From: Paraflavisolibacter caeni
Lineage (GTDB): Bacteria > Bacteroidota > Bacteroidia > Chitinophagales > Chitinophagaceae
DNA length: 64,000 nt
NCBI RefSeq assembly: GCF_025628885.1
Contig: NZ_JAOTIF010000015.1
Coordinates: 1-64,000 of the forward strand
Reading direction: 5' to 3'
The notes under the pieces were generated by a model. It was not told the origin of the DNA. It saw only the letters and a list, made by a program, of their open reading frames with translations, and did no database searches. Made by a program: the position numbers and the translations under genes. Positions 1 through 64,000 of this stretch are shown here, piece after piece. The number at the start of each line of letters is the position of its first letter. The first letter of the stretch is position 1.

Positions 1-146
1 AGGGGAGGTAAAATCTCTATAACAGTATACCCTCAGGGGTTACTTAGACCTAAATTGTACGCTCACCCTTTTTCACTGATGGACTCAAAACTACCCAGAC
101 CTTCCCGACTCCTCTCAAAAAATACTGCTTCAAAAAACAAACATAG

Positions 147-285
147 GAGACCTTATAGAGACCTTACAGAGACCTTATAGAGATGTTATAGAGACCTTAT
201 AGAGACCATACTGCAGTGTAACTCCATAGGAACTCCCTGTCTACTCCGTACTAACTCTGTATCTAAGCCATATCTGCTCTACCAG
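147..285. repeat. Degenerate tandem array, 11-bp period
   Basis: Positions 147-212 are six consecutive 11-mers close to GAGACCTTATA. From 220 to 285 a second run of six 11-mers follows, resembling AACTCCnTAnn. Read on the other strand the units become TATAAGGTCTC and TATGGAGTT-like, which resembles the arrays near 8.7 kb and 19.2 kb. The rest of positions 1-424 holds no gene that I can see; three short CCGAAATC-like repeats lie at about 311-340. The period is seen directly; any function is unknown. Confidence 0.8.
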
Positions 286-424
286 CCTGGCACTTGATTA
301 CATCAGCCTCCCGAAATCCGAAATCCCATATCCGAAATCTCAATATCCTCAATATTAACTCCCCACCAAGCTCCCTACGTCCATCTCCCAACTTTGCCAT
401 AACTTAGAGTAAAACGGTTGCTTT

Positions 425-1600
425 ATGTCCAAATCAGTTTATTTAGCTAGTATAGCCCGTACACCAATCGGTAGTTTGAATGGAGCTTTGGCTTCTGTTC
501 CTGCAACCCAATTAGGCGCAATAGTAATCAAGGCTGCTCTAGATAGAGCAGGAGTAGCACCAGAACAGGTGCAGGAAGTTTTTATGGGAAATGTCGTAAG
601 TGCAAATCTGGGGCAGGCCCCCGCCCAACAAGCATCCATCTATGCAGGTATTCCTACAACAGTAAATTGTACAACCATTAATAAGGTTTGCGCCAGCGGC
701 ATGAAAGCTATTACTTTAGGCGCTCAGTCCATATTATGCGGCGACAATGACATTGTAGTGGCGGGAGGCATGGAAAGCATGAGCAATATCCCTTATTACC
801 TGGAAAAAGCCCGCAATGGATACCGGCTTGGGCACGACAAGATCATCGATGGTATCATCCGGGATGGCTTGTGGGACCCGTACAAGGATTACCATATGGG
901 CAATGCAGGCGAATTGTGCAGTACTACTTACAATATTACCCGTCAGGACCAGGACAATTTTGCTAAAGAAAGCTATACCAGGGCGCAAAAGGCATGGCAG
1001 GAATACCTTTTTAAAAAAGAGGTCGTTCCGGTTGAAATACCAGGTAAAGACTCCGTTATAGTGGTCGAAGATGAAGAATACAAAAAGGCCAATTTTGATA
1101 AAATGGGGGCTTTAAAGCCAGCTTTTGCTAAGGAAGGCACCATTACAGCAGCCAATGCTTCCAAAATAAATGACGGCGCTGCTGCTGTTGTATTGGTAAG
1201 TGAAGAGAAATTAAAGGAGTTGGGTTTAAAGCCGCTGGCTCGTATTGTTTCTTTTGCTGATGCGTCTCAGGCGCCTGAATGGTTTACTACCACCCCCGTT
1301 AAAGCCATGCAAAGGGCTTTAGATAAAAGCGGTTTAAAAGTTAATGATATCGACTTTTTCGAGGTAAATGAAGCTTTTAGCTGCGTCGCCATTATAAATG
1401 CCAGGGAACTGAATATCCCTACCGATAAGTTAAATGTATGGGGTGGTGCTGTAGCTCTGGGGCACCCGATTGGATGTAGCGGAGCAAGGATTAGTGTCAC
1501 CTTGACTTCAATTTTACAACATAACAATGCTCGCTATGGAATGGCTGGAATTTGCAATGGGGGAGGAGGGGCCAGTGCCTTGATTCTTGAAAAATTGTAA
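425..1600 (+). CDS. Acetyl-CoA C-acetyltransferase (thiolase)
   Basis: This is a 391-residue thiolase-family enzyme, the usual length for a bacterial acetyl-CoA acetyltransferase. It would condense two acetyl-CoA to acetoacetyl-CoA, or run the reverse cleavage, in the cytoplasm. The nucleophilic cysteine sits in the NKVCASGMKA motif at C89. The other catalytic residues are visible in GHPIGCSGAR (H347) and in the C-terminal ICNGGGGAS motif (C377). NEAF, another thiolase signature, precedes the histidine motif. The gene stands alone, with a repeat-rich spacer upstream and no other beta-oxidation gene beside it. The family assignment is firm. Whether it serves fatty-acid degradation or a biosynthetic route cannot be told from this sequence, so no gene symbol is given. 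Confidence 0.95.
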   Translation: MSKSVYLASIARTPIGSLNGALASVPATQLGAIVIKAALDRAGVAPEQVQEVFMGNVVSANLGQAPAQQASIYAGIPTTVNCTTINKVCASGMKAITLGAQSILCGDNDIVVAGGMESMSNIPYYLEKARNGYRLGHDKIIDGIIRDGLWDPYKDYHMGNAGELCSTTYNITRQDQDNFAKESYTRAQKAWQEYLFKKEVVPVEIPGKDSVIVVEDEEYKKANFDKMGALKPAFAKEGTITAANASKINDGAAAVVLVSEEKLKELGLKPLARIVSFADASQAPEWFTTTPVKAMQRALDKSGLKVNDIDFFEVNEAFSCVAIINARELNIPTDKLNVWGGAVALGHPIGCSGARISVTLTSILQHNNARYGMAGICNGGGGASALILEKL

Positions 1601-1633
1601 GCATATTACAAGAATAGAGGTTCGTCATTGCCT

Positions 1634-1750
1634 TTACTTCGTTCCGTTGTATTTGATTCTGAATATCATAATAGTAATATTGACCAGCACGGAAAAGGAA
1701 TTAGTGGCAATAATACCTGCTATGATGCCTACAATCTGGGTATGATTCAT
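1634..1750 (-). pseudogene. Possible SemiSWEET-type sugar transporter remnant
   Basis: The minus strand has an ATG-initiated reading frame of 38 codons. It begins MNHTQIVGIIAGI, which looks like the first membrane helix of a SemiSWEET/PQ-loop protein, and runs straight into TNSFSVLVNITIMIFRIKYN, which looks like the last helix. Intact SemiSWEETs are about 85-90 residues, so roughly 45-50 residues, including the PQ motif and the middle helix, would be missing. I infer an internally deleted pseudogene. It could instead be a genuine very small membrane protein or a chance match. The resemblance comes from memory of the family, not from an alignment. Confidence 0.35.
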
Positions 1751-1823
1751 CTTTTTCTCATATAAATTATTGAGCCAGATTAAATGAATTTAGTTTGTAT
1801 TAGGTTTTATCGACCTGCTCCTC

Positions 1824-1831
1824 TAATTTTG
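1824..1831 (+). promoter_or_regulatory. Candidate -7 element of pdhB
   Basis: TAATTTTG matches the Bacteroidota -7 consensus TAnnTTTG exactly, 26 bases before the pdhB start. A TTTG lies at 1794-1797, somewhat farther upstream than the usual -33 spacing. Confidence 0.4.
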
Positions 1832-1857
1832 CAGCCGCTTATTTTAAACTTTCCTGC

Positions 1858-2844
1858 ATGAGATTAATTCCATTTCGTGAAGCCTTACGTGAAGCAATGA
1901 GTGAAGAAATGCGTCGTGATGACCGCGTTTTTCTGATGGGAGAAGAAGTTGCTGAATATAATGGTGCCTATAAGGTAAGCCAGGGTATGCTGGCTGAATT
2001 TGGCCCCCGCCGGATTTTAGATACACCGATTTCAGAACTAGGATTTACTGCCATTGGTGTTGGCGCAGCACAAAAAGGCCTGCGTCCAATTGTGGAGTTT
2101 ATGACCTGGAACTTCGCAGTTCTGGCATTAGACCAGATCTTGAACACTGCCTCAAAAATGCTGGCAATGAGCGGTGGACAGATTTCCTGCCCTATCGTTT
2201 TCCGTGGAGGTAATGCCTCTGCTGGTCAGTTAGGAGCCCAACACTCTACAGCGTTTGAAGGATTGTATGCCAACATACCTGGTATTAAAGTGGTTTCGCC
2301 CAGCAATGGTTATGACGCAAAGGGCTTGCTGAAACAGGCTATCCGTTACGAGGAAGATCCGGTGATGTTCATGGAAAGTGAATTGATGTATGGCGAGAAA
2401 AGCGAGATTCCCGATGAGGAATATTACATCGAACTTGGAAAAGCTGATATTAAAAGGCAAGGTCGCGATGTTACGATCGTTGCTTTCAATAAAATGATGA
2501 AAGTTGCACTCGGTGCGGCTGCTGAATTGGAAAAAGAAGGTGTGAGCGCAGAAGTGATTGACCTGCGTACAATTCGTCCTCTTGATTGGATGACCATCTT
2601 AGAAAGCGTGAAGAAGACAAACCGCCTTGTGATCATCGACGAAGAATGGCCGTTCGCTTCTGTTTCATCAGAAATCGCTTATCGCATTCAAAAGGAAGGC
2701 TTCGATTATTTAGATGCTCCGATCCGCCGTATCACTGCGGCTGATGCCCCTCTTCACTATGCGCCTAATTTGGTGGCAGCAGCATTACCCGATGTACCAC
2801 GCACAGTAAAGCTGGTGAAGGAAGTAATGTACATGAAAAAGTAA
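1858..2844 (+). CDS. pdhB: Pyruvate dehydrogenase E1 component, beta subunit
   Basis: This 328-residue protein has the usual length and layout of the E1-beta subunit of 2-oxo acid dehydrogenases. The N-terminal pyrimidine-binding half includes GEEVAEYNGAYKVSQGM and the ISELGFTAIGVGAA segment. The C-terminal transketolase-like half includes VIDLRTIRPLDW. With E1-alpha and thiamine diphosphate it would decarboxylate pyruvate and pass the acetyl group to lipoylated E2. No E1-alpha or E2 gene lies next to it, so the complex is encoded at scattered loci. A strong terminator follows 41 bases after the stop, so it looks monocistronic. The branched-chain 2-oxo acid dehydrogenase beta subunit is the main alternative, but the pyruvate type fits better. 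Confidence 0.92.
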   Translation: MRLIPFREALREAMSEEMRRDDRVFLMGEEVAEYNGAYKVSQGMLAEFGPRRILDTPISELGFTAIGVGAAQKGLRPIVEFMTWNFAVLALDQILNTASKMLAMSGGQISCPIVFRGGNASAGQLGAQHSTAFEGLYANIPGIKVVSPSNGYDAKGLLKQAIRYEEDPVMFMESELMYGEKSEIPDEEYYIELGKADIKRQGRDVTIVAFNKMMKVALGAAAELEKEGVSAEVIDLRTIRPLDWMTILESVKKTNRLVIIDEEWPFASVSSEIAYRIQKEGFDYLDAPIRRITAADAPLHYAPNLVAAALPDVPRTVKLVKEVMYMKK

Positions 2845-2885
2845 GTAAAAACTCTTATCTTAGTTTTCTGATTTTAGTAATAAAA

Positions 2886-2926
2886 GAAAGAGGTCGCGTT
2901 TAAAAAACGTGACCTCTTTCTTTTTT
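2886..2926 (+). terminator. Rho-independent terminator after pdhB
   Basis: A long stem (GAAAGAGGTC pairing with GACCTCTTTC, extended by CGTT/AACG) closes on a short A-rich loop and is followed by a run of T. Confidence 0.85.
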
Positions 2927-3272
2927 ACGTATAAAAAAAAATTATTTTGGATAAAAGCTTTGAAATTCCATTTTTCATTTGCATCTTTGACTTGGTTTTT
3001 CATAGGATATTGGATTTTACACGAGGCTGGATTTCTATCCGGCCTTTATTTTTTCTAACAGGTACCAAAGAAGAAGACTTTACTTCCTTATTTAAGAAAT
3101 TTACTTTCAACTCCATTGTCATTTATCTTGATGCAAAAAGGCATTCCTCCTGTTTAATCATCATAATTTTAATCCCAGGGTAATTTTGTAAATTGTTATA
3201 CTGTCTGGATAAACATTCAGGTAATTAAATGCAATTCTGGTAGAAGGTAAAGAAACAGGAGATAGGAGCCTC
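2927..3272. other. Intergenic stretch without a supported gene
   Basis: AT-rich spacer between the pdhB terminator and the transglutaminase-like gene. The only frame of note starts at a TTG at 2947 (78 codons). It has no recognisable domain, so I do not call it a gene. Confidence 0.6.
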
Positions 3273-4295
3273 ATGAGAATGCTGGTGTGCATATTATTGG
3301 TATTCTTTACAAACTTGTCTTTTGCTCAAAGGCAGCGTACGGACTTTTCAGCTATTGATTACCGGGTTCTTTCTATTGATGCATTAACTCCCGATACTTT
3401 GGCTCTGAAGCTGGTAGCTCCTTATTCAAAGGATTTGGAAAAAGTAAGGGCTATATTTCGTTGGATTACTGAAAACATTGCTTACAAAACCAACCCTCGT
3501 TTTAAAAGGGTTTTTCCGGTAAAAAATGATGTTTATGATTTTAGTGAAGATACTGGCGCACTGAAATCTTTGGAGATGCGGGTAGCTGAGAATGTGCTTC
3601 GGAAAAGGGAAGCGGTCTGTGATGGTTATTCCCGGCTTTTCAAAGCCCTTTGTGACATAGTAGGTATCCGTTCCGAAATAATCATTGGCTTTGCAAGAGG
3701 GGATAACAGAGGAGGGATGAAGTTCCGTTCAAATCACACCTGGAATGCAGTTTATTTCGATAGCTCATGGCATTTACTGGACGTTACATGGGCTAGTGGA
3801 TTTATAAGCTTTAGTGGTGACTATATAAAACACTTTGATGAGAGCTATTTTTTAACGTCGCCTGCTCAATTCATTCAGGATCATTTTCCTGAAGATTTGA
3901 AATGGACACTGCTGCCTGAACCTCCAACCTTAAGAGAATTTAATCATTCGCCTTTTAAACCGTCTGCATTCATCAAACATAATATCTTATCATACAAACC
4001 TTCCAATGGGATCATAGAAGCTTCAATTGGTGAAAAGCTCGAATTTGAAATAGAGACAGATGATCCAAAGGGCGACTTGGTTGTTGCTTCTGGAAATCTA
4101 TCTGACCCCACCCTTATTTCAGCCCTTTGGCTTTTTGCTAAACCTGGTACATTGAAAACAGGTAACAAGTTAAGTTACACTTATACCGTTGAGAATGATG
4201 CAGATCAATGGTTACACATCATTTACAAGGGTGACGTGATCATGCGTTATAAATTACAGGTAAAAAAAGAAACAGCCGCAAATAGGGTCAGGTAA
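3273..4295 (+). CDS. Exported transglutaminase-like protein
   Basis: The first 18 or so residues form a signal peptide ending in SFA before QRQ, so the protein is probably exported to the periplasm. Residues about 55-175 form a transglutaminase-like (papain-fold) core. The triad is visible: C116 in AVCDGYS, H155 in NHTWNAV and D170 in HLLDVTW. The C-terminal 150 residues look like a beta-rich extension with no motif I recognise. Proteins of this family may cross-link, deamidate or cleave peptide bonds, and the substrate cannot be inferred. The gene stands alone: the next gene has its own promoter. The ATG at 3273 is the first start in frame and gives a good signal peptide. Confidence 0.8.
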   Translation: MRMLVCILLVFFTNLSFAQRQRTDFSAIDYRVLSIDALTPDTLALKLVAPYSKDLEKVRAIFRWITENIAYKTNPRFKRVFPVKNDVYDFSEDTGALKSLEMRVAENVLRKREAVCDGYSRLFKALCDIVGIRSEIIIGFARGDNRGGMKFRSNHTWNAVYFDSSWHLLDVTWASGFISFSGDYIKHFDESYFLTSPAQFIQDHFPEDLKWTLLPEPPTLREFNHSPFKPSAFIKHNILSYKPSNGIIEASIGEKLEFEIETDDPKGDLVVASGNLSDPTLISALWLFAKPGTLKTGNKLSYTYTVENDADQWLHIIYKGDVIMRYKLQVKKETAANRVR

Positions 4296-4460
4296 CCTGG
4301 AGGTATCGTTATGAATAAATCAGTTAACAGGTAATTGAGATGGCAAAGTTCTTATGCCATGTAATTAATTAATATGAATTACAGTAGTGGCAATGATGGT
4401 AGACATGGAGGAAATAGGTGATAGCCCTTCTCTAATATAATTTAACTAGAATTTGAGCGT

Positions 4461-4468
4461 TATATTTG
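4461..4468 (+). promoter_or_regulatory. Candidate -7 element before the 4517 gene
   Basis: TATATTTG matches TAnnTTTG exactly. TTTAAC begins at 4441, about 17 bases upstream, as a weak -33 element. The start codon is 49 bases downstream. Confidence 0.5.
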
Positions 4469-4516
4469 AGCGCGGTCAAGGTCACGCAATGACTTAAACA
4501 ACCGGCATTTCTCTTC

Positions 4517-5017
4517 ATGAATGAACAAGTGTTTTTACAAACAATCAATGAAAAGGCAAAAGATTACGGCATCAATCCTTTGTTATTAATTTCTGGCATG
4601 GAAGGAATTTATACTTTCCGGAATGTAGAAGTAAACGAAATTAATTACGAGTTTCTGGATAGTCTTATACTTACCATTTTTGCTTTACGAATTGGCGACA
4701 GGTTCCATTCCATCGCAGAGAAGAATTTAAGTAGCAATAATTACCAAATTATGCAGGCTGCCGCCCATGAACTGAAGCCTCTAAGTTATGAAGAAATAGC
4801 TCATTCTGATAATCCATATCTTCAGTCATTTGCGCGGTTGGTAGCAGGGAAAAGTGTTGTCAGGCAATACCACCAGAAAGCTCTTGAAGCGGCTGCTGTA
4901 GAAGTGAAGAATGCTCAAATGGTATTTAGCAATGAAAGTATTGGATCTATTATGTTGCAACTGTGTAAGAATGATCTGCAAAGTAGCCTGGATCTTGATT
5001 CGTTTTTCGGACAGTAA
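4517..5017 (+). CDS. Conserved-looking hypothetical protein, 166 aa
   Basis: I do not recognise this protein. It is a soluble, mostly helical 166-residue chain without a signal peptide or membrane segment and with only one cysteine, near the C-terminus (LQLCKND). A perfect Bacteroidota -7 element lies 49 bases before the ATG, and a bidirectional terminator follows the stop, so it is very probably a real single-gene transcript. Nothing in the flanking genes (a transglutaminase-like exported protein and htpG) suggests a role. Confidence 0.7.
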   Translation: MNEQVFLQTINEKAKDYGINPLLLISGMEGIYTFRNVEVNEINYEFLDSLILTIFALRIGDRFHSIAEKNLSSNNYQIMQAAAHELKPLSYEEIAHSDNPYLQSFARLVAGKSVVRQYHQKALEAAAVEVKNAQMVFSNESIGSIMLQLCKNDLQSSLDLDSFFGQ

Positions 5018-5072
5018 TGGAGAAAGTAGATTTAAGCATTTAACTATAGGGAATACCTAGATATTTCATTTA

Positions 5073-5116
5073 ATAAAAAAGCCCGAAGGTGATATTTACT
5101 TCGGGCTTCATTTTTA
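5073..5116. terminator. Bidirectional terminator between the 4517 gene and htpG
   Basis: GCCCGAAG at 5081-5088 pairs with CTTCGGGC at 5099-5106. The stem has a run of A before it and a run of T after it, so it can end both convergent transcripts. Confidence 0.85.
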
Positions 5117-5130
5117 TAGTTCTAAATCTA

Positions 5131-7020
5131 TTAAATCATCTGAACACTCCTGTTTACAAAGTTGGTCAGGTCTGCACCTGTAAGCATACCTTGAGAAAGT
5201 AATGCCAGGTCATAAGCCTGGCGGGCAAGCTGCACCTGTTGTTCTTCACCTTCAGTTTTGAGAATGCGGTCAATCAATTTATGATTACCATTGATGGCTA
5301 CTTTATAGCTGTCAGGAAGTGAGCCATAGAAGCCCATTCCTCCGCCACCTAAGCGTGCCATATCTTTCATGCGGCGCATCCATTCTTCCATAGTTACAGT
5401 TACCGGCATTGCATCGGGATTCAGGGCTTCAATTTCCACTTTCATCTCCGGCTTGTTGATGGCCATTTCAAATATCGTCTTCAGCTTGCCTGTTTCTTCT
5501 TCCGTTAATACGTGCGACAGATTTTCATCTTTCTCTATGAGCTTTTCTACAACATCAGCATCTACCCGTTTCCATGAGGTCTTTTCCTGCTTCATTTCGA
5601 GGTGATGGATAAAGTGATTGTCAATAGGCGAGTTCATGACCAAAACATCATACTCTTTCTTGTGTGCGGCTTGTATATAGCTATCCTGCTTCGCTGCATC
5701 TATGGTGTACAGGTAAACAAGATTGCCCTCTTTATTGGTTTGCAAAGGAGCTACTTTCTCCTTGTACTCTTCCAAAGTAAAGTGCTCACCTTTTGTATTC
5801 GTTAAAAGAGCGAATTCCTTAGCCTTATCATAGAACTTTTCATCACTGATCATTCCGTATTTAACAAAGAGTCCTATGTCATTCCACTTTTCTTCATAGG
5901 CTTTGCGGTCTTTCTTAAAGTGCTCGGACAATTTATCTGCCACCTTGCGAGTGATGTAGCTATTGATCTTTTTAACATTGCTATCGGCCTGTAAAAAGCT
6001 ACGGCTAACATTCAAAGGAATGTCCGGAGAGTCGATAACACCATGTAACAACATCAAAAACTCTGGAACGATATCCTTTACCTCATCGGTAATAAATACC
6101 TGGCGGGAGAAGAGTTTAATTTTGTTGCGTTGAGGATCGAAGTCGTTCTTTACCTTGGGGAAATAAAGAACCCCGGTCAGGTTGAATGGATAGTCCACAT
6201 TCAGATGGATCCAAAAAAGAGGATCTTCTGAGAAAGGATACAGTTGTTTGTAGAACTCCAGGTAATCTTCATCTTTTAATTCAGAAGGAGACTTGGTCCA
6301 AATTGGAGTGGTATTGTTGATGATATTGTCAACTTCAACCGATTTGTACTTTGGTTTGCCATCAGCATCCTCGCCATCTGGCTCCTGCTCTGTTTTTGTA
6401 CCAAATTTGATGGGTACAGGCAAAAAGCGTCCGTACTTTTCTAAAATCTCCTGGAGTTTATATTTCTGAAGGAACTCTTCGTTTTCCTGGTTAATATACA
6501 GAATAACATCAGTACCTCTATGGGTACGGGAGCCTTCTGTTATTTCAAATTCAGTGCTTCCGTCACAAACCCATTTGGCAGGTTCTGATCCTTCCTGGAA
6601 AGAAAGTGTTTGAATTTCCACTTTGTCTGACACCATGAAAGCCGAGTAAAAACCAAGACCAAATTTGCCAATAATCTCATTAGCGTCTTTGGCTTCCTTG
6701 AACTTCTCCATGAACTCTGTAGCACCGGAGAAAGCTATTTGGTTGATGTACTTTTTAATTTCTTCAGCGGTCATTCCAATACCATTATCTGAAATGGTGA
6801 TGGTTTTAGCCTCTTCATTTAAAGAAACTTCCACTTTCAGATCACCCAAGTCACCAGTGTAATGGCTTAAAGCTGCCAGACGCTTTATTTTTTGGGTGGC
6901 ATCTACTGCATTGGAGACTAATTCGCGAAGAAAAATCTCATGGTCTGAGTAGAGGAATTTTTTGATAATTGGGAAAATATTCTCTGTATGGATCGAAATC
7001 GTTCCTTTTTCTTGTACCAT
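5131..7020 (-). CDS. htpG: Molecular chaperone HtpG (Hsp90)
   Basis: This is a full-length 629-residue bacterial Hsp90, an ATP-driven cytoplasmic chaperone dimer. The N-terminal GHKL ATPase domain shows FLRELVSNAVDA with E33 and N37, the ISDNGIGM motif (D78, G80, G82) and GKFGLGFYSAF at 118-128. The middle domain includes the LNVSRSFLQAD segment with the arginine that contacts ATP. The C-terminal dimerisation domain follows, without the eukaryotic MEEVD tail. Transcription would end at the shared terminator at 5073-5116. The gene is unlinked to other heat-shock genes here, and I saw no clear CIRCE-like inverted repeat in front of it. Confidence 0.97.
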   Translation of the reverse strand: MVQEKGTISIHTENIFPIIKKFLYSDHEIFLRELVSNAVDATQKIKRLAALSHYTGDLGDLKVEVSLNEEAKTITISDNGIGMTAEEIKKYINQIAFSGATEFMEKFKEAKDANEIIGKFGLGFYSAFMVSDKVEIQTLSFQEGSEPAKWVCDGSTEFEITEGSRTHRGTDVILYINQENEEFLQKYKLQEILEKYGRFLPVPIKFGTKTEQEPDGEDADGKPKYKSVEVDNIINNTTPIWTKSPSELKDEDYLEFYKQLYPFSEDPLFWIHLNVDYPFNLTGVLYFPKVKNDFDPQRNKIKLFSRQVFITDEVKDIVPEFLMLLHGVIDSPDIPLNVSRSFLQADSNVKKINSYITRKVADKLSEHFKKDRKAYEEKWNDIGLFVKYGMISDEKFYDKAKEFALLTNTKGEHFTLEEYKEKVAPLQTNKEGNLVYLYTIDAAKQDSYIQAAHKKEYDVLVMNSPIDNHFIHHLEMKQEKTSWKRVDADVVEKLIEKDENLSHVLTEEETGKLKTIFEMAINKPEMKVEIEALNPDAMPVTVTMEEWMRRMKDMARLGGGGMGFYGSLPDSYKVAINGNHKLIDRILKTEGEEQQVQLARQAYDLALLSQGMLTGADLTNFVNRSVQMI

Positions 7021-7238
7021 ATTGTAAAAAGTTAATTGGTTTTGCTTTAGAAGCCTTACCTATCAAGGCTTGTTCCAAAAGAGGGCTGCTTGTCAAATTG
7101 GCAGGAGAGGACAAGATAAAGAATTGAAATAGGGAATGAATAATAAACCAGACTTTGAAAATGAGTAATCTCCTTTGATTAAAATCATTGTTAAAGCAAT
7201 TTTCTTTTGTCAAATTGCAAACAACAAATTCAGAAATC

Positions 7239-7832
7239 ATGAAAGAGTTCTGGAACGAACGATTTGCTTCCCAAACAATAGATTATGATATTGAACCAAA
7301 CAGGTTCTTTAAACGTTTCATCAACACTACTAAACCTGGTAGTATTTTATTGCCGGCCGAAAGTGATGGCAGGAATGCGATTTATGCAGCTTCCAAAGGC
7401 TGGCAGGTTGATGCATTTGGTTCCAGTGAGCTTATTAAAGCAAAGGTTTTGCAAGAGGCAGCCGAAAGGGGTGTTCAAATTAACTACGAGGTACTTGACT
7501 TGAAAAAGTTTAAGGCAGTCAAACAATACGATGCGGTTGGCTTGTTTTACGTAAACCTTCCGGAGCGGATCAGAATGGGGTTTCATAAGGAAATTTGCAA
7601 GTGCCTGAAATCGGGTGGCATTCTCGTATTGGAAGCTTTTGCCAAAGATCAACTCAATTTTGCTACGGGAGGGCCAAAGGATAACGCAATACTTTATGAT
7701 GCTCCAGGCATCTGTAATGATTTTCAACATTTGTATTTATTACATATCCGTGAGAAAGAGACTGTTATCAATGAGGGAGCATTTTATCAAGGGAGGGGGG
7801 CTGTGTTGAGGTTCGTAGGTCAAAAACTTTAG
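7239..7832 (+). CDS. Class I SAM-dependent methyltransferase-like protein
   Basis: The 197-residue protein starting at the ATG at 7239 opens with WNERFA, as TehB/thiopurine-type methyltransferases do. An earlier in-frame ATG at 7188 adds 17 residues unlike the family, so I prefer 7239. The SAM-binding motif I is degenerate: LLPAESDGRNAIYAA stands where the family has LDLGCGxGRNAxxLA, so the glycine-rich loop is only partly kept. Motif IV and the later GGILVLEAF segment are present. The fold is convincing, but SAM binding needs checking. The substrate is unknown. A terminator at 7867-7905 ends the transcript before the thioredoxin gene. Confidence 0.75.
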   Translation: MKEFWNERFASQTIDYDIEPNRFFKRFINTTKPGSILLPAESDGRNAIYAASKGWQVDAFGSSELIKAKVLQEAAERGVQINYEVLDLKKFKAVKQYDAVGLFYVNLPERIRMGFHKEICKCLKSGGILVLEAFAKDQLNFATGGPKDNAILYDAPGICNDFQHLYLLHIREKETVINEGAFYQGRGAVLRFVGQKL

Positions 7833-7866
7833 TTATGGCATCATTTCCTGAATTTATTACTACCGT

Positions 7867-7905
7867 AAAGCCATTTAAACACCCTTTAAATGGCTTTTGC
7901 TTTTC
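7867..7905 (+). terminator. Terminator after the methyltransferase gene
   Basis: AAAGCCATTTAAA at 7867-7879 pairs with TTTAAATGGCTTT at 7885-7897 around a 5-base loop, followed by a T-rich stretch. Confidence 0.75.
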
Positions 7906-7932
7906 TGGCATATTCTTCGTGAAGTAACCATT

Positions 7933-8307
7933 ATGGCAACAATTAATATGACCGCCCAGGAATTCAAGGATCAAATATTTGATTATGAGCAGGCAAGTGA
8001 ATGGGAGTATAAGGGACAGCTACCTGCTATCATTGATTTTTATGCAGATTGGTGTGGACCTTGCAGGAGTGTTGCTCCTGTATTGGATGAACTGGCAACT
8101 GAGTATAATGGCAAGTTGATGATCTATAAAATTGATACTGACAAAGAATCTGAATTATCTCAATTATTCGGAATACAAAGTATTCCTACCTTTTTATTTA
8201 TTCCTGTTCAAGGCACTCCAATGATACAGAAGGGTGCTATTCCTAAAAATGCATTCAAGAAGATTATTGAAGAACGTTTGCTCCAAGGTGCAACCAAAGA
8301 AGAATAA
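7933..8307 (+). CDS. Thioredoxin-family protein
   Basis: A 124-residue cytoplasmic thioredoxin-fold protein with the WCGPCRS active site in the usual context, IDFYADWCGPC. The cis-proline loop is visible as GIQSIPTF. An in-frame ATG at 7897 would place the start inside the preceding terminator, so the ATG at 7933 is chosen. It carries about 15 more N-terminal residues than a minimal thioredoxin such as the one at 9462, and the loop before the active site is slightly longer. It would act as a general protein disulfide reductase. It is followed by 700 bases of repeat-bearing spacer and appears to be transcribed alone. Confidence 0.9.
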   Translation: MATINMTAQEFKDQIFDYEQASEWEYKGQLPAIIDFYADWCGPCRSVAPVLDELATEYNGKLMIYKIDTDKESELSQLFGIQSIPTFLFIPVQGTPMIQKGAIPKNAFKKIIEERLLQGATKEE

Positions 8308-8486
8308 TGTTGATCTGGAGATTGGGAGAATAGGATGTTTGTATGCAGGAATAGTCAGGTAGATGGATTGGGGTACCGGTATTCTGAGGAATTCATAAAA
8401 GGGTGAAAAGGAATCAGGTATCTGTAAATGAAGGGAATGTTGGATATTGGGATATTAGGGTATTGGTTGGGCGATAAATGGTTTTC

Positions 8487-8540
8487 TAGGCTCAAGTACG
8501 GCTAAGATACGGCTAATGTACGGCTCAAGTACGGCTCAAG
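8487..8540. repeat. 11-bp tandem array, TACGGCTCAAG type
   Basis: Five units: one 10-mer TAGGCTCAAG followed by four exact 11-mers TACGGCTAAGA, TACGGCTAATG, TACGGCTCAAG and TACGGCTCAAG. It lies in the 8308-9016 spacer, which holds no supported gene. Confidence 0.85.
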
Positions 8541-8574
8541 GGTTAGGGGAGCAGGGAGGGGGTGAAATCTGTTT

Positions 8575-8651
8575 CGTGCACTAAGTATACTTGAAGTATG
8601 CTTGAAGTGTGCTTGATCTATACACCAAACCTACTCCAGCTATGTAAAAGA
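8575..8651. repeat. 11-bp tandem array, TATGCTTGAAG type
   Basis: Seven consecutive 11-mers. The best preserved are TATACTTGAAG (8586), TATGCTTGAAG (8597) and TGTGCTTGATC (8608); the outer units are more decayed but keep the period. Confidence 0.75.
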
Positions 8652-8715
8652 GAGTAGATTAGGGGGGATTTGGGATGCTGAGGTAATTAAATACCAGACT
8701 GATAGCGCAGAAACT

Positions 8716-8781
8716 GATAGGCTCAGGTAGGCTTAGATAGGGCGTAGGTACGGTGTAAGTAGGGAGTTAGTAGGGCGGAGT
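8716..8781. repeat. 11-bp tandem array, TAGGGnGTAGG type
   Basis: Six consecutive 11-mers, among them TAGGGCGTAGG (8738), TACGGTGTAAG (8749), TAGGGAGTTAG (8760) and TAGGGCGGAGT (8771). The consensus is close to that of the array at 19184-19205. Confidence 0.85.
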
Positions 8782-8957
8782 AACGAGGAGAAGGGAATGT
8801 TGAATGATTCGAATGAGAAATAGCAGATGCAGGGGACAAAACAGGTCAAAAGCGATCTGAATGGCCATGGGGTTGCGGTAGATAATTGGAGATGGAAATT
8901 GCGGCCTAAATCTTAGGAGGATATATTATTGGACGTTTTCTAATGCGCATGAATAAA

Positions 8958-9000
8958 AGGATCAGGTAGGGTTGCTGGAGCAATTGCCGTATCTGATCCT
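8958..9000 (-). terminator. Terminator of the trx-rhodanese operon
   Basis: AGGATCAG at 8958-8965 pairs with CTGATCCT at 8993-9000. Read on the minus strand the stem is followed by TTTTATT, just past the rhodanese stop. Confidence 0.65.
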
Positions 9001-9016
9001 TATGTAGAATAGTTTT

Positions 9017-9436
9017 CTAATTAGAGGATTTACCGCTTGATTTTTCCCATTTAGCATAACCATTTTCTAATTGGTCAACTCTTTTGAAGCCGTTGCTCAG
9101 CATATATTGGGTGGCTTTGTTGGAGCGATTACCACTTTTGCAATATACCAGGTAGTGCTTGTTTTTGTCAAGAGCATTCACCTGTTTGGCAAAGGTGCTG
9201 TCCTTATAGTTGATCAAAATAGATCCAGGTATATTCCCTGAATTATATTCTTCAGGAGTTCGTACATCCAGGATCACTACATTCTCCTTATTCATCTGGC
9301 GCTTGAACTTCTTCTGACTTATGACATTTACCTTTTTGCTGGAATCGGCAATATGCTGAGCTGAGGATAGAACAGGCGTTAAAGAGCATATCAAGACCGT
9401 AAGAATAAGAACTATGTGAAACTTGAAGGATTTCAT
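9017..9436 (-). CDS. Exported rhodanese-like protein
   Basis: A 139-residue protein with a signal peptide of about 27 residues (ending in LSSAQ) and one rhodanese domain. The active-site loop is YCKSGNRS with the catalytic cysteine at C99. The ILDVRTPEEYNSGNIPGS segment is the classic first rhodanese motif. It probably carries a persulfide or acts in sulfur transfer or redox chemistry in the periplasm; the acceptor is unknown. The gene starts 25 bases after the thioredoxin gene that precedes it on the same strand, so the two are almost certainly co-transcribed. This pairs a cytoplasmic thioredoxin with a periplasmic sulfurtransferase. Confidence 0.88.
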   Translation of the reverse strand: MKSFKFHIVLILTVLICSLTPVLSSAQHIADSSKKVNVISQKKFKRQMNKENVVILDVRTPEEYNSGNIPGSILINYKDSTFAKQVNALDKNKHYLVYCKSGNRSNKATQYMLSNGFKRVDQLENGYAKWEKSSGKSSN

Positions 9437-9461
9437 ATTGTTTTATTTAAGAGAATTTATT

Positions 9462-9773
9462 TCAGGAAAACTGTTTTATAACCTGATATAGCTGCTGGGC
9501 GCGAACCACACCAGATTGTCTCCATTTAATCTGTCCATTTTTAAACAAAATTAATGTAGGAACGCCCTGTATTGCTAAAGATGAAGCTACCGCAGGGTTT
9601 CTGTCTACGTCAATTTTTAATATAGTAAGATCATCTCCTGCCATTTGTTTTAACTCTTTTAAGATGGGCGGCATCATTTTACAAGGGCCGCACCATTCTG
9701 CAAAAAAGTCAACCAAAACAGGCTTATCTCCATTTATAACTTCTGAAAAAGATTTATTTGTTTTTGTTTCCAT
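9462..9773 (-). CDS. trxA: Thioredoxin
   Basis: A compact 103-residue thioredoxin of typical length. The active site is WCGPCKM with cysteines at 28 and 31, preceded by [13 protein letters not shown]. The cis-proline follows in GVPTLILF. It is a cytoplasmic disulfide reductase that would be recycled by thioredoxin reductase, which is not in this window. It is the first gene of a two-gene minus-strand operon with the rhodanese-like gene. A second, slightly longer thioredoxin lies at 7933, and the two are clearly different proteins. The symbol follows the family; which of the two is the main thioredoxin is not known. Confidence 0.92.
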
Positions 9774-10105
9774 AGCAATGTTTTAATTGTCTGAACAATA
9801 AAAATCTAAGGATCCGTCAGTACTTAAAAAGTCAAAAGCTTCTTTGTTTCACTTTTTAAACTTGCATTAGTGTTTATAGCATAACCTATGCCACTGCAGA
9901 TAATATCTTTAAGACTGTCATCTAAGGCAAATAATGCCATGAGTGTATGGAAAATAGCCTGTAAAAAGTACTGATTTGAGAGGGTTTTAGTGTAAGTTGT
10001 TGAATATCAGTCTGAAAACTTGGCAGTCTTCTTGCATCTATAGCCAAAGTATTAAGATGGATAAGTAAGCAGTAACCGTTTCCTAGCCAAATTATCAACT
10101 TCAAC
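9774..10105. other. Divergent intergenic region, no gene seen
   Basis: Spacer between the minus-strand trx operon and the plus-strand RlpA-like gene. It should hold both promoters. I found no convincing -7 match, RNA gene or repeat in it. Confidence 0.5.
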
Positions 10106-10129
10106 ATGCTTTTTAGTAAATCCTGTTTT

Positions 10130-10600
10130 ATGGCATTGGGCATTCAATGTTTATATAAGGTGGGGAGAAAAGGAGTTATTATTCCAATATTCTTTTTGCT
10201 TTCAGTAGCTTTTCTTTCCAATTGTAAATCCGAAAATAGGGCTACCCCGGTGGCTGATAGCTTGCAGGTAAAAGAATCTAAGACAGGACTGGCATCCTGG
10301 TATGGTCGTGCCTTTGAAGGCAAAGAGACAGCCAGTGGCGAAATCTTTGATAAAGAAGAAATGGTGGCTGCACATCCCAGTTATCCATTAGGAACTGTAG
10401 CTCGAATTACCAATCTTGAAGGTGGAGGCGATACTGTGCATGTGCGGATCATAGATCGTGGTCCAACCGATGAAAATGTTGCTGAAGGCGTTATAATTGA
10501 TCTTTCCAAGGGGGCAGCCCATAAGCTTGGAATGGTAAAGGAGGGCAGGGTAAAGGTTAAGGTGGAAGTACTCAAGTGGGGGACTAATGAAAGAAAGTAG
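10130..10600 (+). CDS. rlpA: RlpA-like septal ring lipoprotein (double-psi beta barrel)
   Basis: The C-terminal 95 residues are a double-psi beta-barrel of the RlpA family. Signatures are ASWYGRAFEGKETASGE, LPLG-like YPLGTVARITN, VRIIDRGP and the IDLSKGAAHKLG segment. A lipobox (FLSNC) follows a hydrophobic stretch, so the protein is a lipoprotein of the cell envelope. In other bacteria RlpA binds or cleaves peptidoglycan lacking stem peptides at the septum. Here the SPOR domain of long RlpA proteins is absent. The start is uncertain: ATGs at 10106 and 10130 and a GTG at 10160 are in frame, and the GTG would give the shortest n-region before the membrane anchor. Confidence 0.85.
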   Translation: MALGIQCLYKVGRKGVIIPIFFLLSVAFLSNCKSENRATPVADSLQVKESKTGLASWYGRAFEGKETASGEIFDKEEMVAAHPSYPLGTVARITNLEGGGDTVHVRIIDRGPTDENVAEGVIIDLSKGAAHKLGMVKEGRVKVKVEVLKWGTNERK

Positions 10601-10642
10601 GCATTTACCTATTATTCATCAGCAAGTTGTAATTGATGAGCA

Positions 10643-10915
10643 TCAGGTTGGTTCTACCAATTCGCTCTGGTGGTCCTGTTCGAATGTATTTCGGCTTGCC
10701 TGGCATTTATCAATAAGGTCTGAAACCTTTTGAATGCTATCGTCTACTCTTTCATGAATTTCAGGTAAAGCATCGCTTAGTGCTTCCTCATTCAGGTTGA
10801 TGTTGTCTGCTTCTATTTGAGCAATTTTTTTCAACACAGATGTTTGACTGTTTTTTAAATCTTCCAACTCCCTAATAATCTTGTTCATTAAATCAAGTTG
10901 CTGTCTAGGTTTCAT
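10643..10915 (-). CDS. Small coiled-coil hypothetical protein, 90 aa
   Basis: I do not recognise this gene by name. The 90 residues are charged and strongly helical, with heptad-like spacing of L, I and V (for instance LMNKIIRELEDL and VLKKIAQIEAD), which suggests a short coiled coil. It has one cysteine and no membrane segment. The gene runs convergently to the RlpA-like gene and divergently from proB. The coding look and the clean spacing support a real gene, but function cannot be inferred. Confidence 0.6.
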   Translation of the reverse strand: MKPRQQLDLMNKIIRELEDLKNSQTSVLKKIAQIEADNINLNEEALSDALPEIHERVDDSIQKVSDLIDKCQASRNTFEQDHQSELVEPT

Positions 10916-11030
10916 AATGGGGTGTTTAAGTGAAGTAATTTGTTATTACAAATTTACTTCATAGAATCATTATTCAATAGCTTTCTCCTTGCTGAAATCC
11001 AATATTCATTTTTCTTTCCTTAGGGAAAAG

Positions 11031-11038
11031 TATTTTTG
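11031..11038 (+). promoter_or_regulatory. Candidate -7 element of proB
   Basis: TATTTTTG matches TAnnTTTG exactly, 25 bases before the preferred proB start at 11063. It would place the transcription start downstream of the alternative ATG at 11036, which argues against that start. Confidence 0.5.
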
Positions 11039-11062
11039 CACCCCATTCAAAAAGTTTCTTAC

Positions 11063-12097
11063 ATGCAAAAACCGGTTTTGGTTGTTAAATTAGGTTCGGC
11101 TGTTATTACCACCAGTGATGGAACAATAGACCAGGCAATCATTAAAAAGCTAGCAGCAGAAATAGCTGCATTGTCAGCAAAGTACCGAGTGGTGATGGTT
11201 TCAAGTGGGGCTGTAGGAAGTGGTAAAGCTTTTATTAAAAATTATAAGGGCTCGCTGATAGAGCGCAAAGCAGCAGCTGCAGTAGGGAACCCGATCCTGA
11301 TACAGCTTTATCATAAACATTTTTCCAAGTATGGTATTACTGTGGCACAAGCCTTATGTGAACGCCATCACTTTTCAAACCGGTTCCAGTTCTTGCAGTT
11401 GAAAGACACTTTTCATGAATTCTGGGAAAACGACATTCTTCCCGTAGTGAATGAAAATGACCTGGTAAGTAATGTTGAATTAAAGTTTTCTGATAATGAT
11501 GAATTGGCAACACTCATTGCTATTGGATTTGATGCAGAAACGCTGATCATTTGTACTTCTGTGGGTGGTTTTATGGATGCCGAGAAAAAGATCATTCCGT
11601 TTGTCGATGCCATTGATACTCAAATAATGGGCTTTGTCAATAATGAAAAAAGCAGTCTTGGGTTAGGAGGGATGTTGTCTAAACTTACTTTCACCCGGTT
11701 GGCCACATCATTAGGTATCAAGGTGATTATTAGTGGATTAAAAGGAGCGAAACCATTCCATGACGCATTATCTGGAAATTCTGGTACTACTTTTAAAGCA
11801 CAGAAGTCAAATCTCAAAGCCAGGCAAAAATGGCTGGCAAGTGGGTCCATCACACTTGGCGGCATACAGGTGGATAAGGGCGCAGAAAAAGCTTTGTTCA
11901 GCCGCAAAAGCCTGCTGGCAGTTGGTATCCGTGATGTGCAAGGAAGTTTCTCTTCCGGAGAAGTCGTTCAATTAATCAATGAAGAGGAGCAGATAATTGG
12001 TGTGGCTAAGGTTAGGCTGGGGGCTTCGGAGATAGCAGAGCAAACAGCTAAGAAAAATACCCTGGCTGCACATGCTGATGATATTGTTATGTTTTGA
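11063..12097 (+). CDS. proB: Glutamate 5-kinase
   Basis: This 344-residue enzyme phosphorylates glutamate at the gamma-carboxyl group, the first step of proline synthesis. Residues 1-250 form the amino-acid kinase domain (VVKLGSAVITT, VSSGAVGSGK, VNENDLVS, FSDNDELATL). The last 80 or so residues form a PUA-like domain, as in Escherichia coli ProB. An ATG at 11036 lies only 27 bases upstream, but it sits on the promoter element, so 11063 is preferred. The partner proA follows after one intervening unknown gene (12183), so the proline genes are close but not adjacent. Feedback inhibition by proline is usual for the family but cannot be read from the sequence. Confidence 0.95.
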   Translation: MQKPVLVVKLGSAVITTSDGTIDQAIIKKLAAEIAALSAKYRVVMVSSGAVGSGKAFIKNYKGSLIERKAAAAVGNPILIQLYHKHFSKYGITVAQALCERHHFSNRFQFLQLKDTFHEFWENDILPVVNENDLVSNVELKFSDNDELATLIAIGFDAETLIICTSVGGFMDAEKKIIPFVDAIDTQIMGFVNNEKSSLGLGGMLSKLTFTRLATSLGIKVIISGLKGAKPFHDALSGNSGTTFKAQKSNLKARQKWLASGSITLGGIQVDKGAEKALFSRKSLLAVGIRDVQGSFSSGEVVQLINEEEQIIGVAKVRLGASEIAEQTAKKNTLAAHADDIVMF

Positions 12098-12182
12098 GCT
12101 GAAGAGGGATCAAGGCAGGAGATTACGAATGGAAAGTCTTCTGGTTATTCAAATTACAATTAAAATTAAATAAAGGTTAACC

Positions 12183-13586
12183 ATGCAGCAATTATCTCCC
12201 AAGAAGTATATAGAAACCAAAGCCAGAAGTCTGCCTATATTTAAATGCCTGGTGAATAAGGACTGGGAAGAAAGCAAGATGGCTGATGTCATTGTTATGC
12301 GCAGGCATAACAATGGAAATATTACTGTAGGCATTTATCTTGTTGACCTACTTTGCCTGGGTATAAAAGATACCTTTTATTTTTTCAATGAGCCGGAAGA
12401 TGAAGTAGAGAACCGCTATGGTCCTGAATTTTACCAGGTATTTACGGAAATAGACTACAACCTGGCTCATAACATCATTTATGCTGGTCACGATTTCGCG
12501 ATGGAATATGAAATTCAACCGCATCGTGAGTTTGAAACTACAAAGTTTATATTGGAAGAAGATTCCGATGATATTCCTCTCTTAGACATTTCTGTAGGTT
12601 CAGAAGATGGTAAGCCGCATCTAATTGTACAATCCGGAAACCAGTATCCTGATGTTCTTGCGAAATTGAAAAGAATAGCTGGTGAAGGGAATTATTATTA
12701 TACCATTGGAGAAGATTTTGATAAAGAACCGGATGAGGTGGAAATGGGTGAAACTGATTACAACGCATTTGACGAAGATGAAGAACAAATAAGCCTGAAT
12801 GACATTCCTTTGGGAGAGATTGACGCCTTAAATGTCCAGAACGTGATGATGGTTGATTTGATGAACCCGGAAATGGTAAAACAAAGGACCATGGCTGAGC
12901 AGGTGATCATTAATGCTGAATGCCTGACAAGAGTATTGCCGGCAGAAATCACTGAATTGAAGCCTGAAGAAGAAAACCGCTGGGACAATATATGGAATGA
13001 ATTATTAGACCAGGCTGAGTTCCCCACTGGAATGAACCAGGAAATCATGGATGATTTTTATACAGCAAACGATGAATTGATAGAAGGTGAAGAACAGTTG
13101 GGTGAAGATGTTGATGAAGAAGCTTTTTCTGATCATCTGGCTAAGGTTTTAGATGCGCACTCAACCAATCCAATGGTAGTAGCCAGCATGTATGAGACCA
13201 GCACAGCATTGCTTTTAGAAGGGGTGGAAGAAAAAGCGAAGGCATATGTCAATGAGTTGCAACAGCAGTATCCTTACCTGCAAATATCTCTTGCAATGGG
13301 GGCGTTACTAAAGGGAACCCGAGATGCCCGCTTCAGCAATATTTACAATGCAAAAACTATAAAGGAAGCCTTGCCTCAAGTGAAGCAGTTCTATTCGCAA
13401 GAAGTCATTAATTTCTGGATGGTTAAGATGTTGGTAAGCCTGGAGGATAGTGATCTAAAAGATGCAGTGCAATATTATTTATTGATCAGAGAGACGCAAG
13501 CAAATGCGTGGTTGTTTGAATCTGTGCTCATGAAATATAATGATGCATTAGCCGAATATTTTAAAATCAACCATATAAAAGGTTGA
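12183..13586 (+). CDS. Acidic hypothetical protein, 467 aa
   Basis: I cannot name this protein. It is long, soluble and very acidic, with D/E-rich stretches around residues 60-80, 180-215 and 300-320. It has no signal peptide. The N-terminal 70 residues contain VIVMRRHNNGNITVGIYLV and CLGIKDTFY, which read like a conserved, folded domain seen in other Bacteroidota hypothetical proteins. The C-terminal third looks like helical repeats of TPR type. It lies between proB and proA on the same strand, 85 bases after proB, but a hairpin over its stop codon may separate it from proA. A role in proline synthesis is not implied by position alone. Confidence 0.75.
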   Translation: MQQLSPKKYIETKARSLPIFKCLVNKDWEESKMADVIVMRRHNNGNITVGIYLVDLLCLGIKDTFYFFNEPEDEVENRYGPEFYQVFTEIDYNLAHNIIYAGHDFAMEYEIQPHREFETTKFILEEDSDDIPLLDISVGSEDGKPHLIVQSGNQYPDVLAKLKRIAGEGNYYYTIGEDFDKEPDEVEMGETDYNAFDEDEEQISLNDIPLGEIDALNVQNVMMVDLMNPEMVKQRTMAEQVIINAECLTRVLPAEITELKPEEENRWDNIWNELLDQAEFPTGMNQEIMDDFYTANDELIEGEEQLGEDVDEEAFSDHLAKVLDAHSTNPMVVASMYETSTALLLEGVEEKAKAYVNELQQQYPYLQISLAMGALLKGTRDARFSNIYNAKTIKEALPQVKQFYSQEVINFWMVKMLVSLEDSDLKDAVQYYLLIRETQANAWLFESVLMKYNDALAEYFKINHIKG

Positions 13587-13600
13587 TTTATTAGATTTTT
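13564..13600 (+). terminator. Terminator-like hairpin over the stop of the 12183 gene
   Basis: AAATCAACC at 13564-13572 pairs with GGTTGATTT at 13581-13589 and is followed by TATTAGATTTTT. The stem includes the TGA stop codon. Confidence 0.5.
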
Positions 13601-13684
13601 ACATTTGAAATCATTTATATCAAGTATTTTGGTGGAGGGAGTTTAGGAAAGCCAATTTGAATTATCAACTTTGTAAACAGAATC

Positions 13685-14929
13685 ATGAAAACCATAGAAC
13701 CACTTATTATAAAAACTTACAAGGCATCAGTTTCGCTTCGCAATGCAACCGATGCACAGTTGAAGAAATTATTAAAAGACCTGGCTGATGCTGTTGAAGG
13801 AAACAGCAATGCAATAATAAGAGCCAATAAAAAGGATGTTGAGAAGAAGGATCCCTCTGATCCTCTTGTCGATAGGTTGCTCTTAAATGAACAGCGCATT
13901 AAGAACATTGCAAACGCTATAAGGCAGATCAGCAAGCTGCCAAATCCAACTGGTAAAGTTTTGGAAAAGCGCAAGTTGAATAATGGATTGCTGCTGCAGA
14001 AGGTGACTGTTCCACTCGGGATTGTAGGAGCTATCTATGAGTCAAGGCCCAATGTAACCTTTGATATTGCCGCTCTTTGTCTGCGCAGTATGAATGGCTG
14101 TTTACTGAAAGGGAGTAAAGATGCGGAAAATACGAATGTAGTTGCTGTAAAGATCATTAAAGGCGTTTTAAAAGAAGCGGGTATTAGCCCTGATTGTGTT
14201 ACCCTGCTGCCTTCTGAAAGAGAGGTAGTGCAAGAGTTGTTTACTGCCACCAAGTATGTTGATGTGATCATTCCACGTGGTTCGGATAGTCTTATTCAAT
14301 TTGTGCGCAAGAACAGCCTCGTGCCTGTTATTGAAACTGGTGCTGGTGTTTGTCATGTTTATGTAGAAAAGGAAGCCGATATAAAGAAGGCGCTGAAAAT
14401 AGTAGTGAATGCAAAGGTTTCGCGTCCTTCGGTATGCAATTCAGTAGATACAGTGCTTGTTGACAATGCAGTGGCACCGCAGTTCCTGAAAGGTTTGCAA
14501 CCTATGTTTGAAAAATATGAGGTTGAGATTTTTGCGGACAGCAAAGCACAAAAGCTACTGAAAGATTATCCTCATCTGCAAAAGGCGAATCCAGAAGATT
14601 TTGACCGAGAGTTTCTTAGTTTGAAGTGTGCGGTGAAAGTGGTTAAGGATATAGATGAAGCTTTGGAACACATCCAGGAGCATTCGACGCGTCATTCTGA
14701 GGCTATAGTATCTGAGAACAAAAAGAACTGTGAGCGGTTTTTACATGAAGTAGATGCCGCAGCTGTTTATGCCAATGCTTCTACGCGGTTTACTGATGGC
14801 GAAGAGTTTGGTTTAGGAGCAGAGATCGGTATCTCTACCCAAAAGCTCCATGCCCGTGGACCTTTTGCCCTTGAGAAACTGGTTACAGAGAAATGGATTA
14901 TTAAGGGGAATGGCCAGGTAAGAGGATAA
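13685..14929 (+). CDS. proA: Glutamate-5-semialdehyde dehydrogenase (gamma-glutamyl phosphate reductase)
   Basis: A full-length 414-residue ProA of the aldehyde dehydrogenase superfamily. It reduces glutamyl 5-phosphate with NADPH to glutamate 5-semialdehyde, which cyclises on the way to proline. The catalytic cysteine is C251 in RPSVCNSVDT. Family segments PLGIVGAIYESRPNVT, PRGSDSLIQFV and the C-terminal ARGPFALEKL are present. It runs convergently to panB with only 10 bases between the stops. ProC, which finishes the pathway, is not in this window. Confidence 0.96.
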   Translation: MKTIEPLIIKTYKASVSLRNATDAQLKKLLKDLADAVEGNSNAIIRANKKDVEKKDPSDPLVDRLLLNEQRIKNIANAIRQISKLPNPTGKVLEKRKLNNGLLLQKVTVPLGIVGAIYESRPNVTFDIAALCLRSMNGCLLKGSKDAENTNVVAVKIIKGVLKEAGISPDCVTLLPSEREVVQELFTATKYVDVIIPRGSDSLIQFVRKNSLVPVIETGAGVCHVYVEKEADIKKALKIVVNAKVSRPSVCNSVDTVLVDNAVAPQFLKGLQPMFEKYEVEIFADSKAQKLLKDYPHLQKANPEDFDREFLSLKCAVKVVKDIDEALEHIQEHSTRHSEAIVSENKKNCERFLHEVDAAAVYANASTRFTDGEEFGLGAEIGISTQKLHARGPFALEKLVTEKWIIKGNGQVRG

Positions 14930-14939
14930 GTTCTTTTTA

Positions 14940-15755
14940 TTAATAGGATTCTGCGTCGTTTGGAAAATCTTTGGTTTTAACGTCGTTAATATAGCTTTTA
15001 ACAGCCTGGTCAATTTGTTCATGCAAACTGAGGTACTGGCGTAAAAATCTAGGCTTAAACTCCACATTGATACCCAGCATATCGTGCATGACCAAAACCT
15101 GGCCATCGCAGTATCTTCCGGCACCAATGCCAATCGTAGGAATTTGCAAGCTTTCGGTCACTTCTTTTGCTAGCATTGCTGGAATTTTTTCAAGTACAAC
15201 AGCAAAACATCCAGCTTCTTCAAGCAGAAGGGCGTCCTTTTTCAATTTAGCAGCTTCAGCTTCTTCTTTTGCCCGTACATTGTAAGTGCCAAATTTATAA
15301 ATAGACTGAGGAGTAAGACCCAGGTGGCCCATTACAGGGATACCTGCAGAAATGATCCGTTTAACGGAATCTAAAACTTCTTCTCCACCTTCCAGTTTAA
15401 TGGCGTGGGCACCGGTTTCCTTCATGATACGGATGGCAGAAGCCAGGGCTATGTCTGAGTTGGACTGGTAAGAGCCAAAAGGCAGATCTACCACAACCAG
15501 GCATCTATTCGCACCCCGGATCACAGAGGATGCGTGGTAAATCATTTGATCCAGCGTTATGGGTAGGGTCGTTTCATGACCTGCCATAACATTGGAGGCA
15601 GAGTCGCCTACCAAAATCACATCAATGCCTGCGCGGTCAAAAAGCTTGGCAAAAGAATAATCATATGCTGTAAGCATCGAGATCTTTTGACCTGAAGCTT
15701 TCATTTTTTGAACCGTATTGGTTGTTATCCGTTTTAATTCAGAAGAAACACTCAT
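14940..15755 (-). CDS. panB: 3-methyl-2-oxobutanoate hydroxymethyltransferase
   Basis: This 271-residue TIM-barrel enzyme adds a hydroxymethyl group from 5,10-methylenetetrahydrofolate to 2-oxoisovalerate, the first committed step to pantoate. Recognisable segments are [45 protein letters not shown] and the [17 protein letters not shown] motif near the C-terminus. It stands apart from panC and panD, which lie at 20.8-22.1 kb on the same strand. The length is typical for the family and nothing is missing. Confidence 0.96.
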
Positions 15756-15817
15756 GGGGACAAAAGTAAGTATGAAATATGAAGATAAAGACGAGAAGTG
15801 TTTATACCTGATGAATA

Positions 15818-16723
15818 TCAGGCAGTGGTGTGACCCTTCGCTTTTTTAGCTACCTCACTGTATAATGTATGGATCAATCCATCGGAAAGACCAATTTTGG
15901 GAACATATATTTCATTAGCATCGGCCCAACGCATGACATTGAGATAGATAGATAAAGCAGGCACAATGACATCAGCCCGGTCCTCACGCAATTTGTATAA
16001 ACTCATACGTTGCAAAACGGAAAGATTGCTCATGTCTTTATAATAGTCTTTTAATAAGTTGAGGCTAAGGGGCTTGCCGTCCTTGCGTTTGGAAAGGGAA
16101 AATACCTTGTTGATATTGCCACCTGAACCAATAGCAGTTATATGATGGTACTTGCCTGTTTTTGTCTTGATAAAATTTTTCATCTTGTTCCATGACTTTT
16201 CGTCCACCTGGTTTTTCAGCAGACGGATCGTTCCAATATCAAAGGATTGTTTAGCTGCCAGCTTGCCATCAGTGAAAAAGGTAAGTTCGGTACTACCACC
16301 GCCAACATCGATGTAGAGGTATGTTTCATCGCTGCTCATGTTGTCGGCTATGTGGTTCTCATATATAAAAGTGGCTTCTTCCTGCCCACTGATCACTTTA
16401 ATTTCTATGCCTGTTTCTGCTTTTATTTTTTCAATGATCTCTTTAGCATTTTCTGCATCACGCATGGCGGAAGTTGCACAGGCTTTGAGATAAGGGACAT
16501 CATAAACATCCATCAATAGTTTATACGACTTGATGGTTTTAATCATCATGTCAATTTTCTTATCTGAAATCTTCCCTGATTCAAATACATCAAAGCCCAA
16601 ACGAAGGGGAACACGAACGAGGGCAACTTTCACGAAGTCCTGTTTGCCAGAAGCGTTGGTGATTGCATCACATATCAAAAGGCGGGCAGCATTACTGCCG
16701 ATGTCAATTGCTGCTAACTTCAA
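15818..16723 (-). CDS. ppx: Ppx/GppA-family phosphatase
   Basis: A 301-residue member of the actin-like Ppx/GppA family. The nucleotide/phosphate loops are visible as [14 protein letters not shown] at the N-terminus, [11 protein letters not shown], and [13 protein letters not shown] in the middle. It lacks the C-terminal HD-type extension of E. coli Ppx, as short Bacteroidota forms do. It would hydrolyse polyphosphate from the ends, or the gamma-phosphate of pppGpp. The start codon overlaps the end of ppk1 by 20 bases on the same strand, so the two are translationally coupled. That pairing of polyphosphate synthesis and breakdown supports the exopolyphosphatase reading. Confidence 0.92.
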
Positions 16724-18800
16724 TGGTTGAAACGTTTTTTTGGTATAAATAACGATATGTTTCTACTTGAGACCGGACCTTATGGCTACTCTCATTACGC
16801 ACATATTCATTACTCAATTTGTTGTCGAGCCAGCGGGCCTTTACATTGTCTTTTAGTTGTATGTTGAGTATGTCTTTTAGTTCTTTTTTAATGTTATCAT
16901 CAATTATAGGACATGTAGCTTCTACCCGGTGATCAAGATTACGGATCATCCAGTCGGCAGAAGAAATGAATATTTTCTCATTTCCTCCATTATTGAATAC
17001 CCATACCCTTGCATGTTCCAGGTATTGGTCAACAATGCTGATGGCCGTTACTGGAATGATAAACTTGTCATTTTGGGACATCATACAGAAGATTCCACGT
17101 ATAATCAATTTGATTTCCACGCCGGCTTTGGCGGCATCATATAAAGCATTGATGATCTCTTCATCTGAGAGGGAATTCATTTTTGCAATGATCTGTGCTA
17201 TTTTGCCTTGCCGGGCGTTTTTAATCTCTGTTTGAATAAGCTTCATGATTTCTTTGCGCAGGTACATAGGACTTGGCGAGATCGTGGTACAGGCTTTTAA
17301 AAAATGGAGCCCTGTTTTGTAGTGTTCTACATAATTGAAAATACGGTTTGCATCTGCCATTATATTCCGGTTGGACGTAAGGAGGCAATGGTCGGCGTAA
17401 ATTTTTGCAGTTGATTCATTCAGGTTGCCAGTGCTAACAAATCCGTAGTGAATGATCTTTTCTCCAACTCGTTTCCGGATGACACAAAGTTTTGCGTGCA
17501 CTTTCATGTTTGGAATGCCTATCAATACCTTAACACCTTCATCTTCCAGTCTTTCTTTCCAGGCAAGGTTAGCTTCTTCATCAAATCGGGCCCGGAGTTC
17601 AAGCATGACTGTTACCTGTTTGCCATTTCGAACGGCATTGACCAGGGCATTGATTATTTTAGATTGGCTGGCCAGGCGGTAGCAAGTAATTTTAATAGAG
17701 GTAACGTCCGGATCAATGGCAGCTTCCTTGAGCAAGTCGATCACGGGATAAAATGCATGGTATGGAAAATGGAGCATTATATCTCTTTCCATGACCACAT
17801 CTGTAACTCTTTGTTCGAGGAGCAGAGGGTGGTCGAATGGCTTTCGCTTATTTTCCTTACCATTAAACACCTGTTCGGGGAATTCCATGAAATGCCGGAA
17901 GTTGTGGATACGACCGCCCGGGATCAGGTTGTCACGTTTTGTAAGATTCATTCGCTGGATCAGGTATTCCAATAGACCCGGGTCCATTTCTTTATCATAT
18001 ACAAACCGTACAGTTTTGCCTTTGCGCCGGCCTTTTAATGCTTTCTGCAGTTGTTGAATCAGTGTTGTTGATATGTCACTATCAATATCAAACTCAGCAT
18101 CCCGGGTAACCTTGAAGATGTTGGCCTGATAGCGGTTAAATCCGAAGTAGCTGAAGATCTCCGGAAGGTTGAAGCGAATGACATCTTCCAATAGAATTAT
18201 GTGGTGTTCTCCCGGAGGTGAGGGGAGCAAGATAAAGCGGCCGACGGCATTAGCAGGTACTTCAATGAATGCATATTTTCTTTTTAAGGCACTATCCTGC
18301 ATCCACATGACCACACCCAGGTAAATCGACTTTTCACGCAGGTAAGGGAAGGTCGGGATGTTTTCGATCATTAAGGGTATTACGTTTGGACTTACTTCCT
18401 CCTCGTAGAAGTCTCGCACAAAAGACTGTTGCTCAGCATTAAGGTCTTTTTCTGTAACAAGGAAAATCTTTTCTTTTTTGAGTTCTTCCAGGATTTCTTC
18501 CCAGATGCGGTTGAATTCGCTCTGATGATTCAATACCGTCATTTGGATTTCCTGTAAAATATTATCCGGGTTTTCTTCAAGGTGCATTTGCAATTTGGCT
18601 TTACCTCCAACCTGAGCCATACGTTTAAGCGTAGCTACACGTACCCGGAAAAATTCATCCAGGTTATTGGAAAAAATTCCCAGGAAGCGTATTCGTTCAC
18701 GGAGTGGCACGGAATGGTCAGCTGCTTCCTGTAATACACGAGCATTGAAAGACAGCCAGCTGATGTCTCTTGAAATAAGTTTCGATTTCGGGTCGGGCAT
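16704..18800 (-). CDS. ppk1: Polyphosphate kinase 1
   Basis: A full-length 698-residue PPK1, which polymerises the gamma-phosphate of ATP into inorganic polyphosphate. The N-terminal helical domain begins RDISWLSFNARVLQEA, the head domain follows, and two phospholipase-D-like halves form the catalytic part. The autophosphorylated histidine falls at residue 435 in MKVHAKLCVI, the same number as in E. coli. The second HxD-like region is HYGFVSTGNLNESTAKIYAD. It is the first gene of an operon with the overlapping ppx. Confidence 0.97.
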   Translation of the reverse strand: MPDPKSKLISRDISWLSFNARVLQEAADHSVPLRERIRFLGIFSNNLDEFFRVRVATLKRMAQVGGKAKLQMHLEENPDNILQEIQMTVLNHQSEFNRIWEEILEELKKEKIFLVTEKDLNAEQQSFVRDFYEEEVSPNVIPLMIENIPTFPYLREKSIYLGVVMWMQDSALKRKYAFIEVPANAVGRFILLPSPPGEHHIILLEDVIRFNLPEIFSYFGFNRYQANIFKVTRDAEFDIDSDISTTLIQQLQKALKGRRKGKTVRFVYDKEMDPGLLEYLIQRMNLTKRDNLIPGGRIHNFRHFMEFPEQVFNGKENKRKPFDHPLLLEQRVTDVVMERDIMLHFPYHAFYPVIDLLKEAAIDPDVTSIKITCYRLASQSKIINALVNAVRNGKQVTVMLELRARFDEEANLAWKERLEDEGVKVLIGIPNMKVHAKLCVIRKRVGEKIIHYGFVSTGNLNESTAKIYADHCLLTSNRNIMADANRIFNYVEHYKTGLHFLKACTTISPSPMYLRKEIMKLIQTEIKNARQGKIAQIIAKMNSLSDEEIINALYDAAKAGVEIKLIIRGIFCMMSQNDKFIIPVTAISIVDQYLEHARVWVFNNGGNEKIFISSADWMIRNLDHRVEATCPIIDDNIKKELKDILNIQLKDNVKARWLDNKLSNEYVRNESSHKVRSQVETYRYLYQKNVSTIEVSSN

Positions 18801-19310
18801 AAGTGTTCTATTATTTATTGAGTCGCCTAGTTTATAGGAATCGTCTGGTTCCTAATTACGAACTTCTCATCGCTAGTCTAAATTACTGACATCCATGCAT
18901 AAATGAATTAATGAATTGAAAAGTTTGGCAGGGGAAGGGAAATGAATGACGAATGGGAGAAAGGTAAAGTGAGGGGGGCAAAACTTGGCAGGTGGGGGTT
19001 GGTTTTGTACCTTTAGGCTTAGTTCCCTTGACTTCGTTCAGGGCTTTTTAGGGCGTTCTGCCTGTAGGTTGATTTCCCCTTATTTATGAGCATTTGCTGC
19101 ATTCAGATCGAAGCATAGTCGAAAGATGGTCGAAGTAGCCTAGGCTTAGGTACGGCCGATGTACGGCTTAAGTACGAAGTAGGTAGGGAGTAACTATGGA
19201 GTAAGCTATAAGGTTGGGGTGGAAATTGTAAAATATAAAATCGCGGGCTTGTGGAAGGGAAGAAAGAGGAATTTGAAGGATATGACAAAGGAGAAGGGGA
19301 TGCAGGACCT
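18801..19310. other. Intergenic region carrying an 11-bp array
   Basis: Spacer between ppk1 and the heptose adenylyltransferase gene, which lie on the same strand. No gene or RNA is seen. The ppk1 promoter should lie near 18,801-18,900. The rest is G-rich spacer with the periodic array listed separately. Confidence 0.6.
19108..19205. repeat. Degenerate tandem array, 11-bp period
   Basis: Three 11-mers of TCGAAGnATnG type (19108, 19119, 19130), one 10-mer TAGGCTTAGG (19141), then five 11-mers: TACGGCCGATG, TACGGCTTAAG, TACGAAGTAGG, TAGGGAGTAAC and TATGGAGTAAG. The middle units match the array at 8497-8540 and the last two match that at 8760-8781. Confidence 0.85.
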
Positions 19311-19805
19311 TTAGCAAGGATCCTGCAGTTTTTTAATGATTCCTGTGGTGGAAAACCCTTCTATAATAGGGTTAATGATCACTTTTCCGCCAGCTTCCAG
19401 AACTTCATTGGCGCCAGCAATATCTTCTACTTTATAGTCGCCACCTTTTACCAGAAAGTCTGGTTTGATGTTTACTATTAAATCGCGAGGGGTATCCTCA
19501 GAAAAGATGACCACTGCGTCTACCATCGATAAGGAAGCGAGGATCAAGGCCCTGGAATTTTCATTATTAATGGGACGGGCATCTCCTTTCAATCTTTTCA
19601 CTGAGGCATCGGCGTTCAGGCCGATAATTAAAAGGTCTGCATGTTTGGCGGCTTCCGATAAGGATGCAATATGACCTTCGTGAAGGATATCGAAGCAGCC
19701 ATTGGTAAAGGAAATCGTTTTACCTGCTGTCCGCCATTGTGCCAGTTTTCTTTGAAGTTCCTGAGGAGAAAGAATCTTATGGAATATGGTGTTGCCTGTG
19801 CGCAA
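19311..19805 (-). CDS. rfaE2: D-glycero-beta-D-manno-heptose 1-phosphate adenylyltransferase
   Basis: This 164-residue protein corresponds to the C-terminal nucleotidyltransferase half of E. coli HldE. It would transfer AMP from ATP to heptose 1-phosphate during synthesis of ADP-heptose for lipopolysaccharide. The cytidylyltransferase-like signature is FTNGCFDILHEGHIASL (HxGH form), followed by LIIGLNADASVKRLKG and the closing EGFSTTGIIKKL. The kinase half is absent, as in organisms with separate HldA and HldC type enzymes. The start overlaps the end of the upstream membrane-protein gene by 29 bases, so the two are coupled. Confidence 0.93.
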   Translation of the reverse strand: MRTGNTIFHKILSPQELQRKLAQWRTAGKTISFTNGCFDILHEGHIASLSEAAKHADLLIIGLNADASVKRLKGDARPINNENSRALILASLSMVDAVVIFSEDTPRDLIVNIKPDFLVKGGDYKVEDIAGANEVLEAGGKVIINPIIEGFSTTGIIKKLQDPC

Positions 19806-20811
19806 TTGTTTTTTTGTTTTTATTGTGATAAGAGAAAAGCGCTGCTAAAATCAAGCCGCCAAAGAGGATAATGATCGTTTGAGCTGACCAAAGCAGCCAT
19901 CCTAAGGCTGTGCCTGTTTCTTCGGATATTTGGTACAACAACATCAGCTTGGTTACCAGGTAAGGGTAAGCTCCAATGCCTCCCGGCGTAACGATCATAC
20001 CAATGCTGCCAATGCCTAAAGTAGCTAATCCGGCACCTATGCCCAAGTGATCTGTTTCCCTTAATGCGTAAATGCCTGCTGTGGTGCTCGCCAGGTACAT
20101 TGTCCAAATGAAAAGCGTATGAAAAATAAAGAGGCCTTTGTTTTTTATGAGCCTGATGCTGTTAAGCCCGAGCAGCACGCCTAATATTATCTTCTTGACT
20201 TTAGCCACCGCATCTATGTGGCCAAAGCGTTTTAATAAAGTATAAATAAGCGCTATAAATGTTACCACGCCAAATAAGAAGAGTGCCAATTTCAAGATTG
20301 AAAACTGGCCTGCCTTGTCCTCGAAAAAGCTTGTAAACAGATCCGCCGTGTAGGAACCGATGATATGACCCTGGAATGCCAGTGCGAGTATAAACACTAC
20401 CATCAGGCAAACTACATCGACGGCTCTTTCGACAACGATCGTTCCTATCAGTTTATCTGCCCGAACGTTTTCATAGCGGGCGAGCAGGGTGCATTTAACC
20501 ACTTCGCCCAGACGAGGTACCCCTGCATTCACCAGGTAGCCAATCATTACGGCTGCAAAGGTGTTAAAGGTTGTAGGCGTGTAACCCAATGGTTTCATTA
20601 AAATTTTCCAGCGCAGCGCCCTGCTGTAATGGCTTAAAAAAATCATGGCAAATACCGGAGCTATCATCCCGTACCTTGCATTCTTAATTGAAAATTTTAT
20701 GTGTTGCCATTGTTCCTGGTTGATATCTTTAATTGTAAGCCAGACGAACAGAATTCCCAGGCCCAGAAAGAAAAGATACTGCAGTATGGTTTGGAGGGAT
20801 TTCACATTCAA
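19777..20811 (-). CDS. Flippase-like integral membrane protein (LPG synthase TM-domain family)
   Basis: A 344-residue polytopic membrane protein with about eight hydrophobic segments. It belongs to the family of the lysylphosphatidylglycerol synthase transmembrane domain (UPF0104). The SHYSRALRWKILMKPLG and GVPRLGEVVKCTLLARYE segments are typical. In MprF this domain flips aminoacyl lipids, but the catalytic domain is absent here, so the substrate is unknown. It sits 8 bases after panD and overlaps rfaE2, inside a panC-panD-flippase-rfaE2 minus-strand operon. Coupling to rfaE2 hints at an envelope role. Confidence 0.82.
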   Translation of the reverse strand: MNVKSLQTILQYLFFLGLGILFVWLTIKDINQEQWQHIKFSIKNARYGMIAPVFAMIFLSHYSRALRWKILMKPLGYTPTTFNTFAAVMIGYLVNAGVPRLGEVVKCTLLARYENVRADKLIGTIVVERAVDVVCLMVVFILALAFQGHIIGSYTADLFTSFFEDKAGQFSILKLALFLFGVVTFIALIYTLLKRFGHIDAVAKVKKIILGVLLGLNSIRLIKNKGLFIFHTLFIWTMYLASTTAGIYALRETDHLGIGAGLATLGIGSIGMIVTPGGIGAYPYLVTKLMLLYQISEETGTALGWLLWSAQTIIILFGGLILAALFSYHNKNKKTIAHRQHHIP

Positions 20812-20819
20812 TAGTTTGC

Positions 20820-21164
20820 TTAGAGTTTATTTCCCTCTTTAGGGAAAACAATCCATGGCTTAAAAGTTTTAGCTTCTTCAAAGCTCATTGAGGCGTAAGA
20901 TATAATTACAATTACATCTCCTGTCATCCCTCTCCGGGCAGCCGGGCCATTAAGGCAGCACACACCAGACCCTCTTTTCCCTTTAATCAGATAGGTTTCA
21001 ATGCGTTCGCCATTGTTCACGTTCACAATCTGCACCTTTTCATTTTCGATCATATTGGCCGCATCCATTAGGTCTTCGTCCAGCGTCAGGCTACCAACAT
21101 AATGTAAGTTTGCTTCCGTAATTACCGCACGGTGCACTTTTGATTTTAAAACTGCAATATTCAT
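20820..21164 (-). CDS. panD: Aspartate 1-decarboxylase proenzyme
   Basis: A 114-residue pyruvoyl-dependent decarboxylase that makes beta-alanine from aspartate for pantothenate synthesis. The proenzyme self-cleaves between G24 and S25, visible in [11 protein letters not shown], so S25 becomes the pyruvoyl group. [12 protein letters not shown] and the [13 protein letters not shown] segment are also typical. It lies downstream of panC on the same strand, with a small 8-bp tandem repeat in the 87-base gap. Length and motifs are complete. Confidence 0.97.
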
Positions 21165-21197
21165 AACGGCGCAAAGGTAGTAAAGGAAGCATGTGAA

Positions 21198-21221
21198 AAT
21201 TTGAGAATTTGAGAATTTGAA
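21198..21221. repeat. 8-bp tandem repeat between panC and panD
   Basis: Three consecutive 8-mers AATTTGAG, AATTTGAG and AATTTGAA in the panC-panD spacer. Confidence 0.8.
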
Positions 21222-21251
21222 AACGAAGGGGCTACGATAAGAGATGTTTAT

Positions 21252-22094
21252 TTAACTATTTAATGCCATATTATCAATTAGCCTCACTTTATTCAATGAT
21301 GCTGCGATCAAGCCAACTAAAGGTTTAGAATTGCTGCTCGCAGGCTCAAGTGTCTGGGCATCAGAGATTTCTATATAGTCTACCACAAAGCCGTCCTTTT
21401 CCAGTTCTTTTACAGCTATTTCTTTGATTTGAGGAATAGGGAGGTGTTCTATTTCCTTTTTCATGAAATTCAACACCTTGCTGATATTCAGGGCCTGTTT
21501 CCTTTCCTCTTTGTTCAGCCGGAGGTTTCTACTACTCATGGCTAAGCCGTCAGTTTCTCGTTGGGTTGGACAAATCCTAAGCTGAAGGGATTGTCTTTTT
21601 GTTAATTCCAATAGTTTCTGAATGACCATGCATTGCTGATAATCTTTCCGGCCCATATATAAAGCCTGCGGGTCGACAATTGTCAGCAGCCTGTCCACTA
21701 CCTGGCATACACCCTGGAAATGACCGGGGCGGTAGAAGCCTTCTAAGATATTTTCAATATTTCCCAAATCATAGTGCTTTTTTTGGTAGTCTTTGGGATA
21801 CACCTGGGAGGCTGGAGGTAAAAATAAAATGTCGCACCCTGATTCTATTAAAAGTTTAACATCATTTTCTATTGTGACAGGATAGTTTATGTAATCTTCC
21901 TGGTTGTTAAATTGGGTGGGATTAACAAAGATGCTGCAAACTGTAATGTCATTTTCACTCTTGCAAGTATTTATGAGTGAGAGGTGCCCCGGATGTAGAG
22001 CTCCCATAGTGGGCACAAAGCCGATCCTTTTCCCATCTTTTTTCAAAGATTGCAGGTGACTGTTAATACGGCTGGATTCTTTAAATATGATCAT
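21252..22094 (-). CDS. panC: Pantothenate synthetase (pantoate-beta-alanine ligase)
   Basis: A typical 280-residue PanC that joins pantoate and beta-alanine using ATP. The HxGH nucleotide-binding motif appears in PTMGALHPGHLSLI. The pantoate site is in FVNPTQFN and GHFQGVCQVVDRLL, and a KMSKS-like motif appears as MSSRNLRL. The start codon overlaps by a few bases an unlikely upstream frame of the divergent GT5 gene. With panD directly downstream and panB at 14.9 kb, the window encodes three of the four pantothenate enzymes. Ketopantoate reductase (panE) is not seen. Confidence 0.97.
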   Translation of the reverse strand: MIIFKESSRINSHLQSLKKDGKRIGFVPTMGALHPGHLSLINTCKSENDITVCSIFVNPTQFNNQEDYINYPVTIENDVKLLIESGCDILFLPPASQVYPKDYQKKHYDLGNIENILEGFYRPGHFQGVCQVVDRLLTIVDPQALYMGRKDYQQCMVIQKLLELTKRQSLQLRICPTQRETDGLAMSSRNLRLNKEERKQALNISKVLNFMKKEIEHLPIPQIKEIAVKELEKDGFVVDYIEISDAQTLEPASSNSKPLVGLIAASLNKVRLIDNMALNS

Positions 22095-22143
22095 TGTAGT
22101 CTCAGGGCAATTAGGTGGTTTAGTCCTTATAATAATAAATAGT

Positions 22144-22151
22144 TACCTTTG
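22144..22151 (+). promoter_or_regulatory. Candidate -7 element of the GT5 gene
   Basis: TACCTTTG matches TAnnTTTG exactly, 38 bases before the ATG at 22189. TTTAG at 22119-22123 may serve as a weak -33 element. It supports the internal start over the ATG at 22087, which lies upstream of the promoter. Confidence 0.55.
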
Positions 22152-22188
22152 CAAACCTTTTGTAAAAAAAGCGATTAAAACGGTAACA

Positions 22189-23001
22189 ATGTCAGCAAAG
22201 AAAAGAATTTTATTTATTGCCAACGAAATGTCGCCTTATTTGGAATTAACGGAGTTTTCGGAAATTGTAAACAAGCTGGCTATCAAGTCGAACGACAGTG
22301 GTTTTGAGGTTCGCTGTATCATGCCCCGTTTTGGCACAATCAATGAGCGCCGTCATCGGTTGCATGAGGTTGTGCGCCTGTCCGGGATCAATGTATCTGT
22401 TGATAATGAAGATTTTCCACTGCAGATCAAAGTAGCCTCTTTACCCAATGCTCGTTTGCAAGTGTATTTTTTGGACAATGAAGATTTATTTAAGAGGAAA
22501 TTTGTGTTTGCTGATGAGAATGACCAGTGGTTTGATGATAACGGCTTACGCACAGTCTTCTTTTGTAAAGGTGCCCTAGAGACGGTAAAAAAGTTTGGAT
22601 GGCCTCCTGATGTCATTCATTGTAGTGGTTGGATGACCGGATTGATTCCGTTCTATTTGAAAACAGTTTATAAAAAAGAGCCTGTTTTCTCTCACAGTAA
22701 AGTGGTATTTACAATAGGGCAGACCACATTCAAGGAAAGCCTTGGCAGCGATTTTATCGAAAAGGCACTGATACATCCATCGTTAAAAGAAAAGGATCTT
22801 GAAGTTTTCAAAGATGCGGATAATGAAGCACTTTTAAGAGGCGGAGCTACCAATGCCGACGCTATCACTTTTGGTGATGAAAGTGTTGATCCTAAACTAG
22901 TTGAAGAGTTTTCTAAAGTAAAAGGAAAGAAAACCCTGCCTTATAATCCTGAGTCTGATTTAACAGACTATTTACAGTTGTATAGCGACCTTGCGAAGTA
23001 G
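22189..23001 (+). CDS. Glycogen/starch synthase catalytic-domain protein (GT5, N-terminal part only)
   Basis: The 270-residue protein starts SAKKRILFIANEMSPYLELTEFSEIV, as the N-terminal Rossmann domain of GT5 glycogen synthases does. Later family features are CIMPRFGTINERRHRLHEV and the PDVIHCSGWMTGLIPFY segment. A full glycogen synthase is about 470-480 residues. The second Rossmann domain, with most ADP-glucose contacts, is absent. The frame is open and ends cleanly, and short forms like this occur in Bacteroidota, so I do not call it a fragment. Whether it transfers glucose at all is unclear; it could be a regulatory or glycan-binding relative. No other glycogen gene is nearby. Confidence 0.75.
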   Translation: MSAKKRILFIANEMSPYLELTEFSEIVNKLAIKSNDSGFEVRCIMPRFGTINERRHRLHEVVRLSGINVSVDNEDFPLQIKVASLPNARLQVYFLDNEDLFKRKFVFADENDQWFDDNGLRTVFFCKGALETVKKFGWPPDVIHCSGWMTGLIPFYLKTVYKKEPVFSHSKVVFTIGQTTFKESLGSDFIEKALIHPSLKEKDLEVFKDADNEALLRGGATNADAITFGDESVDPKLVEEFSKVKGKKTLPYNPESDLTDYLQLYSDLAK

Positions 23002-23041
23002 TTTTATACATAGTAATTTTTTAACAGCTCAATAATCTTTT

Positions 23042-24505
23042 GTGAATAAACGCAGATGGGTTGCATCCTTGGTTTTAGGATTGACTGGCATTTTGTTCTT
23101 AATCAGCTCGTGCAAAAAGATAAATGAAGCCACTGAATTAGGTGGAGATCTGATACCCCCGGTTGATAATGTAAATACTTTTGAGACTTATTTCGCGGTA
23201 GAGTCCGATAACATACTGTTTAACGATACAACAAAAATTCTCGCCAGTGACCTGGTAGGGATAGGGCATATTGGTAATGATCCTGAATTTGGGCAAACAC
23301 ATGGAGATGCCTATTTCAATGTCAGCTCATCGGCAGCTGAAGGAGCTTATCCATTTGTTGATCGCGATTCGCTTTTGATTGATTCTGTTGTTTTGTCGCT
23401 TCGTTATTCAGGAAAATATGGCGATACCAATAGTATGCAAACCGTACGGGTGTTTGAGATTGCTCAAAATTCCGGTTTTGTAGATACGGCTATTTATAAA
23501 TTCAGCGATGGGATTGACTATGCTACAGCCGGATCTGAATTGGGTTCAAAAAACTTTGCACTAAGTTCTTTAAAAGATTCTCTAACCGTTATTAACGGTA
23601 GTGATACACAGAGGGTTGCCAATGTGTTGCGGATCAAGTTGGATACAGAGCTTGGCCGCCGTCTTGCCAGTTATGATACGGCCTACGGCCCCAATGGAGG
23701 TTATAATAAGGATTCCATATTTTATACACTTTTCCGTGGTTTGGCGATCAAAGCAGATGCTGCTGGCAATGGATTAGGCTATTTTAATCTATTTGACAAC
23801 ACAAATACAAAATTGAGTGTATACTTCCGGACAACTATAAATGGTGTGAAGGATACTAGTGTTACTGATTTTGTGCATCATGCACGCACGACATCGACCG
23901 GGGCGTCTCATCCGGGAGGTGTGGCTAACCCTATAAAGAGAACGCCTGCAGGTGGATGGGCTACTTATTTAAACAATGGGCAGCCACAGGATGATAAGGT
24001 TTACCTGCAAAGTGCTCCCGGATCTTATGCCAACCTTCGGATTCCTGCATTGGATACTTTTGGCAACAATGTGATTCACCTGGCTGAGTTGATCATTTAT
24101 AAACAGTCTTCAGAGTTAGAAAATGTTCTTACTCCTCCAGTGCAATTGATGCTTGACAAGATCAATTATGCAAAGGATACGGCCTTTAACCTGGAAAATG
24201 ATCTTCCTATTACAGCAAGCGCTGCAATACCTTTCAGCTCTTTTGGCGGGCAGTTGAAATTTGATAACACATTCAGGTTTAATATATCAAGACATGTTCA
24301 AGGTATTGTGACCAGGAAAGAACCCAATTACACTTTGCGTTTATATGCTCCGCTGAGTGCAACAGTTTATGATAAGAAATTAAACCAGAAGGTAACCATG
24401 CAGGTTTTAGACAAAATTGCTGATGGGAGAGTGGTGTTGGCTGGTGGTAATTTTGGAGATCCTGCCATGCGGATGAGGGTTCGTATTGTATACTCGAAGA
24501 TTTAA
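23042..24505 (+). CDS. DUF4270 family lipoprotein
   Basis: A 487-residue predicted outer-membrane or periplasmic lipoprotein. The signal sequence ends in a lipobox (LISSC, lipid-modified C24), and the following INEATELGGDLIPPVDNVNTF opening is typical of the Bacteroidota DUF4270 family. The rest is a beta-rich chain with repeated polar segments and no catalytic motif that I can name. The start is a GTG 40 bases after the upstream gene. It is placed between the GT5 gene and metK, and neither explains its role. Confidence 0.82.
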   Translation: MNKRRWVASLVLGLTGILFLISSCKKINEATELGGDLIPPVDNVNTFETYFAVESDNILFNDTTKILASDLVGIGHIGNDPEFGQTHGDAYFNVSSSAAEGAYPFVDRDSLLIDSVVLSLRYSGKYGDTNSMQTVRVFEIAQNSGFVDTAIYKFSDGIDYATAGSELGSKNFALSSLKDSLTVINGSDTQRVANVLRIKLDTELGRRLASYDTAYGPNGGYNKDSIFYTLFRGLAIKADAAGNGLGYFNLFDNTNTKLSVYFRTTINGVKDTSVTDFVHHARTTSTGASHPGGVANPIKRTPAGGWATYLNNGQPQDDKVYLQSAPGSYANLRIPALDTFGNNVIHLAELIIYKQSSELENVLTPPVQLMLDKINYAKDTAFNLENDLPITASAAIPFSSFGGQLKFDNTFRFNISRHVQGIVTRKEPNYTLRLYAPLSATVYDKKLNQKVTMQVLDKIADGRVVLAGGNFGDPAMRMRVRIVYSKI

Positions 24506-24520
24506 TTGGACATTGCTGTT

Positions 24521-24528
24521 TATATTTG
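24521..24528 (+). promoter_or_regulatory. Candidate -7 element of metK
   Basis: TATATTTG matches TAnnTTTG exactly, 52 bases before the metK ATG. The short leader leaves no room for a SAM riboswitch. Confidence 0.5.
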
Positions 24529-24579
24529 CCGTCGTTTAAAAGTTAATTAACTCTACATAATTCTAAATAAAATATACCC

Positions 24580-25833
24580 ATGCCTTATTTGTTTACATCA
24601 GAGAGTGTTTCTGAAGGTCATCCAGATAAAATTGCGGACCAGATTTCTGATGCTCTAATTGATCATTTCCTGGCCTTTGACCCTCAGTCTAAGGTTGCAT
24701 GCGAAACTCTTGTTACTACTGGCCAAGTTATTCTGGCTGGTGAGGTAAAGTCAAGTGCATATTTAGATGTACAGGATATCGCCAGAAAAGTGATTCGCAA
24801 GATTGGATATACTAAGAGTGAATACATGTTTGAAGCCAACTCTTGTGGCATTTTATCTGCCATTCATGAGCAATCTTCAGACATTAACCAGGGCGTGGAC
24901 AGAAAGGATAAAGAAGAGCAAGGTGCAGGTGACCAAGGTATGATGTTTGGTTATGCTACCAATGAAACAGAAGATTACATGCCGCTGGCACTAGACTTAG
25001 CCCACAAATTATTGCAAGAACTTGCAGAGTTGCGCAGAGAAAATAAAGAAATCAAATACTTGCGTCCAGATGCTAAAAGCCAGGTGACTTTAGAGTATGA
25101 TGATAATAATAAGCCCATTAGAATTGATGCCATTGTAATTTCTACTCAGCATGATGATTTTGATACTGAAGAGAAAATGCAAGAGCAGATCAAGAATGAT
25201 ATTATCAATATTCTCATTCCAAGAATAAAGACCAAGTACAGTACCTATGCTAATTTATTCAAGGGAGAGATCAAATATCACATTAACCCAACAGGTAAGT
25301 TCGTTATCGGCGGACCTCATGGTGATACTGGTTTGACAGGACGTAAAATCATCGTAGATACTTATGGTGGTAAAGGTGCACATGGTGGTGGTGCTTTCAG
25401 TGGTAAAGATCCTTCAAAAGTGGACCGTTCTGCTGCTTATGCTACCCGTCATATAGCTAAAAACCTGGTAGCCGCCGGCGTTTGTGAGGAAGCATTGGTG
25501 CAAGTGTCTTATGCAATTGGTGTGGCAAAGCCAATGGGGATTTATGTGAATACATATGGCACAGCAAAGGTGAATAAGACTGATGGTGAAATTGCAAAGA
25601 TCGTAGAAGGGATTTTCGATATGCGTCCATATTTTATTGAAGAACGCCTGAAACTTCGTAATCCTATCTACAGTGAAACAGCTGCTTATGGACATATGGG
25701 TCGTAAGCCAGAGGTATTGACTAAAGAGTTTGTATCGCCAGAAGGCAAACGTATAGTGAAAGAAGTGGAATTGTTTACGTGGGAGAAGCTGGATTATGTT
25801 GCTAAGGTGAAACAAGCATTTGGCATTAGCTAA
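24580..25833 (+). CDS. metK: S-adenosylmethionine synthase
   Basis: This enzyme makes S-adenosylmethionine from methionine and ATP. The 417 residues are slightly longer than the 384 of E. coli MetK because of an insertion of about 30 residues around 145-180 ([16 protein letters not shown] region). The signature motifs are intact: [15 protein letters not shown] near the N-terminus, [12 protein letters not shown], and the P-loop-like [16 protein letters not shown] terminator at 25963-25990 follows. SAM made here feeds the two CobA methyltransferases, RlmB and MoaA in this window. Confidence 0.97.
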
Positions 25834-25962
25834 TTGGGAATCGGTAGTTAGGAATTTGGAGTTTGGGATTAAGAATTAAATGATTAGTATTCAATTGGTA
25901 AAGTACTTTGTTTATGTACGTATTCCGAATTCCTGATTTCCAATACATATGATATTTACTTG

Positions 25963-25990
25963 CCTCCCCTAAGCTGGGGAGGTTTTTATT
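25963..25990 (+). terminator. Terminator between metK and the Nudix gene
   Basis: CCTCCCC at 25963-25969 pairs with GGGGAGG at 25976-25982 and is followed by TTTTTATTTT. It resembles the small dispersed C-run/G-run elements at 27.3 kb and 32.0 kb. Confidence 0.75.
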
Positions 25991-25998
25991 TTCTGAGT

Positions 25999-26559
25999 AT
26001 GAAGGAGCATATCAACCCGTGGACGATATTAGGGCAAAAAGAAGTATATGATAACAAGTGGATCAAGCTTACTGAGTATGATGTGTTGAATCCCTCAGGA
26101 GGGAAAGGAATCTATGGTAAGGTTCATTTTAAGAATTATGCAATAGGGATCATTCCTTTGGATGAGCATTTGAATACTTATCTAGTTGGTCAATACCGGT
26201 TTGTGCTCGACCAATATAGTTGGGAAATTCCGGAAGGAGGTGGTCCAATTGGTATAGATATTTTAGAGTCTGCTCAGAGGGAATTAAAAGAAGAAACCGG
26301 CCTTGTTGCCGGGGAGTGGACAAAGTTGATGGATCTTCACTTGTCTAATTCGGTTAGTGATGAATATGGGTCAATCTACCTGGCCAGAGATCTAAGGCAG
26401 GAAGATGCGTCTCCTGAAGAGACTGAAGATTTAATGGTAAAAAAGGTTCCATTTGAAGAAGCTTATCAGATGGTGGAGCAGGGGATCATTACTGATGCCC
26501 TGGCTGTAACAGCCATCATGAAAGTGAAAATTTTATTACTGGAAGGAAAACTTAAGTAA
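25999..26559 (+). CDS. Nudix hydrolase (ADP-ribose pyrophosphatase-like)
   Basis: A 186-residue Nudix protein. The Nudix box is EIPEGGGPIGID followed by SAQRELKEETGL, with the metal-binding REL-EE core intact. The glutamate expected between the glycine and the REL core is replaced by I-D, a minor departure. Overall layout (N-terminal strands, box at about residues 80-105) resembles ADP-ribose or sugar-nucleotide pyrophosphatases. The start at 25999 is chosen because an upstream frame opening at 25960 would lie inside the metK terminator. The rlmB gene begins directly after its stop codon, so the two are co-transcribed. Confidence 0.85.
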   Translation: MKEHINPWTILGQKEVYDNKWIKLTEYDVLNPSGGKGIYGKVHFKNYAIGIIPLDEHLNTYLVGQYRFVLDQYSWEIPEGGGPIGIDILESAQRELKEETGLVAGEWTKLMDLHLSNSVSDEYGSIYLARDLRQEDASPEETEDLMVKKVPFEEAYQMVEQGIITDALAVTAIMKVKILLLEGKLK

Positions 26560-27312
26560 GTGGCTATAAAGAAAACATCTCTAATCATAGGGCGTCAGCC
26601 TTTGATCGAATCGCTGCAATCCGGGCGTCCCATCGACAAAATTCTTTTGCAAAAGAATACGGGTGGTGAAATTGTTCATACCATCCGGGAACTGGCAAAA
26701 AAGAATAATGTTCCCATCCAGGTTGTTCCGGTTGAGAAGCTGAATTCAATTACCAGGGCCAATCACCAAGGGATTATTGCTTTTGCCGCTTTGGTGCAGT
26801 ACCTGGATTTGCAACAGGTTATTGACCATGTTGTGGGTAAGGGTGAAACGCCTTTATTCATCATATTAGATGGCGTAACAGATGTACGAAATATTGGAGC
26901 CATTGCCCGTACTGCTGTTTGCTGCGGCGCCCAGGCGATGATCATTCCTGATAAGGGGGTGGGTGCTTTGAATGAAGAGGCTATGAAGTCGTCTGCTGGT
27001 GCCCTGGAGCATTTACATGTTTGCCGGGTCAATAGTCTAATGAAGGCAGTTGATGAACTGCATTTGAATGGTATCAGGGTGTTTGCTTCTGAAATGACAG
27101 CTAAGAAGGCACTTCATGAAGTAGACTGGAAAGAACCAAGCGCAGTGGTGATGGGAAGTGAGGATAAAGGTGTGTATCCTGCCTTGATGAAGATCTGTGA
27201 CGAGCAATTCAAAATTCCAATGGCCGGTGCGTTTGAATCATTGAATGTATCCGTAGCCACCGGGATGATCTTATATGAGGCGATGAAGCAGAGGCAAGCC
27301 CCCAACCCCTAA
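26560..27312 (+). CDS. rlmB: 23S rRNA (guanosine-2'-O)-methyltransferase, TrmH/RlmB family
   Basis: A 250-residue SPOUT methyltransferase. The N-terminal substrate-binding domain includes IIGRQPLIESLQSGRPIDKI, and the C-terminal knot includes LDGVTDVRNIGAIARTA, VMGSEDKGVYP and SLNVSVATGMILYE, the three TrmH-family motifs. RlmB methylates G2251 of 23S rRNA. The GTG start follows the Nudix stop with no gap. The last codons (APNP and stop) lie in a small C-run/G-run repeat element, suggesting that the natural C-terminus was altered by that element. Confidence 0.92.
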   Translation: MAIKKTSLIIGRQPLIESLQSGRPIDKILLQKNTGGEIVHTIRELAKKNNVPIQVVPVEKLNSITRANHQGIIAFAALVQYLDLQQVIDHVVGKGETPLFIILDGVTDVRNIGAIARTAVCCGAQAMIIPDKGVGALNEEAMKSSAGALEHLHVCRVNSLMKAVDELHLNGIRVFASEMTAKKALHEVDWKEPSAVVMGSEDKGVYPALMKICDEQFKIPMAGAFESLNVSVATGMILYEAMKQRQAPNP

Positions 27313-27319
27313 AGGGGAG
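27300..27319. repeat. Small dispersed palindromic element overlapping the rlmB stop
   Basis: CCCCCAACCCCTAAAGGGGA, with the CCCC-TAAA-GGGG core at 27307-27317. The TAA stop of rlmB lies in its loop. Related elements are at 25963 and 32001. Confidence 0.65.
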
Positions 27320-27361
27320 TTTTGCTACGCTCAGGGCCAAAAGAATGAAGTATTGTTTAAA

Positions 27362-28408
27362 TCAGGATTCTTCCTGGTAGTAGATTTTATAGTATTTTCT
27401 GCCGTCGAGGTCGATGCCTTTTTCTATGAGGTCGGTGTTGCCATGGATATAAATATGAAAATTCTTATCCAATTTCAGGATGCTTTTATAGATCCTTTGT
27501 TGTTTTTTAACGGCTTGCGGGTCAATTTCAAAGGAGGCTGCAATGTCATAATCGTTTTGTTCGACGAAGCGAGAACCGAAGTTGCGGAATGATTCAATCA
27601 TTTCATCCTTCTGAAATATCTCGGTTTGAAATTCATTGATATCGAAAGATTCTTTGTTTTTGAAATAATCGATCGACCTGTTCAGGAGGTCGATTTGTTC
27701 TTTCTTTTCCAGGCTGAACTCTTCCTCCATCTGGCCTGTAATGTACTGTTTGGTTAGTGTAAGAATTTGGTTGGTGTGGTGGAACTCATTTTTCTGAGGT
27801 GTCAATCCCAGGAATCCTTCCTTCCAATATTGGGCTTCTTCTCCACGGTTCTGGTTATCAAAGATAAGTACGTCAAAGCCTTCGTCCATCTTTGTAAATA
27901 TGATCAGGCAGCCTTTATCAATTTTATTGAGTTCGACACCTTCCTTTATCTCCAGGCTGAATTCGCTGTTTGCATGGCGCGCATCCAAAAAAAGTGATTT
28001 GTTCTCGGTTTTAAATAAACCTAAGGCCGTATAAAATCTTCCTTCAACTGGAAGTTCTTCAAATAAAGCAACATATAATTCGCCACCTTTTACTTTTGGA
28101 TGTGTAGAAGATTCATAAAGATGGCGGGCTATTTTAACTGAAAGCTCCTCAAATCTGCTTTTATCCTGGTAGAGGGATGAAGCATAACTATAGACTTCAT
28201 TGAACTCCAGGGAGGACGGATGATGGAAGCTGAAATACTCAACAGCGTCTTTGAACTTGTTCAGAAAGCTTTCACCAGTAATCTGTATTGTTTCTTCATC
28301 CAATTTAAGCGCTTCTTCAGAAAGGAGAAGGGGATCCAGGTTATTCTTACTCCCTACATAATGTACCATCAGCTTTTTGAGAAAGGCGGCTTTTAAATTC
28401 AGTTCCAT
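27362..28408 (-). CDS. Nucleoid-associated protein (NdpA/YejK-like)
   Basis: A 348-residue member of the 37-kDa nucleoid-associated protein family. The N-terminus has the family look HYVGSKNNLDPLLLSEE, the middle has LFDNQNRGEEAQYWKEGFLGL, and the C-terminal third is rich in charged helices. In E. coli YejK binds nucleoid proteins and topoisomerase IV, but the Bacteroidota members are distant and their role is not known. It runs convergently to rlmB and lies downstream of cobA on the same strand with a 37-base gap, so read-through from cobA is possible. Confidence 0.82.
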   Translation of the reverse strand: MELNLKAAFLKKLMVHYVGSKNNLDPLLLSEEALKLDEETIQITGESFLNKFKDAVEYFSFHHPSSLEFNEVYSYASSLYQDKSRFEELSVKIARHLYESSTHPKVKGGELYVALFEELPVEGRFYTALGLFKTENKSLFLDARHANSEFSLEIKEGVELNKIDKGCLIIFTKMDEGFDVLIFDNQNRGEEAQYWKEGFLGLTPQKNEFHHTNQILTLTKQYITGQMEEEFSLEKKEQIDLLNRSIDYFKNKESFDINEFQTEIFQKDEMIESFRNFGSRFVEQNDYDIAASFEIDPQAVKKQQRIYKSILKLDKNFHIYIHGNTDLIEKGIDLDGRKYYKIYYQEES

Positions 28409-28445
28409 AGTTGCAAAAGTGCGAAAATACGGATCGATTAAATCC

Positions 28446-29225
28446 TTATGCTATTCTTCTTATGGCAAAGTTTTCCACTTGTTCACAAAAATTATCAGAA
28501 GCAAGCCTAACCACTTCGCCGATAATAATAAGAGCAGGATGTTTCAGTTGTTTGTTTGCTGCCATTTGTACTAATTCTTTCGCAGTGCCTATGACCATTT
28601 TTTTATGGGGAAGTGATGCATGTTGAATAATGGCGGCAGGTAAATCTCCCGCACTTTTCTCTACATAAGCCCTGGAGATTTCTTCCAATTTTTTCATACC
28701 CATATATATAATGACTGTAGCCCTGGTCTGAATAGCTGTTTTTAAATCTTCCGATAAGGTGCCATCTTTTTTAGTGCCAGTGATCACCCAAAAGCTTTCG
28801 CTAATGCCACGATGGGTAAGTGGAATATCTTCAAAGCCTGCAGCCTGCATGCTGGAAATGCCGGGAATGTAAGAAGCGCTAATGCCCTCAGCTCTTGCAT
28901 ATAAAATTTCCTCCATGCCTCTGCCAAAAACAAAAGGATCACCACCTTTCAAACGGACTACTGTGCCTTTGGTCAATGCTTTTTCTTTGATTAACTCATG
29001 AATGACCTCTTGAGGTGTATAATCGCCATATGGCAATTTGCCTACATATATTTTCTCGCAAGCCGAGGAGCAATGATTCATGATCTCCTGGTTGGCCAAA
29101 TTATCATATAAAACAACATCAGCACGTTGAAGAGCTTTCATTGCTTTCAGTGTTATTAAATCCGGGTCGCCAGGTCCAGCCCCTACTACTATCAATTCAG
29201 GTGCTTTCTTCATTAGGTTACTCAT
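28446..29225 (-). CDS. cobA: Uroporphyrinogen-III C-methyltransferase (copy 1)
   Basis: A 259-residue SUMT that methylates uroporphyrinogen III twice with SAM to give precorrin-2, the precursor of siroheme. Signatures are VVGAGPGDPDLITLKAM near the N-terminus, VVRLKGGDPFVFGRG, and PGISSMQAAGFEDIPLTHRG. It is monofunctional, unlike CysG. The gene is divergent from nirB and shares a 267-base promoter region with it, so it most likely supplies siroheme for nitrite reduction. A second, clearly different SUMT lies at 56735 in the sulfite reductase operon. Confidence 0.94.
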   Translation of the reverse strand: MSNLMKKAPELIVVGAGPGDPDLITLKAMKALQRADVVLYDNLANQEIMNHCSSACEKIYVGKLPYGDYTPQEVIHELIKEKALTKGTVVRLKGGDPFVFGRGMEEILYARAEGISASYIPGISSMQAAGFEDIPLTHRGISESFWVITGTKKDGTLSEDLKTAIQTRATVIIYMGMKKLEEISRAYVEKSAGDLPAAIIQHASLPHKKMVIGTAKELVQMAANKQLKHPALIIIGEVVRLASDNFCEQVENFAIRRIA

Positions 29226-29492
29226 AATTACATGTTTTATAAGATTGCACAGCTATTTATGGTTATTGAGGCAATCAAACTGTTCAGCTGCAATATGTAT
29301 TAAAAATAAATCAATGTGATGTATTTAGGGTTTAGGAGTGCCTTTTCTTATTCAAAAATAAACTTTAATATGATTAAAATCGCATTTTGAATGATAAAAT
29401 TTGTATCATTGCACAGTAAATGCATTAATGATATAAATTATTTATGTGTTTATGTTGAATTTTTGATGTGATCATTTCAAAAAACTTTATGC
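29226..29492. promoter_or_regulatory. Divergent cobA/nirB promoter region with a 21-bp palindrome
   Basis: AATGATA at 29390-29396 and TATCATT at 29404-29410 form a perfect inverted repeat with 7-base arms and a 7-base spacer. ATGAT-TAAA-ATCGC at 29370-29383 is a weak Fnr-like match, and TTGATGTGATCA lies at about 29463-29474. AATTTTTG near 29458 is one base off the -7 consensus for nirB. The palindrome is seen directly; which regulator binds it is unknown. Confidence 0.55.
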
Positions 29493-31994
29493 ATGGAGAC
29501 GACCAAGCCAACAGTTGTTGTTATCGGAAATGGAATGGTGGGTTACAAGTTCTGTGAGAAGCTTGTGGCAAAATCTAAAGATTTCAATGTTATTGTATTT
29601 GGGGAAGAATCCCGCATTGCTTATGACCGTGTTCATTTGAGTGAATATTTTAGTGGTAAAACAGCGGACGATCTTAGCCTTTCTTCTTCTGACTGGTATA
29701 AAGAAAATGGTATTACCCTTTATTTAGGTGATCCTGTACAGGAGATTAACCGTACTGCTAAAACGGTTCACTCTCTGCATGGGATGGCCATTCAATATGA
29801 TTACCTGGTCTTAGCAACGGGTTCGTCTGCTTTTGTGCCTAACATTCCCGGAGTTGAAAAAGATGGGGTGTTTGTTTACCGTACTATAGAAGACCTTGAG
29901 CTTATTCAGTCTTATGCTGGAAAAGCAAAGAGAGGTGCAGTAATAGGAGGAGGGCTTTTGGGGTTGGAAGCGGCAAAGGCGCTATTGGATCTTGGTATAC
30001 CTGAAACGCATGTGGTAGAATTTGCGCCTCGACTGATGCCAAGGCAAATAGATGATGTCGGAAGTAAAATGCTGCAATATAAGCTGAGCCAGCTTGGGCT
30101 GCAAATACATTTAAATAAAAATACAAGTTCAATTGAGGGAAATGGTAAAATTGAAGCTCTTCAATTTGCCGATGATTCCAAACTTCATGTGGACATGCTT
30201 GTTATTTCTGCTGGTATTCGTCCCAGAGATGAGTTGGCTCGTTTGTCAGGGCTTGAGGTTGGTAGTCGTGGCGGTATTCTTGTCAATGAAAAGCTACAAA
30301 CCAGTGATGCTTCCATTTTTGCTATTGGTGAGTGCGCCTTATACAACAACATGATCTACGGCCTAGTGGCTCCTGGTTACGATATGGCGGAGGTTGTGGC
30401 TGCTAACATTTGTGGTGGCTCGAAATCTTTTACCGGCTTTGATATGAGTACAAAGCTGAAGCTGATAGGTGTAGATGTGGCCTCATTTGGTGATCCTTTT
30501 ATTTCTGAACCTGAGTGTCGTTCTGTTATTTTTGAAGATACCCACAAGGGTACTTATAAAAGAATCAATATTACTCAAGATGGAAAGCATTTGCTGGGTG
30601 GTATCCTGATAGGCGATGCCAGTGCTTATAATATGTTGTTACAAACAGTAAACAACAAAATCGTTTTACCGCCAGATCCAGAAGATTTGATACTAGGCAG
30701 CAGGGGTGGAGCCGCCAGTGAGGGTGCGGGTGTAATGAATCTTCCTGATGATGCATTGATCTGTTCATGTGAGGCTGTTAGCAAAGGTGCTATTTGTGCA
30801 GCTGTAACTGAACAGAATGCATGTACTATAGATCAAATGAAAAAGTGCACCAAGGCCGGGACCGGATGTGGAGGTTGTGTGCCTATGGTAAAAGACCTAA
30901 TTGCCGGAACTATGAAATCACAGGGTCTGTATGTGAAGAATGTGATTTGTGAGCATTTCGATTATTCACGCCAGGAGCTTTTTGATCTCATTAAAATAAA
31001 CGGAATAAAGACCTATGATGAAACTTTAAATCTTTATGGTAAAGGCGATGGATGTGAAGTATGTAAGCCGGCAGTTGCCAGTATTATGGCAAGTCTTTGG
31101 AATGATATGATCCTGAAACAGGATACGATACAAGATAGTAATGACCGTTACCTTGCTAATATCCAAAAAGGTGGTACCTATTCAGTCGTGCCCCGTATTG
31201 CTGGAGGTGAAATTACTCCAGAGAAATTGATTGCCCTGGGAGAAGTTGCCAAGAAGTATGGCTTATATACAAAAATTACTGGTGGTCAGCGTATAGATAT
31301 GTTTGGAGCCCATGTAAGCGATCTGCCGAAGATATGGGAAGAGTTGATCGCGGCAGGTTTTGAGAGTGGTCATGCTTACGGTAAATCCCTGCGAACTGTA
31401 AAGAGTTGTGTTGGTAGTACCTGGTGTCGTTTTGGATTGCATGACAGTGTATCCTTTGCTATTGAAATCGAAGAAAGGTACCGGGGTGTTCGTGCGCCGC
31501 ATAAGTTGAAAGGTGGTGTGAGCGGTTGTATTCGTGAGTGTGCTGAAGCGCAGGGTAAGGACTTTGGGATCATTGCTACAGAAAAAGGCTGGAATTTATA
31601 TGTGTGTGGCAATGGTGGATCCAAGCCGCAGCATGCGCAATTGTTAGCCGCGGATGTAGATAAAGAGACTTGTATTAAATATCTCGACCGCTTCCTGATT
31701 TTCTATATTAAGACCGCAGACCCGTTGACCCGTACTGCTACATGGCTCAATAAAATGGAAGGTGGTATGAGTTACCTGAAAAATGTAATTGTCAATAACA
31801 GCCTGGGTATAGGAGCACAACTAGAAGCTGAAATGCAATATCTGGTTGAGACATATAAATGTGAATGGAAAGAGGTGGTAGAAACCCCTGAACTCCGCAA
31901 GCGCTTTAATCACTTTGTGAATGCTCCTGTAGAAAAGGATCCAACGGTAAAATTCGAAAGTATGAGAGCGCAGATAAAAGCAGTTGAGTGGTAA
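29493..31994 (+). CDS. nirB: Nitrite reductase (NAD(P)H), large subunit
   Basis: An 833-residue NirB that reduces nitrite to ammonium in the cytoplasm. Residues 1-300 are the FAD/NAD oxidoreductase (VVIGNGMVGYKFC, GAVIGGGLLGLEAAKAL, IFAIGECALY). A BFD-like [2Fe-2S] domain follows at about 422-472 (LICSCEAV, KAGTGCGGCVP), with a second short cysteine-bearing region at 484-537. The C-terminal half is the siroheme/[4Fe-4S] reductase. Its ligands are C639 and C645 (CX5C) and C679 and C683 (CX3C in GCIRECA). Length is typical. It is the first gene of a nirB-nirD unit, with siroheme supply encoded divergently. Confidence 0.97.
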   Translation: METTKPTVVVIGNGMVGYKFCEKLVAKSKDFNVIVFGEESRIAYDRVHLSEYFSGKTADDLSLSSSDWYKENGITLYLGDPVQEINRTAKTVHSLHGMAIQYDYLVLATGSSAFVPNIPGVEKDGVFVYRTIEDLELIQSYAGKAKRGAVIGGGLLGLEAAKALLDLGIPETHVVEFAPRLMPRQIDDVGSKMLQYKLSQLGLQIHLNKNTSSIEGNGKIEALQFADDSKLHVDMLVISAGIRPRDELARLSGLEVGSRGGILVNEKLQTSDASIFAIGECALYNNMIYGLVAPGYDMAEVVAANICGGSKSFTGFDMSTKLKLIGVDVASFGDPFISEPECRSVIFEDTHKGTYKRINITQDGKHLLGGILIGDASAYNMLLQTVNNKIVLPPDPEDLILGSRGGAASEGAGVMNLPDDALICSCEAVSKGAICAAVTEQNACTIDQMKKCTKAGTGCGGCVPMVKDLIAGTMKSQGLYVKNVICEHFDYSRQELFDLIKINGIKTYDETLNLYGKGDGCEVCKPAVASIMASLWNDMILKQDTIQDSNDRYLANIQKGGTYSVVPRIAGGEITPEKLIALGEVAKKYGLYTKITGGQRIDMFGAHVSDLPKIWEELIAAGFESGHAYGKSLRTVKSCVGSTWCRFGLHDSVSFAIEIEERYRGVRAPHKLKGGVSGCIRECAEAQGKDFGIIATEKGWNLYVCGNGGSKPQHAQLLAADVDKETCIKYLDRFLIFYIKTADPLTRTATWLNKMEGGMSYLKNVIVNNSLGIGAQLEAEMQYLVETYKCEWKEVVETPELRKRFNHFVNAPVEKDPTVKFESMRAQIKAVEW

Positions 31995-32000
31995 ATAGAC

Positions 32001-32029
32001 ACCCCCGTCCTCTAAAGGGGAGACTTAGG
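32001..32029. repeat. Small dispersed C-run/G-run element between nirB and nirD
   Basis: CCCCCGTCCTCTAAAGGGGA followed by GACTTAGG. It shares the C-run, TAAA and GGGGA layout with the element at 27300 and sits in the 144-base nirB-nirD spacer. Confidence 0.55.
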
Positions 32030-32138
32030 TTGGTCAATCATTAGAGCGTGTGATTGTTCTATTTAATCAAATCTTATCAAAATATATTCTCTTTTTAAGG
32101 TTTTGAACTTTTTAGGGATTAGATAAAAAATAATATTT

Positions 32139-32546
32139 ATGAGCCTTAGCGAATCTTTAGAATTTCAGAATGTTCAGAGTTCCGTAACAGGAGCCAGGAT
32201 CAAGTGGTTTATAGCTTGTTCTGTTGAGGATGTACCGGAAAATGGCGGAGCTTGTGTTAAGTATGGTGAAGAGCAAATTGCTGTATATAATTTCACACGC
32301 AGAGGTGAGTGGTTTGCTACACAGAATCTGTGCCCACATAAGCAGCAAATGGTTTTATCGAGAGGAATGATTGGCAGTCATGGCGAACATTGTGAGCCTA
32401 AAGTGGCTTGTCCTTTTCATAAAAAAACGTTTTCGCTGCTGACTGGTGATTGCTTAAACAGCGATGACTGTGAAAGCATTAAAACTTACCCTGTGAAAGT
32501 AAAAGAGGGCAAGGTGTATATTGGTGTTGGCATAGAGACAATATAA
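32139..32546 (+). CDS. nirD: Nitrite reductase small subunit, Rieske type
   Basis: A 135-residue NirD partner of NirB. It has a Rieske fold and, unlike short NirD proteins such as that of E. coli, keeps both ligand pairs: CPHK at about residue 65 and CPFHKK at about residue 90. It should therefore hold a [2Fe-2S] cluster and may take part in electron transfer rather than being only structural. The gene follows nirB after 144 bases that include a dispersed repeat. A clear terminator comes after it, so the Moco genes downstream are a separate transcription unit. Confidence 0.92.
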   Translation: MSLSESLEFQNVQSSVTGARIKWFIACSVEDVPENGGACVKYGEEQIAVYNFTRRGEWFATQNLCPHKQQMVLSRGMIGSHGEHCEPKVACPFHKKTFSLLTGDCLNSDDCESIKTYPVKVKEGKVYIGVGIETI

Positions 32547-32576
32547 TGGCTGTTTATATATTTCCATAATTTTTTC

Positions 32577-32600
32577 GACCGGCTTTTGCCGGTCTTTTTG
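32577..32600 (+). terminator. Terminator after nirD
   Basis: GACCGGC at 32577-32583 pairs with GCCGGTC at 32588-32594 around TTTT, followed by TTTTTG. Confidence 0.85.
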
Positions 32601-32613
32601 TGGAGCATAACAT

Positions 32614-32621
32614 TATATTTG
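32614..32621 (+). promoter_or_regulatory. Candidate -7 element of the Mur ligase-MOSC-moaC-moeA operon
   Basis: TATATTTG matches TAnnTTTG exactly, 19 bases before the preferred ATG at 32640 and just after the nirD terminator. TTTG motifs at 32585 and 32597 lie at less ideal spacings. Confidence 0.5.
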
Positions 32622-32639
32622 TTGCTTAATGCAAACTAC

Positions 32640-34016
32640 ATGATATCCAACCTAGACGAAATTCAAAATATATTTTTTATTGGCGTTGCCGGAAGCGGTA
32701 TGAGTGCGTTGGCGCAATACCTGAAAGGGGCTGGTAAAGAAGTTGCTGGTTCTGACCGTTATTTTCTACCGAATGTTCCCAATGAAACCAAGGAGAAGCT
32801 GGAAGCTGAAGGTATTCGTTGTTTTTTGCAAAATGGTGAAGGTATTACGCCTAATACAGACCTGGTGGTGGTTTCTACAGCAATAGAAGACACTGTGCCG
32901 GAAGTGCAAAAAACAAAGCAACTTGGCATACCGATTATTAAAAGGAGTGAACTGCTGGCTTTGATAGCGCAGAGTAAAAAGACAATTGCTGTGGGTGGGA
33001 CGTCCGGAAAAAGTACGACCGCGGCCATGTTGTATGAAATTTTAGAACAGGGAGGTTTGCAGCCCGGTATTATTAGTGGGGCAGGGCTTACCAGTCTTAT
33101 CAAAGAAGGTAAAATTGGTAACGCAAAAATGGGCAAAGGGGAGTGGTTGGTTATTGAAGCTGATGAGAGTGATGGTTCTATTGTACAATACAAGCCCGAA
33201 ATCGGCCTATTGCTGAATATGGATAAAGATCATAAGGAGCTGGATACATTAATGGAGATTTTTACTACTTTCAAAGCCAACAGTAAAAAGTTTATAGTCA
33301 ATCAATCTCACACTCTTTCTAAGCAATTATCACAAAATATAGCTTTTGATTTTTCTCTTGATGTGAACTCTGGAGCTGGCTATGTCGCTACAGATTTTGA
33401 ACAGCAGGGCTTTATTGTACGTTTTAAGATCAATGATGTTCCCTTTCAACTCAATACGGTTGGGCAACACAATATGGAAAATGCACTGGCTGCAGTAGCT
33501 GTGGCCAATCAAATTGGCGTAGCGCTGACCACTTGTGCTGATGCATTGAAAAACTACCAGGGGATCTACCGGCGACACCAGGTTTTGGGTAAAAAAGATG
33601 GGGTTTGGGTGATTGATGATTATGCCCACAACCCGGCCAAGTGTGCAGCCAGCATTCGTGCTTGCCAGCCAGTGGCTTCTAAAGTAATCGCCTGGTTCCA
33701 GCCTCACGGATATGGACCAACGAATTTCTTACGTCATGATTTTGTGCAAGAAATAGCTGCTGTTTTACGTCCGCAGGATGAAATATGGATGAGTGAGATA
33801 TTTTATGCCGGCGGTACAGCAGAGAAAACAATTTCAGCCGGTGACCTGATCAATGATTTGGCCGCTTTGGGTAAACCTGCCTTTTTTGTGGCAAACAGAG
33901 GGGATCTGCTAGAGGCAGTTCGACCTCATTTAACCCAGGATTGCGTGTTATTGCTGATGGGGGCAAGGGATCCATCGCTGGAGTTTTTTGCAACATCTGT
34001 TTGGGAAGAAGTGTAA
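32640..34016 (+). CDS. Mur ligase family protein, MurC-like
   Basis: A 458-residue protein with all three Mur ligase domains. The N-terminal UDP-binding Rossmann part shows FFIGVAGSGMSALAQYL. The ATPase P-loop is GTSGKST at residues 120-126, where MurC has GTHGKTT. The carbamoylated-lysine and metal region has IEADESDGSI and NMDKDHKEL. The C-terminal domain shows YRRHQVLG, VIDDYAHNPAK and WFQPHGYGPTNFL. It resembles UDP-N-acetylmuramate:L-alanine ligase most, but the altered P-loop and its place at the head of a Moco operon make a housekeeping murC unlikely. I infer a paralog with an unknown amide-bond substrate. A start at 32586 would lie inside the nirD terminator. Confidence 0.8.
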   Translation: MISNLDEIQNIFFIGVAGSGMSALAQYLKGAGKEVAGSDRYFLPNVPNETKEKLEAEGIRCFLQNGEGITPNTDLVVVSTAIEDTVPEVQKTKQLGIPIIKRSELLALIAQSKKTIAVGGTSGKSTTAAMLYEILEQGGLQPGIISGAGLTSLIKEGKIGNAKMGKGEWLVIEADESDGSIVQYKPEIGLLLNMDKDHKELDTLMEIFTTFKANSKKFIVNQSHTLSKQLSQNIAFDFSLDVNSGAGYVATDFEQQGFIVRFKINDVPFQLNTVGQHNMENALAAVAVANQIGVALTTCADALKNYQGIYRRHQVLGKKDGVWVIDDYAHNPAKCAASIRACQPVASKVIAWFQPHGYGPTNFLRHDFVQEIAAVLRPQDEIWMSEIFYAGGTAEKTISAGDLINDLAALGKPAFFVANRGDLLEAVRPHLTQDCVLLLMGARDPSLEFFATSVWEEV

Positions 34017-34038
34017 TCAATTAATTTATTTTCGCCAC

Positions 34039-34872
34039 ATGCTTCAAGTAAGTGAAATATTTATTTATCCCATCAAGTCGCTTGGTGGGATTTCTCTTTC
34101 ATCGGCAGTTGTAACTGATCGGGGGTTACAATATGACAGAAGATGGATGTTGGTAGATGAACAAGGTGAATTCATGACGCAGCGAACAAACGCAGAGATG
34201 GCATTGCTGCAGGTTGAAGTTGTTGAAGGCGGGTTAAGGGTTTATCATAAAAAGAATAATGCTTCTATTGTGATTTCATTTGCACCTCAAACGGGTGAAA
34301 CAACTCTGGTGCAAGTATGGGGTGACCGTTGTAGGGCCAAGGTAGTGGGGCATGATGTAGATAACTGGTTCTCAGATATGCTATCAGCAAAATGCCGGTT
34401 AGTTTATATGCCAGAAACGACACGTCGTCAGGTGGATAGGAGGTATGCAAAGAATAGAGAAATCACTTCTTTTTCAGATGGCTATCCTTTTTTGGTTATA
34501 GGGCAAGCTTCTCTGGATGATTTAAATAATCGCCTGAAAGAAAAGCTGCCTATGAACCGTTTTCGTCCCAATATTGTCTTTACAGGAGGGCAGCCGTTCG
34601 AAGAAGATCAATGGTCGCATTTTGTTATTCATGACATCCATTTTTACGGGGTTAAACTTTGCTCCCGTTGTGTGGTGACTACGATTAATCAAGATGAAGG
34701 AAAAGCGGGAAAGGAGCCATTAAAAACATTGGCTACATACCGCTTGAGCAATAATAATATTTATTTTGGTCAGAATCTTTTGCACCAGGGGGAGGGTATC
34801 TTACAGGTTGGAGATAGCATTGATGTAATAGAAAGGAAGCCTGCCAAACAATTTATAGTATCAAACTTATAA
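34039..34872 (+). CDS. MOSC domain protein (YcbX-like)
   Basis: A 277-residue protein with an N-terminal MOSC beta-barrel (VSEIFIYPIKSLGGISL, YDRRWMLVDEQGEFMTQR) and a MOSC domain from about residue 110. The FRPNIVFTGGQPFEEDQW and LCSRCVVTTINQDEG motifs are typical, and the second contains the cysteine expected to bind the molybdenum cofactor. Relatives (YcbX, mARC) are molybdenum enzymes that reduce N-hydroxylated compounds, without a fused ferredoxin domain here. It starts 23 bases after the Mur-like gene, in an operon with moaC-mogA and moeA, which fits a Moco protein. The start at 34039 gives the family N-terminus. Confidence 0.9.
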   Translation: MLQVSEIFIYPIKSLGGISLSSAVVTDRGLQYDRRWMLVDEQGEFMTQRTNAEMALLQVEVVEGGLRVYHKKNNASIVISFAPQTGETTLVQVWGDRCRAKVVGHDVDNWFSDMLSAKCRLVYMPETTRRQVDRRYAKNREITSFSDGYPFLVIGQASLDDLNNRLKEKLPMNRFRPNIVFTGGQPFEEDQWSHFVIHDIHFYGVKLCSRCVVTTINQDEGKAGKEPLKTLATYRLSNNNIYFGQNLLHQGEGILQVGDSIDVIERKPAKQFIVSNL

Positions 34873-34884
34873 TCATCGTTTTAC

Positions 34885-35835
34885 ATGCGGAATATAACGC
34901 ACAAGCAAATCACACTACGTACTGCAAGGGCAATAGGGATTATCTTTTGTTCTCCTGAAACCATCAAGTTGATAGAGGATCAACAACTTCCAAAGGGGAA
35001 TTTATTTGATGTTGCTCGTGCGGCGGCTTTCCTTGGTGCCAAAGCAACGCCACAATTATTGCCTCATTGCCATCCCGTTACTATTGATGGCATGGATGTG
35101 GAGTTTGAGTTTTTGAAGGAAGAAGCGCATCATGAGTATTTTAATCCGGAAGTTTTTATGCGTAGTGGTATTGTTATTATGGGGGAAGCAAAGTCAATTG
35201 GGCGTACAGGCATTGAGATGGAAATGCTGACGGGTGTATCAGTTGCAGCCTTGGAGATTTATGATATGCTCAAACCAGTGGATACTCAGCTTGAGATCGG
35301 GTCTATTAAACTGCTGGAAAAGAAAGGAGGTAAAAGCGACCGTAAGAAATATTTTTCAACACCACCTACCTGTGCGATTCTTGTCTGCTCGGATTCAACG
35401 GCAGAAGGAAAAAGGGAGGACAAGAGTGGCAGGCTGATCCAACAAATGTTGTCGGAATTAAATGCTAATGTTGTGCACTATAAAGTGGTTCCTGATAATA
35501 AGGGCTTGATCCAGGAGCAAATAAGGGAATGGGTAGCCGAAGATGTTCATTTCATATTTACCACAGGAGGGACAGGATTAGGGCCAAGAGATAACACGGT
35601 TGGTGCTGTTCAAGAAATCATTGAAAGAGATGCTGATGGTATAACGGAGGCCATGCGCTCTTTTGGACAAATGCGCACACCCCTTGCAATGATGAGTCGT
35701 GGAGTTGCGGGATCTATTGCTCAAACACTGATCGTTACATTGCCGGGCAGTTCGGATGGGGCAAGGGAATCGCTGGAAGCTATTCTGCCGGCTGTTTTTC
35801 ATGCAAGAAAGATGATGAAAGGTGGGGGGCATTAA
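34885..35835 (+). CDS. moaCB: Bifunctional MoaC-MogA/MoaB fusion (Moco biosynthesis)
   Basis: The 316 residues join two cofactor enzymes. Residues 1-150 are MoaC, which with MoaA makes cyclic pyranopterin monophosphate (LPHCHPVTIDGMDVEFEF, GRTGIEMEMLTGVSVAALEIYDM). Residues about 165-316 are a MogA/MoaB-type molybdopterin adenylyltransferase (AILVCSDSTAEGKREDKSG, FTTGGTGLGPRDNT, LPGSSDGARE). The fusion ties an early and a late step of the pathway together. Such fusions are known in Bacteroidota. It is 12 bases from the MOSC gene and just upstream of moeA. MoaC also has free-standing partners here: moaA, moaD and moaE lie 16 kb downstream. Confidence 0.93.
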   Translation: MRNITHKQITLRTARAIGIIFCSPETIKLIEDQQLPKGNLFDVARAAAFLGAKATPQLLPHCHPVTIDGMDVEFEFLKEEAHHEYFNPEVFMRSGIVIMGEAKSIGRTGIEMEMLTGVSVAALEIYDMLKPVDTQLEIGSIKLLEKKGGKSDRKKYFSTPPTCAILVCSDSTAEGKREDKSGRLIQQMLSELNANVVHYKVVPDNKGLIQEQIREWVAEDVHFIFTTGGTGLGPRDNTVGAVQEIIERDADGITEAMRSFGQMRTPLAMMSRGVAGSIAQTLIVTLPGSSDGARESLEAILPAVFHARKMMKGGGH

Positions 35836-35845
35836 AAACTTATGT

Positions 35846-37030
35846 ATGCTTAATTTTCAGGAAGCACAAAAAATAATTGCAACCCAAGCTCATTCCTTTG
35901 GAAAGGAAACTGTTTCGCTGGATCGGGCTCTTGGTAGGGTTTTGGCTGAACCTATCGTAGCTGATAGGGATTATCCGCCCTTCAATAGAGTGGCAATGGA
36001 TGGTTTTGCTGTTCGTTTGGAGGATTTTGAAAGTGGGATGCGTGAGTTTCAAATCATTGAAACGGTATTTGCTGGCCAGATGGCAGCTAAAAGCATAGCT
36101 GCAGGTCAGTGTTATAAAATCATGACGGGTGCGCCTTTACCATTATCATCAGATGTTGTTATCAGAAGAGAAGATACGGTGGAAACGGGCGGACGTGTAA
36201 CCATTCATGCATCAGAACTCCGGCCCTTTCAGAATATTGCCCGCCAGGGAGAGGATATAAGGGTAGGGGAACTGGTGATCGGTGCTTCAATCCCAGTCAA
36301 GCCGGCGGTGATTACTGCGTTGGCTTCATTGGGTAAAGCTGATGTAATAGTTGAAAGTCTCCCTAAAGTGGCCCTGTTTACAACAGGTGATGAGGTGGTG
36401 CCTGTTCATCAGCCTGTTTTGCCACAACAAATAAGGAACAGTAATGCTCATCTTTTAAAGTCTTTATTGCAGCAATGGCATATTATTCCCTTCCAATATG
36501 CGCATATCCAGGATCGTGAGGATGAGTTATTGAAGACACTTAAGGAGGCAATGTCTTGTGATATGTTGATCATGAGTGGCGGGGTGTCAGCCGGAGATGC
36601 TGATTATGTTCCAAAAGTTCTGGAATCACTGGGGATTAAAAAGCTATTTCATAAAGTGGCAATCAAGCCAGGTAAGCCTATTTGGTGTGGTGCAATGCCG
36701 AATGGGGGTATTGTTTTTGCTTTGCCGGGCAACCCGCTTTCCTGTCATGTCACTTTTAAGCTTTTTATTGAAACTTATCTTATTCATGCATTTGGCCTGG
36801 AGCGTTCCAGGATACTTGAACTGCCTTTTTCCGGAACCAGAAAAAAGAAAACTTCATTGGATGAATTCTTTCCTGTAAAAATTCAGTCAGCTCCTGTAGT
36901 TGCTGTTCCCTTGAATTTTAATGGCTCCGGAGATGTGTTGGCTGCTTTCCATGCGGATGGTTTTGCCTGGCAGCCTGCAGATAAAATGGAGTTGCGTAAA
37001 GGTGACCTGGTTGAATGTTTGGTTTTTTAA
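35846..37030 (+). CDS. moeA: Molybdopterin molybdotransferase
   Basis: A 394-residue MoeA that inserts molybdate into adenylylated molybdopterin, giving active Moco. Family features are RVLAEPIVADRDYPPFNRVAMDGFA near the N-terminus, MTGAPLP, ARQGEDI, FTTGDEV, MSGGVSAGDADYVP and ALPGNPLSCHVTF. The first ATG in frame is 35846, ten bases after the moaC-mogA stop. It is the last gene of the four-gene unit and faces the two Crp/Fnr genes convergently across 23 bases with no clear terminator. Confidence 0.95.
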   Translation: MLNFQEAQKIIATQAHSFGKETVSLDRALGRVLAEPIVADRDYPPFNRVAMDGFAVRLEDFESGMREFQIIETVFAGQMAAKSIAAGQCYKIMTGAPLPLSSDVVIRREDTVETGGRVTIHASELRPFQNIARQGEDIRVGELVIGASIPVKPAVITALASLGKADVIVESLPKVALFTTGDEVVPVHQPVLPQQIRNSNAHLLKSLLQQWHIIPFQYAHIQDREDELLKTLKEAMSCDMLIMSGGVSAGDADYVPKVLESLGIKKLFHKVAIKPGKPIWCGAMPNGGIVFALPGNPLSCHVTFKLFIETYLIHAFGLERSRILELPFSGTRKKKTSLDEFFPVKIQSAPVVAVPLNFNGSGDVLAAFHADGFAWQPADKMELRKGDLVECLVF

Positions 37031-37053
37031 TATCTATACAATACTTTCTTTCA

Positions 37054-37746
37054 TCAGTGTGCATTCATTATCGGGGTTAATAGCTCTTTTTCATTTTTGA
37101 TCCTGATCTTTTTGTTGGACATTTCTATTAGGTCATCATTTATGAATTCATTTAAAGTGCGGAAGGCGGTTTCGTATGTTGTTCCGGCGAATGAAGCCAG
37201 GTCATGCCTGCTTAATGCAATATCGATAAAGCCTTCTTCATTGTAACCAAACTTTTCCTTTAAAGTGAATATGGCCTGGGCGACTCTGCTTTTTACAGGC
37301 AAATGAACCAGGTCTCGCATTTTCTTTTCGGATTCTTCTAATTCATCAAAACAATTAACCATCAATTGAAATAGAAGTTCATTATTTACTTTGAGTGTGC
37401 TTTTAAAAAAACTCAATGGCAGATAACAAACTGTGATTGGTTCAAGTGCGGTAGCTGAAACCGGGTATATAAGGTTTTTTCCCAGTCCGCGGTGGCCTAG
37501 TATTTCTCCCTTTCTTACAAAGTGAACAATCAGTTCCCTGTCACTTCCCCACTGCTTATGAATTTTTACCAGGCCGGAATATAAAAAAAAGATACCCTGC
37601 ACAGGGTCGCCCTCTTTAAATATCACTTCGCCTTTATTGTACAGGAAATTTTGCCTGTTAGCATCTATGGCGGGAAGCCAATCTGGTATACACATGGTAC
37701 ATAGAAAGCAGCTTTTCAAATCGCAACCGCTTTTGCATTTTTTCAT
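37054..37746 (-). CDS. Crp/Fnr-family transcriptional regulator 1
   Basis: A 230-residue regulator with an N-terminal cyclic-nucleotide-binding-type barrel (GEVIFKEGDPVQGIFFLYSG) and a C-terminal winged helix (LSRHDLASFAGTTYETAFRTL). Four cysteines match those of the paralog next door: C8, C13, C16 and C107. C107 falls in VCYLPLSFF, where E. coli Fnr has its fourth iron-sulfur ligand (VCEIPFETL). Two further cysteines (C4, C19) are unique to this copy. I infer an oxygen- or NO-sensing [4Fe-4S] regulator. The E and R of the recognition helix match Fnr, so TTGA-like half-sites are expected. A 5-6-5 palindrome precedes the start and may mediate autoregulation. Confidence 0.88.
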   Translation of the reverse strand: MKKCKSGCDLKSCFLCTMCIPDWLPAIDANRQNFLYNKGEVIFKEGDPVQGIFFLYSGLVKIHKQWGSDRELIVHFVRKGEILGHRGLGKNLIYPVSATALEPITVCYLPLSFFKSTLKVNNELLFQLMVNCFDELEESEKKMRDLVHLPVKSRVAQAIFTLKEKFGYNEEGFIDIALSRHDLASFAGTTYETAFRTLNEFINDDLIEMSNKKIRIKNEKELLTPIMNAH

Positions 37747-37784
37747 ATCGTTTTAAAGTATGTGGTTTTGTTCAATGACTGATT

Positions 37785-37800
37785 ATTACAAATAAGTAAT
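37785..37800. promoter_or_regulatory. Palindrome upstream of regulator 1
   Basis: ATTAC-N6-GTAAT, a perfect inverted repeat with the 5-6-5 spacing used by Crp/Fnr proteins, 39 bases before the start of the 37054-37746 gene. Confidence 0.4.
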
Positions 37801-37857
37801 AAGATAAGCTGGTGTTTTCTAAGCTGAAGAAAATTAATAAGAATACGCGGTTAGGTC

Positions 37858-38538
37858 TTAAACAAAGCTCAGTAATTTCCTGATATCTTTTAACATAATG
37901 TTTCTTCCGGATACCTCAATTGCATTGTCTTCAATAAATTCGGTTAGAATGCGGAAAACTGTTTCATAAGTGGTGCCGGTGTAGGAAGCCATATCCTGGC
38001 GACTTAATGTTATATCAATGTATCCATTTTTGTCACAGCCAAACTTTTCTTTGAGGTTAATAAGTGCTTGTGCTATACGGCCTTTTACCGGCATGTGCGC
38101 CAGATTGCGCATTCTACTTTCTGATTCTTTGAGTTCATCTGCAAAGAATATCATTAATTGAAAAAGGAAGTCCTGGTTTATTTTCAGTGTAGTAAGAAAA
38201 AACTGCAGATCAATATAGCAGGCACTAACAGGTCCCAAAGCTGTAGCGGAAATGGGAAAGGTCGTTGTTGTTCCAAGTCCACGATGACCAACAATATCGC
38301 CTTTTTTTGCAAATCGTACGATCAGTTCTTTATCTGTCCCCCACTTTTTATGAACTTTTACCGTCCCGGAGTATACGAAAAAAATCCCGTTAACTTCATC
38401 TCCTTCATAGCAAAGCATTTCTCCCTTTTTAAAATAAAACATCTTTCTATTGGCGTCAATGGCTTGTTTCCATTCTTTTAGACTTTGCCTGCACATAAAG
38501 CAGGTTTTTAGGTCGCAGTCATGCTTAGGATTTTTCAT
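37858..38538 (-). CDS. Crp/Fnr-family transcriptional regulator 2
   Basis: A 226-residue paralog of the neighbouring regulator, similar over its whole length and read in the same direction. The sensory barrel contains GEMLCYEGDEVNGIFFVYSG and the winged helix contains LSRQDMASYTGTTYETVFRIL. Cysteines C8, C13, C16 and C107 coincide with those of regulator 1, and C107 aligns with the fourth cluster ligand of E. coli Fnr. The N-terminal spacing (CX4CX2C) differs from that of E. coli Fnr (CX2CX5C). I infer a second [4Fe-4S] sensor that divides control of the nitrate genes with its twin. Cofactor and target are not proven. The genes probably arose by tandem duplication. Confidence 0.88.
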   Translation of the reverse strand: MKNPKHDCDLKTCFMCRQSLKEWKQAIDANRKMFYFKKGEMLCYEGDEVNGIFFVYSGTVKVHKKWGTDKELIVRFAKKGDIVGHRGLGTTTTFPISATALGPVSACYIDLQFFLTTLKINQDFLFQLMIFFADELKESESRMRNLAHMPVKGRIAQALINLKEKFGCDKNGYIDITLSRQDMASYTGTTYETVFRILTEFIEDNAIEVSGRNIMLKDIRKLLSFV

Positions 38539-38751
38539 AAATAAAAACCGATACTATTTTCCAGGGGATTGTAAAAGAACATAAATGTATACAGAATAGT
38601 TGTTTTGGGTGAGGCAAATTCTTCATTTATGTAACTATTTCTTGTATCCAGAGAGGTATATAATGAATGAATAATATGAATAAAATTAAGGTTGGTATTT
38701 AGTATTATGGATGAATTGGTATAGTATTTTATATATAGTAAAAATAATTAT

Positions 38752-38765
38752 TTGACGAATATCAT
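38752..38765. promoter_or_regulatory. Candidate Fnr-type site upstream of the porin gene
   Basis: TTGAC-GAAT-ATCAT keeps the TTGA-N6-TCA core of the Fnr box TTGAT-N4-ATCAA. It lies about 50 bases upstream of the likely transcription start given by the -7 element at 38798. Confidence 0.45.
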
Positions 38766-38778
38766 GCAAATGGATGGG

Positions 38779-38819
38779 TTTGTGTGCTGTTTGTGGTTAT
38801 ATTTGTGATGTAGGTCATG
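38779..38819 (+). promoter_or_regulatory. Candidate porin promoter with a second Crp/Fnr-type site
   Basis: TTTG at 38779-38782 and TATATTTG at 38798-38805 (a perfect -7 match) are spaced by 15 bases. TGTGA-N6-TCATG at 38804-38819 overlaps the expected start point, a typical place for repression. Confidence 0.5.
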
Positions 38820-38968
38820 AAAATGTGGTGATTTGAGTTTTTCTTTCAAGTTATTTAAATATATATTAAAAATATTAATTAGTGAATTGGGGACATATCA
38901 ATTACTTTTTAATTAATTGAATACTATGATGATTTTGAAAATGAATATTGAAGTGTTATAAAAGATTT

Positions 38969-38999
38969 GCCCCGCAAGGAGTCGCGATCCGAACGGGGC
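38969..38999 (+). ncRNA. Structured 5' leader hairpin of the porin mRNA
   Basis: GCCCCG at 38969-38974 pairs with CGGGGC at 38994-38999. Inside, GGA and TCC form a second short stem, leaving a symmetrical CAA/GAA internal loop. No T-run follows, so it is not an ordinary terminator. It may protect or regulate the mRNA. Confidence 0.45.
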
Positions 39000-39011
39000 T
39001 TGAATTTTAAA

Positions 39012-39046
39012 TTGCTCTGTTAACAACTTAAAAAAACCAACAACAA
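39012..39046 (+). promoter_or_regulatory. Shared leader motif, copy 1 (porin gene)
   Basis: TTGCTCTGTTAA, one variable base, then AACTTAAA, an A-run and CCAACAA directly before the ATG at 39047. A near-identical string precedes an ATG at 44265, upstream of narK. Confidence 0.7.
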
Positions 39047-40579
39047 ATGTACAGAAATCGAGTTATCAAAACGTGTACGCTGCTTGGCTTGGGCGTCATT
39101 GGCTTTTATTCTGCAAATGCCCAGCTTTCTCTTGCCGGCCAATTGAGAACAAGGAGTGAGTTTCGTGATGGCGTAGGTACGCTTAAGCCTGAAGGTTATA
39201 AACCTGCTTTTTTTACTTCCCAGAGAGCCAGGTTAACTTTTAACTATAAATGGAACAAGGTTGTTTTCCAGACATCTGTTCAGGATGTTCGGGTATGGGG
39301 GCAGGATGCGTCTACAATCAGTAATGCTGATGGTGCTCGTTTGGGTATTCATGAAGCGTGGGCTGAAGTAGCTTTGGCTAATAAAAAGGATACGTCTTTT
39401 AAACATTCACCTGTTGATTACTTTGGATTTAAAGTCGGCAGGCAAGAATTGGTGTATGATGATTCCCGTTTAATTGGTAATCTTGACTGGTTGCAACAGG
39501 CTCGTCGTCATGATGCAATTGTTTTTAAGTTACTTCAAAATGGTTGGCAGGTAGATTTGGGAGCTGCTTTCAATCAAAATACTGACGCCTTTAATTATAA
39601 TGGTACTTATTATACACCAGCGAATTTGCCGGCTTATATAAAAGATAGTAAGGGAAACCTGGTGCCTACCCCTGCAGGTTTGGTGCCATTAACTAATTCA
39701 ACTGGTGTCAGTGTTAAAACTGGTGCTCCTGCATTGCAAAACATGCCAAGCACCAACGCTTTGAATCAGAACTATAAGGCCATGCAGTTTTTGTATGCCG
39801 CAAAGAAAATCAAACAAACCAAAGTCTCAGGATTGCTGTTTGTTGATCAGTTTGGGAAATATAAATTGGATTCTGTAAAAACCATTGCTGGTACTGATAC
39901 TGGCTATGTATTTGGTCGCCGCTATAATCAAAGTGGTGTGAATTCACGTTTGACTACAGGTGTGATGATCAATAGCCTGTTGGATAAAAAGCAATATTGG
40001 GCTCTGACAGCCGGTGCTTATTATCAGGGAGGTAAAGACAGAGATGGGGTTTCTCTGGCTGGATTTACAACTACTTTGTCGCTCAGTTACGCGAAGAAGT
40101 TATTTTCCTATACTGCAGGTTGGGACTATCTCTCTGGCAACGATGCATTTTCGACATCTACTAAGAATCATCGTTTTGATCCTTTATATGGAACACCACA
40201 TAAGTTTTGGGGATACATGGATTACTTCTACGCTGGCACAGGTTCACCTGTAGGTGGTTTAAATAATCCATATCTAAAACTTAAATACACTTCTGCAAAT
40301 AAAAGGTTGGGCGTAGGAGTTGATTATCACTACTTCGCACTGGCGCAGGATCAAAAAGATGTTGCTGGCAATGCACTTGATAAATACCTGGGAAGTGAAG
40401 TTGATCTGGTGACTACTTACAATTTAAATAAGTTCACAACTATTGAATGGGGTTTTAGTTTTATGGCCGCTTCTAAAAGCATGGAATATGCAAAAGGTAT
40501 TGTGCCAGGAGCCTCTGATCTGAATTCTACCTGGTCATTTTTGCAGCTAAATATCAAGCCTGAGTTTTTTGCCAAATAA
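39047..40579 (+). CDS. Outer-membrane beta-barrel, alginate export family
   Basis: A 510-residue protein with a signal peptide (about 25 residues, ending in SANA before QLS) and a beta-barrel body of the alginate-export type. Family traits are QLRTRSEFRDG near the N-terminus, VSVQDVRVWG-like QTSVQDVRVWGQD, FGFKVGRQELVYDDSRLIGNLDW and alternating hydrophobic strands to the C-terminus, which ends in an aromatic-rich FAK. No alginate genes are nearby. Its place directly upstream of the nitrate ABC transporter, under a promoter with Fnr-like sites, suggests it is the outer-membrane channel for nitrate or nitrite. That function is inference from context. Confidence 0.82.
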   Translation: MYRNRVIKTCTLLGLGVIGFYSANAQLSLAGQLRTRSEFRDGVGTLKPEGYKPAFFTSQRARLTFNYKWNKVVFQTSVQDVRVWGQDASTISNADGARLGIHEAWAEVALANKKDTSFKHSPVDYFGFKVGRQELVYDDSRLIGNLDWLQQARRHDAIVFKLLQNGWQVDLGAAFNQNTDAFNYNGTYYTPANLPAYIKDSKGNLVPTPAGLVPLTNSTGVSVKTGAPALQNMPSTNALNQNYKAMQFLYAAKKIKQTKVSGLLFVDQFGKYKLDSVKTIAGTDTGYVFGRRYNQSGVNSRLTTGVMINSLLDKKQYWALTAGAYYQGGKDRDGVSLAGFTTTLSLSYAKKLFSYTAGWDYLSGNDAFSTSTKNHRFDPLYGTPHKFWGYMDYFYAGTGSPVGGLNNPYLKLKYTSANKRLGVGVDYHYFALAQDQKDVAGNALDKYLGSEVDLVTTYNLNKFTTIEWGFSFMAASKSMEYAKGIVPGASDLNSTWSFLQLNIKPEFFAK

Positions 40580-40697
40580 ATTGGTTTGATAGGTCTCTGA
40601 TTTTTCTCTTCTTACTTGTCTTGTCGACTAGTATTGCTGTTCATTCCTTGCCTTTTCTGTCCGACAAATAATCATTTATTAAATAAAAATATTTACA

Positions 40698-41957
40698 ATG
40701 AAATTGACACTTATGTTCAATAGGACTTTTGTAGTCTTGGTTTTAACTTCTTTCATGTTTGGTGTTCTTACTTCCTGCGGAAGTTCTGATGCAAAGACCG
40801 CAACTGCTGATAGTTCTTCAACCGCTACATCTGAATCAATTAAACTGGGCTTCATTCCTTTGACTGATTGTGCTTCTCTGGTGATGGCACAAGAGCTAGG
40901 GTTGTTTAAGAAATATGGAGTGAAAGTTGAATTGTCAAAAGAAGCTTCCTGGGCAAATGTTCGTGATAAGATTTTAACCGGCGAGTTAGCGGGAGCTCAT
41001 TGCTTATTTGGTATGCCATTCTCTGTATTTACCGGAATTGGAGGCAAGGCTGGTAGTGTAATGAAGATTGCAATGATTTTAAATAATAATGGTCAGGCCA
41101 TTACTTTATCTAATAAATTTTGCGACCTGGTAGGTAATAATGAAACTGCAAAAGTGAAAAGTGCCGTTGATCAATTAAATGCTCAGAAGCAGTTGCAATT
41201 TGCGATGACCTTTCCTGGTGGTACACATGATATCTGGTTGCGTTACTGGTTGGCTGCAACAGGTGTTGATGCAAAAAAGGTAGGTATAAAGACCATTCCT
41301 CCTCCTCAAATGGTTGCTAATATGAAAGTGGATAATATGGATGGTTTTTGTGTGGGTGAGCCCTGGAATGGTGTTGCAGTAAAAGAAGGAATAGGGTTTA
41401 CGCATATTGCTTCACAAGATATTTGGAAGAATCATCCGGAGAAAGCATTGGTAGTGAATGAGGCTTTTGCTGGTGCCAAAAAAGATGACTTGAAAAAAGT
41501 GATGAAAGCTGTTATTGAGGCTTCTATATGGCTGGATTCTCTTTCTAATCGCAAGAAAGCTGCTGAGATCCTTTCGCAAACCAAATATGTAAATGCTCCT
41601 GCCGAAGTTATTGAGGCTCGTTTAATGGGAACGAATAATACAGGTTGCAAGTTTGGTGATAAGAAATACGAGGATTATATGAAGTTTTTCAACAACGGCT
41701 TAACCAATGCTCCAAGAAAGTCTTATGGGATTTGGTTTATGTCGCAATATGTACGCTTTGGCTTGTTGAGTACACCCCCTTCTGATTATAAATCTATTGC
41801 TGATAAAATTATCATGAGTGATCTGTATAAAGAGGTTGCTGGTGAAATGAAGCTTTCCGTTGCGGACGATGATATGCAGCCTTTTACAGTAACCATTGAT
41901 AAAGCTGTTTTTGATCCCAATCATGTTGATAGCTACCTGGCTGTGGCTAAAAAATAA
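40698..41957 (+). CDS. nrtA: ABC transporter substrate-binding lipoprotein, nitrate type
   Basis: A 419-residue NrtA/CmpA-like binding protein. The signal sequence ends in LTSC, so C27 is the lipidated residue. It is followed by a Ser/Thr/Ala-rich linker and then the binding domain (IKLGFIPLTDCASLVMAQELGLFKKYGV, FPGGTHDIWLRYWLAATGVDAKKV, FCVGEPWN). The GGTHD and VGEPWN segments are characteristic of nitrate and bicarbonate binders and separate it from the sulfonate and taurine types. It would deliver nitrate to the membrane components encoded next. A strong intercistronic hairpin lies between it and nrtB. Confidence 0.9.
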   Translation: MKLTLMFNRTFVVLVLTSFMFGVLTSCGSSDAKTATADSSSTATSESIKLGFIPLTDCASLVMAQELGLFKKYGVKVELSKEASWANVRDKILTGELAGAHCLFGMPFSVFTGIGGKAGSVMKIAMILNNNGQAITLSNKFCDLVGNNETAKVKSAVDQLNAQKQLQFAMTFPGGTHDIWLRYWLAATGVDAKKVGIKTIPPPQMVANMKVDNMDGFCVGEPWNGVAVKEGIGFTHIASQDIWKNHPEKALVVNEAFAGAKKDDLKKVMKAVIEASIWLDSLSNRKKAAEILSQTKYVNAPAEVIEARLMGTNNTGCKFGDKKYEDYMKFFNNGLTNAPRKSYGIWFMSQYVRFGLLSTPPSDYKSIADKIIMSDLYKEVAGEMKLSVADDDMQPFTVTIDKAVFDPNHVDSYLAVAKK

Positions 41958-41970
41958 ATAACTCTTTAAA

Positions 41971-42008
41971 ACCCCAGCCGCATTGACAGGGTACTATGTG
42001 GTTGGGGT
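41971..42008 (+). ncRNA. Intercistronic hairpin between nrtA and nrtB
   Basis: ACCCCAGCCGCAT at 41971-41983 pairs with ATGTGGTTGGGGT at 41996-42008 over 13 positions, two of them G-T wobbles, with a 12-base loop. There is no T-run after it. It sits 13 bases after the nrtA stop, where it could stabilise the upstream mRNA or give excess binding protein. Confidence 0.65.
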
Positions 42009-42040
42009 TAGGATTCCAATCATTTATTAAATAGTCTATT

Positions 42041-42811
42041 ATGAATAAGAAGATATTATCCCTCGTCTACCTGGTATCAGGTTTTGCAGTTTTGTTCTCA
42101 TTATGGCAAATTGCAAGCATGGTAACAAAGGGCGAATTGCCAACTCCCTGGAAAACGATGTCTGTTTTTTTTGAAATGTGGGCTGATCCATTTTATGATG
42201 CAGGGCCAAATGATAAAGGCATAGGTGTTCAGTTGTTCTTGTCATTAAAAAGGGTGGCAATTGGATTTGGGTTAGGGTCATTGATCGCTATTCCATTAGG
42301 AATCCTGATCGGTTCTAATAAGACTGTTTTCAATATATTGAATCCGGTGGTTCAGGTTTTGCGTCCTGTATCCCCTTTGGCTTGGTTTCCGCTGGGTTTG
42401 GCTATGATGCATGTGTCGGATAAGGCTACCATTTTTGTAATCGTGATTACATCTTTATGGCCAACACTAATTAATACGGCATTGGGAGTTGCTTCTGTGC
42501 CGCAGGATCATAAAAATGTTGGGCGTGCTTTTGGGTTTTCTCGCTGGAAGTATATAACTAAAATACTGTTGCCTTCAAGTTTTCCTTTGATTATAACAGG
42601 TTTGAGATTGAGTATAGGGGTAGCGTGGCTGGTAATTGTTGCAGCCGAAATGCTGTCCGGAGGCGTGGGCATTGGTTTTTTTGTATGGGATAGCTGGAAT
42701 GCCTTAAGCCTTGAAAAGGTGATGTGTGCCATTCTCATCATTGGTTTGGTTGGATTGCTGCTTGATAAAATGTTTTCACTGCTTCAGAAGCGTTTTACAT
42801 ATGCTGTTTGA
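42041..42811 (+). CDS. nrtB: Nitrate ABC transporter, permease
   Basis: A 256-residue inner-membrane permease of the NrtB/SsuC type. About six hydrophobic segments are visible. The EAA loop that contacts the ATPase is present as NVGRAFGFSRWKYITKILLPSSFPLIITGL. The VLRPVSPLAWFPLGLAMM segment and the AEMLSGGVGIGFFVWDSWN segment are typical of nitrate permeases. It would form the membrane channel as a homodimer with the ATPase encoded 48 bases downstream. The classic NrtC subunit, an ATPase fused to a binding domain, is absent. Confidence 0.93.
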   Translation: MNKKILSLVYLVSGFAVLFSLWQIASMVTKGELPTPWKTMSVFFEMWADPFYDAGPNDKGIGVQLFLSLKRVAIGFGLGSLIAIPLGILIGSNKTVFNILNPVVQVLRPVSPLAWFPLGLAMMHVSDKATIFVIVITSLWPTLINTALGVASVPQDHKNVGRAFGFSRWKYITKILLPSSFPLIITGLRLSIGVAWLVIVAAEMLSGGVGIGFFVWDSWNALSLEKVMCAILIIGLVGLLLDKMFSLLQKRFTYAV

Positions 42812-42859
42812 CAGGGTGATTGATGAAAAATTATTATTACATCTATTAAAATTTAGATT

Positions 42860-43780
42860 ATGGAAACCCTTAATAATAAAGTACAGGCACATAATATTGA
42901 TCCTCAGAAACAGTCACGTATCAAGGAGCGAGTGGCTGATGCAATTATTGGCCCCCTTTTGAACCCGGCCCTAAGTATTGATGTTAAAAATGTTACTGTT
43001 AGTTTCCCTACGGCAAAGGGTGTTTATACGGCGGTAAAAGATATTGATTTGCAGATAAGAAAAGGGGAGATCGTTGCGCTGATAGGGCATTCGGGATGCG
43101 GTAAGTCAACATTGATGGGTATGATCAGCGGCATGGTGAAGCCGTCGAATGGTGAAGTGATAGCAAATGGGAAGAAGGTAAGTGGCCCTGGCCCGGATCG
43201 CGGCATTGTTTTTCAAAACTATTCTTTGCTTCCCTGGCTTACAGTTTTTCAGAATATATATGAAGCTGTGGATTCTGCAATAAAAACAGGCTCTTCTGCC
43301 CAGAAAAAGAAAATTGTAGAAGAGAATTTGAAAATGGTAAACCTTTGGGCGCATAAGGATAAGCTTCCTGGGCAACTGTCTGGTGGGATGAAACAAAGAG
43401 TGGCCATTGCCAGGGCATTTGCGATCAATCCCAGTATTTTGCTTCTGGATGAACCTTTTGGTGCGTTGGATGCTTTGACAAAAAGCTCAATGCATGTGGA
43501 GCTCTTGAAACTTTGGAACCTTGATAATCGTGAAAAGACCATTGTTTTAGTTACCCATGATATAGAAGAGGCGATTTTCCTGGCAGACAGAGTGGTGGTT
43601 TTGAATAATGGACCGGCTGCAACTATTAAAGAAATAGTTGATGTTCCATTAGAGCGTCCAAGGAATAAGAAGGATATAGTGCATGACCCTGTGTATATGG
43701 ATATTCATGACAAATTGATGGGGCTGTTGATTGATAAATTTTCCATTGAAGATATCAATGATATGAAAAAGACGGCCTAG
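42860..43780 (+). CDS. nrtD: Nitrate ABC transporter, ATP-binding protein
   Basis: A 306-residue ATPase with Walker A GHSGCGKST at 76-84, the signature LSGGMKQRVAIARA, Walker B LLLDEPFGALDALTK and the H-loop TIVLVTHDIEEA. The PDRGIVFQNYSLLPWLTVFQNI Q-loop region matches the NrtD/SsuB/TauB group. The N-terminal 40 residues precede the ABC fold and are longer than usual, and the C-terminal tail after residue 260 is also extended. It completes a three-gene nrtA-nrtB-nrtD transporter, with a homodimer expected rather than an NrtC/NrtD pair. The second half of the 43,781-44,409 spacer leads to narK. Confidence 0.92.
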   Translation: METLNNKVQAHNIDPQKQSRIKERVADAIIGPLLNPALSIDVKNVTVSFPTAKGVYTAVKDIDLQIRKGEIVALIGHSGCGKSTLMGMISGMVKPSNGEVIANGKKVSGPGPDRGIVFQNYSLLPWLTVFQNIYEAVDSAIKTGSSAQKKKIVEENLKMVNLWAHKDKLPGQLSGGMKQRVAIARAFAINPSILLLDEPFGALDALTKSSMHVELLKLWNLDNREKTIVLVTHDIEEAIFLADRVVVLNNGPAATIKEIVDVPLERPRNKKDIVHDPVYMDIHDKLMGLLIDKFSIEDINDMKKTA

Positions 43781-43863
43781 TAATCTGGCGCTAATTAAAG
43801 ATAGCTGATAAATATTATTAAAATATCAAATTAAACAGTTGGTTTAAAATATGCAACTTCTTA

Positions 43864-43898
43864 TTGTGTATAATTAATAATATGAAGTATTAACTTTG
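43864..43898 (+). promoter_or_regulatory. Candidate promoter of narK
   Basis: TAACTTTG at 43891-43898 is a perfect TAnnTTTG match with TTG at 43864-43866. If used, it gives an unusually long leader of about 500 bases before narK. Confidence 0.4.
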
Positions 43899-43952
43899 TT
43901 TTTACTGTTTATTATTTTTCATTCTTAACCAAAACCAAGACCCTGTTTATTT

Positions 43953-43975
43953 GCCCTGCCTTAAAAAGGTGGGGC
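43953..43975 (+). terminator. Hairpin in the nrtD-narK spacer, possible terminator or attenuator
   Basis: GCCCTGCCTT pairs with AAGGTGGGGC (two wobbles) around AAA. AATTTGATTTT follows, so the T-run is interrupted. It could end the nrtABD transcript or attenuate a transcript from 43898. Confidence 0.5.
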
Positions 43976-44139
43976 AATTTGATTTTATAACTAAATGTTT
44001 ATCATGATTTTATGTTGTTTTAATGGAGATCTTTTTTATTTAAGGATAATCCGTAGACTTGAAAGGAAAAGCTGTTTCTTGATTATTTGATGCTTTGGCA
44101 AATGAATTAAATATATTTATATCTGTTTTTGTTAGGTTG

Positions 44140-44178
44140 TTTGTAGAACAAATTCTATAATTTTACTAATAATAGAAT
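44140..44178. promoter_or_regulatory. Two adjacent palindromes upstream of narK
   Basis: TTTGT-AGA-ACAAA at 44140-44152 and ATTCTAT-N13-ATAGAAT at 44152-44178. Both are seen directly; a role as operators is inference. The rest of the 43,781-44,234 spacer is AT-rich with no gene. Confidence 0.4.
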
Positions 44179-44234
44179 AATTGATTAAAAATATAATATG
44201 AGTTGTCGATTTGTCGCTCCAAAGAATTGATGAC

Positions 44235-44264
44235 TTGCTCTGTTAAAAACTTAAACCAACAAAA
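44235..44264 (+). promoter_or_regulatory. Shared leader motif, copy 2 (narK leader)
   Basis: TTGCTCTGTTAA then AAACTTAAA and CCAACAA, nearly identical to 39012-39046. Here it precedes the ATG of a 39-codon frame and not narK itself. Confidence 0.7.
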
Positions 44265-44384
44265 ATGTGTTTCAAAAACAATTACACCAGCCGATGGTGG
44301 TTCAATAGGGATTTCTTTCTGGTAAACCAATGCCAGTCTGAAAAAGCACCAATCCTTCCTTTGATCCTTCAAATATTGAATTAA
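44265..44384 (+). CDS. Possible 39-residue leader peptide upstream of narK
   Basis: A short frame starts MCFKNNYTSRWWFNRD and ends LQILN before TAA, 25 bases ahead of narK. Its ATG stands at the same place behind the leader motif as the real start codon of the porin gene, which is the main reason to take it seriously. It contains two tryptophans and two cysteines and has no signal peptide or membrane helix of convincing length. It may be a translated regulatory ORF whose reading controls narK, a tiny protein, or a chance frame in a duplicated leader. Nothing else supports it, so confidence is low. Confidence 0.3.
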   Translation: MCFKNNYTSRWWFNRDFFLVNQCQSEKAPILPLILQILN

Positions 44385-44409
44385 AACCTCTTCAAATTTT
44401 TGATTAGTT

Positions 44410-45726
44410 ATGGCTGCAAATACATTGAAACCCCTTGATAAACTGAATATTTTCTCTGCCAGAGGTATCCAGATGCGTACCTTCCATATTACATGGCTGA
44501 CCTTTTTCGTCTGTTTTTTCGGTTGGTTTGGCATTGCTCCGCTGATGCCAATTGTTCGAGAGCAATTACATTTAACTAAAGCGCAGGTAGGTAATATTAC
44601 TATCGCTTCTGTATCTGCTACTATTATTGCCCGGCTGATCATTGGACGATTGTGTGATACGTTAGGTCCTCGTTTATCCTATACGATTTTACTTTTGATT
44701 GGCGCTGTTCCTGTTATCGGTATTGGATTGGCCAATAGTTATGAGAGTTTTTTGATTTTTAGATTAATTATTGGTGTCATCGGTGCTTCGTTTGTAATCA
44801 CCCAGTTTCATACTTCCGTAATGTTTGCACCAACCGTTGTTGGCACAGCTAATGCTGTTGCTGGTGGTTGGGGTAATCTCGGTGGTGGTGTTACTAATAT
44901 TGTTATGCCTCTAATCGCAGCCGCTTTTGTTGGTCTTGGTTATACCGGTACTGGTGATTCCTGGAGGTATGCTATGATCGTGCCAGGTGCTTTGTTGCTG
45001 GTGATGGCCTTTGTCTATTATAAATTTACTAAGGACACGCCTGCCGGTAATTATAAAGAAATTCAACGTGTAGCAAAGGAAAAAAAGAAAGGCACCTTTA
45101 TCATAGCCTTAAAAGATTATCGAACATGGGTACTGGCATTTTCTTATGCAGCTTGCTTTGGTATTGAAATTACTGTTGATAATGTGGCAGCTACCTATTT
45201 TGTAGACAACTTTAAAACTTCAATCATTTTGGCCGGTACATTGGCTGGCATCTTTGGATTTATGAATCTTTTTGCCCGTGCCTTAGGTGGGATTTTCAGT
45301 GATAAAATTGGAAAGATTTACGGACTTAGAGGAAAGGGGCTTTTATTGGCTGGCTTCTTAGTGCTGGAAGGGCTTGGTATTATATTATTTGCTAAAGCTG
45401 GCAACCTGCCTATGGCGATTGCCTCCATGTTGCTTTTTGCGCTTTTCTTAAAAATGGCTAACGGGGGCACCTATTCTATTGTTCCTTTTATCAATAAAGA
45501 GGCTATTGGAAGTGTGTCCGGAATTGTTGGTGCAGGGGGGAATATCGGTGCCATGTTGATTGGTTTTTTATTTAAATCGGAAAACATCACTTATGCCCAG
45601 GCCTTCTTTTACATAGGTATTGGTGTTGCCATAGTTGGAGGTATAGTGATGCTTGTACACCTGCCAAAAGTTAAGGCAAAGGAAAGTGTTGTAATAATGG
45701 AAGAAGCTGCTGCAGCAAGAGCGTGA
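44410..45726 (+). CDS. narK: Nitrate/nitrite MFS transporter
   Basis: A 438-residue 12-helix transporter of the nitrate/nitrite porter family. The two nitrate signature loops are visible: AVAGGWGNLGGGVTN in helix 5 and GIVGAGGNIGAMLIGF in helix 11. The N-terminal helix ends in FGWFGIAPLMPIVREQLHLTKAQ. It would import nitrate, perhaps with proton symport or nitrite antiport. It lies between the nrtABD transporter and the nitrate reductase gene, 35 bases before the latter, so it is co-transcribed with it. Having both an ABC and an MFS importer suggests use at different nitrate levels. NasA would be an equally valid name. Confidence 0.93.
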   Translation: MAANTLKPLDKLNIFSARGIQMRTFHITWLTFFVCFFGWFGIAPLMPIVREQLHLTKAQVGNITIASVSATIIARLIIGRLCDTLGPRLSYTILLLIGAVPVIGIGLANSYESFLIFRLIIGVIGASFVITQFHTSVMFAPTVVGTANAVAGGWGNLGGGVTNIVMPLIAAAFVGLGYTGTGDSWRYAMIVPGALLLVMAFVYYKFTKDTPAGNYKEIQRVAKEKKKGTFIIALKDYRTWVLAFSYAACFGIEITVDNVAATYFVDNFKTSIILAGTLAGIFGFMNLFARALGGIFSDKIGKIYGLRGKGLLLAGFLVLEGLGIILFAKAGNLPMAIASMLLFALFLKMANGGTYSIVPFINKEAIGSVSGIVGAGGNIGAMLIGFLFKSENITYAQAFFYIGIGVAIVGGIVMLVHLPKVKAKESVVIMEEAAAARA

Positions 45727-45761
45727 TTATGTTTTAAAAATTAAATTATCAACCCTTTTTG

Positions 45762-48700
45762 ATGACGGTAACGAAGCAAAATACTCATTCTTACACAACA
45801 ACCTGCTGTTATTGCGGAGTGGGTTGTGGTATCGTGGTAAATAAGGATAAAAAAGGAAATATTACTGTAGAAGGTGATAAAAATCATCCGGTTAATAGGG
45901 GTATGCTCTGTAGCAAAGGAATGAATTTGCACTATGCTGCCAATGATAAAACCGACCGCTTGTTGTATCCCCAGGTTCGTTTTAATAAAAACATGCCACT
46001 CCAAAGAGTAGGATGGGATATGGCCCTGGAGCGGACAGCAGCAGTTTTTAAAACATTTATCAATAAATATGGTCCTGATTCGGTTGCATTTTATGTATCT
46101 GGTCAGTGCTTAACAGAAGAGTATTATGTTATCAATAAACTGATTAAAGGTTTTATTGGAAGTAATAATATAGATACAAATTCCCGCCTGTGCATGAGTA
46201 GCGCTGTTGTTGGTTATAAAATGGCATTAGGTGAAGATAGCGTACCTGTTTGTTACGACGACATTGAGTTGGCTGATTGTTTTTTTGTAACAGGAGCTAA
46301 TCCTGCCTGGTGTCATCCCATATTATGGAGAAGAGTGGAGGCACACAAGGCTGCAAATCCAAACGTAAAAATTATTGTAGCCGATCCCCGGAAAACGGAT
46401 ACCTGCTCTATAGCAGATGTGCATCTGCAAATCAATCCAGGAACGGATATCACCCTTAACCATGCAATAGGCCGGCTGCTCATTGAGAATGGAGATGTGG
46501 ATTTTGATTTTATTAAAAACCATACTGAAGGCTTTGAGCAATACAAGCAAATTGTTTTTAGTAAAACGCTGTCTGAGGCTGCCAAAATATGTGGCATATC
46601 AGAAGAGGATATTCAATTGGCCGCACGGCATATAGGCAATGCCAAAGGGTTCATTACCATGTGGACAATGGGATTGAACCAAAGTGCCGTTGGTGTCAAT
46701 AAAAATTTAAGTTTAATCAATCTCAATTTAATTACGGGTCATATAGGAAAACCCGGATCGGGACCTTTTTCGCTTACCGGCCAGCCCAATGCCATGGGTG
46801 GGAGAGAAGTAGGTGGGCTGGCTAACATGTTGCCAGCGCATCGAAACCTGGCCAACCCCGCTCATCGTAAAGAAGTGGAAAACTTCTGGGGGGGCACTGC
46901 CATAGCTGATAAGCCAGGACTCACTGCTACCGAAATGTTCGAAGCCCTGAACAGTGGCCGGTTAAAAGCGATCTGGATCATTTGTACCAACCCTCTTGTA
47001 AGTATGCCTGATGTGCGTATGGTGGAAGAGGGTTTGAAAAAAGCAAAATTTGTTGTGGTGCAGGATGCAAGCAACAAGCCGGAAACATTAAAATATGCAG
47101 ATGTTATATTGCCTGCGGCGACGTGGACAGAGAAGGAAGGCACTATGACCAATTCTGAGCGTCGCATCAGCTATTTGAATAAAATAGTAGATGCTCCCGG
47201 GGAAGCATTGCCTGATGCTGAAATTATCTGCCGCTTTGCCCAAAAAATGGGATACCATGGTTTTGACTTTCCAGATTTTTCAGCTATTTACGATGAACAC
47301 GCGCGACTGACAGCCGGAACTAACATTGATATTACTGGTTTGAACTATCAAATCATCAAAGAAAAGAAAACTGTTCAATGGCCCTATCCTCAACACGAAA
47401 CAGGAAGAGGTACACAGAGACTTTTTACAGATAAGATATTCTATACACCTTCCAGGAAAGCTATTCTTCATCCAGTTCCGGACGAGATCACTAGTGAAAA
47501 GCCGGACGCAGACTTTCCTTTTATTCTGACAACTGGCCGGATTCGCGACCAGTGGCATACAATGAGCAGGAGCGGAAAGGTAAATAAGCTAAAGCAACAT
47601 ATTGCACAGGCTTTCATTGAAATAAATCCTGAGGATGCACGCCGTTTAAACATCAAGGAAGATGATGTTGTAGATATTCGTTCCAGAAGGGGCGAAGTAA
47701 GGGTAAAGGCCAAACTAACAACGGGAATTAAAAAAGGTGTAGTGTTCTTGCCTATGCATTGGGGTAAGATCCTGGGTAATGATTTAAACCGCACTAATAA
47801 TGTAACCAGTAGTTTGGTGGATCCTCTTTCAAAGGAACCTGATTTCAAATTTTGTGCAGTACATGTAGAAAAATATCAAAAGCCAAAGCAGCGCATTGTT
47901 GTGATTGGTGCAGGTGCCGGTGCTTTTGGCTTTGTCAAGTCCTACCGCGAAGTGAATCAAGATGATGAGATCATCATCTTCAGCAAAGAGAATTTTCCTT
48001 TTTATAACCGTGTGATGTTACCTGATTACATCAGTGGTGTACAAAGTTGGGATCAGCTGGTGAAGATGAAGGATGAAGAAGAACCTGGCTATAATATCCG
48101 GTTGTTACGCGGTGTAAGTGTTGAAAAAGTGGACAGGGAGCATAAGTGTGTTATCGACTCCAATGGTAATACTACATATTACGACGTTTTGATAATGGCC
48201 ACAGGGAGCCGTGCTGCTGTACCGAAAAATGTACCCCAAATGCAGGGGATATTTACGATGCGTAGCCGCACTGATGCCGACAATTTTATCAATCATGTAC
48301 CTAAGGATGGTCATGTAGTGATTGTTGGAGGTGGGCTATTAGGTTTGGAACTGGCTGCATCCCTGCGAGAGGTTGGTGTTCGAATTACCATTATTCAACG
48401 CATTTCCCGTTTCCTGGACAGGCAATTAGATATTCTTGGCAGCCAGTTGCTGCACGAAGAAATGGTGGACCAGGGTTGCGATATTTATTATAATGATGAA
48501 GTGCAAGTGTTTTATGGGCAGGAACAACTGACGGGCATTCGATTGAAAAGCGGACAGTATATTGAGTGCAATGCTATGGTACTTGCAATTGGCACAGTTC
48601 CCAATATTGAACTGGCAAGAGAATGTGGGTTGGCTTGTCAGCGGGGTGTAATCGTGAATGAGCGTCTGCAAACCAGTGACCCTAACATTTTTGCAGTTGG

Positions 48701-49325
48701 AGAGATTGCTGAATTCAAAGGTTTCCTTTATGGTATTACTGCAGCTGCAGAACAGCAGGCCGATATCGTTGCAAAGAATTTGCTCGGCGACATTGCTGCA
48801 TGCTATGATGGTAGCTTGTTGATGAACATAATCAAAATTCATGGTTTTGATTTGTGTAGTGTCGGCATTCCTGAAAGGCTCAATGAAACAGACTATGAAG
48901 AAATTACATTCATCGACAGGGCAAAACGCTATTATAAAAAATGTATTATTCACCAGGACCGCCTGGTTGGAGCAATTTTGATTGGAGACAAGGCTGAATT
49001 TCAGGAATTCAAGGAACTTATAGCAAAGAAAACTGAGCTCAGTGAAAAGCGCTTGCAATTGCTTCGTAGTGGTAGTAAGGCAGAGCCGGTGCTGGGTAAG
49101 CTGGTATGTAGCTGTAATAGTGTTGGAAGTGAAAATCTCAAAAATAAAATAGCAGAAGGCTGCACAAATTTTAAAGATCTGTGTGCTCAGACTGGTGCGG
49201 GAACAGGCTGCGGTTCTTGCCGGCCGGAAGTGCAAAGAATTTTAGAAGAAAGCCTATCTCAAAATATCGATTTCGAAGGATTAAAAAGGATAGAAGAAAA
49301 AATGAAAGTAATGGCTGATCGCTGA
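45762..49325 (+). CDS. nasA: Assimilatory nitrate reductase fused to its FAD/NAD(P) and [2Fe-2S] electron-transfer module
   Basis: A 1187-residue three-part enzyme that reduces nitrate to nitrite. Residues 1-690 are a NarB/NasA-type molybdopterin oxidoreductase: the [4Fe-4S] ligands are C15, C18, C22 and C50, the molybdenum ligand is C144 in SRLCMSS, and the C-terminal dinucleotide-binding part shows TTGRIRDQWHTMSRSGK. Residues about 705-1040 are a pyridine nucleotide-disulfide oxidoreductase like NirB's N-terminus (VVIGAGAGAFGFVKSY, VIVGGGLLGLELAASL, IFAVGEIAEF). Residues 1112-1165 are a BFD-like [2Fe-2S] domain (LVCSCNS, GAGTGCGSC). Bacillus has these as separate NasC and NasB. The chain thus holds a complete NAD(P)H-to-nitrate path. 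The ATG at 45762 follows a TTG in frame. Confidence 0.93.
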   Translation: MTVTKQNTHSYTTTCCYCGVGCGIVVNKDKKGNITVEGDKNHPVNRGMLCSKGMNLHYAANDKTDRLLYPQVRFNKNMPLQRVGWDMALERTAAVFKTFINKYGPDSVAFYVSGQCLTEEYYVINKLIKGFIGSNNIDTNSRLCMSSAVVGYKMALGEDSVPVCYDDIELADCFFVTGANPAWCHPILWRRVEAHKAANPNVKIIVADPRKTDTCSIADVHLQINPGTDITLNHAIGRLLIENGDVDFDFIKNHTEGFEQYKQIVFSKTLSEAAKICGISEEDIQLAARHIGNAKGFITMWTMGLNQSAVGVNKNLSLINLNLITGHIGKPGSGPFSLTGQPNAMGGREVGGLANMLPAHRNLANPAHRKEVENFWGGTAIADKPGLTATEMFEALNSGRLKAIWIICTNPLVSMPDVRMVEEGLKKAKFVVVQDASNKPETLKYADVILPAATWTEKEGTMTNSERRISYLNKIVDAPGEALPDAEIICRFAQKMGYHGFDFPDFSAIYDEHARLTAGTNIDITGLNYQIIKEKKTVQWPYPQHETGRGTQRLFTDKIFYTPSRKAILHPVPDEITSEKPDADFPFILTTGRIRDQWHTMSRSGKVNKLKQHIAQAFIEINPEDARRLNIKEDDVVDIRSRRGEVRVKAKLTTGIKKGVVFLPMHWGKILGNDLNRTNNVTSSLVDPLSKEPDFKFCAVHVEKYQKPKQRIVVIGAGAGAFGFVKSYREVNQDDEIIIFSKENFPFYNRVMLPDYISGVQSWDQLVKMKDEEEPGYNIRLLRGVSVEKVDREHKCVIDSNGNTTYYDVLIMATGSRAAVPKNVPQMQGIFTMRSRTDADNFINHVPKDGHVVIVGGGLLGLELAASLREVGVRITIIQRISRFLDRQLDILGSQLLHEEMVDQGCDIYYNDEVQVFYGQEQLTGIRLKSGQYIECNAMVLAIGTVPNIELARECGLACQRGVIVNERLQTSDPNIFAVGEIAEFKGFLYGITAAAEQQADIVAKNLLGDIAACYDGSLLMNIIKIHGFDLCSVGIPERLNETDYEEITFIDRAKRYYKKCIIHQDRLVGAILIGDKAEFQEFKELIAKKTELSEKRLQLLRSGSKAEPVLGKLVCSCNSVGSENLKNKIAEGCTNFKDLCAQTGAGTGCGSCRPEVQRILEESLSQNIDFEGLKRIEEKMKVMADR

Positions 49326-49357
49326 AGAAAAGACCATACTTGTTTTTAGAATATTAA

Positions 49358-49437
49358 GCTTTATAGGCACAAAGAAACAGGTGGTGAACATTTCCGGAAC
49401 GCTGTGTGAACCATGGTTTCTATTGTGCCTATAAAGC
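49358..49437 (+). repeat. 80-base inverted repeat between nasA and the rubredoxin gene
   Basis: Left arm GCTTTATAGGCACAA then A and GAAAC (49358-49378); right arm GTTTC then TA and TTGTGCCTATAAAGC (49416-49437). The arms pair over about 20 bases with one small bulge. The loop holds the palindrome TTCCGGAA. No T-run follows. Confidence 0.8.
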
Positions 49438-49487
49438 AATTAAATGGTAAAAGGGCAATGGCCCGGAAATTCAAATTGCAATAATAA

Positions 49488-50978
49488 ATGTTTCAAAAAA
49501 CATACAAAACTGTCAAGGTTAATTTGGCTGGAGGGATTGTTTCAGCAGGGGATTTGCTTTCTATTATAACAGCCGCTGAAAAAGCCAGGATTGAGGATGT
49601 TCAGTTTGGCACCCGCCAGCAAATGTTTTTGAAAGTAAAGGTGGAAAAGCTTGCCCAGCTGGAGGAAGACCTGAAATTGGCCAATATTTTCTTTGAGACC
49701 GAGGGTGATGAGTTTCCTAATATAGTAAGCTCTTATGTTACAGAAGGTGTTTTTCAAAGTGCCATATGGGTAAGTGAGGGTGTGTACAGGGATGTATTGG
49801 ATCATTTTGATTTTCATCCTCGTTTGCGTATCAATCTTTCTGATTCCGGTCAGACCTTTATTCCATTCTTCACCGGCCATCTAAATTTTGTTTCTTCTGA
49901 AAAAAACAATTATTGGTACCTGTATGTTCGTTTCCCCAAAACGTCCCAGGTATATGCCTGGAATGATTTGGTTTATACCGGAGATATTCCACGTCTTTGT
50001 AAAATCATCGAGGAAATTATTTTGGGAAACAAGGAGCTTTTCTATGGCATCGAAAATATTTCAGCCGGAGATTTGTATAGGGTGGTTGCTGAAAAAGTTT
50101 CCTTTGTAAGTCAGCCTGTTGAGCAGCCTCTTAAATTACCTCAGTTTGCTTTGCCTTATTACGAAGGTTTCAATCAATATAATAATAAAACATGGCTGGG
50201 TATTTACCGGCGTGATGAACTGTATTCCATCGCCTTTTTAAAAGATATTTGTGCTATTTGCAAGGAAACCAAGATTGGACAGATTTATACCACGCCCTGG
50301 AAGTCGCTGATTATTAAAGGTATTGAAGTGCACCAGCGAAAACTTTGGGATTATGTGCTTGGTAAATATCGCATTAATGTACGTCATGCTTCCAATGAGT
50401 TAGGCTGGCAGGTAGAAGATTTAAATGAAGATGCCCTTAATCTGAAGCATCACCTCATTCGTCATTTTGATAAGGATGATGTTCGTACATATGGTTTGTG
50501 CTTTGCCATAAAGACGCAGCCAAATACTAGTCTTTTTGGGTCTGTAATTATCAAAAAATTGCCCAATGAAAGTCGCAACCAGCGTAGGGCGCTGGATCGT
50601 TACGATATATTATATACAAGAGATTTTAATCCCAATTCCAAAGAATATATTCTCTTTCGGAAAGAGGTTCCAAAAGAGTTCCTGGATACTTATCTCATTT
50701 CACTTTGTAAATATTATTATGAGCTGAATAGTGAACAGGATTTGATCCCTCATGAGGCTTACCAGGAAAATAATCCGGGGTCAGGCAATGAATCCCCAAT
50801 TAAACTAGTGCATCAATGCCGTGACTGTTTGACTATATACGACGAAGCTTATGGGGATCTCACCAATGGCATTGAGTCTGGCCTGCCATTTAAAGACTTG
50901 CCGGATAGTTATGAATGTCCCACCTGTGGCGCCGGGAAGGAAAATTTTCAAACAATTGAACAGCCTTCTTTAGTTTAG
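49488..50978 (+). CDS. NirA/sulfite-reductase-like protein with C-terminal rubredoxin domain
   Basis: A 496-residue two-part protein. Residues 1-430 resemble nitrite/sulfite reductase ferredoxin-half domains (YKTVKVNLAGGIVSAGDLLSI, FGTRQQMFLKV, IGQIYTTPWKSLIIKGI). The CX5C and CX3C ligands for siroheme and [4Fe-4S] are not seen, so this part is probably not a working siroheme reductase. Residues 440-490 are a rubredoxin domain with an FeS4 site at C444, C447, C477 and C480 (QCRDCLTIYDEAYGD, SYECPTCGAGKENF). It lies right after the nitrate reductase, so I infer an electron-transfer or assembly partner. TauE-like and Moco genes follow with only a few bases between. Confidence 0.82.
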   Translation: MFQKTYKTVKVNLAGGIVSAGDLLSIITAAEKARIEDVQFGTRQQMFLKVKVEKLAQLEEDLKLANIFFETEGDEFPNIVSSYVTEGVFQSAIWVSEGVYRDVLDHFDFHPRLRINLSDSGQTFIPFFTGHLNFVSSEKNNYWYLYVRFPKTSQVYAWNDLVYTGDIPRLCKIIEEIILGNKELFYGIENISAGDLYRVVAEKVSFVSQPVEQPLKLPQFALPYYEGFNQYNNKTWLGIYRRDELYSIAFLKDICAICKETKIGQIYTTPWKSLIIKGIEVHQRKLWDYVLGKYRINVRHASNELGWQVEDLNEDALNLKHHLIRHFDKDDVRTYGLCFAIKTQPNTSLFGSVIIKKLPNESRNQRRALDRYDILYTRDFNPNSKEYILFRKEVPKEFLDTYLISLCKYYYELNSEQDLIPHEAYQENNPGSGNESPIKLVHQCRDCLTIYDEAYGDLTNGIESGLPFKDLPDSYECPTCGAGKENFQTIEQPSLV

Positions 50979-50982
50979 CAGA

Positions 50983-51717
50983 ATGGCTTTAGATGTTTTA
51001 TTGCTGACATGTTTGTTGGTAGTTGGTTTTTTGTATGCTTCCGTAGGGCATGGTGGAGCCAGTGGATATATCGCAGTATTTTCCCTGTTTAATATTGCCA
51101 TGCCGGCATATAAGCCCTGGGTTTTGGTCATGAATGTGATCATTGCCAGTATGGCATTTCTCCAATTTTACCGTTCAGGGTACTTTCGGTGGAGCTTGTG
51201 CTGGCCGTTTTTGCTTACTTCAATTCCTGCTGCTTATATAGGATCACAATGGGCTGTCCAAACAAGGTGGTATAATATATTTCTTGGACTGGCACTTATT
51301 TTTCCCGTGATCCGGTTAATTGGATTGCTTCCGCAAGAGCGTCCGAAAGCAGAAAAGGTAAACCTTTCTTTAGCCTTGTTGATTGGTGTTTTTGTTGGCT
51401 TTGCTTCTGGTATGCTCAATATCGGAGGTGGAATTTTTTTAAGTCCTGTCTTAATTATGCTGGCCTGGGCCAATGCTAAGGAATCAGCCGCTGCATCAGC
51501 CTTGTTTATTGTATTCAATTCACTAGCAGGTTTATTAGGAGGGAAATTAAGTGGGTATACCGCCACCACGTCTTCTTACCTTTGGCTTTTTGCCGCCCTG
51601 GTTGGCGGAGCTTTGGGTGCATTTTTGGGAAGCCGGTATTTTCAACAGAAGACAATCCAATATTTGCTGGCATCTGTGCTGGCTATAGCATCTGTAAAAT
51701 TGATTTTCTTTAGCTAA
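50983..51717 (+). CDS. TSUP (TauE/SafE) family membrane protein
   Basis: A 244-residue inner-membrane protein with about eight hydrophobic helices and the two TSUP half-repeats. The first half has ASVGHGGASGYIA and the second has LLIGVFVGFASGMLNIGGGIFLSPVL. The family moves sulfite, sulfonates or other small anions. It begins 4 bases after the rubredoxin gene, and its stop codon overlaps the moaA start by one base, so it is firmly in the nitrate/Moco operon. Nitrite, sulfite or molybdate would be reasonable substrates by context, and none can be chosen from sequence. A second TSUP domain is fused to the siroheme synthase at 61943. Confidence 0.87.
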   Translation: MALDVLLLTCLLVVGFLYASVGHGGASGYIAVFSLFNIAMPAYKPWVLVMNVIIASMAFLQFYRSGYFRWSLCWPFLLTSIPAAYIGSQWAVQTRWYNIFLGLALIFPVIRLIGLLPQERPKAEKVNLSLALLIGVFVGFASGMLNIGGGIFLSPVLIMLAWANAKESAAASALFIVFNSLAGLLGGKLSGYTATTSSYLWLFAALVGGALGAFLGSRYFQQKTIQYLLASVLAIASVKLIFFS

Positions 51718-52679
51718 TGAATGAGGTGATAGATCAATATGGCCGAAGTTTTAAAACCCTTAGGGTGAGTCTACTCAGCAAGTGTAATCTAGGCTGTGTG
51801 TATTGCACTATGGGGGATGAAGAGGTGAAAGAAATAAATACTGGTGCTGCTATAAAAGCATTGTCTCAGGAAAGTTTGCTGAACATTATTGAACGATTAC
51901 ATAGAGAGCTTCAACTGGAAACGGTCCGCCTTACCGGCGGAGAGCCATTATTGTATCCATATTTGAGAGAGGTTATTGCAGGTGTAAAGCAGATAGGGAT
52001 TCCTAAAATAAGGCTGACAACAAATGGTTTTCTACTTGAGCGACAGGCCGAAGGACTCAAGAAGGCAGGCATGCAGTCAATCAATGTTTCACTAGATGCT
52101 CTTGATGAAACCTCTTTCTTTATGATGAGCCGCCGCAACGGTGTACAAAAAGTATTGAATGGCATTAAAGTGGCGCTTGATGCAGGTCTTGAGATAAAGA
52201 TCAACACTGTAGTCATGAAAGACATCAACGATAGGCAAATTTTGCCCTTGCTGGAGTATGCAGGAGCGCAAAATATAAGGATCCGTTTCCTGGAAGTGAT
52301 GGCTATGGGACATTTGTATCATCAAAGAAAAAAGTATTTGCTTACAGAAGATGAAATACTTGAAACAATATGTCAAAAGTATCAGGTAAGCAAGCTAGAA
52401 CGTATGGCTTCGGCAACTTCCAATTACTGGCAAACAAATGCTGGTCATATTTTTGGAATTATAGCTAATGAAAGCGATCCTTTTTGTCATGACTGTAACC
52501 GTTTAAGACTAGATAGTGAAGGCAATATTTATGGTTGCCTGAGCAGCAATCATCCAATTTCTTTAGTTGATGTCCATGATACATCGACCTTACATCAGAA
52601 GTTGCAAAAAGCGCTGAAGCAAAAGCAGGCAGTTCGGTTTACAGGTAGTGAATTGAGTATGTTACAGATAGGTGGATAA
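51717..52679 (+). CDS. moaA: GTP 3',8-cyclase (radical SAM)
   Basis: A 320-residue MoaA that opens the molybdopterin pathway by rearranging GTP, with MoaC completing the step. The radical-SAM cluster cysteines are C23, C27 and C30 (KCNLGCVYC). A second cluster is held by the C-terminal FCHDCNRLRLDSEGNIYGC. The essential C-terminal Gly-Gly tail is present (QIGG). The start overlaps the preceding TSUP stop by one base. It is the first of a moaA-moaD-moaE-SelW-like-mobA run. MoaC is supplied by the moaC-mogA fusion at 34885. Confidence 0.96.
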   Translation: MNEVIDQYGRSFKTLRVSLLSKCNLGCVYCTMGDEEVKEINTGAAIKALSQESLLNIIERLHRELQLETVRLTGGEPLLYPYLREVIAGVKQIGIPKIRLTTNGFLLERQAEGLKKAGMQSINVSLDALDETSFFMMSRRNGVQKVLNGIKVALDAGLEIKINTVVMKDINDRQILPLLEYAGAQNIRIRFLEVMAMGHLYHQRKKYLLTEDEILETICQKYQVSKLERMASATSNYWQTNAGHIFGIIANESDPFCHDCNRLRLDSEGNIYGCLSSNHPISLVDVHDTSTLHQKLQKALKQKQAVRFTGSELSMLQIGG

Positions 52680-52712
52680 AAGTATATTTCAATTTTTAAT
52701 TTCATATCGATC

Positions 52713-52946
52713 ATGAAAGTTCAGGTGTTTGCAGGATTAAAAGAATATTTTGAACCAACTTTCGAGCTAGAAAAGGATGTACAAAGTATTGATGGTTTAA
52801 AACGGCAATTGATCCGGCTAAGGCCTTCATCGGCTGCCCTGTTGGAAAGTTGTCGTTTTGCAGTTAACGATGATTTCGTTGATGTGGATTATGAACTGAA
52901 TGAAGGGGATACAATAGTGATCCTGCCACCCAGCAGTGGAGGGTAG
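52713..52946 (+). CDS. moaD: Molybdopterin synthase sulfur carrier subunit
   Basis: A 77-residue ubiquitin-fold protein ending in the required Gly-Gly (PPSSGG). The C-terminus would be adenylylated and then thiocarboxylated, and donates sulfur to cyclic pyranopterin in MoaE. Family features are VQVFAGLKEYFEP near the N-terminus, CRFAVNDDFVD and LNEGDTIVILPP. It lies 33 bases after moaA and 74 before moaE. The activating enzyme (MoeB/HesA type) is not seen in the window and must be elsewhere. Confidence 0.94.
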   Translation: MKVQVFAGLKEYFEPTFELEKDVQSIDGLKRQLIRLRPSSAALLESCRFAVNDDFVDVDYELNEGDTIVILPPSSGG

Positions 52947-53020
52947 AAGAAAAAGCCGCAGGCAATTGATCATGAGTCAAGCAAACTGACAGGTTTATTT
53001 TCAAATTTTCAAATTATTGC

Positions 53021-53476
53021 ATGTTCATTTCCGAACAACCTTTAGATATCGTAGGTTTATTGGCTAGTGCACACCATCCTAAGGCTGGTGCCCTGGTTTT
53101 ATTTAGTGGAGAGGTGCGAAATCATAACCTGGGAAGGGAAGTGGACTACCTTGAATATGAAGCTTATATTCCCATGGCTTCGAAGTTGATCCGGCAAATT
53201 TTAGATGCTGCGAATGCGAAATGGCCTTTAAATATAGCCATCGCACAGCACCGCATAGGAAAAGTAGCAGTAGGGGAGAGTGCTGTTGTGGTGATTACAG
53301 CCTCCCCGCACCGCCGTGAGGCTTATGAGGCAAACCGCTATATTATTGACCGAATCAAACATGAAGTCCCTATTTGGAAATGCGAGTTCTTTTCTGATGG
53401 GTCCAAAAAATGGGGAGGCAATTGCAACTGTCACGAGGTGACTGGCGATGTGAATAAGCACATTTATGACGTTTAA
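53021..53476 (+). CDS. moaE: Molybdopterin synthase catalytic subunit
   Basis: A 151-residue MoaE, which with MoaD converts cyclic pyranopterin monophosphate to molybdopterin. Motifs include ALVLFSGEVRNHNLGREVDYLEYEAY near the N-terminus, IAQHRIGKVAVGESAVVVI, SPHRREAYEANRYIIDRIK and VPIWKCEFFSDGSKKW with the catalytic lysine in the last two. Length is typical. It belongs to the moaA-moaD-moaE unit, and the next gene starts 24 bases after its stop. Confidence 0.95.
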   Translation: MFISEQPLDIVGLLASAHHPKAGALVLFSGEVRNHNLGREVDYLEYEAYIPMASKLIRQILDAANAKWPLNIAIAQHRIGKVAVGESAVVVITASPHRREAYEANRYIIDRIKHEVPIWKCEFFSDGSKKWGGNCNCHEVTGDVNKHIYDV

Positions 53477-53500
53477 ACAGCGAAAGTAAAGTTCCCATAT

Positions 53501-53809
53501 ATGATGAGTATTACCCCTGGTTCCTCTTCAATGGAAGGTGTAGTGATTATAGAATATTGTCCTAAATGTGGCTGGATGTTGCGTGCAGCCTACATGGCGC
53601 AGGAGTTGCTCACAAGTTTCACCGGCGATATAAAGGGGGTATTACTACGGCCAAGTCAAACTTCAGGTTCGTATACAATTTCAGTAAATGATAAAATCAT
53701 CTTTGACAGGAAGACTAGTGGCCGTTTCCCGGAGATCAAGGAGCTAAAGCAAATGGTTCGGGATGAAGTAGCACCAAACAAAAGTCTGGGTCATAGTGAT
53801 AGAAAATAA
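53501..53809 (+). CDS. SelT/SelW/SelH-like (Rdx family) protein
   Basis: A 102-residue protein of the Rdx family with a thioredoxin-like fold. The redox motif is CPKC (C20 and C23 in IEYCPKCGWMLRAAYMAQELL), with cysteine where some eukaryotic relatives have selenocysteine. SGSYTISVNDKIIFDRK and GRFPEIKELKQMVRD are the other family segments. The function of bacterial members is not settled; redox or metal-linked roles have been suggested. Its position between moaE and mobA implies a link to Moco or molybdoenzyme maturation, but that is only context. Confidence 0.86.
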   Translation: MMSITPGSSSMEGVVIIEYCPKCGWMLRAAYMAQELLTSFTGDIKGVLLRPSQTSGSYTISVNDKIIFDRKTSGRFPEIKELKQMVRDEVAPNKSLGHSDRK

Positions 53810-53847
53810 GCGGTCTTACTCCTAACTTTAACGAAAGGAATTCTGTT

Positions 53848-54429
53848 ATGCAAAATCTTCTTGGCGTTATTTTATGTGGCGGTGAAAGTAAACGGATGGG
53901 AACCGATAAAGGATTAATTCAGCAGGATGGTAAAACCTGGGCTCAAATTGTTGCAAATAAGATCCCTGCCCTTGGCCTTCCGGTTGTCATTTCTATTAAT
54001 GACAGGCAGGTTGAGGATTATGGAAGAATATTTTCATCAGATCATTTGGTGGTAGATAACGTAGATATTAATGGTCCTTTACGCGGACTGTTAACTGTTC
54101 ACCAGAGCTTTCCTCAGAGTGATATCCTGCTATTGGCGTGTGATCTAATTGATATGGATACGGATACGATCCAAAATTTGATCTCTGTTGCCAAAGCTGA
54201 CGAGAATTATGAGTTTTATGTATATGAAAATCATGGCTTAGCTGAGCCTTTCTGTGCCATTTACACTTCCAAAGGGTTAAAATCTGTTTATGACAAAGCG
54301 TTGCAACATGGTTTAACCCAGAATAGCTTCCAGAGTGTTCTTGCAAATGGTAAAACGAAAAGAATTGTGTTGAATAATCCCGATCCTTTCCGAAATTATA
54401 ATACAATGCCTGGGCATCATAAATTTTAA
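53848..54429 (+). CDS. mobA: Molybdenum cofactor guanylyltransferase
   Basis: A 193-residue nucleotidyltransferase that attaches GMP from GTP to Moco, forming the guanine dinucleotide cofactor (MGD). The signature LCGGESKRMGTDKGLI is at the N-terminus, and LLLACDLIDMDT provides the metal-binding aspartate. The nitrate reductase encoded at 45762 belongs to a bis-MGD family, so this gene supplies the right cofactor form. It is the last gene of the nitrate/Moco run and is followed by a 261-base spacer that starts the cysteine genes. Confidence 0.92.
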   Translation: MQNLLGVILCGGESKRMGTDKGLIQQDGKTWAQIVANKIPALGLPVVISINDRQVEDYGRIFSSDHLVVDNVDINGPLRGLLTVHQSFPQSDILLLACDLIDMDTDTIQNLISVAKADENYEFYVYENHGLAEPFCAIYTSKGLKSVYDKALQHGLTQNSFQSVLANGKTKRIVLNNPDPFRNYNTMPGHHKF

Positions 54430-54557
54430 CATTTCATCATTTATCCTCCTAATCTTCATCTCTGGACGACTTTTATAGCAAAAAAGATAGCAATCTCTAA
54501 ATATTTAGTCTACAAGAATGGTGGGTTATCTATTTGACCCCTATCTTTGCAAGCCAA

Positions 54558-54574
54558 TCTACTATTTTTGTAGA
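54558..54574 (+). promoter_or_regulatory. Candidate cysE promoter with overlapping inverted repeat
   Basis: TCTAC-N7-GTAGA at 54558-54574 encloses TATTTTTG (54563-54570), a perfect TAnnTTTG match, so a protein bound there would block the -7 element. A second perfect match, TATCTTTG, is at 54542-54549. The preceding 54,430-54,541 shows nothing else. Confidence 0.45.
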
Positions 54575-54690
54575 GTATAATACATGCAGTCAGCTTATCA
54601 AATACGATGTTGTTGTATGCGCTCGATGCGCTAAAAACTTTCATTTATGTGGACGTACCATCTTCATCTTTCACTTTTTAATACAAATAA

Positions 54691-55635
54691 ATGAGCAAAA
54701 ATACAACCATCGATTTTTCTGCTTCCAATACAAAAAACAATATATCTGCTCAGAACAATGTACTTCTTAACCTGGTGCACCAGAAAGTTGGGCAACAATC
54801 ATTTATAGAACAGTTGATTGAAAACAACTGCAAAAGGCTTAAATACTTTCCGGATAAGCAGACTGCTGAAGATTTTATAGAGAACCTGTTTGAATTTTTA
54901 TTTGTCGGTCAGGCCGAATGTGGTTGTGATCTGAATACATTGACAATCAAGTTAAACCGGCTGAAGAGTACTTTTGCCTCTCTATTATCAGAGGTAATCA
55001 AAAAGGATGCATCGGAGAAGGGTGAAGAAGTGAGCGCACAAACTGAGATATTCTTTGATGCATTGCCAGGCATTTATGAACGTCTATTGAAAGATGCTGA
55101 GGCTATTTTGAAATCTGACCCTGCCGCCCAGAGTATTGAAGAGATCCTGGCTGCCTATCCTGGATTTTTTGCCACCGTGATTTACAGGCTGGCCAATCAA
55201 ATGTGGAAGCAGGGAATATCTATTTTACCCAGGTTCTTTTCGGAATATGCCCATAGTAAAACAGGTATTGACATACATCCGGCAGCACAAATTGGGGAGT
55301 CTTTTTCAATAGACCATGGTACCGGAATAGTGATTGGTGAAACTGTAGTCATAGGAGACGATGTGAAAATATACCAGGGGGTTACCCTTGGCGCATTGAA
55401 TGTATCCAAAGAGAACGCAAGTACCAAGCGTCATCCTACAATAGAAGATAATGTAGTGATTTACTCCGGCGCAACCATTCTGGGTGGGAAAACAATTATT
55501 GGTGCAGGAAGCATTATTGGTGGAAATGTATGGCTTACATACAGCGTACCAGCCAATTCAGTAGTGTATCATAAAAGTGAGGTAAGGGTAAAGGATAAGG
55601 AACCATTTCTTGAACCATTGAATTTTGTGATTTAA
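54691..55635 (+). CDS. cysE: Serine O-acetyltransferase
   Basis: A 314-residue enzyme making O-acetylserine for cysteine synthesis. The last 130 residues are the left-handed beta-helix acyltransferase (GIDIHPAAQIGESFSIDHGTG, GETVVIGDDVKIYQGVTLGAL, RHPTIEDNVVIYSGATILG). The N-terminal 180 residues are a long helical region typical of the plant-like/EpsC-extended CysE group. The C-terminus ends in hydrophobic residues (NFVI), and a terminal isoleucine of CysE inserts into CysK active sites in other bacteria, so a cysteine synthase complex with the next gene is likely. It begins a cysE-cysK-cobA-cysJ-cysI run. Confidence 0.93.
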   Translation: MSKNTTIDFSASNTKNNISAQNNVLLNLVHQKVGQQSFIEQLIENNCKRLKYFPDKQTAEDFIENLFEFLFVGQAECGCDLNTLTIKLNRLKSTFASLLSEVIKKDASEKGEEVSAQTEIFFDALPGIYERLLKDAEAILKSDPAAQSIEEILAAYPGFFATVIYRLANQMWKQGISILPRFFSEYAHSKTGIDIHPAAQIGESFSIDHGTGIVIGETVVIGDDVKIYQGVTLGALNVSKENASTKRHPTIEDNVVIYSGATILGGKTIIGAGSIIGGNVWLTYSVPANSVVYHKSEVRVKDKEPFLEPLNFVI

Positions 55636-55730
55636 TATAAAAGCCTGTATAAAAAAGTCATCCTTAACCATTCAAACGATACCAACAAACAGATTAACAA
55701 ATAAACTACAAAACAAAAACAGCAAACCAG

Positions 55731-56645
55731 ATGAGAGCAAATAACATTTTAGACACTATTGGAAATACGCCTCACGTACGCTTGAATAAGTTATTTGGTA
55801 ACGGACATGAAGTTTGGATCAAGTTGGAAAGAAGTAACCCTGGCGCAAGTATTAAAGATCGCATAGCTCTAGCTATGATTGAAGATGCTGAACAAAAAGG
55901 TATTTTAAACAAAGACAGTGTAATTATTGAACCAACTTCAGGAAATACAGGTATTGGTTTGGCTTTAGTAGCAGCTGTAAAAGGTTATAAGTTGATTCTG
56001 GTGATGCCTGAAAGTATGAGCATTGAACGTAGAAGGCTGATGTCTATCTATGGAGCTGAGTTTGTTTTGACACCTCGTGAAAAAGGTATGAAGGGCGCTA
56101 TTGAAAAAGCAGGAGAGTTGGTTGCCGCTACTCCCAATGCCTGGATGCCCCAACAATTTGATAATGCAGCGAATACAGAAATTCACCGTCGCACTACAGC
56201 AAAGGAAATCCTGGCCGACTTCCCTGAAGGTTTGGATTACGTTATTACAGGGGTAGGCACAGGCGGTCATATTACTGGTGTAGCTGAAGTGTTAAAAGAG
56301 AAATTTCCTTCATTGAAAGTATTAGCTGTTGAACCTGAATTGTCTCCTGTATTAAGCGGGGGAAATCCTGGGCCTCACCCTCTGCAAGGTTTGGGAGCGG
56401 GCTTTGTTCCATCTATACTCAATACTAAAACATTGGATGGAGTAGTTCAGGTAAGTAAAGATGAAGCTTTTGAATATGCTCAGCGCATCGCTAAAGAAGA
56501 AGGCATTCTTGTTGGAATTTCCACTGGTGCTGCCTTGGCTGCTGTTGCTAAAAAGCTCGCAGAAATTCCTGCAGGTTCTAAAGTGTTGACTTTCAATTAT
56601 GACACGGGTGAAAGATACCTGTCTATTGAAGGTTTGTTCCAATAA
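55731..56645 (+). CDS. cysK: Cysteine synthase A (O-acetylserine sulfhydrylase)
   Basis: A 304-residue PLP enzyme joining O-acetylserine and sulfide to cysteine. The PLP-binding lysine is K42 in [12 protein letters not shown], the substrate loop is [11 protein letters not shown], and the phosphate-binding loop is [10 protein letters not shown]. Length and motifs match CysK rather than CysM or cystathionine beta-synthase. It is 95 bases after cysE. A strong hairpin separates it from the siroheme and sulfite reductase genes that would provide its sulfide. Confidence 0.96.
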
Positions 56646-56677
56646 TAAAAGCAGAATAATCGATTGAAAAGATAACG

Positions 56678-56708
56678 AGCGGAATGTAATTCAATATTAC
56701 ATTCCGCT
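56678..56708 (+). terminator. Hairpin between cysK and cobA copy 2
   Basis: AGCGGAATGTAAT at 56678-56690 pairs perfectly with ATTACATTCCGCT at 56696-56708 around a 5-base loop. Only TC and then ATAATT follow, so it may attenuate rather than fully stop transcription. Confidence 0.65.
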
Positions 56709-56734
56709 TCATAATTAAACCAACCATCTTAAAA

Positions 56735-57574
56735 ATGATCCCTCAAATAGCACAATCAGGTAAAGTGATTCTTGTAGCGGCAGGTCCCGGTGATCCTGAG
56801 TTGCTAACTGTAAAAGCCGCCCGCTGGCTGCAAAAGGCCGAGGTGGTTTTAACTGACCGTCTGGTAAGTGAAGATATTTTGAAACAATATGTTTCACCTG
56901 GGGCAGAAGTAGTATATGTAGGAAAGCAATGCCGCCGCGGAGCTTCTACTCCCCAGTCCACGATCAATGATTTGCTAGTGCAATATGCTGTTCAGGGTAA
57001 ATTAGTAGTACGGCTGAAGGGGGGAGATGTTTCCATCTTTTCTAATATTTTGGATGAGTTGCAAGTGCTATCAGTACACCAGATTCCTTATGAGATAGTT
57101 CCGGGGGTAACTGCTGCTTTAGGTGCCGCTGCTTATAGTGGCATACCTTTAACGGCCCGTAACTATTCAACTGCAGTGCGTTTTCTTACCTATTACAAGT
57201 CAGATATTGTTACAGATGCATATTGGAAAGAACTGGCAAATACGAATGACACTCTTGTATTTTATATGTCGGCGGATACACTAAGTGTATTAGTTGACAA
57301 ACTGATTGAAAACGGAATCACAGCAGATAAACTGTTGGCAGTTGTAGAACAGGCCACAACCCCTCTACAAAATGTTTTTACCTGTAGTTTGAATGAATAC
57401 AAGGAAAAAATTGGTAGCAGATCTTTTTTGTCACCTTCCCTGATTATAATTGGTAAAGTGGTAGCGCTCCATCACCAGTTCGGATGGCAGAAAAATAGTA
57501 ATAGTGGAGAAGAATATTTTGCTCCTGTTGCCGGTAAGTTAGTCGCCTATAAAGACAAAGCTGAGAGAGCATAG
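56735..57574 (+). CDS. cobA: Uroporphyrinogen-III C-methyltransferase (copy 2)
   Basis: A 279-residue SUMT that makes precorrin-2 for siroheme. Motifs are VAAGPGDPELLTVKAARWL, VRLKGGDVSIFS, and PGVTAALGAAAYSGIPLTARN. It differs widely from the copy at 28446, so they are not a recent duplication. The C-terminal 30 residues extend past the usual SUMT end and have no motif that I know. It precedes cysJ and cysI, whose product needs siroheme, and the dehydrogenase for the next step is fused to a transporter at 61943. The arrangement suggests each siroheme enzyme system has its own methyltransferase. Confidence 0.93.
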   Translation: MIPQIAQSGKVILVAAGPGDPELLTVKAARWLQKAEVVLTDRLVSEDILKQYVSPGAEVVYVGKQCRRGASTPQSTINDLLVQYAVQGKLVVRLKGGDVSIFSNILDELQVLSVHQIPYEIVPGVTAALGAAAYSGIPLTARNYSTAVRFLTYYKSDIVTDAYWKELANTNDTLVFYMSADTLSVLVDKLIENGITADKLLAVVEQATTPLQNVFTCSLNEYKEKIGSRSFLSPSLIIIGKVVALHHQFGWQKNSNSGEEYFAPVAGKLVAYKDKAERA

Positions 57575-57648
57575 TAATTACCCGGTTGGAATAGAGGTAC
57601 ATTACACGAGCTCATTTATAACTTTTAAATCACAATAATCAGAAGTTC

Positions 57649-59349
57649 ATGTTAGCATCGCCAAAATTGAAAATGCTGGAAGATTTAATTACTGGTGCCA
57701 CAAAAGAGGAAATTGCTTGGATCAGTGGTTATCTTTCCGGGTTAGCATCGCAGAATGGCGTACCGCAACAGTCCGTTGCAGTTGCGGCCAAACCTGCAGT
57801 TAATAAAATCACGATAGCCTATGGTACAGAGACAGGAAATTCTAAAAAGTTAGCATCTGACTTTGCTGCAAAAGCAAAGAGGAATGGCATCAATGCCAAA
57901 CTGGTGAGTTTAGATCAATATCGCCTGACTGATCTTCCTAAAGAAGAATACTTCCTGGCAGTGATCAGTACACAAGGTGAAGGAGAGCCTCCTGCTTCTG
58001 CAAAGAAATTCTATGATCATATCCACGCCAACGGCTTAAAGCTTGATAAATTAAAGTTTGGTGTATTGGCCCTGGGCGATACTTCTTATCCCTTGTTTTG
58101 CAAAGCTGGCGAGGACGTCGATATTCAATTGAACAAATTAGGAGGCCAGCGCCTGGTAGATTTGAAAAAATGTGATACAGATTACGAAGCCGATGCGGCT
58201 AACTGGTTCTCTAATGTTCTTGAAACGTTAAGTGCTACTCAAACAACAACTCCGGCAGTTGCTGCCCCTGTAAGCGTTAAAAAGCCAACCGGTAAAAAGA
58301 TTTACACAGGTGCCTTACTGAGCAATATTAACCTGAATGACAGAGGTTCTAAGAAAGAAACCCGTCACATTGAGATCGCCGCAGATGATGTTGAGTATCT
58401 GCCTGGTGATGCATTGGGGGTAATCCCTGAAAACCCAATCGGCGTAGTGGAAGCTGTGATTGGTTTGACAAAGGCTGATAGAAATAAACTCATACTTTTT
58501 AGAAACGAAGAAGTTACAGTTCATGATCTTTTGAGGAGAAAGCTGAATATTGGCTTTTTACCCGAGCGTGTGGTAAAGAAATATGCAGCTTTGGTTGGTG
58601 CTGATATTCCTGTAAAAAGGATGGCATTGATGGAATTACTGGACCTTTTCCCATTGAAAGATACTTCACAGATCGAGCTGCTGATAGAGATTCTGGAACC
58701 CCTGGCACCGCGCCTGTATTCTATTTCTTCTTCTCCTGACGCACAAAGCGGGGAGGTGCACCTGACTGTTGCCAGAGATCTTTTTTTGGTAAATGAAGAA
58801 ATCCAGTGCGGTATCTGTTCTGATTACTTATCACATTTAAAACCGGGTGCTACAATAGATTTCTACATTCATAAAAACAATATTTTCCGCCTGCCACAGG
58901 ATGATCGGGATATTATCATGATCGGACCTGGTACAGGTATCGCTCCATTCCGCTCTTTCCTGGCGCATAGAGATGCCATTGGCTCTAGTGGGCGTAACTG
59001 GCTTTTCTTTGGAGACCAGCATTTCGTTACAGACTTCCTATATCAAACCGAATTGCAAAACTGGTTACAAACCGGTGTGCTGACAAAACTGGATGTGGCA
59101 TTCTCCAGGGATCAAAAAGAAAAGATCTATGTGCAGCATAAAATGTTGAAATATGGTGAGGAATTTTATAACTGGCTCAATAATGGCGCATCCATTTATG
59201 TATGCGGTGCTAAAGAACCTATGAGTATTGATGTAGAAGATACGATCCTTCAAATAATTGAAAATCATGGAAACAAGTCAATAGAAGAGGCCGTTCAGTT
59301 CATTGAGCAACTGAAAGAAGAAGGTAGATATGTAAAGGATGTGTATTAA
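57649..59349 (+). CDS. cysJ: Sulfite reductase flavoprotein (NADPH), alpha component
   Basis: A 566-residue diflavin reductase that takes electrons from NADPH to the CysI hemoprotein. The FMN-binding flavodoxin domain spans about 50-190 (IAYGTETGNSKKLA, STQGEGEPPASAK, LGDTSYPLFCKAG). The FAD domain follows (RLYSISSSPDAQSGEVHLTV), and the NADPH domain has IGPGTGIAPFRSFL and ends in VKDVY. It is a little shorter than the 599 residues of E. coli CysJ. It is 75 bases after cobA and 31 before cysI. Confidence 0.95.
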   Translation: MLASPKLKMLEDLITGATKEEIAWISGYLSGLASQNGVPQQSVAVAAKPAVNKITIAYGTETGNSKKLASDFAAKAKRNGINAKLVSLDQYRLTDLPKEEYFLAVISTQGEGEPPASAKKFYDHIHANGLKLDKLKFGVLALGDTSYPLFCKAGEDVDIQLNKLGGQRLVDLKKCDTDYEADAANWFSNVLETLSATQTTTPAVAAPVSVKKPTGKKIYTGALLSNINLNDRGSKKETRHIEIAADDVEYLPGDALGVIPENPIGVVEAVIGLTKADRNKLILFRNEEVTVHDLLRRKLNIGFLPERVVKKYAALVGADIPVKRMALMELLDLFPLKDTSQIELLIEILEPLAPRLYSISSSPDAQSGEVHLTVARDLFLVNEEIQCGICSDYLSHLKPGATIDFYIHKNNIFRLPQDDRDIIMIGPGTGIAPFRSFLAHRDAIGSSGRNWLFFGDQHFVTDFLYQTELQNWLQTGVLTKLDVAFSRDQKEKIYVQHKMLKYGEEFYNWLNNGASIYVCGAKEPMSIDVEDTILQIIENHGNKSIEEAVQFIEQLKEEGRYVKDVY

Positions 59350-59380
59350 TTAAAAACAAACAGTCTCAAAACAAAACCTG

Positions 59381-61066
59381 ATGTCTGATAATAAAAACCT
59401 GTCATCGACCGAGAGAATAAAAATGAATAGTGATGGCCTGCGTGGAACCATTGAAGAAAGCCTGGCCAATGAAATCACTGGTAACATTAATGAAGATGAC
59501 CATACTGTAGTTCGTTTCCATGGAATGTACATGCAGGACGATCGTGACCGTCGCGATGAAAGAGCAGCCAAAAAACTGGAACGCCTTTATTCTTTCATGA
59601 TCCGCCTGCGTCTGCCTGGTGGTTTTATGAAACCAGAGCAGTGGGTAGCATTACATCATATTGCTGGCGAAAATTCTACCGGCGTCATTAAGATCACGAC
59701 AAGGCAAACCATACAGTTACATGGTATTTTAAAGTCCAGAATCAAACCAACATTAAAAGCCTTCAATGAAGCAGATCTGACTACTTTAGCAACTTGCGGT
59801 GATATTAACCGAAATGTGCTGGGGGTAGCCAATCCGGCGCAAACGCCTTTGCACGAGGAAATTTATACCTATGCAAAGGAGATCAGTGATCTTTTGTTAC
59901 CTAAAACCCGTGGATATTACGAGATATGGCTGGATGAAAAAAAGATGACCGACAGAAAGCTGGAAGAAGATCCGCTGTACCAAAACCGTTATATGCCGCG
60001 GAAATTTAAAATCGCTATTGCTGTTCCGCCTAATAATGATGTTGATGTACTGACCAATGACATTGCCTTGATTGCAATTATTGAAAAAGGCAAGTTGAAA
60101 GGCTTCAATATTGCGATTGGTGGTGGGTTGTCTACTACACACGGCAACCCTTCTCATTATGCCCGCCTGGCTTCTGTAATTGGTTTTACTAAATCTAAAG
60201 AGAAAGTTTTAAAGGCTGTTTATGAAATCCTGACGATTCAAAGAGATTATGGTGACCGTAGTGACCGCAAGCTGGCTCGTTTAAAGTATACCGTTGATCG
60301 CCTGGGCTTAGACTGGTGGCGTGAAGAATTGGAAAAAAGGTGCGGATTCAAACTAGAAGATGCTAAGCCTTTTACCTTCAATGAAAGAAAGGATATCTAT
60401 GGTTGGGCGAAAAGTAGTGATGGCAACTGGCATTATACATTATTTGTTGAAAATGGACGTGTGCTGGACGATGAAAAGGTTGCCATGAAATCAGCACTAT
60501 TAGAAGCTGCTCAAACAGGTAAAGTTAACATCCGCTTTACCTGTAACCAAAATGTGATTATTAGTGATGTGGCCGAAAGAGATAAAAAACAGATCAACGA
60601 AATCCTTGAGCGCTACGGTGTTATAAAACATACCGATTCCGCCTCCGCTCTGCGTATCAACTCAATGGCATGCGTTGCGCTGAACACCTGTGCTCTTGCT
60701 TTGGCTGAAGCGCAGCGCTATTTGCCTTCATTGATTTCTAAAATTGAGCCATTGTTAGAAAAACATGGCCTGGAGAAAGATGAGATCATTCTCCGTATGA
60801 CTGGTTGTCCAAACGGTTGTGGCCGCTCTTATGCTTCTGAAATAGGATTTGTTGGCACATCCCTTGGAAAATACAATATGCATTTGGGAGGGGACAGGTA
60901 TGGTTTGCGCTTGAATAAGATTTATAAAGAGAACTTAGGAGAAAGTGAAATTCTTTCAGAGCTAGACAGCTTGTTTGGAGCATTCAAGGCAGAAGGCGCT
61001 AAAGATGAGACATTCGGCGACTTTACCTATCGAAAATATATCGTTCCTAAGTATGCTTTAGCATAA
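59381..61066 (+). CDS. cysI: Sulfite reductase hemoprotein (NADPH), beta component
   Basis: A 561-residue siroheme/[4Fe-4S] reductase that takes sulfite to sulfide by six electrons. Ligands are C431 and C437 (ACVALNTCALALAEAQR) and C476 and C480 (GCPNGCGRS). Two ferredoxin-half domains are visible, with KITTRQTIQLHGI in the first. A conserved proline in the CX5C region is alanine here, a small departure. CysJ is encoded just upstream, which fits an NADPH enzyme. No sulfate activation or PAPS reductase genes are in this window, so sulfite must come from enzymes encoded elsewhere. A hairpin 10 bases after the stop ends the unit. Confidence 0.96.
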   Translation: MSDNKNLSSTERIKMNSDGLRGTIEESLANEITGNINEDDHTVVRFHGMYMQDDRDRRDERAAKKLERLYSFMIRLRLPGGFMKPEQWVALHHIAGENSTGVIKITTRQTIQLHGILKSRIKPTLKAFNEADLTTLATCGDINRNVLGVANPAQTPLHEEIYTYAKEISDLLLPKTRGYYEIWLDEKKMTDRKLEEDPLYQNRYMPRKFKIAIAVPPNNDVDVLTNDIALIAIIEKGKLKGFNIAIGGGLSTTHGNPSHYARLASVIGFTKSKEKVLKAVYEILTIQRDYGDRSDRKLARLKYTVDRLGLDWWREELEKRCGFKLEDAKPFTFNERKDIYGWAKSSDGNWHYTLFVENGRVLDDEKVAMKSALLEAAQTGKVNIRFTCNQNVIISDVAERDKKQINEILERYGVIKHTDSASALRINSMACVALNTCALALAEAQRYLPSLISKIEPLLEKHGLEKDEIILRMTGCPNGCGRSYASEIGFVGTSLGKYNMHLGGDRYGLRLNKIYKENLGESEILSELDSLFGAFKAEGAKDETFGDFTYRKYIVPKYALA

Positions 61067-61075
61067 TAAATGACC

Positions 61076-61102
61076 AGAGGTGCTTCAAACAGAAGCACCT
61101 CT
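61076..61102 (+). terminator. Hairpin terminator after cysI
   Basis: AGAGGTGCTTC at 61076-61086 pairs perfectly with GAAGCACCTCT at 61092-61102 around AAACA. The downstream T-run is weak (TACAACAAAAATTTTT), so read-through is possible. Confidence 0.65.
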
Positions 61103-61165
61103 TACAACAAAAATTTTTAAACTATTATTCTATTTATTTAATAGACTTTTGAGAATAGCCTGGAT

Positions 61166-61924
61166 ATGAAGCGAATGCCAACTATTTTATTTTTCTTGAT
61201 TGCTATAGCGATAAAGCTTCCTGGCTTTGCTCAAAAACAGGTGTCTAAGTTCGAACAGATTTGGCTGGGATATGTGAGTAATACAAGGATATCAGAAAGG
61301 TGGGGGATATGGTTTGATGCGAACATCCGCACAAGGGATAACTTTACGAAGGGGCTTAATGTAACTATTATTAGACCAGGTATTATGTATTTTATAACAG
61401 ATAATACCAATTTGACTTTTGGATATGCATATGCGAATTATTTTGCAGGAAATGATGGACGCACAATTGCATTGCCGGAACACAGACCTTGGCAACAACT
61501 TATCTGGACTAATCGATATCCAAAGCTTCGCTTGCACAATAGATTGCGGCTGGAAGAGCGTTTTCTGCGCAAATTAGAGAGCCCTGATAAATTAGGTAAT
61601 GGGTACAATTTTAATTACCGGATTCGATATAGTTTTTCATTGTCAACACCCTTAAGTAAAAAAGCATTTGAGCCTAATACAGTTACTCTTGTATTGAACG
61701 ACGAAGTGATGCTGAACTTTGGTAAAAAAATTCAAACCAACACATTTGATCAGAATAGGTTATTTGGCGGTTTAAATTATCATTTATCTAAACATAGTAT
61801 CCTGCAGGCAGGCTATATGTATACCTTTCAACAACAAGGTACTGGTGCACAATACAGGAACATACATACTATAAGAATAAATTTTTTACATAATCCAGAT
61901 CTAAGAAAAAAAGAAAGAATTTAA
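61166..61924 (+). CDS. DUF2490 family exported protein
   Basis: A 252-residue protein with a signal peptide of about 22 residues (ending in GFA before QKQ) and a body of alternating hydrophobic strands, as in DUF2490 outer-membrane proteins. Family traits are EQIWLGYVSNTRISERWGIW, EHRPWQQLIWTNR and RLRLEERF. It probably forms a small beta-barrel in the outer membrane. It lies between cysI and the siroheme-synthase/TSUP fusion, 19 bases before the latter, so a channel role for sulfite or a related anion is a fair guess, without proof. Confidence 0.82.
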   Translation: MKRMPTILFFLIAIAIKLPGFAQKQVSKFEQIWLGYVSNTRISERWGIWFDANIRTRDNFTKGLNVTIIRPGIMYFITDNTNLTFGYAYANYFAGNDGRTIALPEHRPWQQLIWTNRYPKLRLHNRLRLEERFLRKLESPDKLGNGYNFNYRIRYSFSLSTPLSKKAFEPNTVTLVLNDEVMLNFGKKIQTNTFDQNRLFGGLNYHLSKHSILQAGYMYTFQQQGTGAQYRNIHTIRINFLHNPDLRKKERI

Positions 61925-61942
61925 TAATTAAAATATTATCAA

Positions 61943-63463
61943 GTGAAACAAGAAGGCTCACATACCATTCATACCGAACAAAAGCATGTTGCTACAAGCA
62001 ATCATTTATTCCCGGTTTTTCTAAAATTGGAAAGTTTAAAACTTCTGATCGTTGGGGGAGGAAATGTTGGTCTTGAAAAACTAAATGCAGTACTTGTTAA
62101 TGCTCCTGCTACAAAGATTAAATTAGTGGCTATAGACATTAGTGATTCCATAAAGGAGTTAGCAGGAACCCATCATAACCTTGATTTGCATGAAAGGGCT
62201 TTTGAAGAATCAGATCTGGAAGCGACAGACCTTGTGATCATTGCTATCAATGATAAGGACGAAAGCCAACGGATCAGGAACCTGGCTAAAGATCGTGAAA
62301 AGCTGGTCAATGTTGCAGACAAGCCTGAATTATGTGATTTCTATTTGAGCTCAATTGTAAAAAAGGGGAATCTGAAAATTGCAATTTCTACCAATGGCAA
62401 ATCTCCAACCATTGCCAAACGACTCAAAGAAACATTTGATGAGGTATTACCTGGCGAACTTGATGCAGTCCTGGATAATATGCAGTCTATACGCAACAAG
62501 TTGAATGGAGATTTCTCGGCTAAAGTCAATAAATTAAATAAAATTACCCACGTATTAGCTACAGGTAAAGAACTTAGAGTGGAGCATGGAGAAAAATGGT
62601 GGAAGAAAGTAGCTACCTGGTCGCTCTTTGCTTTCCTGTTTATGATTATTGGCCATGGAATTCTTTCTTATGTTCCTCTTAGTGAACTCTGGCAGGAAAT
62701 TAAAACGATTGAGTTGGGCTCAAACTTTTTATGGCTGGTGGGTGCAGGTTTCCTGGCTCAGTTGGTAGATGGTGCTTTGGGTATGGGATATGGGGTTACA
62801 TGTACCACAATCTTACTATCTCAGGGCGTTGCATTGCCCGCTATTAGCGGTAGCATCCACACGGCAGAAATGTTTTCCAGCGGCGTATCTGGTTATAGTC
62901 ACTATAAATTTGGCAATGTCAACAAAAAGCTATTCAAAGTCTTATTGATCCCCGGTATCATTGGCGCTGTAATCGGTGCATTTATGCTTTCAAAATTGGG
63001 CGATCAATATGCAGACTACATAAAGCCAATATTGGCTACTTATACATTTATATTAGGTATAAGAATTTTGTTCACTGCATTCCGTAAAAAAACCAAGCCT
63101 AAAAAAGTAAAGCACGCAGGCTGGCTTGCTGGTGCTGGTGGATTTTTAGACTCATTTGGCGGTGGCGGATGGGGACCATTGGTGACCAGCACACTGATTT
63201 CTAAGGGACGAACTCCCCGCTATGTGATTGGATCAGTAAGTATTACTGAGTTTTTTGTAACATTGGCTAGTGCCCTTACTTTCTTCTCACTCATCGGGCT
63301 AAGCCACTGGCAGGTAATTGCTGGTTTGATAGTAGGAGGTATGCTGGGTGCTCCTTTAGCAGCAAAGCTATCTGGTAAATTGCCGGTTAAAACCATGTTT
63401 ATTTGTGTAGGAGCTATGGTAATTTTCTGGAGTTTAAGGATTCTAATCAAAGCTCTGTTCTAG
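61943..63463 (+). CDS. Precorrin-2 dehydrogenase/siroheme synthase domain fused to a TSUP transporter
   Basis: A 506-residue fusion. Residues 20-200 match the N-terminal part of CysG/Met8p (FPVFLKLESLKLLIVGGGNVGLEK, NVADKPELCDFYLSSI). They include the NAD glycine loop at G38-G43 and D124 in the place of the catalytic aspartate of CysG (D104). This part would oxidise precorrin-2 to sirohydrochlorin and perhaps insert iron. Residues about 215-506 are an eight-helix TSUP domain (VDGALGMGYGVTCTTILLS, GGFLDSFGGGGWGPLVTS), likely a sulfite or sulfonate exporter. No stop or frameshift lies between, so it is one chain. It starts at GTG, 19 bases after the DUF2490 gene. Cofactor synthesis coupled to anion export is the inferred link. 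Confidence 0.9.
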   Translation: MKQEGSHTIHTEQKHVATSNHLFPVFLKLESLKLLIVGGGNVGLEKLNAVLVNAPATKIKLVAIDISDSIKELAGTHHNLDLHERAFEESDLEATDLVIIAINDKDESQRIRNLAKDREKLVNVADKPELCDFYLSSIVKKGNLKIAISTNGKSPTIAKRLKETFDEVLPGELDAVLDNMQSIRNKLNGDFSAKVNKLNKITHVLATGKELRVEHGEKWWKKVATWSLFAFLFMIIGHGILSYVPLSELWQEIKTIELGSNFLWLVGAGFLAQLVDGALGMGYGVTCTTILLSQGVALPAISGSIHTAEMFSSGVSGYSHYKFGNVNKKLFKVLLIPGIIGAVIGAFMLSKLGDQYADYIKPILATYTFILGIRILFTAFRKKTKPKKVKHAGWLAGAGGFLDSFGGGGWGPLVTSTLISKGRTPRYVIGSVSITEFFVTLASALTFFSLIGLSHWQVIAGLIVGGMLGAPLAAKLSGKLPVKTMFICVGAMVIFWSLRILIKALF

Positions 63464-63490
63464 AATCTTTTATGAAACATTAAAACTATA

Positions 63491-63523
63491 AAAAGCCCCG
63501 GTAATGAATACTCCGGGGCTTTT
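63491..63523. terminator. Bidirectional terminator, siroheme-TSUP fusion and metX
   Basis: AAAAGCCCCGG at 63491-63501 pairs perfectly with CCGGGGCTTTT at 63513-63523. The A and T runs allow it to end both convergent transcripts. Confidence 0.88.
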
Positions 63524-63572
63524 AACATTATTTATAAATCGCCTGCTTGTCTTTTTAAAAAATGGCAATTCT

Positions 63573-64000
63573 TTACCGTTCCAACCATTTGATCAGGTGC
63601 TGCGAAATCACAGGTGTTTCAACAAGAAAACCATCATGACCGTATGCGGAATTAATCTCAATGTATTGGGTATGTTGAATATTTTCAGCCATGAACTCTT
63701 GTTCATGAACGGGACAAAGAATGTCACTGCTGATCCCTATGATCAATGTGTTTTGCTTTATTTGTTGAAGTGCCTCTTGAACGTTATTGGTGCGTCCCCT
63801 TGCAATGTTATGACTATCCATAGCCTTGGTTATAGTAAAATAACTATAAGCGTTGAATCTGTTTACCAGTTTGTCTCCCTGGTAAGTAATATAGGATGAT
63901 GCTTTGAAATTGTCAGTCTTGTTAATATCAGAATCACTTTGCTTTTGAACCAGTATTTCATAATTGCGATATGTAAGTAAGGCAACCGCTCTGGCTGCTT
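63573..64000 (-). CDS. metX: Homoserine O-acetyltransferase, C-terminal part
   Basis: The frame is open to the right edge of the window, so only the last 142 or so residues are seen. They match MetX: AARAVALLTYRNYEI, YQGDKLVNRFNAYSYFTITKAMDSHNIARGR, and then the two late catalytic segments SSDILCPVHEQEFM (aspartate) and YGHDGFLVET (histidine). The enzyme would acetylate homoserine so that sulfide can be added directly, feeding methionine synthesis. It is convergent to the sulfite reduction genes and on the other side of a shared terminator, so it is a neighbour by pathway but not by transcript. Confidence 0.93.
   Translation of the reverse strand, partial: AARAVALLTYRNYEILVQKQSDSDINKTDNFKASSYITYQGDKLVNRFNAYSYFTITKAMDSHNIARGRTNNVQEALQQIKQNTLIIGISSDILCPVHEQEFMAENIQHTQYIEINSAYGHDGFLVETPVISQHLIKWLER

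Follow-up and report, generated by a model that had tools for sequence, protein, structure and literature searches.

Tandem arrays of 11-bp units in Paraflavisolibacter caeni, best read as modules of a dispersed intergenic element

Introduction

Short tandem repeats in the gaps between bacterial genes are usually ascribed to slippage. More complex are the BOX elements, modular and dispersed repeats composed of boxA, boxB and boxC, in which the number of middle repeats varies and the middle unit is larger than those considered here. Within the Bacteroidota, the MITE BrickBuilt of Porphyromonas gingivalis is made of a 23-nt unit of one kind; it carries IS5-like terminal inverted repeats, is always intergenic and is present in 19 copies in one strain, and its authors report it from P. 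gingivalis and P. gulae (PMC4596501). Tandem direct repeats of 11 bp have been described as the operators of CarH, where three to five repeats of the form nnnnTnnACAn are found at carotenoid promoters and are bound by an oligomer on one face of the DNA (PMC9304148). The locus analysed here lies in a 64,000-nt stretch of DNA (hereafter the window; G000:C7:1-64000) from a genome of 7.01 Mb in 89 contigs (G000), for which a preliminary description had reported three intergenic arrays with an exact 11-bp period. These arrays are best read as modules belonging to a non-coding element that is dispersed through intergenic DNA and has multiplied in G000.

Array loci in the window

The arrays are found between two genes that we take, from reading their translations by eye, to encode a thioredoxin and a rhodanese (the names ppk, rfaE and flippase used below were assigned in the same way). 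The features of this gap are as follows:

Ends at 8307: thioredoxin gene
8487 to 8540, + strand: B-type array, unit TACGGCTCAAG, about 5 units; lag-11 identity 0.79; maximal lag-11 segment 8489-8540, score 27
8558 to 8580, + strand: short non-periodic module GGGGTGAAATCTGTTTCGTGC preceding the C-type array; resembles other copies (L121, L124, L129)
8583 to 8616, + strand: C-type array with about 3 clear units of TATGCTTGAAG; maximal lag-11 segment, score 19; weak tail to 8651; resembling stretches at L040, L046 and L055
8716 to 8781, + strand: E-type array, unit TAGGGNGTAGG, about 6 units; lag-11 identity 0.56; maximal lag-11 segment 8730-8775, score 19
Ends at 9017, opposite strand: rhodanese gene

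All three arrays are real at the positions first reported: their segment scores of 27, 19 and 19 compare with a top score of 14 in 1000 first-order Markov shuffles of the intergenic DNA (8308-9016), and elsewhere in the lag range 5-30 the identity is 0.11-0.42, lag 22 excepted. The middle array had been given as 8575-8651, over which the lag-11 identity is 0.55; its period is strong at 8583-8616 and weak in the tail to 8651. A search for homologous loci with the rhodanese gene returned one distant locus only. The original list of arrays proved incomplete, as two further loci of the window, at about 139-280 (GAGACCTTATA units followed by CTCCGTANNTA-like units) and at 19108-19204, also carry them:

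147 to 212, + strand: D-type array, unit GAGACCTTATA, about 6 units; TRF score 101 for 147-207; resembling stretches at L045, L051 and L057
213 to 261, - strand: E-type units directly after the D-type array; one lag-11 segment, 147-261, covers both
18960 to 19107, + strand: non-periodic leader of the best-defined copy of the element; 40 scored copies including this one
19108 to 19136, + strand: A-type array (TCGAAGGATGG-like, with a GRAGGAT core in other copies), 2-3 units
19137 to 19204, + strand: B- and E-type units (TACGGCTTAAG, TAGGGAGTAAC), in a block order common to L040, L052 and L053

No Rfam family matched the 64-kb window above its gathering score. Repeats of 7, 8 and 14 bp (CCGAAAT, GGATATTG, GAAGTTT and others) adjoin several of the 11-bp elements, as at window positions 311-348 and 8442-8466, at L040 8512-8625 and at L053 13306-13353. 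Elsewhere in the window, within a nitrate/sulfate assimilation cluster, positions 45759-49325 hold an open reading frame of 1188 amino acids, which, judged by its translation, presumably joins a molybdopterin nitrate reductase to a NirB-like one.

The 11-bp period across the genome

A lag scan of 464 kb of G000 (400 kb from contig C1 together with the window; segment score at least 14) yielded 21 lag-11 segments at 14 loci and 17 segments at lag 22, with nine at lag 7. The lag-11 excess is thus present elsewhere in the genome, its 21 segments standing against one at lag 9, none at lag 10, three at lag 12 and none at lag 13, and extrapolation gives a total of about 300 arrays in G000. None of the 21 segments overlaps a gene, as called by a home-made codon-usage caller with a coding fraction of 0.85-0.87, which agrees with the initial statement that the arrays are not coding repeats; nor are they a CRISPR, the units being contiguous with no unique spacers between repeats. 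The unit TACGGCTTAAG contains TAA on both strands, and its 11-bp array therefore has stops in all frames, a property of this unit and not of every unit type. Seven of the 14 loci lie between co-directional genes, five between divergent and one between convergent genes, and the last abuts the window edge, a distribution approximating that of the intergenic bases in each class (43.3 kb co-directional, 17.1 kb divergent and 7.5 kb convergent). When a B-type 17-mer was searched with two mismatches allowed, G000 gave 70 matches, some of them overlapping, against none for the reversed control; in 293 other genomes of the family it gave at most five per genome, the control reaching nine.

A leader followed by blocks of units

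The best-defined copy of the element, at window 18960-19135, joins a non-periodic leader of about 148 bp to the first units, and a search with it returned 66 candidates, of which 40 were scored, its own locus included. Identity is 87-93% where the match comprises the leader and first units only, and 76-85% in the other copies, where the match extends through the arrays. Of the 30 fetched copies, 29 turn periodic at leader position 146-151, and the exception (L139) reaches a contig end. An all-against-all comparison revealed a block order shared between loci, which in the fuller copies runs leader, A (TCGAAGGATGG), B (TACGGCTTAAG), E (TACGGAGTAGG), a short linker, C (TATACTTAAGG) and tail. The distance from A to B is 22, 33, 44, 55 or 77 bp (2-7 units) and that from B to the first E-like match is 22-99 bp, each a whole number of units in 29/29 copies; the B-to-C distance has the same residue modulo 11 in 10/11 copies and the D-to-tail distance in 9/9. 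A sizeable share of the copies is flanked on the left by 7-bp repeats.

That the period is kept better than the sequence, as had been remarked of the three arrays, is descriptively correct, given that both of the first two intervals change by whole units in all 29 copies. As an argument for selection on spacing it is weak, since the adjoining leader, which is not repetitive, likewise shows very few indels once homopolymers and the alignment edge are set aside: of 40 leader indels, 18 fall at the alignment edge and 20 in or beside homopolymers, and the two that remain lead, by our own arithmetic, to a prediction of only about 2 to 4 indels in the arrays. An indel-rate test (P about 2e-13; 1e-38 by substitutions) was withdrawn, as the leader indels on which it drew fall mostly at the edge or at homopolymers. 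Searches in distant mode gave no match in phages for window 8300-9016 and none in plasmids for window 18960-19210, and viral contigs held no exact match of one B-type pattern; a phage, plasmid or viral origin was rejected on these searches.

Insertion between rfaE and ppk

One copy can be compared with a nearly empty site. In genus relatives the flippase gene and rfaE precede ppk; sixteen relatives had a ppk match and 11 of their loci were fetched, in 10 of which rfaE lies beside ppk. The rfaE-ppk gap is 3, 37, 38 and 59 bp by gene calls in four relatives; in six others, measured from the ends of alignments, it is some 15-140 bp. In G000 it is 510 bp and contains the element. No lag-11 array was found at the ppk locus in any of the 11 relatives, and since the two genes are almost adjacent there, the arrays at this site in G000 arrived with an insertion between them. 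As a separate observation, G000 has three polyphosphate-kinase-like matches (C7, C34 and C22, at 100, 66 and 34% identity), compared with one in each of the 16 relatives with a match.

Arrays in other genomes

A degenerate B pattern was found in 34 of 396 genomes of the order, G000 included. As this 28-mer, searched with three mismatches, gives background single matches in both directions, only multi-copy genomes were counted; at least five matches were present in G015 (61), G000 (56), G518 (17), G547 (17), G549 (11), G552 (8), G020 (5) and G227 (5), and the reversed control reached this number in G589 (27) and G587 (10). A stricter B pattern, applied to a phylum-wide draw of 395 genomes, matched G000 and two others once each, a result that says little on the range of the arrays, as the draw contained 18 other genomes of the order, all without a match. 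Arrays of 11-bp units were observed in G015, G549, G552, G547, G020 and G436, in DNA fetched partly around pattern matches. In G063 an A block and, behind it, another 11-bp block share one strand. By eye, two B-like units come after an A-like array in G015, as they do in G000, and the DNA ahead of the G063 and G238 arrays is unlike the G000 leader. The arrays of G549 include 10-bp units, with segments at lags 10 and 21, which speaks against the reading favoured here. Three loci of G549 (L145, L147 and L148) with mixed 10- and 11-bp units have a common boundary, GTCGACGCTAGTGGGA, with one mismatch in L148. Short 11-bp-periodic elements in G020 (L190-L197) are in some cases bounded by ATATACCAT and ATGGTAT-like ends, possibly a small terminal inverted repeat.

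In 780 kb from 20 genomes of the family, a sample that is non-random (mostly genomes seen in earlier match lists) and less biased than stretches centred on pattern matches, 43 arrays were found at lag 7, 22 at lag 8, two at lag 11, one at lag 12 and none at lags 9, 10 and 13. Genomes G009 and G109 supply 28 of the 43 lag-7 and 17 of the 22 lag-8 arrays. Both lag-11 arrays resemble unit families of G000 by eye, namely GGCGGNTTATA in G979, of the same genus, and GATCGTCCGAG in G060. Lags 7 and 8 outnumber lag 11 in this sample, and the 11-bp period is therefore lineage-specific and one of a few favoured periods. The 7-bp and 8-bp arrays are dense in G009 (L244, L262) and G109 (L234, L252), and several of them are inverted pairs a short distance apart (e.g. 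L244 3330-3393 and 3426-3475).

Core and pitch across the family

An 11-bp pattern of the A type gave 74 matches in 12 other genomes compared with 12 control matches in three, the reversed control being multi-copy in G063 (10). The pitch was then left open in a search of 394 family genomes for three ATCCTYC cores separated by gaps of 1-9 bases, which gave 135 matches in 29 genomes, of which 92 were listed (at most 10 per genome). Among the matches listed, 77 of 92 have gaps of exactly 4 and 4, an 11-bp pitch, and any other gap pair occurs in at most three rows; once overlapping rows are merged, 53 of 68 arrays have this pitch, or 44 of 59 without G000. Again among the matches listed, the 11-bp pitch extends over 18 of the 29 matching genomes, 11 genera and 35 linkers. 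The concentration of this core at 11 bp is solid. The reversed core matched 141 times in 16 genomes, genus g71 supplying 117, a comparison of totals, the pitch of the control matches lying outside the listing. As the control total is close to that of the pattern, totals do not show the core to be special; that ATCCTYC is special relative to its reversal is supported by its spread over genomes (29 compared with 16). The reversed core is repeated in genus g71 (G1034, 56; G1017, 36; G1050, 22), which may be another tandem unit family.

Related arrays at 11-bp pitch, with the short cores GRAGGAT and CGGNNTA and varying linkers, are present in other genera of the family. The conservation of an 11-bp spacing, as first suggested, holds in so far as a 7-bp core recurs at this pitch across the family and the four linker bases vary; it has to be set against the greater frequency of lags 7 and 8 in the sampled family genomes.

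DNA or RNA

Elements with inverted arms allow the DNA and RNA levels to be compared. In the B-type element of G547, two arms built of 11-bp units flank a TATATA centre. In 14 elements, units 1-5 of the arm closer to the typed consensus fit NNCGGNNTANN in 100, 100, 100, 100 and 93% of cases and unit 6 in 0%, a fit that arises partly by construction, as this arm was picked by its similarity to the consensus, and partly from plain homology; units 1-6 of the other arm fit in 100, 100, 79, 14, 36 and 7%. Complementarity between the arms is 0.94 in unit 1, which is too uniform to carry covariation information, and 0.57-0.60 in units 2-5, compared with 0.56-0.64 in units 2-5 when arms are swapped between elements. 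Since arms of the same element are no more complementary than swapped ones, it is not pairing that units 2-5 preserve, and an RNA stem was rejected for the outer arms of G547, with no covariation beyond unit 1. An RNA stem was likewise rejected for the element of the window, whose folding z values are 0.38 and -0.90 relative to shuffles.

In genus g6 the inverted arms fold at -75 to -45 kcal/mol in five of six tested elements, a range obtained without a shuffle control. Here 12 of 16 classifiable loci (20 examined) lie between convergent genes. The comparison is with 80 kb of G547 only, where 3 of 27 gaps of at least 100 bp are convergent (Fisher P 3.6e-5) and hold 22% of the bases of these gaps. 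No such bias was found in G000, where one of 14 loci is convergent. DNA bending or curvature, initially proposed as one cause of the regular spacing, finds little support: the first harmonic of G+C within the unit is 0.131 in 44 arrays compared with a permuted mean of 0.110, and AT/GC phasing was set aside as unconvincing.

Interpretation and rival explanations

Several results combine in favour of a dispersed MITE-like element: the lag-11 excess, confinement to intergenic DNA, similar leaders, a shared block order, differences by whole units and the near-empty ppk site. Whether the units of such an element also serve as DNA motifs, each contacted about once in a helical turn, is a question on which we regard the chances for this combined reading as evenly divided. 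Copies of the element, typically a leader of about 148 bp with blocks of tandem 11-bp units, occupy gene gaps of any orientation, and slippage or unequal recombination would alter the number of their units. Like CarH, an oligomeric protein might contact one face of the DNA and recognise the core about once in each helical turn, and would keep pitch and core whilst the linkers drift; it could be a host chromosome-binding or regulatory protein, or the protein that moves the element. We infer both this binder and a mobilising enzyme, the former from a core held at one 11-bp pitch with 35 linkers in 11 genera and from the G547 arms without covariation. A core and pitch that recur across genera with a varying linker are what a protein-read array is expected to look like. 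A bolder form, in which these are family-wide chromosomal operator arrays (GRAGGAT and CGGNNTA cores, 11-bp pitch, free linkers) for a hypothetical one-face oligomer, dispersing as a modular element, is tentative and in our view rather unlikely; if true, it would give the Bacteroidota a new system of sites for organising the chromosome or for global regulation. If a binder exists, G000 would carry hundreds of its sites, by extrapolation.

The main rival is a selfish, BrickBuilt-like MITE with a functionless minisatellite, its pitch inherited from one ancestral unit through slippage and transposition and its cores alike by homology, which we consider possible though short of probable. It would account for unit numbers that change by whole units, for dispersed similar copies and the insertion at ppk, and for unit-order variants shared between genomes, CGAAAGAT being by eye the second unit in G000, G063 and G238; the scarcity of non-homopolymer indels in the leader also fits it, as does a reversed control whose total is as high as that of the core pattern. 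It explains less readily one pitch with so many linkers in the matches listed, the less conserved G547 arm, which retains NNCGGNNTANN in units 1-3 with the other bases differing, and the G063 and G238 arrays that follow DNA unlike the G000 leader. If there is no binder, the arrays would be a clean case of a minisatellite-bearing dispersed repeat that has retained its unit length over long evolution. A hairpin or terminator acting at the RNA level, REP/BIME-like and with an 11-nt pitch fitting A-form RNA, is retained as a lesser alternative on account of the bias towards convergent genes in genus g6, where the arms of most tested elements also fold; the lack of arm covariation in G547, the window's unremarkable folding and lack of an Rfam match, and the mostly co-directional and divergent loci of G000 make it improbable. 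A REPIN-like element moved by RAYT (REP-associated tyrosine transposase) would likewise be dispersed and intergenic, and G547 has a palindromic centre, but the RAYT domain (Y1_Tnp, PF01797) had no match in G000 or G547, whilst 5 of 14 control genomes matched, with one match in G015 and six in G549, and this origin is very improbable. Recent slippage of one arbitrary unit at a single locus, which the preliminary description had named as the explanation to exclude, is scarcely credible: tandem repeats do vary in number, but the same B-type unit is present at dozens of places in G000, several unit families follow one order, and the same cores are found in other genera.

Comparison with known systems

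No description of 11-bp intergenic arrays in this group was found from titles and the start of abstracts, a search in which subscription literature is thinly covered. The CarH operators share with the present arrays tandem 11-bp direct repeats, a short fixed core and free bases (PMC9304148), and in this respect the protein contact with one DNA face first suggested for these arrays has a precedent, the binder here being a putative one. The TnnACA core of CarH was found in at least half of the units in 0 of 21 arrays, and no triple of it at 11-bp pitch was present on either strand in 464 kb of G000; CarH itself is therefore an unlikely reader. With REP/BIME and REPIN sequences and their RAYTs (PMC3733652, PMC2817692), the arrays have in common a dispersed, intergenic distribution and, in genus g6, a palindromic form and a location chiefly where genes converge; they differ in being tandem 11-bp units and not one palindrome of 20-40 bp. 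The BOX elements of pneumococcus (PMC3049150) belong to another phylum, as do the TAACTGA repeats of marine Beggiatoaceae, which are likewise abundant, intergenic, short direct repeats, though with a 7-bp unit (PMC4679880). BrickBuilt is similar in its Bacteroidota host, its intergenic and multi-copy distribution and its plan of leader, spacerless tandem units and tail; the element described here differs from it in having 11-bp units of several kinds in a shared order, about 300 arrays by extrapolation, and relatives of its arrays in other genera (PMC4596501).
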